Notes under the pieces: model-generated
Databases searched by the model: none
What the model was told of the DNA's origin: nothing
The model's input: the letters and a program-made list of their open reading frames with translations, nothing else
Position numbers and translations under genes: made by a program
NCBI GenBank assembly: GCA_021414115.1
Contig: JAIOPD010000006.1
Location: forward strand, 1 to 39,795
DNA: 39,795 nucleotides
Origin: Planctomycetia bacterium
Lineage (GTDB): Bacteria; Planctomycetota; Planctomycetia; Pirellulales; UBA1268
Reading direction: 5' to 3'
Shown: positions 1 through 39,795 of the stretch, in pieces
How the letters are laid out: every line of letters starts with the position of its first letter
How positions within the stretch are numbered: the stretch's first letter is position 1

Positions 1-333
1 GATCCCGAACTCACCATGCACGCCCTGTCGCTGAACGCCATGAAGCTGCCGCTTCATCGAATCGCAGAGATGGGTGGCGATCCGCTCAAAGTCGGCGGCT
101 CCCAAGGCGTCGGTGGCCACGCCGCGGCCGTCGTCCTCGACCTCGAGGAACAGGCTGCCCTGGGCACGTCGCCGCGCGATCCGGACGAGCGTCGCCCCGG
201 CGTCGATGGCATTTTCGGTGAGCTCGCAGATCGCCTTCAGCGGATGCGTCTGCGAGTGGGCGATGATCGTGATCGCATTCCACTGGTCGCCGATCGTGAG
301 CGTTCCGGTGGTGGCGGCCGTGTTGGACTTCAT
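1..333 (-). CDS. GHKL-type ATP-binding protein, N-terminal part (cut by window edge)
   Basis: The frame is open from an ATG at 333 to the window edge, giving 111 residues with the C-terminus missing. Residues about 36-47 ([11 protein letters not shown]) match the N-box of the GHKL ATPase fold, and VEDDGRGV at about 65-72 matches the D-x-G-x-G box. This fold is found in MutL, Hsp90, topoisomerase VI B and related proteins. The N-box wording is closest to MutL or TopoVIB-like ATPases rather than histidine kinases, but the partner domains are outside the window, so the role is open. The gene starts 25 bp downstream of the DUF454 gene on the same strand and may be cotranscribed with it. The start could lie slightly elsewhere. 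Confidence 0.75.
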
Positions 334-358
334 GATGGCGAAAGCCTCGTGGCGACGG

Positions 359-784
359 TCACTCGGGGAGCGTTCGGGGTGCCTGCGGGGCGTCATCGGG
401 CAGCGTGGGCACCGACCAGATTACGTACAGACCGGTCGCCACCGCGGCGAAGAACGCGTAACGGAGGGTCCAGTGGAGACTGTTGAGCAGCAGGCTCAAG
501 GTCACCACCGCCACCACCATCACGATGGCACGATATTTCAGTCCGCGGCGGATACCGTGGTAGTGCTGCCAGTCGTCGAGCGTGGGGCCGAAGACCCTCG
601 AGCGGTGGAGCCAGGCGTGGATCCGGGGCGAACCACGGTAGAAACACCAGCTCGCCAGAAGCACGAACGGCGTCGTGGGAAGCAGCGGCAGCACCGCGCC
701 GAGCACGGCCAGTCCGAGGCAGATCCAGCCGCCGCTCACGTAGAGAAACCCGCGGAGCGGGTCGGTGACGGGGCGGAGGTCCAT
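359..784 (-). CDS. DUF454 (YbaN-like) inner-membrane protein
   Basis: This 141-residue protein is the usual size for the DUF454/YbaN family, whose function is unknown. The segment [28 protein letters not shown] at about 33-60 carries the family signature (LPLLPTTPF, then a CF.R.SPR.H.WL block). Hydrophobic stretches at about 15-35, 38-50 and 85-125 predict a small integral membrane protein. The start codon ATG at 784 is the first that keeps the whole domain. It lies upstream of the GHKL gene on the same strand and is divergent from the aldolase gene. Nothing in the neighbourhood explains its role. Confidence 0.85.
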
Positions 785-847
785 GAAGCGGGGCTTCCCG
801 AGTTCTGCCAGGCAACTGCGGGGATTCTACCATGGGCATGTTTGCCG

Positions 848-853
848 TATGAT
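848..853 (+). promoter_or_regulatory. fba: Possible -10 hexamer for the aldolase gene
   Basis: TATGAT matches the sigma-70 -10 consensus at 5 of 6 positions. It lies 54 bp upstream of the aldolase ATG in the divergent gap after the DUF454 gene. I do not see a convincing -35 box 16-18 bp upstream, so this is a weak call. Confidence 0.3.
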
Positions 854-907
854 CGTCGCCGTCGACCCCCGACGGCCCCCGCCCCACCCGCCTTTGGAGA
901 GCCTCCG

Positions 908-1951
908 ATGCCCCTCGTTCCCCTGCGGATTCTGCTCGACCATGCTGCCGAGAACGGCTACGGCCTCGCCGCCTTCAACGTCAACAACATGGAACAGATC
1001 CAGTCGATCATGGAGGCGGCCAAGGAGACCGACTCGCCGGTGATCGTACAGGCCTCGCGGGGCGCCCGGAGCTACAGCCAGGACAACTACCTGCGGCATC
1101 TGATGCTCGCCGCCGCCGAACTCTATCCCTCGATCCCGATCGCGATGCATCAGGACCACGGCAACTCGCCGGCCACCTGCGAGAGCGCGATCGACCACGG
1201 CTTCACGAGCGTGATGATGGACGGCTCGCTGAAGGAAGACGGCAAGTCGCCGGCCGACTTCGATTACAACGTGCGGGTCACGAAGGATGTCGTGAAACTG
1301 GCCCATGCCCGCGGTGTGTCCGTCGAGGGCGAACTCGGCTGCCTCGGGTCGCTCGAGAGCGGCGAGGGCGAGGCCGAGGACGGCCACGGTGCGACGGGCA
1401 AACTCTCGCACGATCAGCTGCTCACCGATCCGGACGAAGCAGCCCGGTTCGTCGCGGCGACCGGCGTCGACGCCCTCGCCGTCGCCATCGGCACCAGCCA
1501 CGGTGCCTACAAGTTCACCCGCAAACCCGACGGCGACGTGCTCGCCATGAAGCGGATCGAGGAGATCCACCGGATGCTCCCCAACTGCCATCTCGTGATG
1601 CACGGCTCGTCGAGCGTGCCGCAGGAACTGCAAGACATCATCAACAAGTACGGCGGGAAGATGCCGCAGACCTGGGGTGTGCCGGTCGAGGAGATCCAGA
1701 AGGGCATCAAGCACGGCGTGCGGAAGATCAACGTCGACACCGATTGCCGGATGGCGATCACCGGCGCGATCCGCAAGGTGCTCGCGGAGGCGCCTGAGAA
1801 GTTTGACCCGCGCGACTACCTCAAGCCCTCTCGCGAGGCCATGAAGAAGGTCTGCGCGGAGCGGATGGTGCAGTTCGGCCAGGCCGGCAACGCCGGCAAG
1901 GTGAAGTGCATCACGCTCGAGGCCATGGCGAAGCGGTATGCCGGGGGCTGA
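908..1951 (+). CDS. fba: Class II fructose-1,6-bisphosphate aldolase
   Basis: The 347-residue product is a zinc-dependent class II aldolase that splits fructose 1,6-bisphosphate to dihydroxyacetone phosphate and glyceraldehyde 3-phosphate in glycolysis, and runs in reverse in gluconeogenesis. The N-terminus has [10 protein letters not shown], typical of the family. MHQDHG at about 79-84 supplies the catalytic Asp and a zinc His, VEGELG follows, and zinc and substrate residues lie in [10 protein letters not shown] and HGSSSVP. The C-terminal part ([11 protein letters not shown]) is the long, Calvin-cycle-like subtype of about 345 residues. The ATG at 908 is preceded by GGAG at good spacing; the open frame runs much further upstream, but that part overlaps two minus-strand genes and is not aldolase. 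It is monocistronic by position, followed by a repeat-rich gap. Confidence 0.97.
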
Positions 1952-2007
1952 CGTCCCGGGGCGAAGTGGCTTCAGCTTGTCGGCCAGTCGATGCGACGTC
2001 CTGCGTG

Positions 2008-2145
2008 GCTCGGGGCTGCCCGTACCCCGTTGCCGGACGTTCGCTCCGCCCATCCTGGGCTTCACTCACTCGATGCTGGCTGCGCTCCGGCATCCTGCCT
2101 GCGCTGGCCAGCAACGCCGGCAATGGGGCACGGGCAGCCCCGAGC
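2008..2145. repeat. Palindromic dispersed element R, copy 1
   Basis: The element is bounded by 29-base inverted arms at 2008-2036 and 2117-2145, which match at 27 of 29 positions. The left arm contains GGGCTGCCCGT and the right arm ACGGGCAGCCC. The 80-base core reads GGACGTTCGCTCC, then CTCACTCGATGCTGGC, then GGCCAGCAACGCCGG. Core and arms recur at 22059-22191, 32526-32655 and in the interrupted copy at 32428-33143. No coding capacity is seen. It looks like a REP- or MITE-type palindrome; its mobility and function are unknown. Confidence 0.8.
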
Positions 2146-2356
2146 GGAGTTCGACTCCTGCGTTTGTTCCGAGGAAGCTGCAGATGGCCCCTCGCTGGAC
2201 GAGGCGGAGGGATCGGCGTGAGCGTGACGAGCGTTGAGGATTTCGCTCGCCAGATTTCAAACCCTCATCTCGCGTCATGCGAAATACTCCCGCGAGGAAC
2301 CTCATGCCGTCCCGCAGCCGGCTGAAGCGCCTGCGTCCCGCAGCCGGCCGGCTCGC

Positions 2357-2373
2357 GAGGCACGGGCAGCCCC
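2357..2373. repeat. Right arm of an R element only
   Basis: GAGGCACGGGCAGCCCC matches the right arm of the R family and is followed by the same CTCGC.GAGT tail seen after copies 2 and 3. No matching left arm or core is present nearby, so this is a decayed fragment. It also sits inside a local hairpin, CGCGAGG (2354-2360) pairing with CCTCGCG (2372-2378). Confidence 0.45.
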
Positions 2374-2445
2374 TCGCGGAGTCCGCAGGGAACTATGTTC
2401 TGGAAAATGGCCGCAAACCCGCCGTGGAAGGGCCGGAAACAGCGG

Positions 2446-2475
2446 TTGCGGCCCTTTGCCCAGCCGGCCTATAGT
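2446..2475 (+). promoter_or_regulatory. kdsD: Probable sigma-70 promoter for the kdsD operon
   Basis: TTGCGG at 2446-2451 and TATAGT at 2470-2475 are 18 bp apart, lying 49 bp upstream of the kdsD start. The -10 box matches consensus at 5 of 6 positions and the -35 box at 3 of 6. The transcript leader would contain the GC-rich GCGCG...CGCGC hairpin just after 2475. Confidence 0.45.
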
Positions 2476-2523
2476 CCCGCCCCGCGCGTGGGTGCGCGCG
2501 GTTCCTTTCGCTGGCGGATCGTC

Positions 2524-3543
2524 ATGAACGACGTGACTGACGACGACATTATCGCGCATGGCCGTGAGATTCTCCGCGCCGAGGCCGCGGCCGTGCTGCA
2601 CGCCGCCGACTCGCTCGACGCCGCGTTCTGCCGCGGCGTGCGACTCATCCAGCACTGCACCGGCAGCGTGGTGGTGACGGGTATCGGCAAGGCCGGGCTC
2701 GTGGCGAGAAAGATCTCAGCGACACTCGCCTCGACCGGCACGCCGAGCCACTTCCTACATCCGGCGGAGGCGATGCACGGTGATCTCGGCGCCCTGCGGG
2801 CCGACGACGTCGTGCTCGCACTGTCGCAATCAGGCGAGACCGAGGAGATCACCCGGCTCCTGCCGCACCTCGCCGCCCGCCGCGTCGCTCTCGTGGCGCT
2901 CACGGGGCGGCCCGACAGCACCCTCGGCCGTGCGGCCCGGGTCGTCGTGCCCACCGGCGCGGTCCGCGAGGCCTGCGATCTGGGGCTCGCGCCCAGCACG
3001 AGCACCTCCCTCCTGCTGGCGCTCGGCGATGCGCTCGCGCTCGCGACCAGCAGGCTGCGGCAGTTCACCGCCGAGGACTTCGCCGCCCGGCATCCCGGCG
3101 GCAGCCTCGGCCGGCAACTCATGCTCGTCGAAGACGCGATGCGGCCGCTCGCCGAATGCCGGCTGGCCCACCCCGACGACACCGTGCGCAGCGTCTTCGC
3201 GCGGCCGCTGCCCGCCCGCCGCACCGGTGCCGTGATGATCATCGACGATGCCAGCGTGGTCGTGGGCATCTTCACCGACAGCGATCTGGCGAGACTCTTC
3301 GAGCGACGGCACGACGCGGCGCTCGACGAGCCGATCGGCCGCGTGATGACGAGCCGCCCCACGACGCTCCCGGTGGGCACGCGGCTCCGCGACGCCGTGG
3401 CGATCCTTGAATCGCGGCGGCTCAGCGAACTGCCCATCCTCGGCCACGACGGCCGGCCCGCCGGCCTGCTCGACATCGTCGATCTCGTCGGCCTCGTGCC
3501 CGCCGAGGTCATCGACGTCGCGCGGCCGTCCGTCGCCGCCTGA
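2524..3543 (+). CDS. kdsD: D-arabinose-5-phosphate isomerase (KpsF/GutQ type)
   Basis: The 339-residue protein interconverts ribulose 5-phosphate and arabinose 5-phosphate, the first step of Kdo synthesis for LPS. Residues about 45-175 form the SIS sugar-isomerase domain, with VVVTGIGKAGLVARKISAT, HPAEAMHGDLG and LSQSGETEE all matching family motifs. AARHPGGSLGRQL at about 182-194 is the conserved linker before two CBS domains (about 205-265 and 275-335). Length and order equal those of E. coli KdsD and GutQ. I chose ATG 2524 because it gives the family's usual N-terminus; the frame is open further upstream through promoter sequence. kdsC follows 35 bp downstream, so the two consecutive-pathway genes are probably one operon. 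Confidence 0.95.
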   Translation: MNDVTDDDIIAHGREILRAEAAAVLHAADSLDAAFCRGVRLIQHCTGSVVVTGIGKAGLVARKISATLASTGTPSHFLHPAEAMHGDLGALRADDVVLALSQSGETEEITRLLPHLAARRVALVALTGRPDSTLGRAARVVVPTGAVREACDLGLAPSTSTSLLLALGDALALATSRLRQFTAEDFAARHPGGSLGRQLMLVEDAMRPLAECRLAHPDDTVRSVFARPLPARRTGAVMIIDDASVVVGIFTDSDLARLFERRHDAALDEPIGRVMTSRPTTLPVGTRLRDAVAILESRRLSELPILGHDGRPAGLLDIVDLVGLVPAEVIDVARPSVAA

Positions 3544-3578
3544 CGCCGCCGCCTTGCACTTTCCCCGAGAACCGTTCC

Positions 3579-4121
3579 ATGCCCGCCGCCGCCGACCTCG
3601 ACCGCCGCCTCGCCCGTGTGCAGCTCCTCCTGCTCGACGTGGATGGCGTGCTCACCGACGGCGGCGTCACCTGGAACAACCAGGGCATCGAGTCGAAGAC
3701 ATTCCACATCCGCGACGGGCTCGGCCTGCGGGCCTGGCAGAAGGCCGGCGGACGGACGGGGATCGTCACCGGCCGGTCGAGCCATGTCGTGCAGCTGCGG
3801 GCCGAGGAGCTCGGGATCGCCATCGTGCGGCAGGGCGTGGAGGACAAACTCGCGGCGGCCGAGGCGCTGCTCGCCGAGTGCGGCCTCTCCTGGGAGCAGA
3901 CGGCCTTCGTGGGCGATGACCTGCCCGATCTGCCCGTCGTGTCGCTGTGCGGCGTGGGCGTGGCGGTGGCCGATGCCTGCCCCGAACTCATCGAGGCGGC
4001 GGCGCTCGTGACGCGGCTGCCGGGCGGCCGCGGTGCGGTTCGCGAGGTGATCGAGCGGATGCTCAAGGCGCGGGGCAGTTGGGACGCGGTCGTCGCCCGC
4101 TATGCGGCCAAGCGGGTCTGA
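3579..4121 (+). CDS. kdsC: Kdo-8-phosphate phosphatase
   Basis: The 180-residue protein is a HAD phosphatase of the C0 type, without a cap, that removes phosphate from Kdo 8-phosphate. LLLLDVDGVLTDGG at about 13-26 is motif I, with both Asp residues. TGRSS at about 64-68 is motif II, DKLAAAE supplies the motif III Lys, and FVGDDLPDLPV is motif IV. The length is normal for KdsC. The gene follows kdsD, which makes the substrate precursor, and is 25 bp before the large LptC-like gene. The intervening enzyme KdsA is not in the window. Confidence 0.95.
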   Translation: MPAAADLDRRLARVQLLLLDVDGVLTDGGVTWNNQGIESKTFHIRDGLGLRAWQKAGGRTGIVTGRSSHVVQLRAEELGIAIVRQGVEDKLAAAEALLAECGLSWEQTAFVGDDLPDLPVVSLCGVGVAVADACPELIEAAALVTRLPGGRGAVREVIERMLKARGSWDAVVARYAAKRV

Positions 4122-4146
4122 CGCACACCCACGCGGTGAGACGGCG

Positions 4147-7100
4147 ATGGAACATCGACTCGGACGCACGCTGCGGGTGTTTCTCGTCGTCTTGGCGGCG
4201 GCGGGCTTCTACCGGCTTGCCGCCGTACCGATCATCGAGCCGCGGATCCGCGACACGTCGACCGAGCACGAGATGACGCCCGAGGAGGCGGCGGCGATCC
4301 GAGCACGTGCAGACCAGCGGCTGGCGGCGCTGGGCGACGTGTTTCCGCCGGGCTCGTGGGAACGGGAAAATCCCATCATGCTCGAGAGCCGCCAGATGCG
4401 GCTGCTCTTCAAGGACTACCACTCGCTGCCCGACGGCCGCGTGAACCTCGTGCCCTGCACGCTGGTCGTGCTTCCCGACAAGAACCGCGTGGCCGCCAAC
4501 GGCCAACCGGGCCGCACGCTCGTGCTCCGCGCGCCGCAGGGCGCCGTCCTCGAGTTCGACGAGCCGCTCGATCTGCGACAGGGCCGCCTCGCCAAGCTCG
4601 TGGGGGGGAGCCTCCGCGGACAAGTGACGATCCGCGGCACTCCCAGCATGCCCGGCGCGGAGGATGACATCGAGATCGTGACCCGCGACATCGAGCTCGA
4701 TGAACTCGAGGTCAGCACGGGGGAGATGGTGCAGTTTCGCTACGGCCGCTCCAGCGGCAGCGGCCGGGGGCTCGTGGCCCGGCTCAAGCCGCGGCCCGGC
4801 GGCTCGGGACCGTCCGCATCCGGTCAGGCCGACAAGGGACCAAACATCGGCGGTGTCGATTCGATCCGCCTCGACCGCGACGTGAAGATGCGAATCGAAG
4901 GGATGGCTGGCGGCATGCTCCCCGGGGGGCCGGCTCCAGCCGCCCAGCCACTCGCGGCACAGCCGGCGGGCGACGCGACAGCCGCCACCGCACCGCCCGC
5001 ACCGCCTCCGGTGCTCGTCAGCTGCCGCGGCGCACTGTGCATGAACGTGTCGTCCAACGTGATCACGCTGGAAGAAAATGTTGACGTGATCCGGGCCGCA
5101 GCCGATGGATCGACCGATCAGCTGGCCTGCGACCTGCTCGCGATCGTGCTCGCGCGGAAGCAGAAGACACCCGCCGCCGCCGGCCAGCCTGGTGACGAGG
5201 GCCGCGGCAGTCTCGAACCGGTGGAGATTCAGGCCAAGGGCTCGCCCGTCGTCGCCCGTTCGAGCGGCGCGGCGCTCGAAGCCCGGGCGGCCCGGCTCGG
5301 CTACGAGATCGCGACGCGAAGGATCCTCCTCGATGGCGAGGAGCCGGTGTCACTCGTGGCGAAGGGGACCGAAATGGAGGCCCGGAAGATCGACTACTGC
5401 CCGGGCCCCGCGGGTGATCCCGGGTCGCTGATGGCCGTCGGTCCGGGCTGGCTCCGCGTGCGGTCGGAGAAGTCGCCCCCCGCGCAGGCCCGGTGGCAGC
5501 AATGGCTGCGGATGCGTCCTGACGGCGCCGGGCATGTGGTGTCGATCGCCGGCGATGCCGACGTGACGGTCGAAACGCAGGGCCGGCTGAGCGCGGCCGA
5601 AATGCACCTCTGGCTCGACGTCGTGAAGCGGCCGCAGGGCGGGAAGGCCGATGCGGCGGCGGGTCCGGATCTTTCGGGCGTGCGGCCGTCGCGGCTCCTC
5701 GCCCGCGGCATGGTCGAGGCTGACGCCGCAGAAGTCGCCGCACGGACCGACCGGCTCGAGCTCTGGTTTCGAACCGTCGAGCCGCCGCCGGTCGTGGCCG
5801 CGGCCACGGCTCCACCCGCGGCCGCGGCCCAGCCCGGGTCTCCGGCGCCGCAGCCTGCCCTGCCGCCGCCGGCCGCCGCGCCGCAGAAGCCACCGGCCGC
5901 CCGCGGCCGGATGATCGCGACGGCGACGCTCGTCCGCGGACAGGTCACGCTCTCGCCCGCTGGAAACGAAGTCGATGAGATGTCGATGGAGGGGCAGGTG
6001 CATCTGGTCGAGCAGCCGCGCGATCCACTCGCGCCGGTTCCGGCTGGCGGCCCGCCGCCTGAGCCCGGAATCGAGATTCGAGGCGACCAAATGCAGCTGT
6101 CGCGGGCGACACGTCCCGACGCGAAGGCGATCGTCTCGGGTCGACCGGCGGTCGTGAAAGGACGAGGGCTTCATCTCGAAGGGCCGATGGTGGAGTTCGA
6201 ACGCGGCCAAAACCGGCTCACCGTCGACGGCGCCGGAAGGCTCTCGCTGCCGATGGCCGGCGGGGCGGGAGCGCTCGACTCGTTCGCGTTCACCGGCGGT
6301 GCGCCGCGACCCCCGGTCGCTCCAGCCGGACCGCCCGGCACGCTTGACGTCACTTGGAAGGGCCGCCTCGACTTCGACGGCGTCAAGGCGCGGTTCATCG
6401 ACACCGTCGTCGCCACGGGCGGCTCGGCCGACGTGCGCTCCGGATCGCTCGACGTCATCTTCGACCGGCCGTTCGAGTTTGCGGCCGTAGACTCGAAGCC
6501 CGGCGGCAAGCAGCCCGAGGTGGCGCGGGTCGCATGCGGCGCCGGAGTGAAGATCCAGAGCGAGCAGGTCGACGAGGCCGGCGAGAAGTCGACGGAGCAG
6601 CTGTTCGTCCGCGACCTCGTCATCGACCGGGCGACCGGCGACGTCAGCGGCACGGGACCGGGACGGCTGACGAGCACCCGGTCGGGGCAGGCCCCCGCGA
6701 TGTCGATCCCCGCCGGCACGCAGGGGCCCGCCGCCGTGCAGCCCGTGGCCGCCGCCCAGCGGCCGCACGAGCTCACGTATCTCGGCGTCGATTTCCAACG
6801 CGGTCTGCGGGGCAACCTCCATCGTCGGACGATGGAGTTTCACCAGCGGGTCGAGGCGATCTGGGGCCCGGTGGCCCGGCGCGGTGACACGCTCGATCCG
6901 CACGCGGCCGGCGGCCTGCCCGAGGGCGTCGTGACGATCAACTGCGACGTGCTCGGCGTGGGGCAGGCACCGCCGATGCCAGGCCGACAGCGATCGAGTA
7001 TCGAACTCGGCGCCGGGGGCAATGTGCTCGTGGAGGGGGAGTCGTTCACGGCGCGGAGCGCACGGCTCACCTGGAGCGAGGGCAAGGATCTGCTCGTCTT

Positions 7101-7332
7101 CGAAGGGGATGGGCGAAGCGACGCCCAACTCTTCCGACAACTCAAGACCGGCGCCCAGCCCTCGAGCGCGTCGGCCGGCAAGATCCTCTACTGGCGCGGG
7201 CTCAACCGCGTCGACATCGAGGACGCCCGCTATCTCGACCTCGACCAGCTTCGGGGCGGTGCCGCGGGCGGGCTGCCGGGAGGGCAGGGACGGCCGGCTG
7301 TGTTGACGCCGCCCCGCGTGCCCGGCACGTGA
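4147..7332 (+). CDS. Large anchored protein with OstA/LptA-like repeats, probable LPS transport
   Basis: The 1061-residue protein has one N-terminal membrane segment at about 8-26 (RVFLVVLAAAGFYRLAAVP) and no other clear one, which is the layout of LptC. The rest is beta-rich, with recurring OstA-like phrases such as ITLEENVDVIR, LEARAARLGYEIATRRILLDG, IEIRGDQMQLSR and GGNVLVEGESFTARSARLTW. These resemble the strand-turn pattern of LptA/LptC beta-jellyrolls. Pro/Ala-rich linkers at about 255-295 and 550-600 separate the blocks. It follows kdsD-kdsC by 25 bp. LptC is normally about 190 residues and LptA about 180, so this would be a fused or expanded form. The family assignment is inference from motif style and context; I do not recognise a named full-length family. 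Confidence 0.7.
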   Translation: MEHRLGRTLRVFLVVLAAAGFYRLAAVPIIEPRIRDTSTEHEMTPEEAAAIRARADQRLAALGDVFPPGSWERENPIMLESRQMRLLFKDYHSLPDGRVNLVPCTLVVLPDKNRVAANGQPGRTLVLRAPQGAVLEFDEPLDLRQGRLAKLVGGSLRGQVTIRGTPSMPGAEDDIEIVTRDIELDELEVSTGEMVQFRYGRSSGSGRGLVARLKPRPGGSGPSASGQADKGPNIGGVDSIRLDRDVKMRIEGMAGGMLPGGPAPAAQPLAAQPAGDATAATAPPAPPPVLVSCRGALCMNVSSNVITLEENVDVIRAAADGSTDQLACDLLAIVLARKQKTPAAAGQPGDEGRGSLEPVEIQAKGSPVVARSSGAALEARAARLGYEIATRRILLDGEEPVSLVAKGTEMEARKIDYCPGPAGDPGSLMAVGPGWLRVRSEKSPPAQARWQQWLRMRPDGAGHVVSIAGDADVTVETQGRLSAAEMHLWLDVVKRPQGGKADAAAGPDLSGVRPSRLLARGMVEADAAEVAARTDRLELWFRTVEPPPVVAAATAPPAAAAQPGSPAPQPALPPPAAAPQKPPAARGRMIATATLVRGQVTLSPAGNEVDEMSMEGQVHLVEQPRDPLAPVPAGGPPPEPGIEIRGDQMQLSRATRPDAKAIVSGRPAVVKGRGLHLEGPMVEFERGQNRLTVDGAGRLSLPMAGGAGALDSFAFTGGAPRPPVAPAGPPGTLDVTWKGRLDFDGVKARFIDTVVATGGSADVRSGSLDVIFDRPFEFAAVDSKPGGKQPEVARVACGAGVKIQSEQVDEAGEKSTEQLFVRDLVIDRATGDVSGTGPGRLTSTRSGQAPAMSIPAGTQGPAAVQPVAAAQRPHELTYLGVDFQRGLRGNLHRRTMEFHQRVEAIWGPVARRGDTLDPHAAGGLPEGVVTINCDVLGVGQAPPMPGRQRSSIELGAGGNVLVEGESFTARSARLTWSEGKDLLVFEGDGRSDAQLFRQLKTGAQPSSASAGKILYWRGLNRVDIEDARYLDLDQLRGGAAGGLPGGQGRPAVLTPPRVPGT

Positions 7333-7338
7333 GCGGCG

Positions 7339-8109
7339 CTACGACGGCACCCGGCGCGACTCCTTGTCGAGGGCCTCGAGCACGAACCGCATCACGTCGG
7401 CCGCTGCACGGGCCTCGAAGTCGGCTCCACCGCGGGCCTCGAGCAGCGCGAGGTGCGGGATGCCAAGTGCCACGAGCTTGCCATGGAGGCGGACGGCGCC
7501 ATCGTGCCAGTGGATGTCGTCCGGATCGCTCACGAAGCACTGGTGCCGTGGCCAGTTGAGCGGGTGCACGTGGAGAATCGCCGTGTCCTGCCGCGCCCGC
7601 TCGACGTCGCCGTAGAGCTGCCAGAGCGTGTCGTAGTCCTCGCCGTTGTCGCGATCGGCGGCGTCGCGCATCGCCTGATGAAAATCGATGGCGGGGGCGA
7701 TCGCGCCGGCCACGGGAAATACCGCCGGGTGTCGGTAGGCGAGCCGCAGCGCCCCCTGCCCGCCCATGCCCGTGCCGACGAGGGCGATTCCCGGCGGCTC
7801 CACGCCGAACCGTCGCGCGACATCGCCGCGGATCGTGTCAACCACGTACCGCTCCGGCGTCACGGCCTCGTCGAACGCCGGCACGATGCGGTCGAGCCAC
7901 CACGAGCGGCCGGTCCGCGGCGCGAGCACGGGCAGGCGGTGCGTCTCGATGACGTCGCGGAGAGCGGGTGTCTCCTGCAGCGACCGTTCACGCAGGCCGT
8001 GCAGGAAGATCAACGCCCGATCGGGCAGGGCATCGGGAGGCGCGTGGATCTCGCAGGGATGGCCGGCGACCGCGATCGTGGACCAGTGATCGCGCGGCGG
8101 GAGCGGCAT
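7339..8109 (-). CDS. Esterase-like alpha/beta hydrolase with altered nucleophile elbow
   Basis: The 256-residue protein has the alpha/beta-hydrolase pattern of the esterase D / S-formylglutathione hydrolase group. ALIFLHGL at about 32-39 is the oxyanion-side segment, and GMGGQGALRLAYRHP at about 114-128 follows strand beta5. At the elbow, where the family has G-x-S-x-G-G, this protein reads VGTGMGG, so residue 114 is Gly rather than the nucleophilic Ser. I checked the bases (GGC ACG GGC ATG GGC) on the complementary strand. WHDGAVRLH and the C-terminal region supply possible Asp and His. It may be a non-hydrolytic binding protein or use another residue. It converges with the large gene, with only 6 bp between stops. 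Confidence 0.75.
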   Translation of the reverse strand: MPLPPRDHWSTIAVAGHPCEIHAPPDALPDRALIFLHGLRERSLQETPALRDVIETHRLPVLAPRTGRSWWLDRIVPAFDEAVTPERYVVDTIRGDVARRFGVEPPGIALVGTGMGGQGALRLAYRHPAVFPVAGAIAPAIDFHQAMRDAADRDNGEDYDTLWQLYGDVERARQDTAILHVHPLNWPRHQCFVSDPDDIHWHDGAVRLHGKLVALGIPHLALLEARGGADFEARAAADVMRFVLEALDKESRRVPS

Positions 8110-8234
8110 GGGCGGAATTGCGAAGCGAGGATGGTCGAGACCCCTATCCTACCCGACTTCTCGGCGGCTATTCTGCCGCAGGTGGAGCATCCGCCAGGGT
8201 GACGTGCTCGACATCGGCGAGGAACGGTGACGCG

Positions 8235-8807
8235 ATGGAAGTGCTGCTCACGGCGGATGAACTCGCGGCCGGTATCCGCAGGCTCTCGGAGGAAGTGCGC
8301 CGCGAGATCGGAGGACGGCCGCTGACGGTGGTCGGCGTTCTCACGGGCAGCATCGTGCTGGTCGCGGACCTGATCCGTCGGCTCGAGGGCCCGGTGACCG
8401 TGAGCATGGTCTGGGCAAGCAGCTACCGCGGGACGGCCACGTCGCCCGGCATGCTCGATCTGCGGCTCGACCTGCTGCCCGATCTCACCGGACAGGAGGT
8501 GCTGCTCGTGGACGATATTTTCGACACCGGCCACACGCTCGCGGCCCTGCTGGCGGAGTTTCGCCGCCGCGGCGCGTCGAACGTGCGGTCGCTCGTGCTG
8601 CTCCGCAAGACCGGACGGGCGGAGGTGGCGATCCAACCGGACTTCGTCGGATTCGACATTCCCGACAGGTTCGTGGTGGGGTATGGTCTGGACTTCGACG
8701 GCGGCCTGCGGCACCTGCCGCACCTTGCGGCCCTCGACGACGAGGACATTGCGGCGGCGCGGGCTGGACAGACACGATGCAGCGAGCAACCCGCAAGCCC
8801 GTCCTGA
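8235..8807 (+). CDS. hpt: Hypoxanthine phosphoribosyltransferase
   Basis: The 190-residue protein belongs to the type I phosphoribosyltransferases and would convert hypoxanthine or guanine plus PRPP to IMP or GMP in purine salvage. VVGVLTGSIVLVADLIRRL at about 31-49 and SSYRGT at about 62-67 are HPRT landmarks. LLVDDIFDTGHTLAAL at about 91-106 is the PRPP-binding motif, and DFVGFDIPDRFVVGYGLDF at about 138-156 is the base-binding C-terminal signature. The start is ATG 8235. The last 31 bp overlap the start of the glycosyltransferase gene in another frame, so the two are translationally coupled or one boundary is misjudged. Confidence 0.93.
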   Translation: MEVLLTADELAAGIRRLSEEVRREIGGRPLTVVGVLTGSIVLVADLIRRLEGPVTVSMVWASSYRGTATSPGMLDLRLDLLPDLTGQEVLLVDDIFDTGHTLAALLAEFRRRGASNVRSLVLLRKTGRAEVAIQPDFVGFDIPDRFVVGYGLDFDGGLRHLPHLAALDDEDIAAARAGQTRCSEQPASPS

Positions 8808-9865
8808 TCGCCATCGGCGGGTGTGACCCAGTCGGCACCGGCAGGCAGGTCGAACTGCTCGCCCGTGGTCTCGTCCAGAGCGGGCGGGATGTCCATGTCG
8901 CCGTCACGTCGCTGGGCGGCGGCATCGTGGATCGGCTGGAGGCGGCCGGCGTCAGCGTGCAGCGTGTCGGCTGCCGCCCCACGACCGACGTCGGTGCGGG
9001 TCTGCGGTTCGTGAGGCTGGCCCGCGAACTGGAGCCGGCGGTAGTGATCTCCTTTGGCCGGCGGCAGGCGGAACTGGCGGCAGTGGCCCGTCTGGCGCTC
9101 CCTGCCATGCGGGCCGTCGCCCATCTGGCCGCACCCGTCCGCGGCGGTCGGCTCCGCTGGTCGCTGCGGCGGATGGATCGGGTGATCGCCACGTCGCCGG
9201 GCGTGGCCGCGTCGTGCAGCCGGCTTGGCATCTCGGACAGCCGGATCGTCACGATCGCCCCCGGCATCGCCGCGGACGCCGGGCAGGGACTGGGCCGCGA
9301 GGCGGTCGCCGCACGGCTCGGACTCGATCCCGCGGCCGAGTGGACGCTCTGCGTGGCGCCGCTCGTGGCGGCCTCGCGGCTCGAGCGTCTGCTCTGGGGC
9401 GTCGATCAGCTCGGCGTCGTCCGCAAGGGGATGCAGCACGTGCTCGTCGGTACGGGTCCACTTCTCTCCCGCGTGCGCCGGCGGGCGCTGGTGCAGGAAC
9501 TTGCCGAGCGGCTCTTCGTGTTTCGCGACTGCAACATCCTCCCCGATCTGCTCGGCGAGGTCCGATACGTCTGGCAACCGGGGAGCGTCGCCTTCGGCGG
9601 CGCGATCCTCGACGCCATGGCACGCGGCGTGCCGGCCGTCGCGGTCGATGGCGACGCCGCGCGGCAACTCATCGCCGATGGCCGCACGGGCTGGATCGTG
9701 CCGCCCCTGCCCGAGAGCGAGTTTCCACGGCGGGCCTTCAATCTGCTCGAGGATGACGCGCTGCGGGCGCGATTCGGCGCGGCCGCGGCCGCCCGAGCCG
9801 CCGAGGAGTTTCCGGTCGAACGAATGGTCGCGGCATTCGCCGCGCTGCTCGAACGGCTCTCGTGA
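8777..9865 (+). CDS. Glycosyltransferase, GT4-like (GT-B fold)
   Basis: The 362-residue protein has the GT-B pattern. An N-terminal Rossmann-like half carries GGCDPVGTGRQVELLARGL, the usual N-terminal loop with Gly residues. A C-terminal half carries LVGTGPLLSRVRR and then GGAILDAMARGVPAVAVDGDAARQLIADGRTGWIVPPL at about 274-311, the nucleotide-sugar binding region typical of GT4. The E-x7-E motif is imperfect: canonical SxxEGxxxxxxEAMA is here SVAFGGAILDAMA, with Gly and Asp at the usual Glu sites. Donor and acceptor cannot be told. It overlaps hpt by 31 bp, and its stop directly abuts the stop of fhcA on the other strand. Confidence 0.85.
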   Translation: MQRATRKPVLIAIGGCDPVGTGRQVELLARGLVQSGRDVHVAVTSLGGGIVDRLEAAGVSVQRVGCRPTTDVGAGLRFVRLARELEPAVVISFGRRQAELAAVARLALPAMRAVAHLAAPVRGGRLRWSLRRMDRVIATSPGVAASCSRLGISDSRIVTIAPGIAADAGQGLGREAVAARLGLDPAAEWTLCVAPLVAASRLERLLWGVDQLGVVRKGMQHVLVGTGPLLSRVRRRALVQELAERLFVFRDCNILPDLLGEVRYVWQPGSVAFGGAILDAMARGVPAVAVDGDAARQLIADGRTGWIVPPLPESEFPRRAFNLLEDDALRARFGAAAAARAAEEFPVERMVAAFAALLERLS

Positions 9866-11374
9866 TCAGCTGACGAAGAGCGTGCGGCCGGCGGGCGCCG
9901 CGCGGACGTGGCCGTCTTCGGCGACGAGGACCCCCGCCTTGAACACCTTGGCGGGCATGGCAAACATCCGCGCGAGGTCGCGATCGGGGCGGTAGACGGT
10001 GATGTCGGCATCGGCGCCAGGACCGAGGTGGCCCTTGTGAGGGAGACCGGCGATCCGCGCGGGGGCGGCGCGGGTCACGATGCAGAGCTCCTGGAGCGAG
10101 TATTCCCGGTCGAGATGCAGGAGCGGGCTCCGCTTCCGCACGGCCGGATGAATCCGCTCGAAGGCCGCGCGGCGGAAGGCGGCGTCGCCGAGCAGTTGCA
10201 TGAGATGCGGGTAGGCCGTGAAGTGCGCGCCGTTGGGATGGTCGGTCGAAAGCGCCACCCGCCACGGATCGGCCGCCGAGAGAAACCACTCGAGGCCGAT
10301 CGCCCACTGCCAGGCATGCACCAGGCTCTTTTCCTTGTAGGCGATTGGCAACACGCCGCAGCCTCCTTCGAGATGCAGGTCGTGCGACATCCAGGGCACG
10401 CCCGTCGCATGGGCCAGATGCTCGGCCGCCGCCGAATCGCCCGTCATGGCCACCGTGTCGCCGAACAAGATCTGGCCGACGTCGAGCGTGAGCGAGTCGT
10501 GCGCGTTGAAGAACTCGACGAGCGGGGCCACGCCCGAGCCGAATGAGCCCTCGTCGAGATCGCCGCCGGTGTAGCTGTGAAACTGGACGTGGGCGAGATG
10601 GGCACGCCGGCCGGCGAGCGACCGCATCGTCTCGAGCAGCGTCCGCCAGTTGCCCGGGAGACCGAGGTTGGCGGTGTGGACGTGAAGCGGATGGGGCAGG
10701 CCGATCGCCTGCACCGCTTCGGCGAGTCGCTCGAGCAGGATGCGCGGCGTGAGTGACCGACCGGGAAGCGGCGAATCGAGGTCGTGGTGGTCGCCGCGGG
10801 CCTGCTTCCAAAACGCGGGACCTCCCGGGTTGGCCACCTTCACGCCCCAGCCACGCCCTGCCGCGATGGCGGCGGCGAGCAGCCGTCGGGTTTCCTGCGC
10901 GTCATCTCGGGCCACGGCGGTGAGCACGGCGGCGTCGTCGGCCGCGAGCAGATACATCCCCTTGTCGAGGATCGGCAGGTCGGCGAGTTCCAGATGGGCG
11001 ATGTCGGCGGCGGCGGTGGCGATCGCCGCGTCGAACACCGTGGTGTAGCCGAGCGCGGCGTAGAGGCTGCCGGTGGCGTGAATCGTGGGCACGGCCGCGG
11101 GGCCGTCGCGCCGCGCGAGGTGTGGCGCGATCCGTCTGCCGGCCGCGACCTTGGGCCCCGCCACGTGGCTGTGGAGATCGACACCGCCCGGCATCACCAC
11201 CAGGCCGCGGACGTCGATCCGCCGGAAACTCGTCGGATCAGTCGGCGGCTCGATGATCCGGCCGCCGTCGATCCAGAGGTCGCCGACGGCACCATCACGG
11301 CCGTGAGTGGGGTCGTGAATCGTGCCCTGCAGAAGGACGAGCCGATCGGTCGCTGTCGAGGCCGCCGTGATCAT
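9866..11374 (-). CDS. fhcA: Formyltransferase/hydrolase complex subunit A (FwdA/FhcA-like)
   Basis: The 502-residue amidohydrolase-fold protein matches subunit A of formylmethanofuran dehydrogenase and of the bacterial Fhc complex, which hydrolyses formyl-methanofuran-type carriers to formate. GGVDLHSHVAG gives His68 and His70. WGVKVANPGG gives the probable carboxylated metal-bridging Lys, VHTANLGLPGNW and HLAHVQFHSYTGG give further His ligands, and STDHPNGAHF gives the Asp. FwdA/FhcA is usually about 550-570 residues, so this is a compact version. It overlaps fhcB by 4 bp (ATGA), so the pair is coupled. The fhcC and fhcD genes that often follow are absent here: a convergent glycosyltransferase gene abuts the stop. 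Confidence 0.92.
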   Translation of the reverse strand: MITAASTATDRLVLLQGTIHDPTHGRDGAVGDLWIDGGRIIEPPTDPTSFRRIDVRGLVVMPGGVDLHSHVAGPKVAAGRRIAPHLARRDGPAAVPTIHATGSLYAALGYTTVFDAAIATAAADIAHLELADLPILDKGMYLLAADDAAVLTAVARDDAQETRRLLAAAIAAGRGWGVKVANPGGPAFWKQARGDHHDLDSPLPGRSLTPRILLERLAEAVQAIGLPHPLHVHTANLGLPGNWRTLLETMRSLAGRRAHLAHVQFHSYTGGDLDEGSFGSGVAPLVEFFNAHDSLTLDVGQILFGDTVAMTGDSAAAEHLAHATGVPWMSHDLHLEGGCGVLPIAYKEKSLVHAWQWAIGLEWFLSAADPWRVALSTDHPNGAHFTAYPHLMQLLGDAAFRRAAFERIHPAVRKRSPLLHLDREYSLQELCIVTRAAPARIAGLPHKGHLGPGADADITVYRPDRDLARMFAMPAKVFKAGVLVAEDGHVRAAPAGRTLFVS

Positions 11375-12669
11375 GTCGGACCTCGGCGTGTCTGGAGGCA
11401 GGCCTGCACGCGAGCGACGAGGTCCGCGAGCACCGCCGCCATGGAGTCGTCATCGGCGGCCAAGCCGGGGCCGAGAACGATGCGTCGGCCGTCACCGCGC
11501 AGCAGCGTGCCCGACCGCGACGCCAGGAGCGACCGGCAGCCGAGCCGGATCGACGGCCGGGCCGGGTCGGCGGAGGCGGCGTCGCCGGAGGCGATGCGCA
11601 CGAGGCCGATCGTCGCCGCGCGACGGGCGACCGCAGCCTCAACGAAGGGCGACAAGCGGCCCACGGCCACGACGCAGTCGACCTCGCCGCGGTCGATGAG
11701 GCGGACGGCATCGCACTCCGCGGGCAGGAACGGCCCGCCGCCGCGATCCGCCCGTGCGATCCCACCGGCCGCACCGTAGCGCCACGTGCAGATCGCCGCG
11801 GCCCCCGCGAGATTCGCCCCGCCGTCGATTCCCCCGGCGAGCGGGATTTCGAACGCCGGCTTCGCATGCGTGATCGCGCGGACGAGCAGGGCCGTGCTCC
11901 ACGGACCGAGACCGATCGGGTCGGCTCCCCGCGTGGTCACGATCGCCACGCACTCGGCCGCCGCGATTGCGTCCGCCACGACTTCGGCCCCGGCCGCGAT
12001 GGCCTCGTCGTCCGCTCGCAGCGGACCGCCCCGGATCCCGGCCACCGCGGCCTCGATCAGCCGCGCGGCGTCGATGGCGGCCGCAAGCGGGAGCACGGCA
12101 TGACGGTGCGTCGACGATGCGGGCAGCACCGGCTCGACGCCGATGGCGATCGTACGCCGGGGCATTTTCCCGGGCGTTGGCGGCGTGACGAATCGTTCGA
12201 TGAACCGCGGGTGCGTCGCGGACGGATCGCAGAACCAAAAGACAACGAGGTCGGCACGGTCGCGAAGTTCCTCCCACTCGGCCGTCACCTCACCCGCCCT
12301 TGCGATCGTCGGGCCGCTGACCTGCGACGTCTCCGAGCCGCCGATGTCGACGGCCGCGCCGACGGCCTCCGCCAGGTCGAGAGCGGTCGTGATGCCCTCC
12401 AAGGTGGCATCGGCCAGGCCCGTGACGAGCACCCGCCGGGCGGCCGTGATCAGGGCCGCGGCCCGGTCGATCGCGGTGTCGCGAGCGGCGCCGGCGCCGG
12501 TGGCTGCAGTCGCGGCCTCGCTGCCCAATCTGCCAAACGCGGCCGCCCCGGCCGCGCACGCCCGGATCACGCCGCCGGCGGTCACGACCACGTCTTCGCA
12601 GAGCAGCGGGCAGACGGTGCAGACCCGTGATTCCGGAGCGACCGCGGCGGTGGAGCGAGAGGAGGTCAC
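11371..12669 (-). CDS. fhcB: Formyltransferase/hydrolase complex subunit B (FwdB/FhcB-like)
   Basis: The 432-residue protein resembles the molybdopterin-oxidoreductase-type subunit B. The N-terminal CTVCPLLCEDVVV (Cys17, 20, 24) keeps the iron-sulfur-type cysteine motif, and DLVVFWFCDPSATHPRFIERF is a strong FwdB/FhcB signature. At the position where archaeal FwdB has the Cys that ligates Mo or W (in a C-H-G-P context, as I recall it), this protein reads VSGPT, without Cys. That agrees with the known view that bacterial FhcB is not a redox enzyme. It starts 14 bp downstream of the PIN-TRAM gene and overlaps fhcA, so it is in the middle of a minus-strand run. Confidence in the family is high; the ligand comparison is from memory. 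Confidence 0.9.
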   Translation of the reverse strand: MTSSRSTAAVAPESRVCTVCPLLCEDVVVTAGGVIRACAAGAAAFGRLGSEAATAATGAGAARDTAIDRAAALITAARRVLVTGLADATLEGITTALDLAEAVGAAVDIGGSETSQVSGPTIARAGEVTAEWEELRDRADLVVFWFCDPSATHPRFIERFVTPPTPGKMPRRTIAIGVEPVLPASSTHRHAVLPLAAAIDAARLIEAAVAGIRGGPLRADDEAIAAGAEVVADAIAAAECVAIVTTRGADPIGLGPWSTALLVRAITHAKPAFEIPLAGGIDGGANLAGAAAICTWRYGAAGGIARADRGGGPFLPAECDAVRLIDRGEVDCVVAVGRLSPFVEAAVARRAATIGLVRIASGDAASADPARPSIRLGCRSLLASRSGTLLRGDGRRIVLGPGLAADDDSMAAVLADLVARVQACLQTRRGPT

Positions 12670-12683
12670 GGCTGCGGCAGGGC

Positions 12684-13706
12684 TCAGGCCGAGTGGCTCA
12701 ACGGACGGGCGAAGACGAGCCGGCCCGCCGAGGTTTGCAGCGTGCTGGTGACGCTGGCCTGTACCGTGCGACCGATCTGCTCGCGGGCGTTCTCGACGAC
12801 GACCATCGTGCCGTCGTCGAGATAGCCCACGCCCTGATCGGGCTCCTCTCCCTGCTTCACGAGCCTCACGTTCAAGGCGTCGCCGGGCACGAAGGTCGGC
12901 TTGAGGGCCAGCGAGACGTCGTTGATGTTGATCGTCGGCACCGTCTGCACACCCGCGAGCTTGGCGAGGCCCGAGTCGATCGTGACGATGCGTCCCCCCA
13001 GTTGACGGGCGAGGTCGACGACGCGGCTCTCCAGCGACAGGTCCTCGGTTGTGTCTCGGGGGGCGATGACGTCGATGTCAATCGTCTCGTTCGATCGCAG
13101 GCGGGCCAGCACGTCGAGGCCGCGGCGGCCCCGAGTGCGATGCTGTTTATCGGCAGAAGAGGCGGCCGTCTGCAGCTCGTCGAGCACGAACGACGGCACG
13201 ACGAACCGGCTCTCGAACACGCCGGCCTCCGCGAGGTCGGCGATCCGGCCGTCGATGATCGTCGTCATGTCGAGCACGTTGGGACGCAGTCCGCGGACGT
13301 CACGAGCGAACTCCACGAACGGGATCAAAAATCGGAAATCGTCCCGTGTCTGCAGCAGCAGGCTCGTGCAGACATAGCAGAGCACGCACCCCAGGATGAG
13401 CGGCAGCCAGGTCCGCAGGGGATCGCTCGACCGCATCGGGAGAATCGGCGTCAGGGCCAGCATGGCCACGTAGGCGAGGAACACGCCGATGAGGAGCCCG
13501 AAATAGACGGCCGTGATCGTCGTGAGGTCCTTGCGGCGAATCAAGCCATCGATGCCGATCACCGTGAGCGGCAGCGCCACCATCGCGGCGAGCACGGCCC
13601 AGGGCACCCAGATATCGGCGGACTGCATGGCCCCCGAGTTGAAGATGAGCACGGCGATGCCCACCGACACCATCACGAAGATCGCGCGGAGGATGAGCAG
13701 CGCCAT
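12684..13706 (-). CDS. Membrane-anchored PIN-TRAM domain protein (YacL-like)
   Basis: The 340-residue protein has four hydrophobic segments at about 3-25, 32-50, 63-90 and 98-122. A PIN nuclease-fold domain follows at about 140-255, with acidic residues in LDMTTIIDGRIADL, VLDEL and TIDSGLAKLAG. A TRAM RNA-binding domain lies at about 275-335, including DQGVGYLDDGTMVVVENAREQIG. This architecture is that of Bacillus YacL and its relatives, whose substrate is not well established; RNA cleavage or RNA binding at the membrane is the family expectation. It follows dgt by 85 bp and precedes fhcB by 14 bp. Confidence 0.9.
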   Translation of the reverse strand: MALLILRAIFVMVSVGIAVLIFNSGAMQSADIWVPWAVLAAMVALPLTVIGIDGLIRRKDLTTITAVYFGLLIGVFLAYVAMLALTPILPMRSSDPLRTWLPLILGCVLCYVCTSLLLQTRDDFRFLIPFVEFARDVRGLRPNVLDMTTIIDGRIADLAEAGVFESRFVVPSFVLDELQTAASSADKQHRTRGRRGLDVLARLRSNETIDIDVIAPRDTTEDLSLESRVVDLARQLGGRIVTIDSGLAKLAGVQTVPTININDVSLALKPTFVPGDALNVRLVKQGEEPDQGVGYLDDGTMVVVENAREQIGRTVQASVTSTLQTSAGRLVFARPLSHSA

Positions 13707-13791
13707 GGGGTGTCCGGGAGCAGGGGCATGGTGGGCGAGGGCTCGATTCTATCACCGGTCCAAGGGGAATCCCATCGAGGCCCCCGGCTGC

Positions 13792-14943
13792 TCAGGTCTC
13801 GCACAGCCTTCGACGGTGGTCGATCTCGAGGTAGCGGTCGGTCATTCCGGCGATGTAGTCGGCGACGCTGCGTCGGACGCCGAAGACCGTCGCCCGCTGC
13901 CGATATCCGGGGGGCATCTCGTCCGGGTGGTTTGCATACCACCAGAAGAGTTCGGTCAGACTTCGCTGTGCGGGCACCCGGACGGCCAGCACCCGGTCGC
14001 AGCGGTAGACCCGTTCGAACAGAAACCGTTCCAGTTCCCTCTTGCCGGCCGCGATGCCCGGTGCGGGGGCCACGATCCTCCGGCCGGCGGTCGATCCAGC
14101 GCCGCGAAACACCTCCCGCACACGGGCGACCGAGTCGATGTTCATCGAGTTGATCGTGGCCCTTGCCTGACGGACCAGTTCCGCCACCTGAAAATCGACC
14201 AGTTCATGAAGGATCGCCCGACGTGCCTCGACGCCCTCGAGCCGTCCCTGGCGGACGGTCACGCGGGCCGCGGCGTCGGCCACCAGCGGCAGCTCCAGGA
14301 GTTCGTCGAGCGTCACGAGCCCCAACTCGACGGCGTCGTCGGCGTCGTGGGTGTCGTAGGCGATCGAGTCGGCGGCATCAACGACCTGCGCCTCCAGTAA
14401 CGGGGCCGGAGCGGTGCCGTCCTTCTTGCGGGTTGCCTGAGCGTCGAGCACCTCGCGGGAGAGGTTGAGGCCGGGGAAGTCGGCATAACGGGTCTCGAGC
14501 AGCTCCATGATCCGCAGCGCCTGCGCGTTGTGGTTGAAGCCTCCTTCGTCGCGAAGCAGGTCCGCGAGCGTGTCTTCGCCGGCGTGGCCGAGCGGTGGGT
14601 GGCCGATGTCGTGGGCGAGCGCGAGTGTCTCGACCAGGTCCTCGTTGAGGGCCAGCGCCCTGGCCAGCGTCCGCGCGATGCTCGTCACCTCGAGCGTGTG
14701 CGTGAGCCGGCTGCGATGGTAGTCGCCGTGGTAGCCGGTGAAGACCTGCGTCTTGTGCGCGAGCCGCCGGAACGCGGCGGAGTGCACGATGCGGTCACGG
14801 TCGCGTTGGTAGGGGCTGCGAAAAGGGTGCGGTTCCTCGTGATGCACCCGGCCGGCGGAGTCGACCGCGTGCATCGCCCACGGGGCGAGCATCATGTCTT
14901 CGCGGGCCCGCCAATCGGGCTGGCTCCAGTCGGCGGCGGTCAT
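13792..14943 (-). CDS. dgt: dGTP triphosphohydrolase (HD domain)
   Basis: The 383-residue protein is a deoxyguanosinetriphosphate triphosphohydrolase-like enzyme that removes triphosphate from dNTPs. The N-terminus carries YQRDRDRIVHSAAFRRLAHKTQV and RLTHTLEV. ALAHDIGHPPLGHAGED is the HD metal motif, and VVDAADSIAYDTHDADDAVELG provides the distal Asp. Its C-terminus, about RSLTELFWWYANHPDEMP, is the usual family ending. I set the start at ATG 14943, where the stop of the HIT gene overlaps it (ATGA) and a GGGGAGG ribosome site precedes it; the frame stays open upstream only as a shadow of the HIT gene. Confidence 0.93.
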   Translation of the reverse strand: MTAADWSQPDWRAREDMMLAPWAMHAVDSAGRVHHEEPHPFRSPYQRDRDRIVHSAAFRRLAHKTQVFTGYHGDYHRSRLTHTLEVTSIARTLARALALNEDLVETLALAHDIGHPPLGHAGEDTLADLLRDEGGFNHNAQALRIMELLETRYADFPGLNLSREVLDAQATRKKDGTAPAPLLEAQVVDAADSIAYDTHDADDAVELGLVTLDELLELPLVADAAARVTVRQGRLEGVEARRAILHELVDFQVAELVRQARATINSMNIDSVARVREVFRGAGSTAGRRIVAPAPGIAAGKRELERFLFERVYRCDRVLAVRVPAQRSLTELFWWYANHPDEMPPGYRQRATVFGVRRSVADYIAGMTDRYLEIDHRRRLCET

Positions 14944-15485
14944 GGCGTGACCTCCCCGGCGGCCTGTGTCAGCTGTTCCCAGAGCGCGTCGAGCGACTGC
15001 GGCAGCACCCGCACGCCCGCCACCGTCGGCATGAAGTTCACGTCGCCGTTCCACCGCGGCACGATGTGCCAGTGGAGATGGCCCGGCACCCCCGCCCCGG
15101 CAACATGGCCGAGGTTGAGCCCCACGTTGAAGCCCTGCGCCTGCATCGACCGCTCGATCGTGCCGCACCAGGCGGTGATCCGTCGCTGCAGATCGAGGTG
15201 TTCTTCCGCCGCGAGGACCGCCAGGGTCGCGCGATGATCGAGCGGCGCCACGAGGAGGTGGCCGTTGGCATAGGGGTATCGGTTGACGACGACCACGCTG
15301 AGCGGTGTCCGCTCGAGCACGCCGAGTGCGCGATCATGCTCCGCCGCAGCCGCGGCCGCGCGGCAGAGAAAGCACGACTGGTCGGCGCCGGGCCGCCAGC
15401 GGGTCACGGCGACGACGGGCTCTGCGGCCGTGTCGCCCTGCACGTACCCCAGCCGCCACGGGGCCCAGAGACGATCGATGTTCAT
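14940..15485 (-). CDS. HIT-family nucleotide hydrolase or transferase
   Basis: The 181-residue protein carries the histidine-triad motif HLHWHIVPRW near residues 131-140, whose middle His is the catalytic nucleophile for nucleoside-monophosphate transfer. The N-terminus (MNIDRLWAPWR) and CFLC at about 38-41 resemble the AP4A phosphorylase / HIT-like subgroup often found in actinobacteria and planctomycetes. The starting ATG at 15485 sits at the natural N-terminus; the frame continues upstream without similarity. It is the first gene of a five-gene minus-strand run (HIT, dgt, PIN-TRAM, fhcB, fhcA) and overlaps dgt by 4 bp. Both HIT and dGTPase act on nucleotides, which may explain that pairing. 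Confidence 0.9.
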   Translation of the reverse strand: MNIDRLWAPWRLGYVQGDTAAEPVVAVTRWRPGADQSCFLCRAAAAAAEHDRALGVLERTPLSVVVVNRYPYANGHLLVAPLDHRATLAVLAAEEHLDLQRRITAWCGTIERSMQAQGFNVGLNLGHVAGAGVPGHLHWHIVPRWNGDVNFMPTVAGVRVLPQSLDALWEQLTQAAGEVTP

Positions 15486-15635
15486 GGGGGGTAGCGTAGC
15501 CGAAATGTCGGCCTGCAGGGGGGAGGCGAGGCGGGGCGTGCGGCAAATTCCGCCGTGCGGCATCCCGGTGGGCTTCTCTATGATTGCGACGGTGACGGGT
15601 GTTCTGTGTGAGTTGGAACGTGCGGCGAGGTCTGC

Positions 15636-16394
15636 GTGGAATTCAAGGTCGCCCTCGACGTGTTCTCCGGGCCGATGGACCTCCTGCTCTACCTCGTCAA
15701 GAAGCACGAGGTCGACGTGACGGAGGTGCCGATCGCGGCGATCGCCAGCGAGTTCGTCGCCTACCTCGACGTGCTCGAGGATCTCGCCATTGACCAGGTG
15801 GGGGAGTTCGTCGAACTGGCGAGCGTGTTGCTCGAGATCAAGGCACGGGCGCTGGTGCCGCGGCCCGAGGAGACCGAGGAACCGGTCGAACTCGTCCGCG
15901 AGGATCTCGTGCAGCGGCTGTTGGAATACAAACAATACCGGGACGCGGCCACGATGCTCGAGGACCGGGCGAGGCAATGGGAACTACGTTTCGCCCGGCA
16001 TTCCGCCGACGAGCCGGCGGCCCGCACGGCGCCGGCCGAGGTGACGATCGGCGACGTCCACGTGTGGGACCTCGTGGGGGCGATGTCGCGGGTCATGGCC
16101 AAGCGGGAGAAGCGCCGGCCGCGGCAGATCGTCCACGACGACACGCCCATCGAGACGCACGCCGCCCGGATCGAGGCGCTCGTGGCGGAGCAGGGGAGGG
16201 TGGCATTCACGCAGCTCTTCGATGACGATATGCCGCGTTCGCGAATCGTGGGTATCTTCCTGGCGGCGCTCGAACTCGTGCGGCGAGGAAAAATCGCCAC
16301 CCGCCAGGATGCCCTCTTCGACGAGATCTGGCTCGAGCCAGCGCCGCCGCGGCATCCCCTCCCATCACCGGTTTCGCCAGAACTTCCCGCATGA
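15636..16394 (+). CDS. scpA: Segregation and condensation protein A (kleisin)
   Basis: The 252-residue protein is the kleisin that joins the SMC dimer to ScpB for chromosome condensation. FSGPMDLLLYLVKKHEVDVTEVPIAAIASEFVAYL at about 10-44 is the classic N-terminal signature. FVELASVLLEIKARALVPRP follows, and a C-terminal winged-helix region (about 190-240) includes IVGIFLAALELVRRGKI. The start is GTG 15636, with GGCGAGG 6 bp upstream, which decides it. No scpB lies next to it. It overlaps the following hydrolase gene by 4 bp (ATGA). Confidence 0.93.
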   Translation: MEFKVALDVFSGPMDLLLYLVKKHEVDVTEVPIAAIASEFVAYLDVLEDLAIDQVGEFVELASVLLEIKARALVPRPEETEEPVELVREDLVQRLLEYKQYRDAATMLEDRARQWELRFARHSADEPAARTAPAEVTIGDVHVWDLVGAMSRVMAKREKRRPRQIVHDDTPIETHAARIEALVAEQGRVAFTQLFDDDMPRSRIVGIFLAALELVRRGKIATRQDALFDEIWLEPAPPRHPLPSPVSPELPA

Positions 16395-17230
16395 TCGACA
16401 ACTCGCCGTACCGCACGCTCGTGCACAAGGGGCTCACCGTCGAGGGGTATTCCCGCGCCGCCGTCCAGAGCTGCTGGAGGATCCCCGAGCTCAAGCTCGG
16501 CTTCGACCTCGGCTCGCAGCCCTGGGGCTTCATGGCCACGGCCACGTGGTTCATCACGCATACGCACCTCGACCACATCGCGGCCCTGCCGGTCTACGTG
16601 GCCCGGCGGCGGATGATGAAGATGGAGCCGCCGACGATCTATCTGCCGGAGACGGCGATCGAGCCGATCGAGAAACTGCTCAAGGCTGTGTCGCGGCTCG
16701 ACCGGGGCCGGCTCCCCTGCACGCTCCTGCCGGCGCGGCCCGGCGACGAGATCGAACTCTCGCGGGAACACGTCGTCACGGTGTCGAGCACCTGCCACAC
16801 AATCCCGAGCGTCGGCTACGTGGTCTGGGACCGCCGGCGGAAGCTGAAGCACGAATACCAGGGCCTGCCCGGCGACAAGATCCGGGATCTGCGGCTCTCC
16901 GGCGTCGACGTCACGCACGAAATCCGTGCGCCGCTGGTGGCCTACCTCGGCGACAGCTCGCCCGAGGGGCTCGACCGCTGCCCGGCGATGTTCGAGGCGA
17001 TGATCCTGATCACCGAGCTCACGTTCGTGGCGCACTCGCATCGCAAGGAAAAGATCCACAAGTTCGGCCACATGCACCTCGACGACCTGCTCGCCCGTCG
17101 CGAGCGGTTTCGTAATGAGCTCGTGATCGCCACGCACTTTTCAACCCGCTACGCCGACGACCGTATCCGGCGGATCCTCGCCAAGAAGATCCCCGACATG
17201 CTCGACGGCCGCCTGCAGATCTGGCTCTGA
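16391..17230 (+). CDS. RNase Z-like metallo-beta-lactamase-fold hydrolase
   Basis: The 279-residue protein carries THTHLDH at about 56-62, the H-x-H-x-D-H zinc motif of the metallo-beta-lactamase fold. Further support comes from SSTCHTIPSVGYVVWD at about 137-152, LGDSS at about 183-187 and IATHFSTRY near the C-terminus. The HTIPSVGY segment and layout are those of tRNase Z-related proteins. Tightly matched tRNase Z landmarks such as the flexible arm cannot be confirmed by eye. It is coupled by a 4 bp overlap to scpA. Confidence 0.85.
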   Translation: MIDNSPYRTLVHKGLTVEGYSRAAVQSCWRIPELKLGFDLGSQPWGFMATATWFITHTHLDHIAALPVYVARRRMMKMEPPTIYLPETAIEPIEKLLKAVSRLDRGRLPCTLLPARPGDEIELSREHVVTVSSTCHTIPSVGYVVWDRRRKLKHEYQGLPGDKIRDLRLSGVDVTHEIRAPLVAYLGDSSPEGLDRCPAMFEAMILITELTFVAHSHRKEKIHKFGHMHLDDLLARRERFRNELVIATHFSTRYADDRIRRILAKKIPDMLDGRLQIWL

Positions 17231-17277
17231 TCCGGAAAGCTCGGCGGGGCGCTCAGCGAGCCATGGCATCAGGCTCG

Positions 17278-17384
17278 GGAAGCCCGGGGCGCGAGCGACG
17301 GGTATCCGGGTGGCATGCCGTGAGGGAGCCGCGGAACGAGACGGGGTGGAGGGCGTATTCCCCGCGCTGGCGCTTGGGGCTTCC
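17278..17384. repeat. Inverted-end dispersed element S, copy 1
   Basis: The element starts with GGAAGCCCGGGGCGCGAGCG and ends with CGCTGGCGCTTGGGGCTTCC, which are imperfect reverse complements over about 28 bases. The interior (TGCCGTGAGGGAGCCGCGGAACGAG) also recurs before 39222. It lies between the RNase Z-like gene and hemW. It is open in the hemW frame, which gives a false N-terminal extension to hemW. Confidence 0.75.
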
Positions 17385-17469
17385 TGATGTGGGCAGCATG
17401 CCACCCCGGGCCAAGCAATCCGTCATACTTGAGATGTTCTGTCGCACCGATCATCGAGATGCATCCATC

Positions 17470-18657
17470 GTGGGACCGCCCCGCCACGCCTACATCCACG
17501 TGCCCTTCTGCCGGCATCGCTGCGGCTACTGCGACTTCACGCTCGTGGCAGGCCGCGACGACCTCGTCGACCGCTACTTCGCGGCATTGGCGCGGGAACT
17601 GGAACGGGTGTCGCGACTGCCCGCTGTCGCGGCAGGTGATGTGGGGCTCGACCTCGACACGCTCTACCTTGGCGGCGGCACGCCCTCGCATCTCGGTCCT
17701 GCAGGGCTGCGGCGGCTCTTCAGCCTCCTGCACCAGAGGCTCCATCCTGTCGTCGGCGCCGAGGTAACGGTGGAGGCGAATCCGCTCGATGTGACGCCCG
17801 ACTTCGTGGCAGCCGCGGCTGACTGCGGCGTGACGCGGGTCAGCCTCGGTGGCCAGTCGCTCGACGCGACGACGCTTCGTGCGCTCGATCGTGACCACGC
17901 TCCCGATGACGTGCGCCGCGCGGCGGGGTTGCTGCTCGCTGATGGCTTCGGCGTGAGCCTCGATCTGATGACGGCGGCTCCGGGGCAATCGCTTGCCGAC
18001 GTGGAGCGAGATCTCGAGACCGCCGTGAGCTTGGGGCCGCAGCATGTGTCGGTCTACTGTCTCACGTGGGAGAAGGGCACGTCCTTCGAGTCGCAGCGGC
18101 GCAAAGGCCTGCGCCAACCCGCCGAGGAAGCGCTCGAGGGGCGGATGTTCGAGGCGGCGATCGAGCGGCTCGAGGCCGGCGGCTACGAGCACTACGAAGT
18201 CTCGAACTTCGCGAAGCCCGGCGCTCGCTGCCGCCACAACGAGGCCTACTGGGACTGCCGCCCGTGGGAGGCGTTCGGTCCGGGCGCCGCGCGGTTCGAC
18301 GGGCGGACACGGATCACGAACCACCGGGCGACCACGACCTGGATGAACAAGATTCTGGCGGGCGACGACTTCTCGGGCGACGTCGATGCGATGACGCCGG
18401 AGAATGCCGCCCGGGAGCGGGTGGTCGTCGGCCTCCGCCGCCGCGACGGCATCGATCGCGAGGCGTTCGCGACCGCGAGCGGCTTCGCACTCGATGCCCT
18501 CGCCGGCGGGGCGATCGCTCGCTGGACGAGCCAGGGCCTCGCGATCGACGACGGCCGCCTCGTGCGGCTCACCCGCGCGGGCCTCCTGGTCTCCGACGGC
18601 CTCTGGGCCGAGATCCTGAAGGCGGACAGAATGCCGTCCACGCGGCCCGTCGCGTGA
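17470..18657 (+). CDS. hemW: HemW-type radical SAM protein (heme chaperone)
   Basis: The 395-residue protein carries YIHVPFCRHRCGYCDF, giving the radical SAM CX3CX2C cluster at Cys14, 18 and 21. LYLGGGTPSHL, VEANPLD and VSLGGQS are the usual HemN/HemW core. RHNEAYWDCRPWEAFGPGAARF contains HNxxYW, the heme-binding motif of HemW that coproporphyrinogen oxidase HemN lacks. HemW is a heme-binding protein thought to insert heme, not an oxidase. The start is uncertain: GTG 17470 has a GAG 11 bp upstream and gives a normal N-terminus, ATG 17434 would add 12 residues, and anything before 17400 is S-repeat sequence. Confidence 0.9.
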   Translation: MGPPRHAYIHVPFCRHRCGYCDFTLVAGRDDLVDRYFAALARELERVSRLPAVAAGDVGLDLDTLYLGGGTPSHLGPAGLRRLFSLLHQRLHPVVGAEVTVEANPLDVTPDFVAAAADCGVTRVSLGGQSLDATTLRALDRDHAPDDVRRAAGLLLADGFGVSLDLMTAAPGQSLADVERDLETAVSLGPQHVSVYCLTWEKGTSFESQRRKGLRQPAEEALEGRMFEAAIERLEAGGYEHYEVSNFAKPGARCRHNEAYWDCRPWEAFGPGAARFDGRTRITNHRATTTWMNKILAGDDFSGDVDAMTPENAARERVVVGLRRRDGIDREAFATASGFALDALAGGAIARWTSQGLAIDDGRLVRLTRAGLLVSDGLWAEILKADRMPSTRPVA

Positions 18658-18678
18658 ACCACGGGCTGGCGGTTTTTT
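18645..18678 (+). terminator. Possible intrinsic terminator after hemW
   Basis: GCCCGT at 18645-18650 can pair with ACGGGC at 18661-18666, followed by TGGCGG and then six T at 18673-18678. The stem is short and the T run is six bases away from it, so this is a weak terminator candidate; it overlaps the hemW stop region. Confidence 0.35.
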
Positions 18679-18697
18679 CGTGACGCTGCCGTGAACG

Positions 18698-20020
18698 ATG
18701 CCCATGCGACAACTCACCACCGCCGCCCACGGACACGTGCTGACCAACTGCGGGGTCTGGTCGCCCGATTCCCGCTGGATCGCCTACGACATTCGCTCGG
18801 CGGCGGACGGCGGGGCGTTCGATGGCACGCGGATCGAGCGGGTCGAGGTCGATACCGGCCGCGTCGAGGTGCTCCACGAGTCGCGGCAAGGGGCCTGCTG
18901 CGGCGTGGTCACCTGCAGTCCGGTCGACGACCGGGTGGCGTTCATCCTCGGCCCGGAGCATCCCTCCTCCGATTGGTCGTACGGTCCCGCGCGGCGGCAG
19001 GGAGTGCTCGTGCGGGCGTCCTGTCCGGGCGTTGTGGAAAACCTCGATGCGCGGGATCTCGTGCCGCCATTCACGTCCGGTGCCCTTCGCGGCGGGAGCC
19101 ACGTGCACGTGTTTTCGCCTGACGGCGCGGTCGTGAGTTTCACGTACGAAGATGCTGTGCTCGTCGCGGCGAATCGTGCCGGCCTTCCCGGCGAACACAA
19201 TCGCCGTGGGATCGCCGTGAGCGTGTGCGGCCGTCCCGTCATCGTGCCGCGGACGCATCCGCGCAATCACGATGGATCGGCTTTCAGCGTGATGGTGTCG
19301 CGACTCCACGACGATCCCCGGGCGGGAACCGACGACATCGCCCGCGGCTGCGAGGAGGCATGGATTGGCGTCAACGGCTATCGGCGGCACGACGGCTCAT
19401 GGCAGCGACGGGCCCTCGCCTTTCAGGGTGACGTCAGCATCGGCTCCGGGGAGACGATCAGCGAAGTCTTCGTCGTCGATCTGCCTGACAAGATCCACGA
19501 TCTCGAGAAGGCCGGCGAGGGGCCGCTGACAGGCACTGCAACCACGCGGCCGCTGCCGCCGCTCGGCGTCCGCCAGCGCCGGCTCACGTTTTCAGCCGGC
19601 CGCCTCCATCCCGGCATCCAGGGACCGCGGCATTGGCTGCGATCGAGTCCCGATGGCGAGCGGATCGGGTTTCTGATGCGTGACGAAGCAGGAATCGCCC
19701 AAATCCACACGGTCAGCCCGCGTGGGGGCCAACCGGTGCAGGTCACCCGTGGGCCGCACGGCATCGCCAGCGCCTTCACGTGGAGTCCGTGCGGCGGCTG
19801 GATCGCCTGCGTGATCGACGGCAGCGTGTGTCTCGTCGATGCGGCCTCGGGAACGATTCAGCGACTCACCCCACCCGTCCGCGACGCATCCGGACCGCGG
19901 TCGGAAGCGTGCGTTTTCTCGCCAAATGGCCGCCGGGTGGCCTTCGTGCGGAATCTGCTCGGAGACCGCGAGACAGCCTGGAATCAGATTTTTACGGTCG
20001 ACGTTCACGGCCGGTCCTGA
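18698..20020 (+). CDS. DUF3748 (YidR-like) TolB-type beta-propeller protein
   Basis: The 440-residue protein has repeated TolB/PD40-type blades such as GVWSPDSRWIAYDIR, VHVFSPDGAVVSFTYEDAVLVAAN, WLRSSPDGERIGFLMRDEAGIAQIHTVSPRGGQPVQVT and CVFSPNGRRVAFVRN. The long middle region (THPRNHDGSAFSVMVSRLHDDPRAGTDDI, then DDIARGCEEAWIGVNGYR) is the DUF3748 pattern of E. coli YidR. No signal peptide is visible. The function is unknown; a propeller for protein or sugar binding is the family guess. It begins 40 bp after hemW. ATG 18704 is an alternative start. Confidence 0.85.
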   Translation: MPMRQLTTAAHGHVLTNCGVWSPDSRWIAYDIRSAADGGAFDGTRIERVEVDTGRVEVLHESRQGACCGVVTCSPVDDRVAFILGPEHPSSDWSYGPARRQGVLVRASCPGVVENLDARDLVPPFTSGALRGGSHVHVFSPDGAVVSFTYEDAVLVAANRAGLPGEHNRRGIAVSVCGRPVIVPRTHPRNHDGSAFSVMVSRLHDDPRAGTDDIARGCEEAWIGVNGYRRHDGSWQRRALAFQGDVSIGSGETISEVFVVDLPDKIHDLEKAGEGPLTGTATTRPLPPLGVRQRRLTFSAGRLHPGIQGPRHWLRSSPDGERIGFLMRDEAGIAQIHTVSPRGGQPVQVTRGPHGIASAFTWSPCGGWIACVIDGSVCLVDAASGTIQRLTPPVRDASGPRSEACVFSPNGRRVAFVRNLLGDRETAWNQIFTVDVHGRS

Positions 20021-20164
20021 TCGGCAGCGAGCGGCTGCGGACCCGTTTTTCCCGGGGCCGGGCCGGCACCGCTTGCTCGCGTGCGGGGCCATTGTTAGTC
20101 TCCGGGGCTCTTTCCCGCCCCTCGGCGGACAACTCGCACCAGAAGAATTACGGTTGATCGACAG

Positions 20165-20596
20165 ATGAAGACGTACATGGCCAAGCCCGGTGAGGTCGAG
20201 CAGCGGTGGTGGGTGGTCGATGCCAGCGGCCTCAGGGTCGGCCGGCTCGCCAGCGACCTGGCAACGGTGCTGATGGGCAAGCACCGCCCGACCTACACCC
20301 CGCACGTCGACACCGGCGACCACGTGGTTGTGATCAACGCCGAGAAGATCGAGTTCAGCGGAAAGAAGTGGCAGCAAAAGCTCTACCGCTGGTACACGGG
20401 CTACAACGGCCTGAAGAGCGAAACCGCCGAGCATCGTCGGGATCGCCGTCCGGAACTGATCATCGAAGAGGCGGTTCGCCGCATGCTTCCCAAGAGCCGG
20501 CTCGGCCGGAAGATGCTCGACAAACTGAAGGTCTACGCTGGCAGCGAACACCCCCATCAGCCGCAGCAGCCTCAGCCGATCGAACTCGGCGCCTGA
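20165..20596 (+). CDS. rplM: 50S ribosomal protein L13 (uL13)
   Basis: The 143-residue protein matches uL13 throughout: WWVVDASGLRVGRLASDLATVLMGKHRPTYTPHVDTGDHVVVINAEKI in the N-terminal half, KLYRWYTGYNGLKSETAEHR in the middle, and MLPKSRLGRKMLDKLKVYAGSEHPHQPQQP at the end. It binds early to 23S rRNA. The length is normal. It sits 57 bp before rpsI, the almost universal L13-S9 operon. Confidence 0.97.
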   Translation: MKTYMAKPGEVEQRWWVVDASGLRVGRLASDLATVLMGKHRPTYTPHVDTGDHVVVINAEKIEFSGKKWQQKLYRWYTGYNGLKSETAEHRRDRRPELIIEEAVRRMLPKSRLGRKMLDKLKVYAGSEHPHQPQQPQPIELGA

Positions 20597-20653
20597 GCGG
20601 CCCCGACGAACCAACCATCATCAGACACGAACGCGACTTAAAAGAGGACGACG

Positions 20654-21076
20654 ATGACGGCAGAGCAGGGAGTGAAGAACGCACGGCGTGGAGAAGAGAT
20701 CATCGCGACCGGTCGCCGCAAAACGGCCGTGGCGCGGGTCCGACTGCGTCCGGGCGCCGGTGAGATCACCGTAAACGGCCGGGACCTCGAGGCCTACTTT
20801 CCCTCGATCAAGGACCGGGTTCTTGTTGCCGGGGCGCTCGAGCACGTCGGCAAGAGATCGGCCGTGAAGGTGACGATCACCGTCGACGGCGGTGGGCCCA
20901 CGGGCCAGGCGGGTGCCTGCCGACTGGGCATCGCCCGGGCGCTCAAGGTGTTCGACGTGGAACTCGCCGAACCGCTTCGTCAGGGTGGCTTGCTCACTCG
21001 CGACGGACGCATGAAGGAGCGGAAGAAGTACGGCCTTCGCGGTGCGCGTCGCGGAACGCAGTTCTCGAAGCGTTAA
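20654..21076 (+). CDS. rpsI: 30S ribosomal protein S9 (uS9)
   Basis: The 140-residue protein is uS9. ATGRRKTAVARVRLRPGAGEITVNGR is the conserved N-terminal block, GGGPTGQAGACRLGIARAL the middle and RERKKYGLRGARRGTQFSKR-type sequence the end, with the terminal SKR that reaches the ribosomal P site. A ribosome site AGAGGA precedes the ATG. It is cotranscribed with rplM, and the next gene begins about 200 bp later. Confidence 0.97.
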   Translation: MTAEQGVKNARRGEEIIATGRRKTAVARVRLRPGAGEITVNGRDLEAYFPSIKDRVLVAGALEHVGKRSAVKVTITVDGGGPTGQAGACRLGIARALKVFDVELAEPLRQGGLLTRDGRMKERKKYGLRGARRGTQFSKR

Positions 21077-21110
21077 GAGCGGCTTGACGCCCTGTTTGGA
21101 GCGGCGGGAT

Positions 21111-21138
21111 TTGTCCGTCGCTACGATCGGCCTAATCC
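21111..21138 (+). promoter_or_regulatory. Possible promoter for the secreted Gly-rich protein
   Basis: TTGTCC at 21111-21116 and TAATCC at 21133-21138 are 16 bp apart, in the gap after rpsI. Each box matches consensus at about 4 of 6 positions. A small hairpin, AGCCC with GGGCT, follows within 30 bp. The call is weak. Confidence 0.3.
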
Positions 21139-21274
21139 CTACAGCCCTGTCTGGTCGGGCTGGAGGGGCATTTTGGGCTGCCGCAAACCGAAGGCATACT
21201 TGGGCAGGGCCGCCGGTCGCGTGGCCTTCCTGCGCCGCCCGGGCCTCGACGGTCCCGCATCGAAAGGCTCGTTC

Positions 21275-22051
21275 ATGAACAGGCTCCCGCTTCTGGCCGC
21301 TCTCGCGTTGCTCTCCTCGGCCGTCGTCGTGGTCGAAACCCAGGGCCGCGAACCGCGGGCTTCCCAGTCGGCCGCCGCGCCGCAGGATCTGCTCGAGGCC
21401 CAGGCATCCGGGCTGGTTGACGTCAAATTCATTCCCAACGATTCCCGCTCGGCGCAGGTCGTCGTCACGAACCGTTCGAATCGGCCGCTGACGCTGCGAC
21501 TGCCCGCGGGATTCGCGGGTGTGCCCGTGCTCGCCCAGTTCATGAATCAGCAGCAGGGCGGTGCCGGCTTCGGCGCCGGCGGCATCGGCGGCGTGCCCCA
21601 GAATGTCGGTGGCGGTGGTGGCCAAAACGCCGGCATGAACATCGGTGGCCAGGGTGGCGGTGGACCGTTTTCGCTGCCTCCCGAGCGAACCAAGACCCTT
21701 CGCATCGCGACGGTCTGCCTCGAGCATGGCAAACGCGAGCCGTCGCCCCGCATCGAATATCGCATGGAGTCGCTCGCGACGACCTCGAGTGACCCACGAC
21801 TGCAGGACGTCGTCTCGGCGCTCGCCGATGGCCGGATCTCGCAGAAGGTCGCCCAGGCTGCTGCATGGCACATCTCGAGCGGCCGCTCGTGGGAGCAACT
21901 CGAGGCAGAGATGATCGTGATGGCAGGCGGCGATCCGGATGTGCCGTTCTTCTTGCCGGCCGAGCTGGCCGCGGCCCGCCGCCTGGTCGATGTGACGACG
22001 TCGCGACATCCCGCGGCCCCGCCGGCGGTGAGCGACTCAGCGGCCCGCTGA
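21275..22051 (+). CDS. Secreted hypothetical protein with Gly-rich middle
   Basis: The 258-residue protein begins with a signal peptide (MNRLPLLAALALLSSAVVVVETQG). Residues about 45-80 (LVDVKFIPNDSRSAQVVVTNRSNRPLTLRLPAGFAGVPV) read like a beta-sandwich that handles surface contacts. A Gly/Asn/Gln-rich low-complexity stretch follows at about 88-130. The C-terminal half has a conserved-looking segment (RTKTLRIATVCLEHGKREPSPRIEYRM, then QKVAQAAAWHISSGRSWEQL). I do not recognise a family. ATG 21275 is preceded by AAGG; the open frame begins further upstream at 21173 but without a signal sequence. It follows the ribosomal operon and ends at the R2 repeat. Confidence 0.75.
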   Translation: MNRLPLLAALALLSSAVVVVETQGREPRASQSAAAPQDLLEAQASGLVDVKFIPNDSRSAQVVVTNRSNRPLTLRLPAGFAGVPVLAQFMNQQQGGAGFGAGGIGGVPQNVGGGGGQNAGMNIGGQGGGGPFSLPPERTKTLRIATVCLEHGKREPSPRIEYRMESLATTSSDPRLQDVVSALADGRISQKVAQAAAWHISSGRSWEQLEAEMIVMAGGDPDVPFFLPAELAAARRLVDVTTSRHPAAPPAVSDSAAR

Positions 22052-22058
22052 CCCAGAC

Positions 22059-22191
22059 GGGGCTGCCCGTGCCCTCTCGTCCGGACGTTCGCTGCGGGCA
22101 TCCATGCCCTCCGCTCACTCGGAGGTGCCTGCGCTTTCGCCCTCCGGGCTGCGCTGGCCACCTACGCCGGCTCGAGGGCACGGGCAGACCC
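22059..22191. repeat. Palindromic dispersed element R, copy 2
   Basis: The arms are GGGGCTGCCCGTGCCCTC at 22059-22076 and GAGGGCACGGGCAGACCC at 22174-22191, pairing at 17 of 18 positions. The core has GGACGTTCGCTGCGGGCATCC and GCTCACTCGG, then GCGCTGGCCA, matching copy 1 in order. The tail CTCGCTGAGTTC after the right arm is shared with copy 3. Confidence 0.8.
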
Positions 22192-22210
22192 TCGCTGAGT
22201 TCGTGTCTTG

Positions 22211-22326
22211 GGAAGCCCCAAGCGCGAGCGCGGGGTATACGGATGGCCTCGAAGCCGGCATGTGCGGAGCCCCGTGACGTTGCCTCGAGGCAACGCGGTT
22301 ACCCGTCGCTCGCGCTCCGGGCTTCC
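22211..22326. repeat. Inverted-end dispersed element S, copy 2
   Basis: The left end GGAAGCCCCAAGCGCGAGCG and the right end CGCTCGCGCTCCGGGCTTCC are imperfect reverse complements. The interior differs from copy 1 and holds its own palindrome TTGCCTCGAGGCAA at 22280-22293. It lies just after R copy 2. Confidence 0.75.
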
Positions 22327-22448
22327 TCGGCATCCGATGGCATGACGCGCGGATCGCCGCTCCGCATTCCACACGCACGGCTTCCCGGCGCACGGGCGAC
22401 CTCTTCCATGATCCGGGAGTCGGGGATGCAGATCGAGTCGAATGCGAT

Positions 22449-23501
22449 CTATGGTGCCGACACCGTTTCGCCGCCCGCTCGTGAGCCGAGGCCCCGCCAG
22501 ACGGTCAGGTCGATGTCGGACGTGATCGATCGCACGGAGCCGTCCAGGAACGATGCGTTCACAAGGTCACCGTGATGGCTGCGGGACGTGACCGCCGCAC
22601 GGGTCGCGCTTGTGGTGTCGACGCCCTCGCGGCTGCTCGAGATGTCGACGTCATAGGTCGTGCCGCCGGCGACGTGCGGCACACGGGTGCCGGGGGTGAA
22701 GGTCGTCGTGAAGCCGATGTGGAGCGTGCGGCCGCAAACCCATTCGGTGTGGCCTCCATCGACGGACCAGCCGTTCGTCATCGCGGCCGTCACTTCGGTG
22801 GGCGAGGCGAATGCCGCCGCCGGCAGTCCGGTGACGTCCTGGCAGCGGGGCGTGTAGGCCTTCACCTCGGCCATCGCCAGCGTCTTGCTCAAGCCGTCGG
22901 CATAACTGGCGGCTCTCAACTTTGAAAACGGGGCAAAGCCGCCGCTACCGGTGGCCTTCGTGGCGGGGTCGTAGACGAGATACTCGCCGGTGTTGAGGCC
23001 GTAGTTGAGGGGGTAGTGCTTGGGGAGGCCGTCCGTGTCGGGTACGGGCCGCGCGTTGGGCTCGCTCGGGCAGACAAGCGCATCGATTCGCATCGCCGCC
23101 ACGCCTTTCGGCGGCCAGAGGTCCTTGTTAACTGGATCATTATAGGGCTTCGTGAAATCGATCCGACGGAACAAATTGTCGCCTTCCATAAACGGCAGCA
23201 TGGCGGCCTGGCCTGACCAGGGCGCTTTGCCGGCTTCTGTCACGGCGATGGCGGAAGGCGGAAAATGCTTCTTGGCGTTTTCGTGATTGAGCGTTGCCAG
23301 CCCGAGCTGCCGGAGGTTGTTTTGGCAGGCCGAGCGACGGGCGGCTTCTCGGGCCGACTGCACCGCGGGCAGGAGCATGCCAATGAGCGTGGCAACGATC
23401 GCGATCACCACCAGCAGTTCAACAAGCGTAAAACCATGGAGGGGCCGGAGACTTCGGGGACGGATCCCTTTTTGAAACCTTGAAACGCGAGCGAAAAGCA
23501 T
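22449..23501 (-). CDS. DUF1559 pseudopilin-like protein (H-X9-DG type)
   Basis: The 350-residue protein has a type IV prepilin-like N-terminus: basic leader, then [26 protein letters not shown], with cleavage expected after the Gly at about 23. It continues [32 protein letters not shown], the standard DUF1559 opening. The C-terminal [19 protein letters not shown] fits the H-X9-DG motif found in this planctomycete family. Each genome holds many paralogues; the role (pilus, secretion or surface structure) is unproven. A ribosome site AAAGGTG precedes the ATG, and a Fur-like palindrome lies 44 bp upstream. Confidence 0.93.
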
Positions 23502-23544
23502 TTCAGCACCTTTGACTGCGAAAAATCATCACAACTGTCGATTT

Positions 23545-23559
23545 TGAGAATCAGTCTCG
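23545..23559. promoter_or_regulatory. Fur-like operator candidate
   Basis: TGAGAATCAGTCTCG matches the well-known Fur-box form TGAGAATCATTCTCA at 13 of 15 positions and is itself a partial palindrome (5 of 7 pairs). It lies in an AT-richer divergent gap, 44 bp upstream of the DUF1559 ATG and 209 bp upstream of the ABC ATPase GTG, so it would act on the DUF1559 gene first. Base similarity alone does not prove Fur binding. Confidence 0.4.
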
Positions 23560-23768
23560 TTTGTGGCATCGTAGTTATTGTTCAAGATTGGTCAAGAGCA
23601 GGACCGGGGCTTCTGTGTTTATTTGATGAAGACGCCTTTTTTTCGGGACTTTTTGCGGAGTTCCGTCCCCTCCTCTCCACATCCGTTGGCGATGCGATAC
23701 AACCCATTGAATGCCGTGTGGGCAACGGGTCCGCCGGCGAGCGGAGCGACGAGCGAAGGGACGACACC

Positions 23769-24725
23769 GTGATCCAAGAAGCCGCAGCCTCCAGCCAGAC
23801 AATGCGACGCAGCGAATCGGCGGAGGTTGTGGTCGAGGCCCGCAATCTTTCCAAGGTCTATCGCGACTTCTGGGGTCGCAGCAAAAAGACGGCGCTCAAA
23901 CCGCTCGACCTCGACATTCGGCGCGGCGAGATCTTCGGACTGCTCGGCCCCAACGGAGCGGGCAAGACGACCACGCTCAAGCTGCTTCTCGGACTGATCT
24001 TTCCGACCTCGGGCGAGGCGCTCGTGTTCGGCCGTCCGGCAACCGACGTCTCGAAGAACGAGCGTATCGGATACCTGCCCGAGGAGTCGTATCTCTACAA
24101 GTTTCTCGACGCCGAAGAAACGCTCGACTTTTACGGTCGCCTCTTCGGCATGTCTCCCGAGGAACGCCGCCGGCGGGCCGCGGCCCTGATCGAGATGGTG
24201 GGGCTGTCGCGAGATCGCAAGCGGCAGTTGCGGGAGTATTCGAAGGGCATGACCCGTCGCATCGGCGTGGCCCAGGCGCTCATCAACGATCCCGAACTGG
24301 TGATCCTCGACGAGCCGACCAGCGGCCTCGATCCGATCGGCACCCGCGAGATGAAGGATCTGATCATCGACCTCAAGTCGCGCGGCAAGACGGTCATCAT
24401 GTGTTCCCATCTGCTGGCCGACGTCGAGGACGTCTGCGACCGGATCGCCGTGCTCCACCAGGGCGAACTGAAGGAGCTCGGTCGCGTCGAGGAATTGCTG
24501 CGGGTCACGGGAGTGACGCAGATCAGGGCCACGGGCCTGTCGCCGGCCGCGACGGCGGAGCTGAAGGCCGTGCTCGAACGTCATGGCGCGGCAGACATCG
24601 AGATCGGTAACCCACGATCGACGCTGGAGGATCTGTTCCTCGAGGTCGTGAGAGACACCGAGGCCCGTCCCGGACGCCGCGCCCGCCGTCCCGCCGGCGC
24701 CTCCGACGCCACGCGAACAGGGTGA
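23769..24725 (+). CDS. ABC transporter ATPase (ABC-2 export type)
   Basis: The 318-residue protein contains [19 protein letters not shown] (Walker A, about 59-77), [16 protein letters not shown], the export-type signature [30 protein letters not shown] (Walker B) and MCSHLL (H-loop). The YSKGM form is typical of ABC-2 exporters. The start is GTG 23769, with GAAGGGA 8-9 bp upstream; ATG 23802 is an alternative. It sits 9 bp before its permease and heads a three-gene operon. The substrate is unknown. The far upstream open frame is not counted. Confidence 0.93.
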
Positions 24726-24734
24726 CCGCCGTCC

Positions 24735-26567
24735 ATGGTCCTCGAAGAACAAATACCGCAGTTCACCGCGTGGATTGGTCCGGCATTGCTCCGCTACGCG
24801 GCGGCAGCCAGCATCTCGCTGCTGATCGCGGCCATTCTGGCCTGGCTCGTGCAGGCGATCGCGAATGGGCCGCTCGCCGCCGGAGATCGGGTCTACCGCG
24901 GGCTGCTCGCGGGCCTGGCTGACGTGTCGCTGCCGTCGCCGCGGCGGGTGTGGGCGCTGGCGCGGCTGGCGATCCAGGAGTCGCTGCGGCGCAACGTGCT
25001 CGTCGTGCTCGCGCTCTTTGCGCTGATCATCCTGTTCGCCGGCTGGTTTCTCGATCCGGCGAGCGTCGATCCGGGGCGGCTCTACATCGGCTTCATTCTC
25101 AGCGCCACCAACCTCCTCGTCTGCCTGGTGACGCTCGTGCTGTCGGTCTTCAGCCTGCCCGCGGACATCAAGTCGCGGACCATTCAGACGGTCACGACCA
25201 AGCCGGTGCGGACATCCGAGATCGTCCTGGGACGCATGCTCGGATTCGCTGCGGTGGGCACCTGCCTGCTGGCACTCATGGGGCTGGCGGGCTGGGCCTT
25301 CGTGGTCCGGAGCGTGAGCCACGGCCACACGCTCGAGGCGGAAGACGTGTTCGAGGCGACCGATGGCGACGGTGCACCGGCCGGAGCCGAAGGGCGGACG
25401 AGCCGCGACCGGGGACATCGTCATCGCGTCATACTCGATGCGGGGGGCAGCGGAATCGCCGAAACCACCCAGGGGCATCGGCACCAGGTCAGCGTGTCGG
25501 GAACGACGGCCACCGGAGAAAAGACCTTCGCTGTCGGCCCGGCGATCGGCCTGCTCGAGGCCCGCCGGCCGCTCCGAGGCACGCTCCGCTTCCTTGACCG
25601 CGACGGCCGTCCGGCCACAAAGGGTATCAGCGTGGGATCGGAGTGGGCCTACCGGCAGTACATCGAAGGAGGCAGCGCCGCAGCCGCGATCTGGACGTTC
25701 GAGGGGGTGTCGCCGGGAGATTTTTCCGAGGGCCTCCCGCTGGAAATGACCGTGCGGGTGTTCCGCACCTACAAGGGCGACATCGAGGAGGGGATCCACG
25801 GCACCGTGCAGATCCGCAATCCCACGAGCGGCCTGCGCAGTGAATCGCTGCCGATCGTCGCCCGCGAGTTCACGATCGACTCGCTGCTCATCCCCCGGCG
25901 GATCAACACCGTGCTGGCCAACGGCGAGTTGCAGGAGGTCGATCTCTTCGACGATCTGGCCTCCGACGGCCGCATCGAGGTCTGGCTGCAGTGCCTCGAA
26001 CCGGCCCAGTACTACGGCGTGGCACAGGCCGATTTCTACCTGCGGGCGGGGGACGGATCGTTCGCTCTCAACTACGCCAAGAGTTGTGTCGGCATCTGGT
26101 TCTGCATGCTGCTCGTCACGGCGCTCGGGGTGATGTTCAGCACGTTCCTGTCCGGCCCGGTCGCCCTCCTGGCCACGATCGCGACCCTCATGATCGGTCA
26201 GTTCCGCGAGTTCATCGCCCGGCTCTTCGAGAGCCAGGTGACCGGCGACGCCACGATCGTGCCCGGTGGGGGGCCGATCGAGTCGCTCTATCGGATCGTG
26301 ACCCAGACCAGCATCACCATGGAGCTCGACCCGACGCCGGCCGTGTCGGCGATGAAACTGGTCGACACGATCCTCCTGGCGCCGATGCGGATCGCCGCCG
26401 GAATCTTCCCGTCGCTGTCATCCCTCGGCACGAGCGACTTCGTGGCCGGAGGCTTCGACATCCCCGGCGATCTGCTGGGGGCCCATGCCTGCGAGACGTT
26501 GGGCTACGTGCTGGCATTCTTCGTGGCCGGCGTGTTCTGCCTCAAGGCCCGGGAGGTGGCGTCATGA
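24735..26567 (+). CDS. ABC-2 type permease with large extracytoplasmic insert
   Basis: The 610-residue protein has hydrophobic segments near 20-43, 85-110, 118-140, 165-190, 437-460, 467-488 and 580-605. Between the fourth and fifth lies a block of about 240 residues (190-435) that would face outside the cytoplasm. It includes beta-rich text (LPLEMTVRVFRTYKGDIEEGIHGTVQIRNPTSG) and two GHRH motifs 30 residues apart (GHRHRV and GHRHQV). FSLPADIKSRTIQTVTTKPVRTSEIVLGRMLG is a typical ABC-2 cytoplasmic loop. It follows the ATPase by 9 bp and overlaps the next gene by 4 bp. Ordinary ABC-2 permeases are about 250-400 residues, so the insert is a distinct addition. Confidence 0.88.
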   Translation: MVLEEQIPQFTAWIGPALLRYAAAASISLLIAAILAWLVQAIANGPLAAGDRVYRGLLAGLADVSLPSPRRVWALARLAIQESLRRNVLVVLALFALIILFAGWFLDPASVDPGRLYIGFILSATNLLVCLVTLVLSVFSLPADIKSRTIQTVTTKPVRTSEIVLGRMLGFAAVGTCLLALMGLAGWAFVVRSVSHGHTLEAEDVFEATDGDGAPAGAEGRTSRDRGHRHRVILDAGGSGIAETTQGHRHQVSVSGTTATGEKTFAVGPAIGLLEARRPLRGTLRFLDRDGRPATKGISVGSEWAYRQYIEGGSAAAAIWTFEGVSPGDFSEGLPLEMTVRVFRTYKGDIEEGIHGTVQIRNPTSGLRSESLPIVAREFTIDSLLIPRRINTVLANGELQEVDLFDDLASDGRIEVWLQCLEPAQYYGVAQADFYLRAGDGSFALNYAKSCVGIWFCMLLVTALGVMFSTFLSGPVALLATIATLMIGQFREFIARLFESQVTGDATIVPGGGPIESLYRIVTQTSITMELDPTPAVSAMKLVDTILLAPMRIAAGIFPSLSSLGTSDFVAGGFDIPGDLLGAHACETLGYVLAFFVAGVFCLKAREVAS

Positions 26568-28105
26568 ACGCATCACGCGGAGAGCCGCGTCGTCCGGCGG
26601 GACCGTCGTGGCTGGGACTGAGGCCGGGCACGCTTCTGGCGCTGGTCGCGATCGCCATCCTGCTGGTGCCACTGTCGGCGCTCAGTCAGCCGGCCGACTC
26701 GTCGAGTCCGGGTGGCCTTCTGGCCCGCCTGCGGGCCCGGTTCGGGCTCTCGCAGGCGAACCTCGGTGAGGTCGATCCTACGAGCGAGACGATGCGGTTC
26801 GCCACGCTCGGACTGAAGAACATCGCCGTGACGCTCCTCTGGGATCGGGCCAACCACTACAAGAAGGTCGAGGACTGGGCTAACCTGTCGGCGACGCTGG
26901 AGCAGATGACGAAACTGCAGCCCAACTTCTACTCCGTCTGGGACTTTCAGGCGCACAACCTCTCCTACAACATCTCGGTCGAGTTCGACGATTATCGTGA
27001 CCGGTACGCGTGGGTGATGAAGGGGATCGAGTTTCTTCGTCAGGGCATCTCCCACAACACCCGCGAGCCACGGCTGCTCGGCCGCATGGGCTGGTTCATC
27101 GGCCAGAAGATCGGCAAGTCGGACGAGAAGGCGCAGTTCCGCAGGCTGTTCAAGGCCGACGACGACTTTCACGACCGCGACGACCCCGATCGCACGCTCC
27201 CGGAGCGTGACAACTGGCTGGTGGCCCGAGGCAAGTATCGGGCCGGGCAGCGGCTCGCCGATTCCGGGGCGACGCTCAAAACCACGCCGCTGATCTTCCA
27301 CAGTGAGCCGATGATGACGGCGATCAATTACGCGCGGGCCCTGGAGGAGGACGGGGAGTTCGGTCCTGCCGCCAAGGACGCCTGGAAACTGGCCAACGAG
27401 GAGCTCGGGCGGTTTGCCGAGCGGGACATCCCGACGAGCTGGGGCGTGCCAATCCAGTTGCGGCTGCGCGAGGCCGAGGAAAAACGGGCCGGCCAGTTGG
27501 CCGAGGAACTGGAGCAACTTCTGCCAGGCCAGTTCGCGGCGGTCGTCGAGTCGCGGCGTCAGGCGCTGACTGCGGAGCAGCGGACGGCGCTCGACGTGCC
27601 GCCGCTGGAACGAACCGAGGCCCAGCACCAGCTCGCCGCGGCGGCGACGAGCCAACTGGCCGTCACCTGGAAGAACGTCGCTCGCCAGGCCCCGGCCGAC
27701 GTCCGCGAGCGGGCGGAGAAGCTGGTGCGGGAACACACTGAGGCCCAGGAGCGGGCGACCATGATTGACCGCTACCGCGACATCGTGAATTTCGACTTCT
27801 GGAAGGCTTCCTGCGAGGCGGAGATCACCGACGCCGCCCTGCGGGCGCGGGCGGCTGTCTGGCGTGCCGACCGGGAGTTTGACGGCGCCCGGCTGCAGGC
27901 CGCCAAGCAGGCGTACGAGGAGGCGTTCAAGGCCTGGCGGGAGGTGCTCGACGAATCGAAGGTACTCCGCGAGGACCAACTCACCGCCGACGACATCGCG
28001 GAGGTGGTCGATCGCTATCGAAAGGTGCTCGAGCAACTCGACGAGTCGTTCCCGTCGGCGTTCGTCCTCCAGGACGTGCTCGACCGCGCCGGCCCTCGGC
28101 AGTAG
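26564..28105 (+). CDS. Anchored alpha-helical (TPR-like) protein of the ABC operon
   Basis: The 513-residue protein has one N-terminal membrane segment at about 22-40 (TLLALVAIAILLVPLSALS), then mostly helical, charged sequence. The region about 75-160 (LLWDRANHYKKVEDWANLSATLEQMTKLQPNFYSVWDFQAHNLSYNISVEF) resembles tetratricopeptide-type pairs with conserved Trp and Tyr. The C-terminal part (about 270-500) is rich in Glu, Ala and Arg and likely helical or coiled. I do not recognise a named family. The ATG at 26564 overlaps the permease stop (ATGA), so it is coupled to the transporter. It may be the extracytoplasmic or adaptor partner of the exporter; that is inference from the operon. Confidence 0.8.
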   Translation: MNASRGEPRRPAGPSWLGLRPGTLLALVAIAILLVPLSALSQPADSSSPGGLLARLRARFGLSQANLGEVDPTSETMRFATLGLKNIAVTLLWDRANHYKKVEDWANLSATLEQMTKLQPNFYSVWDFQAHNLSYNISVEFDDYRDRYAWVMKGIEFLRQGISHNTREPRLLGRMGWFIGQKIGKSDEKAQFRRLFKADDDFHDRDDPDRTLPERDNWLVARGKYRAGQRLADSGATLKTTPLIFHSEPMMTAINYARALEEDGEFGPAAKDAWKLANEELGRFAERDIPTSWGVPIQLRLREAEEKRAGQLAEELEQLLPGQFAAVVESRRQALTAEQRTALDVPPLERTEAQHQLAAAATSQLAVTWKNVARQAPADVRERAEKLVREHTEAQERATMIDRYRDIVNFDFWKASCEAEITDAALRARAAVWRADREFDGARLQAAKQAYEEAFKAWREVLDESKVLREDQLTADDIAEVVDRYRKVLEQLDESFPSAFVLQDVLDRAGPRQ

Positions 28106-28122
28106 GAGTCGCTGGTCGACTC
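28106..28122. terminator. Short hairpin in convergent gap, possible terminator
   Basis: GAGTCG at 28106-28111 can pair with CGACTC at 28117-28122 around a five-base loop. It fills the 26 bp between two converging stops. It lacks a T-run, so it may only slow or separate the two transcripts. Confidence 0.3.
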
Positions 28123-28131
28123 GGCGGCCGG

Positions 28132-29424
28132 TCACGTCGGCTTTGATACGAGCAGCTTGTCGATGCGGCGGCCATCCATGTCGACCACCTCAATCTCGAG
28201 GCCCCTCCACTGGAGCCTGTCGCCCGCCGACGGGATCCGTTCGAGTTCCGCCAGCACCAGGCCCGACACCGTGGAATACTCCCGGGGCAGCGGCTCGACC
28301 TTGATGTCGAGCCGCTTCACGAGGTCCTCGATGCCGGCACTTCCATCGACGAGCCACGAGCCATCCTCGCGTCTGACGAAGATCTCAGTGTCGCCCCTCC
28401 GGTGTTCGTCGTGGATCTCGCCGACGAGTTCCTCCATTACGTCCTCGAGTGTGACCAGGCCCTCGGTGCCGCCGTATTCATCGAGCACGATGGCGAGCTG
28501 GTTTCGCTCCTTCTGGAACAGCTCGAGCAGACGGTTGAGGGGCATGGTCTCGGGCACGAAGATCGGGCGGTGGAGCATCTTGCGGAGCTCGATCGGCCAG
28601 CCCATCCACGTGGTGCGGAGCACGTCTTTGATCGAGACGTAGCCGATGATGTGGTCGAGCGACCCCTCGTAGACGGGCAGTCGGGAGCACCCCGCCATCG
28701 CAATCGCCCCGAGGATCTCTGCCTGAGGCGTGTCGATGTCGAGCGCATCGAGGTCGATGCGGGGCCGCATGATGTCGCGCACGTTCCGCTCGCCGAGCCT
28801 CAGGGCCTCGCTGGCGACCGATTGCTCAACCGCCTCGAGCAGCCCCTCGGCGCGACCGGTCTCGAGAAGGTGTTCGATGTCGTCGACCGAGACGCTGGGC
28901 TCCGTTTGCTTGCCGGCACCGAGCAGGTATAGCACCGCCGACGACGCCAGGCTCATGCCCCACACAAGCGGCCTGGCCACCCAGGCGAAGAGCTGCATCG
29001 TGGGGGCTGCGAGCCTGGCGAACGACTCGGCTCTGCGGAGCGCAAGCCGTTTCGGCACGAGTTCGCCGAAGAGCAGGGTCACGAACGACAGGAGCATCAC
29101 GAACACGGTCAGCGCGATCGGTCGGGCTGCGGTCGCCAGCGCCGGAGGCCCCTTCTCGGCGATCCAGGTCGTCACATCGCTCACCAGCCGATCGCCGCCG
29201 TACGCCGCGGCGAGCGTGCCGACGAGCGTGATGCCGATCTGCACCGTCGGCAGAAAGCGATCGGGACTGGACGCAAGTTCGAGGGCGGCTTTCGCCCGCC
29301 GGTCACCCTGATCGGCCATGGCCCGCAGGCGGCCGCGGCGGCTGGCCACGATCGCCATCTCGGCACCGGAAAAGAATCCGTTGGCAAGAATCAGCGCGAG
29401 GACAATCAGGATTTCCGTGAGCAT
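28132..29424 (-). CDS. CNNM/CorC-type CBS-domain membrane protein
   Basis: The 430-residue protein has a DUF21 transmembrane domain at about 1-175, containing ANGFFSGAEMAIVASRRGRLRAMADQG and FVTLLFGELVPKRLALRRAE. A CBS pair at about 205-325 includes RNVRDIMRPRIDLDALD and LAIVLDEYGGTEGLVTLEDVMEELVGEI. A CorC/HlyC domain at about 345-425 includes LVDGSAGIEDLVKRLDI. This is the CNNM family, related to magnesium or cobalt export and often called hemolysin-like. The C-terminal part (YSTVSGLVLAELERIPSAGDRL) is standard. It is downstream of proB by 42 bp. Confidence 0.93.
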   Translation of the reverse strand: MLTEILIVLALILANGFFSGAEMAIVASRRGRLRAMADQGDRRAKAALELASSPDRFLPTVQIGITLVGTLAAAYGGDRLVSDVTTWIAEKGPPALATAARPIALTVFVMLLSFVTLLFGELVPKRLALRRAESFARLAAPTMQLFAWVARPLVWGMSLASSAVLYLLGAGKQTEPSVSVDDIEHLLETGRAEGLLEAVEQSVASEALRLGERNVRDIMRPRIDLDALDIDTPQAEILGAIAMAGCSRLPVYEGSLDHIIGYVSIKDVLRTTWMGWPIELRKMLHRPIFVPETMPLNRLLELFQKERNQLAIVLDEYGGTEGLVTLEDVMEELVGEIHDEHRRGDTEIFVRREDGSWLVDGSAGIEDLVKRLDIKVEPLPREYSTVSGLVLAELERIPSAGDRLQWRGLEIEVVDMDGRRIDKLLVSKPT

Positions 29425-29466
29425 GGTCGGCCGGCAGGGGGGCGTGGGGCGGCGGGGAGTCCGCAG

Positions 29467-30627
29467 TTAGCGCGTGGTGGCCTCGTCGCGATTGATCACC
29501 GCGAGGTTGTCTCGATGAACGACCTCCTCGTAGGGAATGGAACCGAGCATCTCCGCGATCCGTTCCGTCCGCAGTCCGGCGATCCGGCGGAGATCGTCGG
29601 CGGCGTAATTGACGAGGCCCCGCGCGAAGACGCGGCCGTCCGCGGCGGCCAGGGCGACCACGTCGCCGGTCGTGAAGTCGCCTTCGAGACTGCGAATGCC
29701 CGCGGCGAGCAGGCTGCGGCCCCCCGTCACCACCGCGTCGCGGGCGCCGGCGTCGACCACCACCGTGCCCCGGGCGTCCGCCGACCAGCCGAGCCACCGC
29801 TTCCACGCCGGCATCGTTTCCGTCCGACCGGTGAACAGGGTGCCGATCGGATCGCCACGGCAGATTCGCTCGAGGACGTTGTCATCACGGCCCGAGGCCA
29901 CGATGCAGCTGCCCCCGGCCTCGGTGATCATCCTGGCGGCGGCGATCTTGCTGGCCATGCCCCCCTTGGAGAGTCCTCCCAGCCGGTCCTGGGCGAGGCC
30001 GGCGATGCTCGCGTCGATACGGGGCACATGCTGCAGGATCACGGCACCGGCCTCCGAGGGATGACGGTCGAAGAGGCCTTCGACGTCGGAGAGCAGCACG
30101 AGCAGCGGGGCCCCGAGCAGCGTGGCCACGAGGGCTGCCAGCCGGTCGTTGTCGCCGAAGGACGTGCGGAGCTCCTCGACGCTCACCGTGTCGTTCTCGT
30201 TGATCACCGGCACCGCGCCGAGGTCGAGCAGGGTCAGGAGCGTGTTGCGAATATTGAGGTAGCGGGCCCGGTCCTGGAGGTCGTCGGCCACGAGCAGGAC
30301 CTGTGCCACGTGCCGGCCGCGGCCGCGAAGCGCCCGTTCGTAGGCCTCGATCAGGCAGCTCTGGCCAATGGCAGCCACGGCCTGGAGCCGGGCCAGCTCG
30401 GAGGGCCGGCGGGTCAGTCCGATGCGGCCCATGCCGGCGCCAACGGCGCCCGAACTGACGAGCACGACCCGGCGGCCATTCGCCGTGATGGCGTCGATCT
30501 GGCGGCCCAGCGATTCGATGCGGGCGGTGTCGAGCAGACCATCGGGCCCCGTGAGCACGCGCGTACCGACCTTGACGACGACGAGTTCCGCGGCGGAGAT
30601 GATCTGCTGACGGATCGGATCGATCAT
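29467..30627 (-). CDS. proB: Glutamate 5-kinase
   Basis: The 386-residue protein phosphorylates glutamate in the first step of proline synthesis. [11 protein letters not shown] near the N-terminus is the amino-acid-kinase motif, followed by [28 protein letters not shown] and a [18 protein letters not shown] block in place of the usual GTGGM..K form. The C-terminal PUA domain lies at about 290-365 ([27 protein letters not shown]). ATG 30627 gives the normal N-terminus; the frame is open upstream but without similarity. It starts 205 bp from purF in the opposite direction. Confidence 0.93.
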
Positions 30628-30832
30628 GGCGGCGAGGGGGGTGGGCGTCCGTTCGTGGGAGCGGCGCAAAACGGCGTATCGTACCCTCGCGGAGGGATGC
30701 GGGGCCACCCGGCGATGCCGGCCTCGACCACGGCCTGCTATGCTTTTGTTTCGTGGACGAATCCCAGCCGCGATCGCATCCTCCGCCCCATCGTCTGGGG
30801 GCGGCGCGGCAGCCCGCCGAGGCCAACCTTCG

Positions 30833-32401
30833 ATGAGTGATCTGCATCACGAGTGCGGCCTGGCCGCGATCTACCACCTGGTGAGTGACGAGCCGAGTCC
30901 CCTCTGTCCGGCGCAGGGGCCCGAGGAGGTGTCGCGGCTCGTGCCCCGGATGCTTCTCGACATCCAAAACCGCGGTCAGCTCTCCGCGGGGATGACGGTC
31001 TGGAATCCCGATCGCAGCCAGCTCCTCGCCACCTACAAGGAAGTGGGGAGCGTCAGCGAGGTATTTCGGATGAGCCACCGGGGCAAGTACGAGAGCCTGA
31101 TGGAGCAGCACACCGGGCGGGCCGCCATCGGCCACGTTCGGTATGCCACCTGCGGCGCCGAGGACCGCGGCTACGCCCAGCCGCTCGAACGGCCACATAT
31201 CCAGAAGCGGAAGTGGTTTGCCTTCGGCTTTAACGGCCAACTGGCCAACTACCCTGAACTGCGGGCCGAGATTCTGGCCACGGACGACAGCCATCTCGCC
31301 CGGGACAACGACACCGAAGTGATCATGCACGCGATCGGCCAGGAACTGTCGGGCGACGCTGATCCCGATCCGATCGAGTTGCTCGCCGCGATCTCGGCCC
31401 GCTTCGACGGCGCCTGGAACATCGCCCTGCTCGACGCCTGCGGCAGGCTCATCGTGGCCCGCGACCCGAGAGGCATCCGGCCAATGGAGTATGCGCGGCT
31501 CGGACCGCTCGTCGCGGCGGCGAGCGAGAGCGTGGCCCTGCTCAACCTCGGCTTCCCGGCCGAGTCGATCCGCTCCCTCGAACCCGGCACGGCGCTGATC
31601 GTCGATGGCACGAACGTGCGGGTGGAGCGGTTCGCCGAAACGCCTCGCAAGGCCCACTGCTTCTTCGAGTGGATCTACTTCGCGAATGTCGCCAGCACGA
31701 TGGACGAGCGGAGCGTCTACCTCTCGCGAAAGCGACTCGGCGAGGAACTCGCGCGGCTCGAGACGGTGCCGATCGACTCCGACACCGTCGTCGTCCCCGT
31801 GCCCGACACGAGTAAGGCGGCCGCCGATTCGATGGCCTACCGCCTCTCGATTCCCTGCGTCGAGGGGCTGATTCGCAACCGCTACACCGGCCGCACCTTC
31901 ATCGACGCCGCCGCGAGCCGCCGCCAGAAGGCCGAGACGAAATACACGCCCCTCCGCGAGGTGCTCGAGGGCCGGCGGGTGATTCTCGTCGAGGATTCGA
32001 TCGTCCGCAGCACGACGATGAAGGTGCTCGTCGGCCGGATGCGGTCGCTGGGACTCGCCCGGGAGATCCACGTCCGCGTGGCCTGTCCGCCGATCGTGGC
32101 ACCGTGTTTCTACGGCATCGACATGTCGACGATCGACGAACTGTTCGCCCCCGAGTTCCTTCCCGATGGGAAACTCACCGAGGCCGCTCAGAGAGAGATG
32201 GCGGCCCGGCTGGGGGCCGATTCCCTCCGCTATCTGCCGATCGAGGCGGTGGCCCGGTCGATCGGCTTCGATGAGGCCGACCTCTGCCAGGCCTGTCTCA
32301 CGGGGAACTACCCGACACCGGCCGGTGAGCGTCTCTACAAGGTCGCCCTCGCGCAGACCTCCCGCGGCGGCGTGGGCCGGACCTACGAAACCGCCCGGTA
32401 G
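30833..32401 (+). CDS. purF: Amidophosphoribosyltransferase (iron-sulfur type)
   Basis: The 522-residue protein makes 5-phosphoribosylamine from PRPP and glutamine, the first step of purine synthesis. The N-terminal [16 protein letters not shown] puts the catalytic Cys at residue 8, so a seven-residue propeptide must be removed, as in the Bacillus enzyme. The C-terminal half has [17 protein letters not shown], the PRPP motif. Cys residues in [22 protein letters not shown] and the C-terminal [12 protein letters not shown] match the [4Fe-4S] cluster positions of B. subtilis PurF. It is therefore the oxygen-sensitive cluster-bearing subtype. ATG 30833 is chosen because it starts just before the propeptide; upstream frame is not related. 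Confidence 0.95.
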
Positions 32402-32459
32402 GTTGCATGCGACGTCGGTGAATCACCGTTCGGGCCCGCCGTCGCCGACGTTCGCTGTG

Positions 32460-32470
32460 GGCATCCTGCC
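32460..32470. repeat. Target-site duplication, left copy
   Basis: GGCATCCTGCC is repeated exactly at 33045-33055 and directly borders the inverted ends of the IS remnant. Eleven bases is in the 9-13 bp range reported for IS4-family insertions. Confidence 0.75.
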
Positions 32471-32525
32471 AATCCTGTTCGGCACGGCAGATGCAGGACG
32501 GGGCGAACCGCGTCTGGCCTGGCTC

Positions 32526-32655
32526 GGGGCTCCCCACGCCCTCTCGCCGGACGTTCGTCTCGGCCCTCCAGGCCTCGACTCGCTGCATGTCCGCTGCGCT
32601 TCGCCATCCTGGCTGCGCTTGCTCCCACAGCCCGCTCGAGGGCATGGGCAGCCCC
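32526..32655. repeat. Palindromic dispersed element R, copy 3
   Basis: Arms GGGGCTCCCCACGCCCTC (32526-32543) and GAGGGCATGGGCAGCCCC (32638-32655) pair at 16 of 18 positions. The core has CCGGACGTTCGTCTCGG and GCGCTTCGCCATCCTGGCTGCGC. The copy lies inside the IS remnant, where the C-terminal part of the transposase gene would be expected. Confidence 0.75.
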
Positions 32656-32706
32656 TCGCTGAGTTCCTACCTCGACTGCGCAGCATCGAACCCCGCGTGC
32701 CGATAA

Positions 32707-32946
32707 GGCCGTGGCTTCGCCGACGCGGGCTACCTTCGTGATGTGATGAAGGCATCGAATCGCCGGGCTGACCAGCGATATCAGGATCGGTGCGCAGTGC
32801 TGATCCATGAACAGCCGGCGATTGCCGGCCCTGTTGCGCTCGGTGCCCACCTTGCGGAGCCGCCACAGCAGCGGACGAATCCTCCGCAGGCACTTCAGTC
32901 CCTGCACATCCTTGTCACGGATCTCGCGCTTCCTGCTTGTGGCCAT
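32707..32946 (-). pseudogene. Transposase N-terminal fragment (IS4-like)
   Basis: About 80 residues from ATG 32946 read KDVQGLKCLRRIRPLLWRLRKVGTERNRAGNRRLFMDQHCAPILISLVSPAIRCL in part. The order of blocks (LK.LR.I.PLL..LR.VG..R..AGNR.LFMDQ, then a hydrophobic stretch and SP....L) is that of the N-terminus of IS4-type transposases common in planctomycetes. Similarity stops near 32707, and the catalytic DDE core is absent. The frame remains open beyond this into repeat sequence, which is not transposase. Confidence 0.7.
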
Positions 32947-33044
32947 GCCGGGCACGATACCGCCGCGAGAGCGAGGGCGCAACTCGCCGCAGCCTGCCCG
33001 GACCATCGGTCCTCTGAAGCGCAAACCCCGTGCCGAACAGGATT

Positions 33045-33055
33045 GGCATCCTGCC
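33045..33055. repeat. Target-site duplication, right copy
   Basis: GGCATCCTGCC is identical to 32460-32470. It directly follows the right inverted end of the IS remnant and leads into the right part of R copy 4. Confidence 0.75.
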
Positions 33056-33168
33056 CTCCGCTCACTCGATGCTGGCCACGCTTCGGCATCCATGCCTGTG
33101 CCGGCCAGCAACGCCGGCTCCCGGCGTGTGGGCGGGCCCGAACCTCCCGAACTCGTGGGAGGCCAGGT

Positions 33169-33849
33169 TCACGTCGGCGGAATGACCCGCTCGCAGCCCG
33201 CGGGCCGGTCGTTGCGGTCGAGGGCGGCCCTCCAGACCGGGGCGCCGGCGATCCGGGTGCGGCGCTCGAAGTGGGTGCGGTAGTCGAGGTCGTGTTCCGG
33301 CGTCGGGGCCTCTTCGTCCCGCGGATCGGCGAACAGGCCGGTGGCCTTCGCGAAGGCCATCGACTCGAGGAAGTATTCCTCGACGTCGGTCCAGACGTGC
33401 AGGATGGCACCCGGGGGAAGCACGCGGCCGGCATGCTGCAGGAAGAGTTCCGAGAGCACCCGCCGCTTGCGGTGGCGGGCCTTCCACCACGGATCGGGAA
33501 AGTAGACGTGCATCCCGCCGAGGCAGGCATCGGGAAGCATGCTGCGGACGAGAAATGTCGCGTCGCCGTGGATGATGCGGGCATTGGTGCGGCCGGCTGC
33601 CGCGAGCCTCCCCGCGCAGAGGCGTGCATAGCCCCCGGCGATCTCGGCTCCGAGAAAGTTGCGGTCGGCCGCGTGTGCCGAGGCCGTGGCCAGAAACAAC
33701 CCCTTGCCACTGCCCACCTCGAGTTCGACGGGCGCCGCGGCCGGGAAGACGGAGCCGGGGGCAAAGGGGACGGGCAGCGAATCGAGCGCGAGCAGGTGCG
33801 CCGACAGATCGAGCGACGGGTCAGGCTTTCTCGGTGGACGACGAGGCAT
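33169..33849 (-). CDS. trmB: tRNA (guanine-N7)-methyltransferase
   Basis: The 226-residue protein methylates G46 in the tRNA variable loop. ELEVGSGKGLFLATAS at about 43-58 is the SAM-binding motif I, and FLGAEIAGGYARLCAGRL follows. VYFPDPWWKARHRKRRVL at about 115-132 is the TrmB signature, and LHVWTDVEEYFLESM is another conserved block. The C-terminus, TRYRTHFERRTRIAG-type, ends with TRIAGAPVWRAAL. Length is normal. It follows the FabZ-like gene by 16 bp on the minus strand. Confidence 0.95.
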   Translation of the reverse strand: MPRRPPRKPDPSLDLSAHLLALDSLPVPFAPGSVFPAAAPVELEVGSGKGLFLATASAHAADRNFLGAEIAGGYARLCAGRLAAAGRTNARIIHGDATFLVRSMLPDACLGGMHVYFPDPWWKARHRKRRVLSELFLQHAGRVLPPGAILHVWTDVEEYFLESMAFAKATGLFADPRDEEAPTPEHDLDYRTHFERRTRIAGAPVWRAALDRNDRPAGCERVIPPT

Positions 33850-33865
33850 CAGGAGACCGGGCCGA

Positions 33866-34405
33866 TCACGTCGCGGAGGCCCGGGCCGCGGCCAGCTTGC
33901 CGGCCGACTCGAGCATGTCGATCGGGAGCGGCACGCCTTTGATGATCCCGTCCACGACGATGTTTTCGCGGACGAGGCCCTGGAAGCGGCAGACGATCAT
34001 GGCCCTGGGACGGACTCGGATCCGTTCGACAGCGATCACGAGGCGGTCTCCCGGCACCACGGGCTCGCGAAACCGAACCTCTTCAAGGCCGCCGAAGCCG
34101 ACGACCTGGGCGTCGAGCAGGTTGTACCGCTGGGAGTAATAGCTGGAGAGTTGGGCCGCCGCCTCGCACATCATCACGCCCGGCATGAGCGGCACGCCGG
34201 GGAAATGGCCACGAACCCAGAACTCGTCGGGCGTGAGGTCCTTGTAGCCCACACACAGGCCACGCGAGAGATCCTCGTGGACGATCGCCGTGAGCTGCTC
34301 CATCTCGAACCGCTGCCTGTTCCAGCGACGGATCTCATGGATGTCGGCGACGACGCGGTCGAGGTCGTACTCGCTGGGATGGATGATGTAGTCGCGCGGA
34401 GCCAC
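33866..34405 (-). CDS. FabZ-type 3-hydroxyacyl-ACP dehydratase
   Basis: The 179-residue hot-dog-fold protein has GHFPGVPLMPGVMMCEAAAQ at about 66-85, with catalytic His67 and Glu81. This is the FabZ signature; FabA has a different active-site pair. VVGFGGLEEVRFREPVVPGDRLVIAVERIRVR completes the fold. An N-terminal extension of about 35 residues (to QLTAIVHED) precedes it, making the protein longer than FabZ's usual 140-160. It would dehydrate 3-hydroxyacyl-ACP in fatty-acid synthesis, or act as a paralogue in another lipid pathway. It sits 16 bp before trmB. Confidence 0.88.
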   Translation of the reverse strand: MAPRDYIIHPSEYDLDRVVADIHEIRRWNRQRFEMEQLTAIVHEDLSRGLCVGYKDLTPDEFWVRGHFPGVPLMPGVMMCEAAAQLSSYYSQRYNLLDAQVVGFGGLEEVRFREPVVPGDRLVIAVERIRVRPRAMIVCRFQGLVRENIVVDGIIKGVPLPIDMLESAGKLAAARASAT

Positions 34406-34470
34406 TGCGGATGTTTCCTCAGGCTGCTGCGGGGGAGCGGTATGGGGCGAGAAGGACGAATGCGACCAGA

Positions 34471-34569
34471 CTACGTGCGGATATGCTTCCGCTTCGCCTT
34501 ACGGGCCTTGCTGCTGGCGGGCCTGGCGCCGTGGTTCGCCTTCTTGAGCTTGCGATGGGGCTTGGCCAT
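34471..34569 (-). CDS. Very small basic protein (32 residues), possibly ribosomal
   Basis: The 32-residue frame starts at ATG 34569, with GGAG 7-8 bp upstream, and ends at TAG 34471. The sequence begins MAKPHRKLKKANHG and ends with SKARKAKRKHIRT, giving a strongly positive product with about half Lys, Arg and His. Size and charge resemble small ribosome-bound proteins such as bTHX or the AURKAIP1/COX24-type group, but I cannot assign it to one. The good ribosome site and the coding-like composition argue that it is real. It is below the length cut-off of most gene finders. It lies 65 bp upstream of the FabZ-like gene. Confidence 0.65.
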   Translation of the reverse strand: MAKPHRKLKKANHGARPASSKARKAKRKHIRT

Positions 34570-34661
34570 GGTGGACTCCGGGAACGTGGACGGGTTGCCC
34601 ACGGGTGTGGGAGACCGAGGTTGTACCACGCGCCGCGGCCCGCTTCCACCGTCCGCCGCGG

Positions 34662-35156
34662 CTACCGCTCGGCAGCCGCCGACGAGCGTTCCGCGGCAAT
34701 CGCGTCGCGGAGGCTGGTCCGTACGATTTCCACGAAACTCGCCCCCAGAAAGCCGATCAGCCCGCCGATCACGGCCGATGAGACGCCGCCGAGGGTCGCC
34801 CCGGCGAGTGAACTCGATGTCAGCGCGACCAATGCCGTGGCGCCCGTGATGCCGCCGCACACAGCGCCGATCCCCGCCGACACCGGCACCAGTCTGCCGA
34901 GGCTCTCCCGCTGTTCGAGGCGGCTTGGACGTGGCTGAGGGAGCAGGGGAGCAGATCCGTCCGGCCGGTGCACCCGCGAGAGATCGCGGTCCGTCGTTTC
35001 TCGCAGCCGCGTGCCGATCGCGTTGCCCGCGACATGCATCGCGACGCTCGCGATCAGCACGGCCGCGGCGATCCAACCCGCCACTCCGAGCCAGCCGATC
35101 GCCCCCCCGGCAACGCCGAGGACCACTGCCAACCATGAATACGTGACCGGCCGCAT
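34662..35156 (-). CDS. Small hypothetical membrane protein
   Basis: The 164-residue protein has two Gly/Ala-rich membrane segments at about 5-25 and 27-46, a short polar loop rich in Arg and Pro (about 48-85), and a further Gly/Ala-rich pair at about 90-150 (SAGIGAVCGGITGATALVALTSSSLAGATLGGVSSAVIGGLIGFLGASF). I do not recognise a family. It precedes the small basic-protein gene by 92 bp and follows the toroid gene by 42 bp, all on the minus strand. Codon use looks normal, so it is likely a real gene. Confidence 0.7.
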   Translation of the reverse strand: MRPVTYSWLAVVLGVAGGAIGWLGVAGWIAAAVLIASVAMHVAGNAIGTRLRETTDRDLSRVHRPDGSAPLLPQPRPSRLEQRESLGRLVPVSAGIGAVCGGITGATALVALTSSSLAGATLGGVSSAVIGGLIGFLGASFVEIVRTSLRDAIAAERSSAAAER

Positions 35157-35198
35157 GTACTGTCTCCGGCCAGATTATAGGCGGGCCGAACTGGCAGC

Positions 35199-36725
35199 CT
35201 ACCAGCCGGCGGTCACCGCCTCGGGGCGGTAGATGGGCAGCAGGCGGTAGTAGACCTCGAGGGTCAGCACCGCCAGGGCGGTGTGGGCCACTCGGCCGCC
35301 GGGAGCGGTGTCGGGATCGGCGAAGAACCAACTGCCCGCCTCGTGGCCGATCGACGCCTGACGGGCCACCAGCTGGTCACGATTGCGGGTGTTCCACTTC
35401 GGCCAGGCGGGATGGTCGCGCTGCAGGAGTGCCTGGGAAAGATAGAAGTTGAGATACACCGCATCGGAGGCGGGGCCCGTCTTGGCCAGCGCCGCGAGCC
35501 CTCGATCGATCGCCGCCTCGTCGGGCCATCCCGTATAGAGCCGGCAGAGCAAGCCGATCGCGGACGTGCAGGGTCGGGATTGGGGCGACTGGTAGCCGTA
35601 GGCCTCGCCGCGGCGGACCTGCACCCGGTCAAGGAACCGGCAGACGCCGTCGATCGTCGGCGAGGGCACCGGGATGCCCGCCAGTCCGGCACTCTTCACC
35701 GCGGCAAGTTGCCAGCCTGTCACCGTCGTGTCGCCCGGCTGGCCGGGAAGATAGCGCCAGCCGCCGCCGTGCAGGTCTTGGGCGGTCTCGATGAATCGCA
35801 CCGCGTCGCGGACGTAGCGAACGAGTGCCTGGTCCCTTGTCATCCCGAGCGTCTCGGCGAGCGCGAGGGTGGCGACGCCATGGCCATACATCGTTCCTTC
35901 ACTGAGGTCACCGCCACGGGGCGTCGGCTGCATGCGGCTCATGAGGTAGTAGATGCCCCGCGTCACCGTCTCACGGTAAGCGCCCTCCACGTGCGTGTGT
36001 CCAGCGCCGAGGAAGGGCAGCAGCGCGATGCCGGTCGCGGCCGTCGTGCTCGAGACCGTGCCTGGATCGCGGCATGCCCCATCGCATTGGCAGCCGCTGA
36101 GGTCGAACCGCCACGAGCCGTCGGCGGCCTGGTGGCGTGCCAGCCACGCGAGGCCGCGCTCGACCGCCGCCTCGCTGGCCGCGGAGCCGCCGTGGCTCGC
36201 AAGGCTGCTGCCCCGCTCCGGGCCGCGTCGGCCTGCGAAAGCGCGAAGGATGCGGTCGGCCTCGCCGGAAGACGCTCCAGGGGGTGCGTGCGATGCGGTC
36301 TGCGCGGGGACGGCGGCCGCCGGCCGCGATGCGACGCGAATGGTGGCGGCGTGGTCATCCAGAGGCAGGGAAACGGCAGGGGCGTCGTTGGCCACCGGCA
36401 CCATGGGAGGGTCCGGTTGGACGAGCGTCACTTCCGGAGCCGGCACCGGCGGGCCGATGGCGGCCTGGTTCGCCGCGGCGGCGATGTCCACGGCAGCCAA
36501 ATCCGCTGTGGCATCGCCGGCCGCCGAGCCGGGGTCACGATCGGCGACGTCGGCCATGGTGATCAGGATGGGTCGCGGGCGGTCCTGGATCTCGCCGGGG
36601 ATCATCGCCAGTGCCAGCGCGATCAAGAGGGCCACGTGGGCGACCAGGCTCGCGTACCCCGAGCGAATACCGGGATGGCCGAGGAGCCGCTCGATAAAGG
36701 TGTCGCGTTCAGTGCCGTCCCGCAT
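35199..36725 (-). CDS. Membrane-anchored squalene-cyclase-like toroid protein, copy A
   Basis: The 508-residue protein has one TonB-like N-terminal membrane segment at about 24-43 (SLVAHVALLIALALAMIPGEI), then a low-complexity Pro/Ala/Asp linker to about 180. An alpha/alpha-toroid of prenyltransferase/squalene-oxidase repeats follows (about 185-500), with AVERGLAWLARHQAADGSWRFDLSGC, GGGWRYLPGQPGDTTVTGWQLAAVKS, AIGLLCRLYTGW and GHEAGSW. It lacks the DXDD acid of squalene-hopene cyclases, so cyclase activity is doubtful. A Cys group CQCDGAC sits in the first repeat. The start is ATG 36725, before the anchor. It is paralogous to the next gene and 204 bp downstream of it. Confidence 0.88.
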   Translation of the reverse strand: MRDGTERDTFIERLLGHPGIRSGYASLVAHVALLIALALAMIPGEIQDRPRPILITMADVADRDPGSAAGDATADLAAVDIAAAANQAAIGPPVPAPEVTLVQPDPPMVPVANDAPAVSLPLDDHAATIRVASRPAAAVPAQTASHAPPGASSGEADRILRAFAGRRGPERGSSLASHGGSAASEAAVERGLAWLARHQAADGSWRFDLSGCQCDGACRDPGTVSSTTAATGIALLPFLGAGHTHVEGAYRETVTRGIYYLMSRMQPTPRGGDLSEGTMYGHGVATLALAETLGMTRDQALVRYVRDAVRFIETAQDLHGGGWRYLPGQPGDTTVTGWQLAAVKSAGLAGIPVPSPTIDGVCRFLDRVQVRRGEAYGYQSPQSRPCTSAIGLLCRLYTGWPDEAAIDRGLAALAKTGPASDAVYLNFYLSQALLQRDHPAWPKWNTRNRDQLVARQASIGHEAGSWFFADPDTAPGGRVAHTALAVLTLEVYYRLLPIYRPEAVTAGW

Positions 36726-36929
36726 CACGGCCGCTCCGCCTTGCCGGAAACCACGCAGACTCTGCCGGCTACGTCGTGTGGAGTGTCTTGGCGCGGCCCT
36801 CGCGGCGCGCACTGCGATCCCCTGCAGGGATCATCGGCGTCGTGCGGCAGGCGGCTGAAGAAAGACCCGTGGCGGCCTCACGGATCGCCGCGGCTCGCTC
36901 AGGCGAAAAAATCCGGAGGGATCGTCGCG

Positions 36930-38588
36930 TTATTCCTTGAACTCTTCGTCCACCGACTGGTTGCGGTAGATCGGCAGATGGCGGTAGTAGACCTCGAGGA
37001 TCATCGTCGACAGCGCCGTGCAGTAGATGCGGCCGGCCGCTTCGGCACCGTGGCCACCGTTGACTCCCTCGTGCCAACTGCCCGCCTCGTGACCGCTCGA
37101 AGCCTGGTTCTTGAGGAGCAGTTCCTTCATCTTCTTGTTCCACGAGATCCACACCTCGCCTTCCATGTGGTGCATGATCTGCGTGGCGTAGTAGTCGAAG
37201 TAGAGATCTTTCGTGGGACCGAGCTTCGCCAGATAGGCGACGCCCCGCTGCAGCGCCGGGTTGTCCTTCTTCCAGCCCAGGTACATGCGGCACAGCAGCC
37301 CGACGGCCGTCGTGCCGGGGCCCCGCGCAGGCCCGGTATAGCCGTAGAACGCTCCGTCGTCGTCCTGCACGGCGTTGAGGAAATCAACGGCCTTCTTGAC
37401 CGTCAGCGGGTTGACCTGCAGGTAGGCCATGTTGCCGCTCTTGAGGGCCATGATCTGCCAGCCCACGGCCGACGTGTCGCCCGGCTGCCTTGGGGAATAA
37501 CGCCAGCCGCCACCTACCGGATCCTGGGCCTGCATGATGAAGTTGAGCGCGAGCTGCGTCGGCCCGGCGAGCCGGTTGTCCTGCGACATCGCATAGCATT
37601 CCGAGAGCGCGATCCCCGCAAGGCCCTGTGAATACAGGCTTCCGCCGGCGCCATACGCCTTGCCATTGCCCTTGACCGCCATCTGGGCCAGGAAGGAAAT
37701 GCCGCGCTCGACCGTGGGCTTGAACGGTCCTTCACGGTGCGTGTAGCCGCGACCCAGGAACGGCAGGATGGCCATCGCCGTGGCGCCGCACCGGTCGGCC
37801 GCCTTGCTCTTGCCCGATGCCGAACAGTTGCAGCCCTGGCAGTTGGCGAGATCGAACGACCAACCCCCGTCAGGAAGTTGATGCTGCGCGAGCCATTTCA
37901 GCGCCCGGTCAACGGCCTGCTCCGTGTCGCCGCCGCCGCCGCCGGCCGCGGCGAGTTTCGCGGCCTGGGCTCGGCCGCCGATGCCTCCCCCCTTGCCGCC
38001 GATCGCGCCCATCTGCGCCATCATGTCGGACGCGGGCGCCGTCTCGGTGCCGAAGTCGGTGAACTCGACGGCGAGCGGGGCCGCATCCACGTCGGTCGCA
38101 TTTGACACGACCTCGACCGGCGTCACCGCCACCTCGGTCGTCACCGTGACGTCGGCCGTGGCATCGGCCGTCTGGACCGTTTCCTGCTGAGGCAGGTCGT
38201 CCTCGAACTCGTTGAACTCGTCCTCGACCTCGGGCGCGTTGGACGTGATGACCCGCGGCGTCTCCTTCTTAGGCGGCTCGTTGACGATCAGCGCCATGCC
38301 GAGCAGCGCGACGACATGCACGAGCATGCTGATGGCCCAGGCCGGCGCCTGCCTGACGGCCGCGCGGCCCAGCGACTCCTCGCCGTCTTCCTGGTCGGGA
38401 GGGGCGGCCTCCTGGGGCGGTGCAGCCTTCTGGGGCTCCGGTCGCCTCGCGGGCGGCGCGGCCGCCGCGGCAGCGGCCGGCTTCGGCGGTGTCGCCGCAG
38501 CTTTGGCGGGGGGCTTGGCGGCAGGAGGCTGGGCCGCTGGCGGACGGGTGGCCTTCTTCACCGGATCGGGATCGATTTGGCTCGACAT
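36930..38588 (-). CDS. Membrane-anchored squalene-cyclase-like toroid protein, copy B
   Basis: The 552-residue protein has a Pro/Ala-rich cytoplasmic N-terminus (1-65), a membrane segment at about 82-103 (AWAISMLVHVVALLGMALIV) and an acidic linker (EVEDEFNEFEDD) that leads to a Gly-rich stretch. The toroid at about 225-545 shares with copy A WLAQHQLPDGGWSFDLANC, GGGWRYSPRQPGDTSAVGWQIMALKSG, AVGLLCRMYLGW, GHEAGSW and LEVYYRHLPIYR. Cys residues CQGCNC plus a later Cys mark the same first-repeat position. DXDD is absent. ATG 38588 is chosen because GGGGG is upstream and the frame before it has no similarity. It is likely cotranscribed with copy A and faces a promoter at 38700-38708. Confidence 0.88.
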   Translation of the reverse strand: MSSQIDPDPVKKATRPPAAQPPAAKPPAKAAATPPKPAAAAAAAPPARRPEPQKAAPPQEAAPPDQEDGEESLGRAAVRQAPAWAISMLVHVVALLGMALIVNEPPKKETPRVITSNAPEVEDEFNEFEDDLPQQETVQTADATADVTVTTEVAVTPVEVVSNATDVDAAPLAVEFTDFGTETAPASDMMAQMGAIGGKGGGIGGRAQAAKLAAAGGGGGDTEQAVDRALKWLAQHQLPDGGWSFDLANCQGCNCSASGKSKAADRCGATAMAILPFLGRGYTHREGPFKPTVERGISFLAQMAVKGNGKAYGAGGSLYSQGLAGIALSECYAMSQDNRLAGPTQLALNFIMQAQDPVGGGWRYSPRQPGDTSAVGWQIMALKSGNMAYLQVNPLTVKKAVDFLNAVQDDDGAFYGYTGPARGPGTTAVGLLCRMYLGWKKDNPALQRGVAYLAKLGPTKDLYFDYYATQIMHHMEGEVWISWNKKMKELLLKNQASSGHEAGSWHEGVNGGHGAEAAGRIYCTALSTMILEVYYRHLPIYRNQSVDEEFKE

Positions 38589-38699
38589 TGGATGGCCCCC
38601 GTCAGCATTGCCTCTTGAGTGATGCTCAGCACGACTGCCTGGGCAGTCGGTATGACTCATGGAATCGCTGGCTCTAGAACCGGCGAAAACTCTTCTTCA

Positions 38700-38708
38700 A
38701 CTATAACA
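38700..38708 (-). promoter_or_regulatory. Extended -10 promoter candidate for toroid gene B
   Basis: On the minus strand the sequence TGTTATAGT fits the extended -10 form TG-N-TATAAT with one mismatch. It is 112 bp upstream of the ATG at 38588. No clear -35 box is seen, which is common for extended -10 promoters. Confidence 0.4.
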
Positions 38709-38847
38709 CGATTTGTGCAGAGAACATCATTTTTTCGCGCATGAATCGGCCGCATGCGGCAACCCCGGAAAGAGAGTTTCGGGCGGCGTCGGGCGAACTA
38801 TTCCTGAGCCTCGGGCCGGGAGAATCATCCTGAATAACCTGCCGTGG

Positions 38848-38873
38848 AGAGCCCCGCTGGCCTTCGGGGCTCT
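38848..38873 (+). promoter_or_regulatory. rpmG: Perfect 9 bp hairpin upstream of rpmG
   Basis: AGAGCCCCG (38848-38856) pairs exactly with CGGGGCTCT (38865-38873) around an eight-base loop. It is 121 bp upstream of rpmG and is not followed by a T-run. It may be an attenuation or leader structure for the ribosomal gene, or an isolated palindrome. Confidence 0.4.
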
Positions 38874-38993
38874 GGCCGGGTAGGTTTTGCGGGTTTCCGC
38901 GGCGCCATGTGGCAGCCGTGGCACCAAGGTCTGCCGGCCGCCGGCGGACCAGACGACTCTGGAAGGACTGCGGCCACCGCAGACGGCACGACC

Positions 38994-39158
38994 ATGGCGA
39001 AGGGCAAGAAAAAGCTCGAGATCATCCACCTCGTGTGCGAGGAGACCGGCGATCAAAACTACACGCTGCGACGGAAGAGCGGCGGCGAAAAGTTGAAGAT
39101 CAAGAAGTATTCGCCGCGGCTGCGGAAGCACACGTTGCACAACGAGAAGAAGAAGTAG
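38994..39158 (+). CDS. rpmG: 50S ribosomal protein L33 (bL33), cysteine-poor form
   Basis: The 54-residue protein contains IIHLVCEETGDQNYTLRRKSGGEKLKIKKYSPRLRKHTLHNEKKK-like sequence, a clear bL33. The zinc-binding form has two C-x2-C pairs; here only Cys15 remains, and the second pair (normally KYCPxCxKHT) reads KYSPRLRKHT. This is the Zn-independent (C-minus) type. ATG 38994 follows the natural N-terminus MAKGKKK; the frame stays open upstream but has no similarity. S-type repeat halves follow it. Confidence 0.93.
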   Translation: MAKGKKKLEIIHLVCEETGDQNYTLRRKSGGEKLKIKKYSPRLRKHTLHNEKKK

Positions 39159-39174
39159 CTTCCCGGGCGCGGAG

Positions 39175-39252
39175 CGGGCCGCCCGGCGTGAGGGATTCGC
39201 GGAGCGAGCCGAGGTGGAGAACGTATACCCCGCGCTCGCGCTTGGGGCTTCC
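39175..39252. repeat. Right half of an S element
   Basis: The sequence GCGTGAGGGATTCGCGGAGCG through TATACCCCGCGCTCGCGCTTGGGGCTTCC is similar to the interior and right end of S copy 1 (17318-17384). No left end is recognisable upstream: rpmG is too close, so the copy is truncated or degenerate there. Confidence 0.6.
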
Positions 39253-39301
39253 TGACGAAGAGGCGTGACCGAACCGCGGGGCGTGGCGCATCCGTTGCCG
39301 G

Positions 39302-39345
39302 GGAAGCCCGGAGCGCGAGCGACGGGTAAACGTGTGGCGAGGCGT
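39302..39345. repeat. Left half of an S element
   Basis: GGAAGCCCGGAGCGCGAGCG at 39302-39321, followed by ACGGGTAAACG, is the left end of the S family. No matching right end appears before the next gene. Together with the half at 39175-39252 it points outwards, so two partial copies lie back to back. Confidence 0.6.
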
Positions 39346-39434
39346 GCCGGCGACGGGGAGCCGGTTGAGGTTGAGGATCGGTCGGAATTGAAAGCGGGAC
39401 GGCCGACCACTCCCACTCCACATCGTCCGGCACG

Positions 39435-39795
39435 TCAGCCTGCCGAGTCGAGTGCCCTCTCGAGCGATTGATCGTCTGTGACCTCGACGACCTGATCGGC
39501 GTCGCGGTGCAGGCGAGGATCGGTCGCCGTGCCCGCTGCCACGAGGGCGAGCCGGCATTCCGCCGCGCGGGTAAACACCTCGGTGCCCGGCCTCACGACC
39601 AGGTCGATCTCGCACCGCGCGGCTGGAGGGGCGAGAGGCGCATCCCGGAGCCGCGCCGCGACCGCGCGGCCCAGGGGCGTGGCCGCGATGTCGGCAGGCA
39701 GGCCCCACGTGACCGCCGACGCCGGCCGCGCGAGGAGTCCGTGTCGGCACGAGGCCAGCCGGCCGCGGCGCTCGAAATACGACACGTTGGGGCCG
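39435..39795 (-). CDS. Unrecognised protein, C-terminal part (cut by window edge)
   Basis: The frame is open from the right edge to a stop at 39435 and gives about 119 residues. An in-frame GTG at 39785 exists, but the frame continues through it (GPNVSYFERRG), so the start probably lies outside the window. The visible part has a mixed alpha/beta look (DIAATPLGRAVAARLRD, CEIDLVVRPGTEVFTRAAECRLALVAAGTATDPRLHRDADQVVEVTDDQSLERAL). I do not recognise a family. Confidence 0.55.
   Translation of the reverse strand, partial: GPNVSYFERRGRLASCRHGLLARPASAVTWGLPADIAATPLGRAVAARLRDAPLAPPAARCEIDLVVRPGTEVFTRAAECRLALVAAGTATDPRLHRDADQVVEVTDDQSLERALDSAG

Follow-up and report, generated by a model that had tools for sequence, protein, structure and literature searches.

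Descriptions of large palindromic repeats usually treat them as DNA elements, and selection on their structure has mostly been argued from folding energy. Palindromic repeats of 100-200 bp, such as ERIC, YPAL, NEMIS/Correia and RPE, have been reviewed (PMC2229807). CGTC-tagged REPs have been reported from several phyla, including Planctomycetes (PMC3733652), and the conserved mismatches within REP sequences matter for TnpAREP (PMC8266576). IS elements that target REPs are also known and include ISRm22, which is of the IS4 family (PMC1525189). The element described here, which we call R, is a large dispersed palindromic repeat of this known sort; it stands out by unusually clear evidence for which of its strands folds and by its reciprocal relation with an IS element.

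R is a dispersed palindromic repeat of ~135 bp, found in the window (the whole 39,795-nucleotide stretch of Planctomycetia bacterium DNA that was analysed). All four sites picked out at first reading belong to this one repeat family. Copy 1 sits 3' of a class II fructose-bisphosphate aldolase gene (stop at 1951) and is matched on the minus strand by a covariance model at 2008-2142 (147 bits); copy 2 is matched on the same strand with 122.9 bits. The pairing originally reported for the copy 1 arms, 27 of 29 bases, was recovered exactly. The copies and associated features in the window are as follows.

2008..2145, plus strand: R copy 1, intact, with the constrained fold on the minus strand
2008..2036, plus strand: left arm of copy 1, 27/29 paired with 2117-2145
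2117..2145, plus strand: right arm of copy 1, pairing with 2008-2036
2039..2069, minus strand: hairpin A of copy 1, with covarying stems and tandem GA/GA and GNA/GNA internal loops
2052-2056, minus strand: apical loop AGGAT of hairpin A, a conserved loop
2074..2113, minus strand: hairpin B of copy 1, with the same motif as hairpin A
2092-2096, minus strand: apical loop AGGAT of hairpin B, a conserved loop
2359..2385, plus strand: solo right-arm fragment of R, 89% to the copy 1 arm (direct repeat family)
22059..22191, plus strand: R copy 2, between convergent genes
32400..32404, plus strand: AGGTT, left-hand one of the two direct repeats that bound the nested insertion as a whole
32428..32469, plus strand: left part of R copy 4, ending in the duplicated 9-bp target GCATCCTGC (32461-32469)
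32470..33045, minus strand: internally deleted IS4-family remnant with inverted repeats CAATCCTGTTCGGCACGG, inserted in the hairpin A loop of copy 4
32526..32655, plus strand: R copy 3, carried by the IS remnant, with its minus strand in the same direction as the transposase gene
33055..33143, plus strand: right part of R copy 4, after the second GCATCCTGC (33046-33054)
33165..33169, plus strand: AGGTT, right-hand one of these two direct repeats around the nested insertion

Copies 1 to 3 stand as first placed. Copy 4 is real, but it is a single R cut in two by the IS remnant, which lies between the 9-bp direct repeats GCATCCTGC. The remnant (32470-33045) retains an N-terminal piece of the transposase together with R copy 3, so that copies 3 and 4 are nested rather than neighbouring, with copy 3 inside the element that splits copy 4. 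This nesting, which was missed at first reading, explains why these two copies appeared odd. The arms of copy 4, GTTCGGGCCCGCC and GGCGGGCCCGAAC, had been described as unlike those of copies 1 to 3 yet still pairing; relative to copy 1, each arm has changed at three positions, and every one of these changes is matched in the opposite arm. A close relative (G017) lacks the entire nested block, 32405-33164, and at its empty site has one AGGTT in place of the two in the window. Another palindromic repeat, also dispersed and with arms resembling GGAAGCCCSRAGCGCGAGCG...CGCTCGCGCTYSGGGCTTCC, is present in the window at 17277-17387, 22211-22326 and 39175-39376, and also lies beside many R copies elsewhere in the window genome (G000).

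A search of the window genome found at least 40 full-length copies with strong scores out of 188 candidate sites, and R is present in 22 of 22 genomes, representing every species, of the host genus. With a covariance model built from 36 diverse copies, R was detected in 21 of the 146 genomes that were sampled across the order; all 21 belong to one family, of mostly lake-dwelling Planctomycetota, and span 10 genera, and R was not found in the other families among the 146. At least 150 copies are present in one genome of another genus (G090). Matches listed for the exact core pattern in the GTDB collection were MAGs titled as Planctomycetota and a few titled only 'bacterium'. The same pattern had zero matches in IMG/VR, on which ground a phage origin was rejected, and R was rejected as a known RNA family because Rfam contains no match to it at the gathering threshold, MIR820 and tRNA-Sec alone appearing at chance level. 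Copies of R lie at contig ends (C36, C58, C40 and C24 of G000; C357 of G021; C72 of G137), which indicates that the repeat breaks assemblies, and the copy numbers in draft genomes are probably underestimates.

Compared with shuffled sequences, the copy 1 strand folds with z = -9.1 as RNA and -7.9 as DNA. On the minus strand the fold consists of an outer stem of ~25 bp and the two hairpins A and B. In an alignment of 98 copies the RNAalifold consensus was weak because the arms are out of register, and a hand-built minus-strand structure was used instead; the strongest covarying column pairs in this alignment are nested Watson-Crick pairs when judged against a tree-based null, the E-values being coarse since that null comprised 20 simulations only. 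For the set of 36 diverse copies, the proportion of cells that pair is 94.7%, both sides have changed at 23 pairs, and covariation stands at 0.314, compared with 0.041-0.059 for slid controls. The corresponding values for 53 copies from the other genera of the family, a set which was aligned to the model and so leans towards it, are 96.6% of cells pairing, changes on both sides at 34 of 43 pairs, and a covariation of 0.403 against 0.025-0.058 for slid controls. The original prediction, which had been made to turn on covariation, proposed selection for a stem (or gene conversion) rather than simple duplication; instead of lacking, covariation is overwhelming, extends beyond the arms to both internal hairpins, and holds across 10 genera. 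Recent duplication of one copy is refuted by the divergence across genera. The internal loops, of the sheared G·A type, are near-invariant, reading as tandem TC/TC and TNC/TNC on the plus strand, equivalent to GA/GA and GNA/GNA on the minus strand, as are the apical loops (ATCCT on the plus strand, AGGAT on the minus strand), which lie between covarying stems.

A G·U wobble is tolerated on one strand, while the same change on the other strand is an A·C mismatch. Read on the plus strand, imperfect pairs comprise 99 A·C against 26 G·T, that is, G·U on the minus strand, a count that excludes one column pair regarded as unpaired. Counts on the minus strand give 57 G·U against 11 A·C for the diverse set, 105 against 23 for the genus set and 76 against 8 for the family set. 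The same bias is seen for recent single changes between nearest neighbours (G·U 93, A·C 14; p ~2e-15), including those which started from A-T pairs only (24 and 4), and purine and pyrimidine transition rates are similar at unpaired sites. Helix ends next to GGGG/CCCC, again on the minus strand, are GA/GA in 146 cases, Watson-Crick in 44 and TC/TC in one. Taken together, the wobble asymmetry and the GA/GA ends indicate that the minus strand, as RNA or ssDNA, is the selected form. The bias against A·C is still present among copies at least 95% identical (10 to 1); this could mean that individual copies are functional, and we counted it against a mobile-repeat reading.

These data bear directly on an explanation that dispenses with selection, in which template switching or gene conversion keeps the arms alike, recombination keeps the copies, and covariation is mutational in origin. 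Recombination of this kind does happen, as is evident from solo arms and collapsed palindromes. It is also in keeping with the situation beside the aldolase gene, on the 3' side of which R recurs in several species and in one orientation: most copies there are more similar to copies elsewhere in the same genome, or in a sister genome, than to one another, for which reason we rejected the site as one orthologous R. Arm copying cannot, however, explain a preference for G·U over A·C in pairs that were based on G-C as well as on A-T, the 146 to 1 excess of GA/GA over TC/TC ends, or the conservation of loops between covarying stems. We consider an origin without selection highly improbable, and between the two alternatives left side by side in the original prediction, stem selection and gene conversion, the former is favoured.

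Our preferred reading, which we hold to be probable, is that R is a family-specific, non-autonomous, REP/ERIC-like mobile palindrome, whose persistence or spread depends on the folding of one of its strands in single-stranded form. On this reading the strand that folds, as RNA or ssDNA, is the minus strand of the window; a protein serving mobilisation or maintenance would recognise the folded RNA or ssDNA; and R would owe part of its dispersal to hitchhiking within the IS and within a larger element, T. In its terminal inverted repeats, which pair over ~25 bp, its size within the 100-200 bp range and its intergenic location, R has traits of the MITE/ERIC type. When 30 copy sites of the window genome were compared with the orthologous places in its close relative G017, most of those places were without R. 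No precise empty site for R alone was found, most empty sites involving composites or deletions, and in other close pairs the sites with no full R frequently retain an arm or the termini of R and look like the products of deletion between short repeats. Left-arm fragments are repeated directly upstream of a full copy at some loci (L005, L006, L012, L019 and L053), which look as though the left 40 bp of R had been duplicated.

A classic MITE with target duplication was rejected since no duplication was detected: across 253 copies, flanking direct repeats were not clearly above those in shuffled pairings. The IS4-family element, a possible parent, has inverted repeats that differ from those of R and carries R internally; no other parental transposon sharing the ends of R was found. 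Y1 transposase is absent from 10 of the 22 genomes searched, nine of them R-bearing and including G000, and none of four Y1 genes examined has an adjacent R. We rejected RAYT/TnpAREP as the mobiliser on account of its absence from G000 and eight other R-bearing genomes, and a retro-mechanism via a resident reverse transcriptase because the enzyme is present in only 5 of 22 genomes. Element T is a larger repeat that surrounds about half of the R copies in G000; its end starts CTAGAGCGCATCCGACTTTGGTGGA, and a left flank of this type accompanies 24 copies in the classified set. The inverted ends of T, CTAGAGCGCATCCGACTTTGGTGGA and TCCACCAAAGTCGGATGCGCTCTAG, often start at a stop codon (L003, L014, L022, L026, L054 and other G000 loci), and its interiors differ between G000 and G017. 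The CTAG start of T recalls IS630-type MITEs. A different arrangement is seen in G090 (L394-L400), in which R forms head-to-head inverted pairs ~30-270 bp apart that resemble REPINs, several with the short inverted repeat AGCCTCC...GGAGGCT in between.

The IS in the window, bounded by the inverted repeats CAATCCTGTTCGGCACGG, corresponds to a full element with a transposase of 413 amino acids that belongs to the IS4 family (NF033592, E = 5e-57; PF01609). In several genomes, copies of this IS sit at the hairpin A loop of an R. Five distinct copies at this loop have duplications of 9-10 bp (GCATCCTGC, GCAGGATGC, CCATCCTGG or CCATCCCTGG), and 25 of 44 distinct IS ends adjoin an ATCC or GGA loop. 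The relation also runs in the other direction: in 16 of 16 cases of IS-carried R in the classified set, a full R lies behind the transposase gene with its constrained strand in the transposase direction. An IS that targets the R loop and carries its own R has a simple route to keep landing sites available.

The genomic setting of R raises a further alternative. With gene neighbours taken from a simple codon-usage gene caller, 95 copies have both neighbours called; 53 lie between convergent genes, 40 between tandem genes and 2 between divergent genes, and the convergent share departs from 25% with p = 2e-10. Overlap with a predicted gene is seen for only 5 of 122 copies. Such a distribution would be expected if R were a cis-acting 3'-end element, a bidirectional terminator or a stabiliser of mRNA 3' ends, kept because it lies downstream of genes. 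The great stability of the fold fits this explanation, as do the single orientation in which R follows the transposase gene directly in every IS copy seen and its recurrence at the aldolase gene. In tandem contexts, however, the constrained strand is sense in 16 cases and antisense in 24 (p = 0.27), which is not what a sense-strand 3'-UTR role would give; this absence of an orientation preference indicates that the fold is not simply a feature of sense 3'-UTRs. Promoter avoidance would, moreover, also be produced by counter-selection of insertions. We regard a 3'-end role as unlikely. A short palindrome, CACAGGTTTTCAACCTGTG, and its variants are frequent beside R (L031, L061, L064, L065 and others, in G005, G014 and G016).

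The apical loops suggest another possible role, namely CsrA binding by R as a trans-acting RNA or as an element of transcripts, in which case its many copies would titrate or recruit the protein. Both minus-strand hairpins present CAGGAUG or CAUGGAUG loops ~40 nt apart, the sequence repeated in CsrB, whose hairpin loops display CAGGA(U/A/C)G (PMC7652899). GGA, as in CAGGATG, is present in 162 of 168 loops of hairpin B and 153 of 165 of hairpin A, a retention of 93-96% between closing stems that covary. CsrA genes were also found in every genome of the genus that was searched, usually four, but they are equally present in members of the order without R. Some hairpin A loops, moreover, lack GGA (CACGAAG, CACGATG), no conserved promoter-like block was seen upstream of the fold, and the orientation of R towards genes is unbiased. 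A CsrA-binding function, suggested by loop sequence, would thus be an improbable explanation. Genomes of the genus (G000-G018) as a rule encode four CsrA paralogues, and those of the order four to nine. Similarly improbable is the possibility that R is a transcribed, folded RNA parasite or regulator with two CsrA-type GGA hairpins, in which an RNA-binding protein, the repeat and the IS have co-evolved. One R, carried by the IS, would then form the 3' terminus of the transposase mRNA, and the hairpin loop of other R copies would be the landing site of the IS; if true, hundreds of copies of such an element would be spread across a whole bacterial family.

Returning to R as a mobile palindrome that must fold on one strand, the hundreds of copies in 10 genera provide a direct test of structural selection, in that pairs covary and the wobble asymmetry names the folding strand; once that strand is named, a protein that reads the fold can be looked for. 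The closest parallels are the REP, BIME and REPIN sequences of Enterobacteria and Pseudomonas. Like these, R is high in copy number, intergenic, downstream of genes and palindromic, and it shares with them strand-specific features, inverted pairs (in G090) and its use as a target by specific IS elements. REP-type sequences are, however, 20-40 bp long, whereas R is ~135 bp with two internal hairpins; REP and REPIN have a GTAG-type tag and a RAYT, whereas R has no GTAG but a conserved 5' flank (CAGCG/CCGTG/CCGCG) and no associated RAYT. The CGTC-tagged REPs resemble R in being palindromic, downstream of genes and without a dedicated transposase but, at 20-40 bp, are shorter. In size, intergenic dispersal and the lack of need for a protein encoded inside, R is more like ERIC, YPAL, NEMIS/Correia and RPE, which also form a large stem-loop by pairing of their two ends; judged by published descriptions, it is set apart from the ERIC type by the lack of any detected TA or other target duplication, by a multi-hairpin fold with G·A loops and by its strand asymmetry. 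The CsrA-sequestering RNAs CsrB and RsmZ share with R the CAGGAUG apical loops on short stems, but R differs from them as a dispersed repeat in hundreds of copies with a long outer stem and only two loops. Finally, the REP-targeting ISRm22 likewise has an IS4-family transposase and inserts at a single defined position within a dispersed palindrome. Unlike elements of that type, the Planctomycetota IS also has its own target element behind the transposase, in all of the carried copies that were classed, and the unusual part of this IS is that it carries its target as well as hitting it.

Follow-up and report, generated by a model that had tools for sequence, protein, structure and literature searches.

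The window, the whole stretch of 39,795 nucleotides that was analysed, carries in close succession on one strand the Kdo genes kdsD and kdsC and an open frame encoding 1061 residues (Table 1). This frame begins at 4147, 25 bp after kdsC ends at 4121, and has an alternative longer start at 4102. The ATG at 4147 (MEHRLGRT or a close variant) is common to 28 of the 30 full-length relatives that we extracted, with one of the remaining two starting at a CTG and the other at the second residue. The kdsD start codon was picked by eye; another start of that ORF lies at 2395, and the HMM scan ran from 2527. Only one segment of the 1061-residue protein is of transmembrane strength, with a Kyte–Doolittle peak of 2.09 at around residue 12 and a maximum of 1.19 outside residues 1–40. 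Frame, hydropathy and the kdsD and kdsC HMM scores therefore agree with the original prediction, made from the DNA letters and their translations, of a large single-anchor protein following kdsD–kdsC. Its remark that LptC and LptA of Gram-negative bacteria are each under 200 residues holds for Escherichia coli, in which lptC (576 bp including the stop) and lptA (558 bp) encode 191 and 185 residues.

Table 1 Genes at the kdsD–kdsC locus and predicted parts of the 1061-residue protein
Feature	Residues	Position in window	Strand	Basis
kdsD, arabinose-5-phosphate isomerase, KpsF/GutQ family		2524–3543	+	TIGR00393 250 bits (cut-off 203.7); SIS and CBS domains
kdsC, Kdo-8-phosphate phosphatase		3579–4121	+	TIGR01670 146.9 bits (cut-off 106.95)
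Probable one-piece bridge protein, LptC-(LptA-like)n	1–1061	4147–7332	+	Homology, locus, fold and HMM evidence
Single N-terminal membrane anchor	about 8–30	4168–4236	+	Hydropathy maximum; helix 2–30 in AlphaFold model
LptC-like periplasmic domain	76–260	4372–4926	+	hhalign to 24-sequence LptC profile
OstA/LptA-like module M1	286–447	5002–5487	+	hhalign kinship to M4 and M5; family profile matches LptA chains here
OstA/LptA-like module M2	448–586	5488–5904	+	hhalign to M1 33.0 and M4 40.5 (shuffled maxima 15.5 and 16.4)
OstA/LptA-like module M3	587–729	5905–6333	+	hhalign to M1 33.5 (shuffled maximum 13.8); within VIA-aligned range
OstA/LptA-like module M4	730–874	6334–6768	+	hhalign to M1 61.6 (shuffled maximum 16.1); in VIA range 582–846
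OstA/LptA-like module M5	875–1035	6769–7251	+	hhalign to M1 51.2 (shuffled maximum 19.1)

Conservation of the gene beside kdsC

Protein searches detected a homologue in all 60 sampled relatives, which represent 35 genera, with 23 of the genomes belonging to other families of the order; the ORF is thus conserved far above chance. Identities range from 94% down to about 29–44% in the other families. In an alignment of 31 members (A2), lengths vary between 985 and 1263 residues (median 1050) and nearly all rows have one hydrophobic N-terminal segment followed by a long strand-rich region; the few rows lacking this segment have a script-chosen start codon that cuts it off.

The position next to kdsC, which had been put forward as a check, is likewise conserved in other planctomycetes. 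With the window neighbours as tblastn queries, both Kdo genes were located upstream in 21 of the 23 order-level loci (L086–L108), the exceptions being L091, with kdsD only, and L107, with neither gene within the 5 kb fetched. At closer loci (L031–L067), kdsC lies upstream in 33 of 37, with the other four starting inside the bridge gene itself, and three more loci from the same genus or family carry both Kdo genes. The downstream neighbour is variable. The matching site of E. coli reads kdsD-kdsC-lptC-lptA-lptB; in the planctomycete genome analysed here, lptB is not at this locus and sits elsewhere.

OstA-like fold and repeated modules

Scanned by itself, the protein gave no Pfam match, even at E up to 1, and its NCBIfam matches all stayed below cut-off. 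LptA was not among the latter, and TIGR04409 (LptC) reached E 0.12, below cut-off, on residues 303–335. Its relatives were more informative. When the 31 A2 members were scanned singly (E up to 0.1), PF03968 (LptA/LptD_N) and TIGR03002 (LptA) each matched 22, with best E-values of 2.6e-8 and 3.1e-8, respectively. The LptC models TIGR04409 and PF06835 matched 8 and 4 of the 31, and any family other than LptA or LptC matched at most 2. All nine members viewed in detail had an LptA match, located either in M1 or close to the C terminus and always below the equivalog cut-off; among the matches listed, four of the nine also had an LptC-model match, which fell on the modules, not the N terminus. Several order-level members have their TIGR03002 match near the C terminus, in M5. 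A search of all PDB sequences with the A2 profile (E up to 10) returned nine distinct sequences, of which eight were LptA (best 7.7e-4, in two separate stretches) and the ninth was a PAAR spike tip.

The AlphaFold model of the full chain, computed from 31 sequences (the 1061-residue protein and related loci), has a mean pLDDT of 54.5 and a pTM of 0.46, and is best at roughly residues 430–840. All five Foldseek matches below 1e-3 were LptD, including the third-ranked 4q35, which carries the unspecific title 'Structure of a membrane protein' and appears as LptD in a table of PMC8407342; rows for LptA, LptH and LptC came next, most with a probability near 1. With VIA, rows 1–29 were all the LptD N terminus, LptA, LptH or LptC, with Z from 13.3 to 7.0 (up to 12.3 to LptH/LptA) over 99–153 residues of the range 582–846, and the first non-Lpt row, OspA, had a Z of 5.1. 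In the model, therefore, residues 582–846 adopt the OstA β-jellyroll fold, and because the Lpt rows are confined to this range the fold is established for that part only. The original prediction had looked to AlphaFold for a continuous jellyroll groove: the jellyroll was recovered in residues 582–846, but continuity along the whole chain was not, with nearly half of the model at a pLDDT below 50.

Profile comparisons extend the OstA-like region beyond the well-modelled part. After we divided residues 286–1035 into five modules, with borders set by us, the module profiles proved related in nine of ten pairs (hhalign 27.8–61.6 against shuffled maxima of 13.7–19.1, 20 shuffles each); the M2–M3 similarity (15.4) was not above its own shuffles. 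Pro/Ala-rich runs end M2 (residues 546–571) and M4 (residues 855–871). At the level of sequence, residues 286–1035 thus read as five related OstA-like modules. Together, the HMM matches of family members, the PDB profile search and the fold all lead to Lpt proteins, in line with the LptC/LptA-like nature first proposed for the protein.

The N-terminal domain and fusions in other Planctomycetota

To the LptC profile, composed of E. coli LptC and 23 Planctomycetota PF06835 regions, residues 76–260 aligned over 123 columns with an hhalign probability of 93.2% and a score of 48.6, compared to a shuffled maximum of 15.8; hhalign E-values here refer to one target. M1 obtained a similar score against the same profile, 49.5 over 92 columns, possibly favoured by L166, one of the 24 profile rows, which resembles a module-type stretch. 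The N-terminal domain (residues 76–285) itself is not clearly related in sequence to the modules: scores against M4 (20.5, shuffles 15.0) and M2 (16.2, shuffles 15.8) were marginal at best, and those against M1, M3 and M5 were not above shuffles. Its pLDDT is about 30–35 in the full AlphaFold model, and a separate model of residues 40–345 reached 49.8. As Lpt rows tied with Sm-fold rows (Z 4.7–5.9) when the latter model was submitted to VIA, we did not use that result as evidence. Searching PDB sequences with a profile of the N-terminal alignment yielded a single chance match and none that was credible. We call residues 76–260 LptC-like because of their position, the preceding anchor and the alignment to the LptC profile.

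Explicit LptC–LptA fusions occur elsewhere in the phylum. Among 119 Planctomycetota genomes sampled evenly, 25 were matched by the A2 profile (E up to 0.001); at E up to 0.01, PF06835 matched 30 (25 over cut-off) and PF03968 matched 34 (32 over cut-off). We fetched 20 of the regions, and among ten ORFs scanned from these, six had LptC and LptA/LptD_N both over cut-off in one frame; as the 20 were picked for these profile matches, such counts are no frequency. Fusions include L206, L208, L217, L210, L211 and L222. They have an LptC domain first and then several LptA/LptD_N stretches, the order proposed for the protein studied here, and in 15 of the 20 loci kdsD and/or kdsC adjoin the frame (absent in L210, L211 and L222). 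They differ in being recognisable by Pfam and, in some cases, shorter (559–793 residues), with module number and length varying. One genome (G077, locus L215) has an apparently split order of kdsD, LptC, LptA, lptB and rpoN. The protein at L218, from the same class, aligns to A2 over residues 4–1030 (hhalign 100%), passes the PF03968 cut-off and has kdsD directly upstream, which ties our protein to the LptA/LptC fusions. The proposal that LptC- and LptA-like parts are fused into one chain is therefore supported.

These data also bear on a different arrangement, in which the protein would be an LptA-like bridge of several modules that carries its own membrane anchor, its N-terminal domain would be lineage-specific, and a separate, unrecognised LptC would dock on LptF/G. 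As this arrangement would allow, AlphaFold does not resolve the N-terminal domain, for which HMM and PDB searches returned no credible match. No separate lptC was recognisable in the genome, and PF06835 matched 0 of 60 order-level relatives, although the sensitivity of that model is too low here to rule out a hidden LptC. PF03968 shows a similar limit: it found nothing in this genome despite the presence of the bridge protein and LptD, and missing such module-bearing proteins makes it too insensitive to prove that a second LptA is absent. Nevertheless, the order of anchor, domain and LptA-like modules directly after kdsC is the LptC position, the LptC-profile alignment of residues 76–260 lies far above its shuffles, and the first domain of same-locus fusions in other classes is over the LptC cut-off. 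We therefore regard a separate LptC as unlikely and favour an LptC-like domain within the chain.

A probable one-piece bridge in the Lpt pathway

The genome encodes other Lpt components. LptB scored 316.8 bits against a cut-off of 240, two PF03739 genes over cut-off account for LptF and LptG, and a 1103-residue LptD-like protein has family members in 59 of 60 genomes. PF04453 matched only 6 of 11 members of this family, making the LptD assignment divergent, and a PDB search with the family profile found no LptD. The original prediction depended on an OstA jellyroll and on lptB, lptD and lptF; HMM scores and the family search located all three genes, the divergent lptD included, as well as lptG, and the fold was found as described above. 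Together, our results make it highly probable that the planctomycete LPS transport (Lpt) system uses this protein as its periplasmic bridge, a single chain of the form LptC-(LptA-like)n.

Beyond the gene inventory and the fold, the steps of this pathway are modelled on the known E. coli mechanism. The N-terminal helix would anchor the bridge in the inner membrane beside LptB2FG, which would extract LPS; the LptC-like domain would receive it from LptF/G. From there LPS would move through the hydrophobic groove of five serial OstA/LptA-like modules and arrive at the outer-membrane protein LptD by way of its N-terminal jellyroll. By this analogy we infer that the N-terminal domain plays the part of LptC, that the groove is continuous, that the chain touches both LptF/G and LptD, and that it carries LPS.

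The nature of the cargo invites another possibility, that the Lpt machine here moves some other Kdo-linked or lineage-specific glycolipid and not classical LPS. A precedent comes from Treponema, whose Lpt apparatus has been proposed to move a non-LPS substrate (PMC8407342). In the planctomycetes, however, LpxC is over cut-off in 59 of 60 genomes, this one included, and kdsD–kdsC stand beside the gene, which implies synthesis of Kdo-lipid A and leaves a non-LPS cargo improbable. Least plausible is that the protein belongs with AsmA/TamB/YhdP-like lipid bridges and carries phospholipid, its likeness to Lpt proteins being limited to the β-groove: the protein is long, anchored and β-rich, and TamAB and Vps13 chains reach VIA Z of 4.8–4.9 on residues 226–527 (TamAB rows 4.8 and 4.6, where the model is poor), but these are outscored by 29 Lpt rows, the recurrent HMM matches are to LptA and LptC with no AsmA or TamB family matched, and the gene accompanies a Kdo locus in a genome with lptB, lptF, lptG, lptD and lpxC.

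How far a one-piece LPS bridge of this size could reach was estimated from its strands, given a strand spacing of 0.48 nm and division of the strands between two sheets. The 29 joined strands after residue 286 give about 7 nm, a rough value that undercounts poorly modelled parts. For E. coli, the whole assembly containing a single LptA has been estimated at about 16 nm in a periplasm of 21 nm (PMC5575297). Set against these dimensions, about 7 nm of modelled modules together with the LptC-like domain look like the size of one LptC and a few LptA proteins joined in a single chain. The original prediction had linked the length of the protein to an unusually wide planctomycete periplasm; its size looks like no sign of an exceptionally wide one, as the rough length does not call for it. 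The first interpretation as a whole is thus partly supported. More speculatively, and with the odds somewhat against it, a covalent chain with a fixed number of modules may have replaced the exchangeable LptC–LptA assembly in planctomycetes, acting as a molecular ruler for the distance between the membranes that dispenses with weak LptA–LptA joints, with the module count having varied along the phylum with envelope geometry.

Long OstA-type proteins occur in other phyla, for example OstA_2 of Bacteroidota. For planctomycetes, Speth 2012 (PMC3422733) reported LptD, the outer-membrane end of the pathway; in its text, the terms LptA and LptC are absent and the bridge is not identified. The planctomycete Lpt system has been termed largely reduced (PMC8871954), and in searches of open-licence PubMed Central papers we found no title, abstract opening or passage that described a planctomycete LptC–LptA fusion. 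If our reading is correct, the bridge protein fills the missing periplasmic part, the planctomycete pathway is complete and a one-piece LPS bridge becomes testable. Such a covalent bridge would also bear on whether LPS in E. coli requires LptA as an exchangeable multimer or whether an unbroken jellyroll is enough.

The protein shares with LptA (OstA/YhbN; PF03968, TIGR03002) the fold of its well-modelled part, a locus after kdsC and, for 22 of the 31 A2 proteins, HMM matches, but LptA is soluble and has 185 residues, whereas the bridge is a membrane-anchored chain of five putative modules that itself scores under the cut-off. With LptC (YrbK; PF06835, TIGR04409) it has in common one N-terminal anchor, a place directly after kdsC and the profile match of residues 76–260; it differs in its 1061 residues, compared to 191 in LptC, and in the lack of PF06835 matches in its 60 relatives. 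A functional parallel is the elongated MlaD of Veillonella, also a one-protein transenvelope lipid bridge replacing several parts, although that is an MCE protein for phospholipid, with neither an OstA fold nor a connection to Lpt (PMC10665443).

Outer-membrane end of the probable bridge and other genes

The long N-terminal part of the LptD-like protein, ahead of the barrel, carries OstA-like stretches, and the outer-membrane end of the bridge therefore looks extended as well. Within the window, the ABC transporter ATPase reached 139.5 bits against the LptB model, under the model cut-off, so the strongest candidate for LptB in this genome is another protein.

Coordinates of the LptD-like gene and of two genes in the window
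Feature	Position	Strand	Match
LptD-like protein, 1103 aa	locus L112:3394-6705 = same genome as the window, C46:25393-28704		
576-aa protein, squalene-hopene cyclase C-terminal match	window 36930-38660	-	PF13243, E 1e-9
ABC transporter ATPase	window 23544-24725	+	PF00005

Database records of relatives

Some public MAG records that bear the title 'Candidatus Kuenenia stuttgartiensis' contain homologues with 59-79% identity to the window protein (loci L033, L041, L042, L045, L047, L051, L056, L058 and L059). These nine titles look mislabelled, because the MAGs group with the window's own relatives.

Departures from the conserved gene order and from fusion

At locus L091 (genome G042), kdsD lies immediately 5' of the bridge gene and kdsC was not found between the two; it may have been relocated or have diverged. 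At L107 (G058), the 5 kb that precede the bridge gene contain neither kdsD nor kdsC, which breaks the conserved kdsD-kdsC-bridge order. Elsewhere in Planctomycetota, locus L215 (G077) has apparently separate lptC and lptA genes between kdsD and lptB-rpoN, likely representing an unfused state inside the phylum, in an arrangement near to the E. coli order of kdsD-kdsC-lptC-lptA-lptB.
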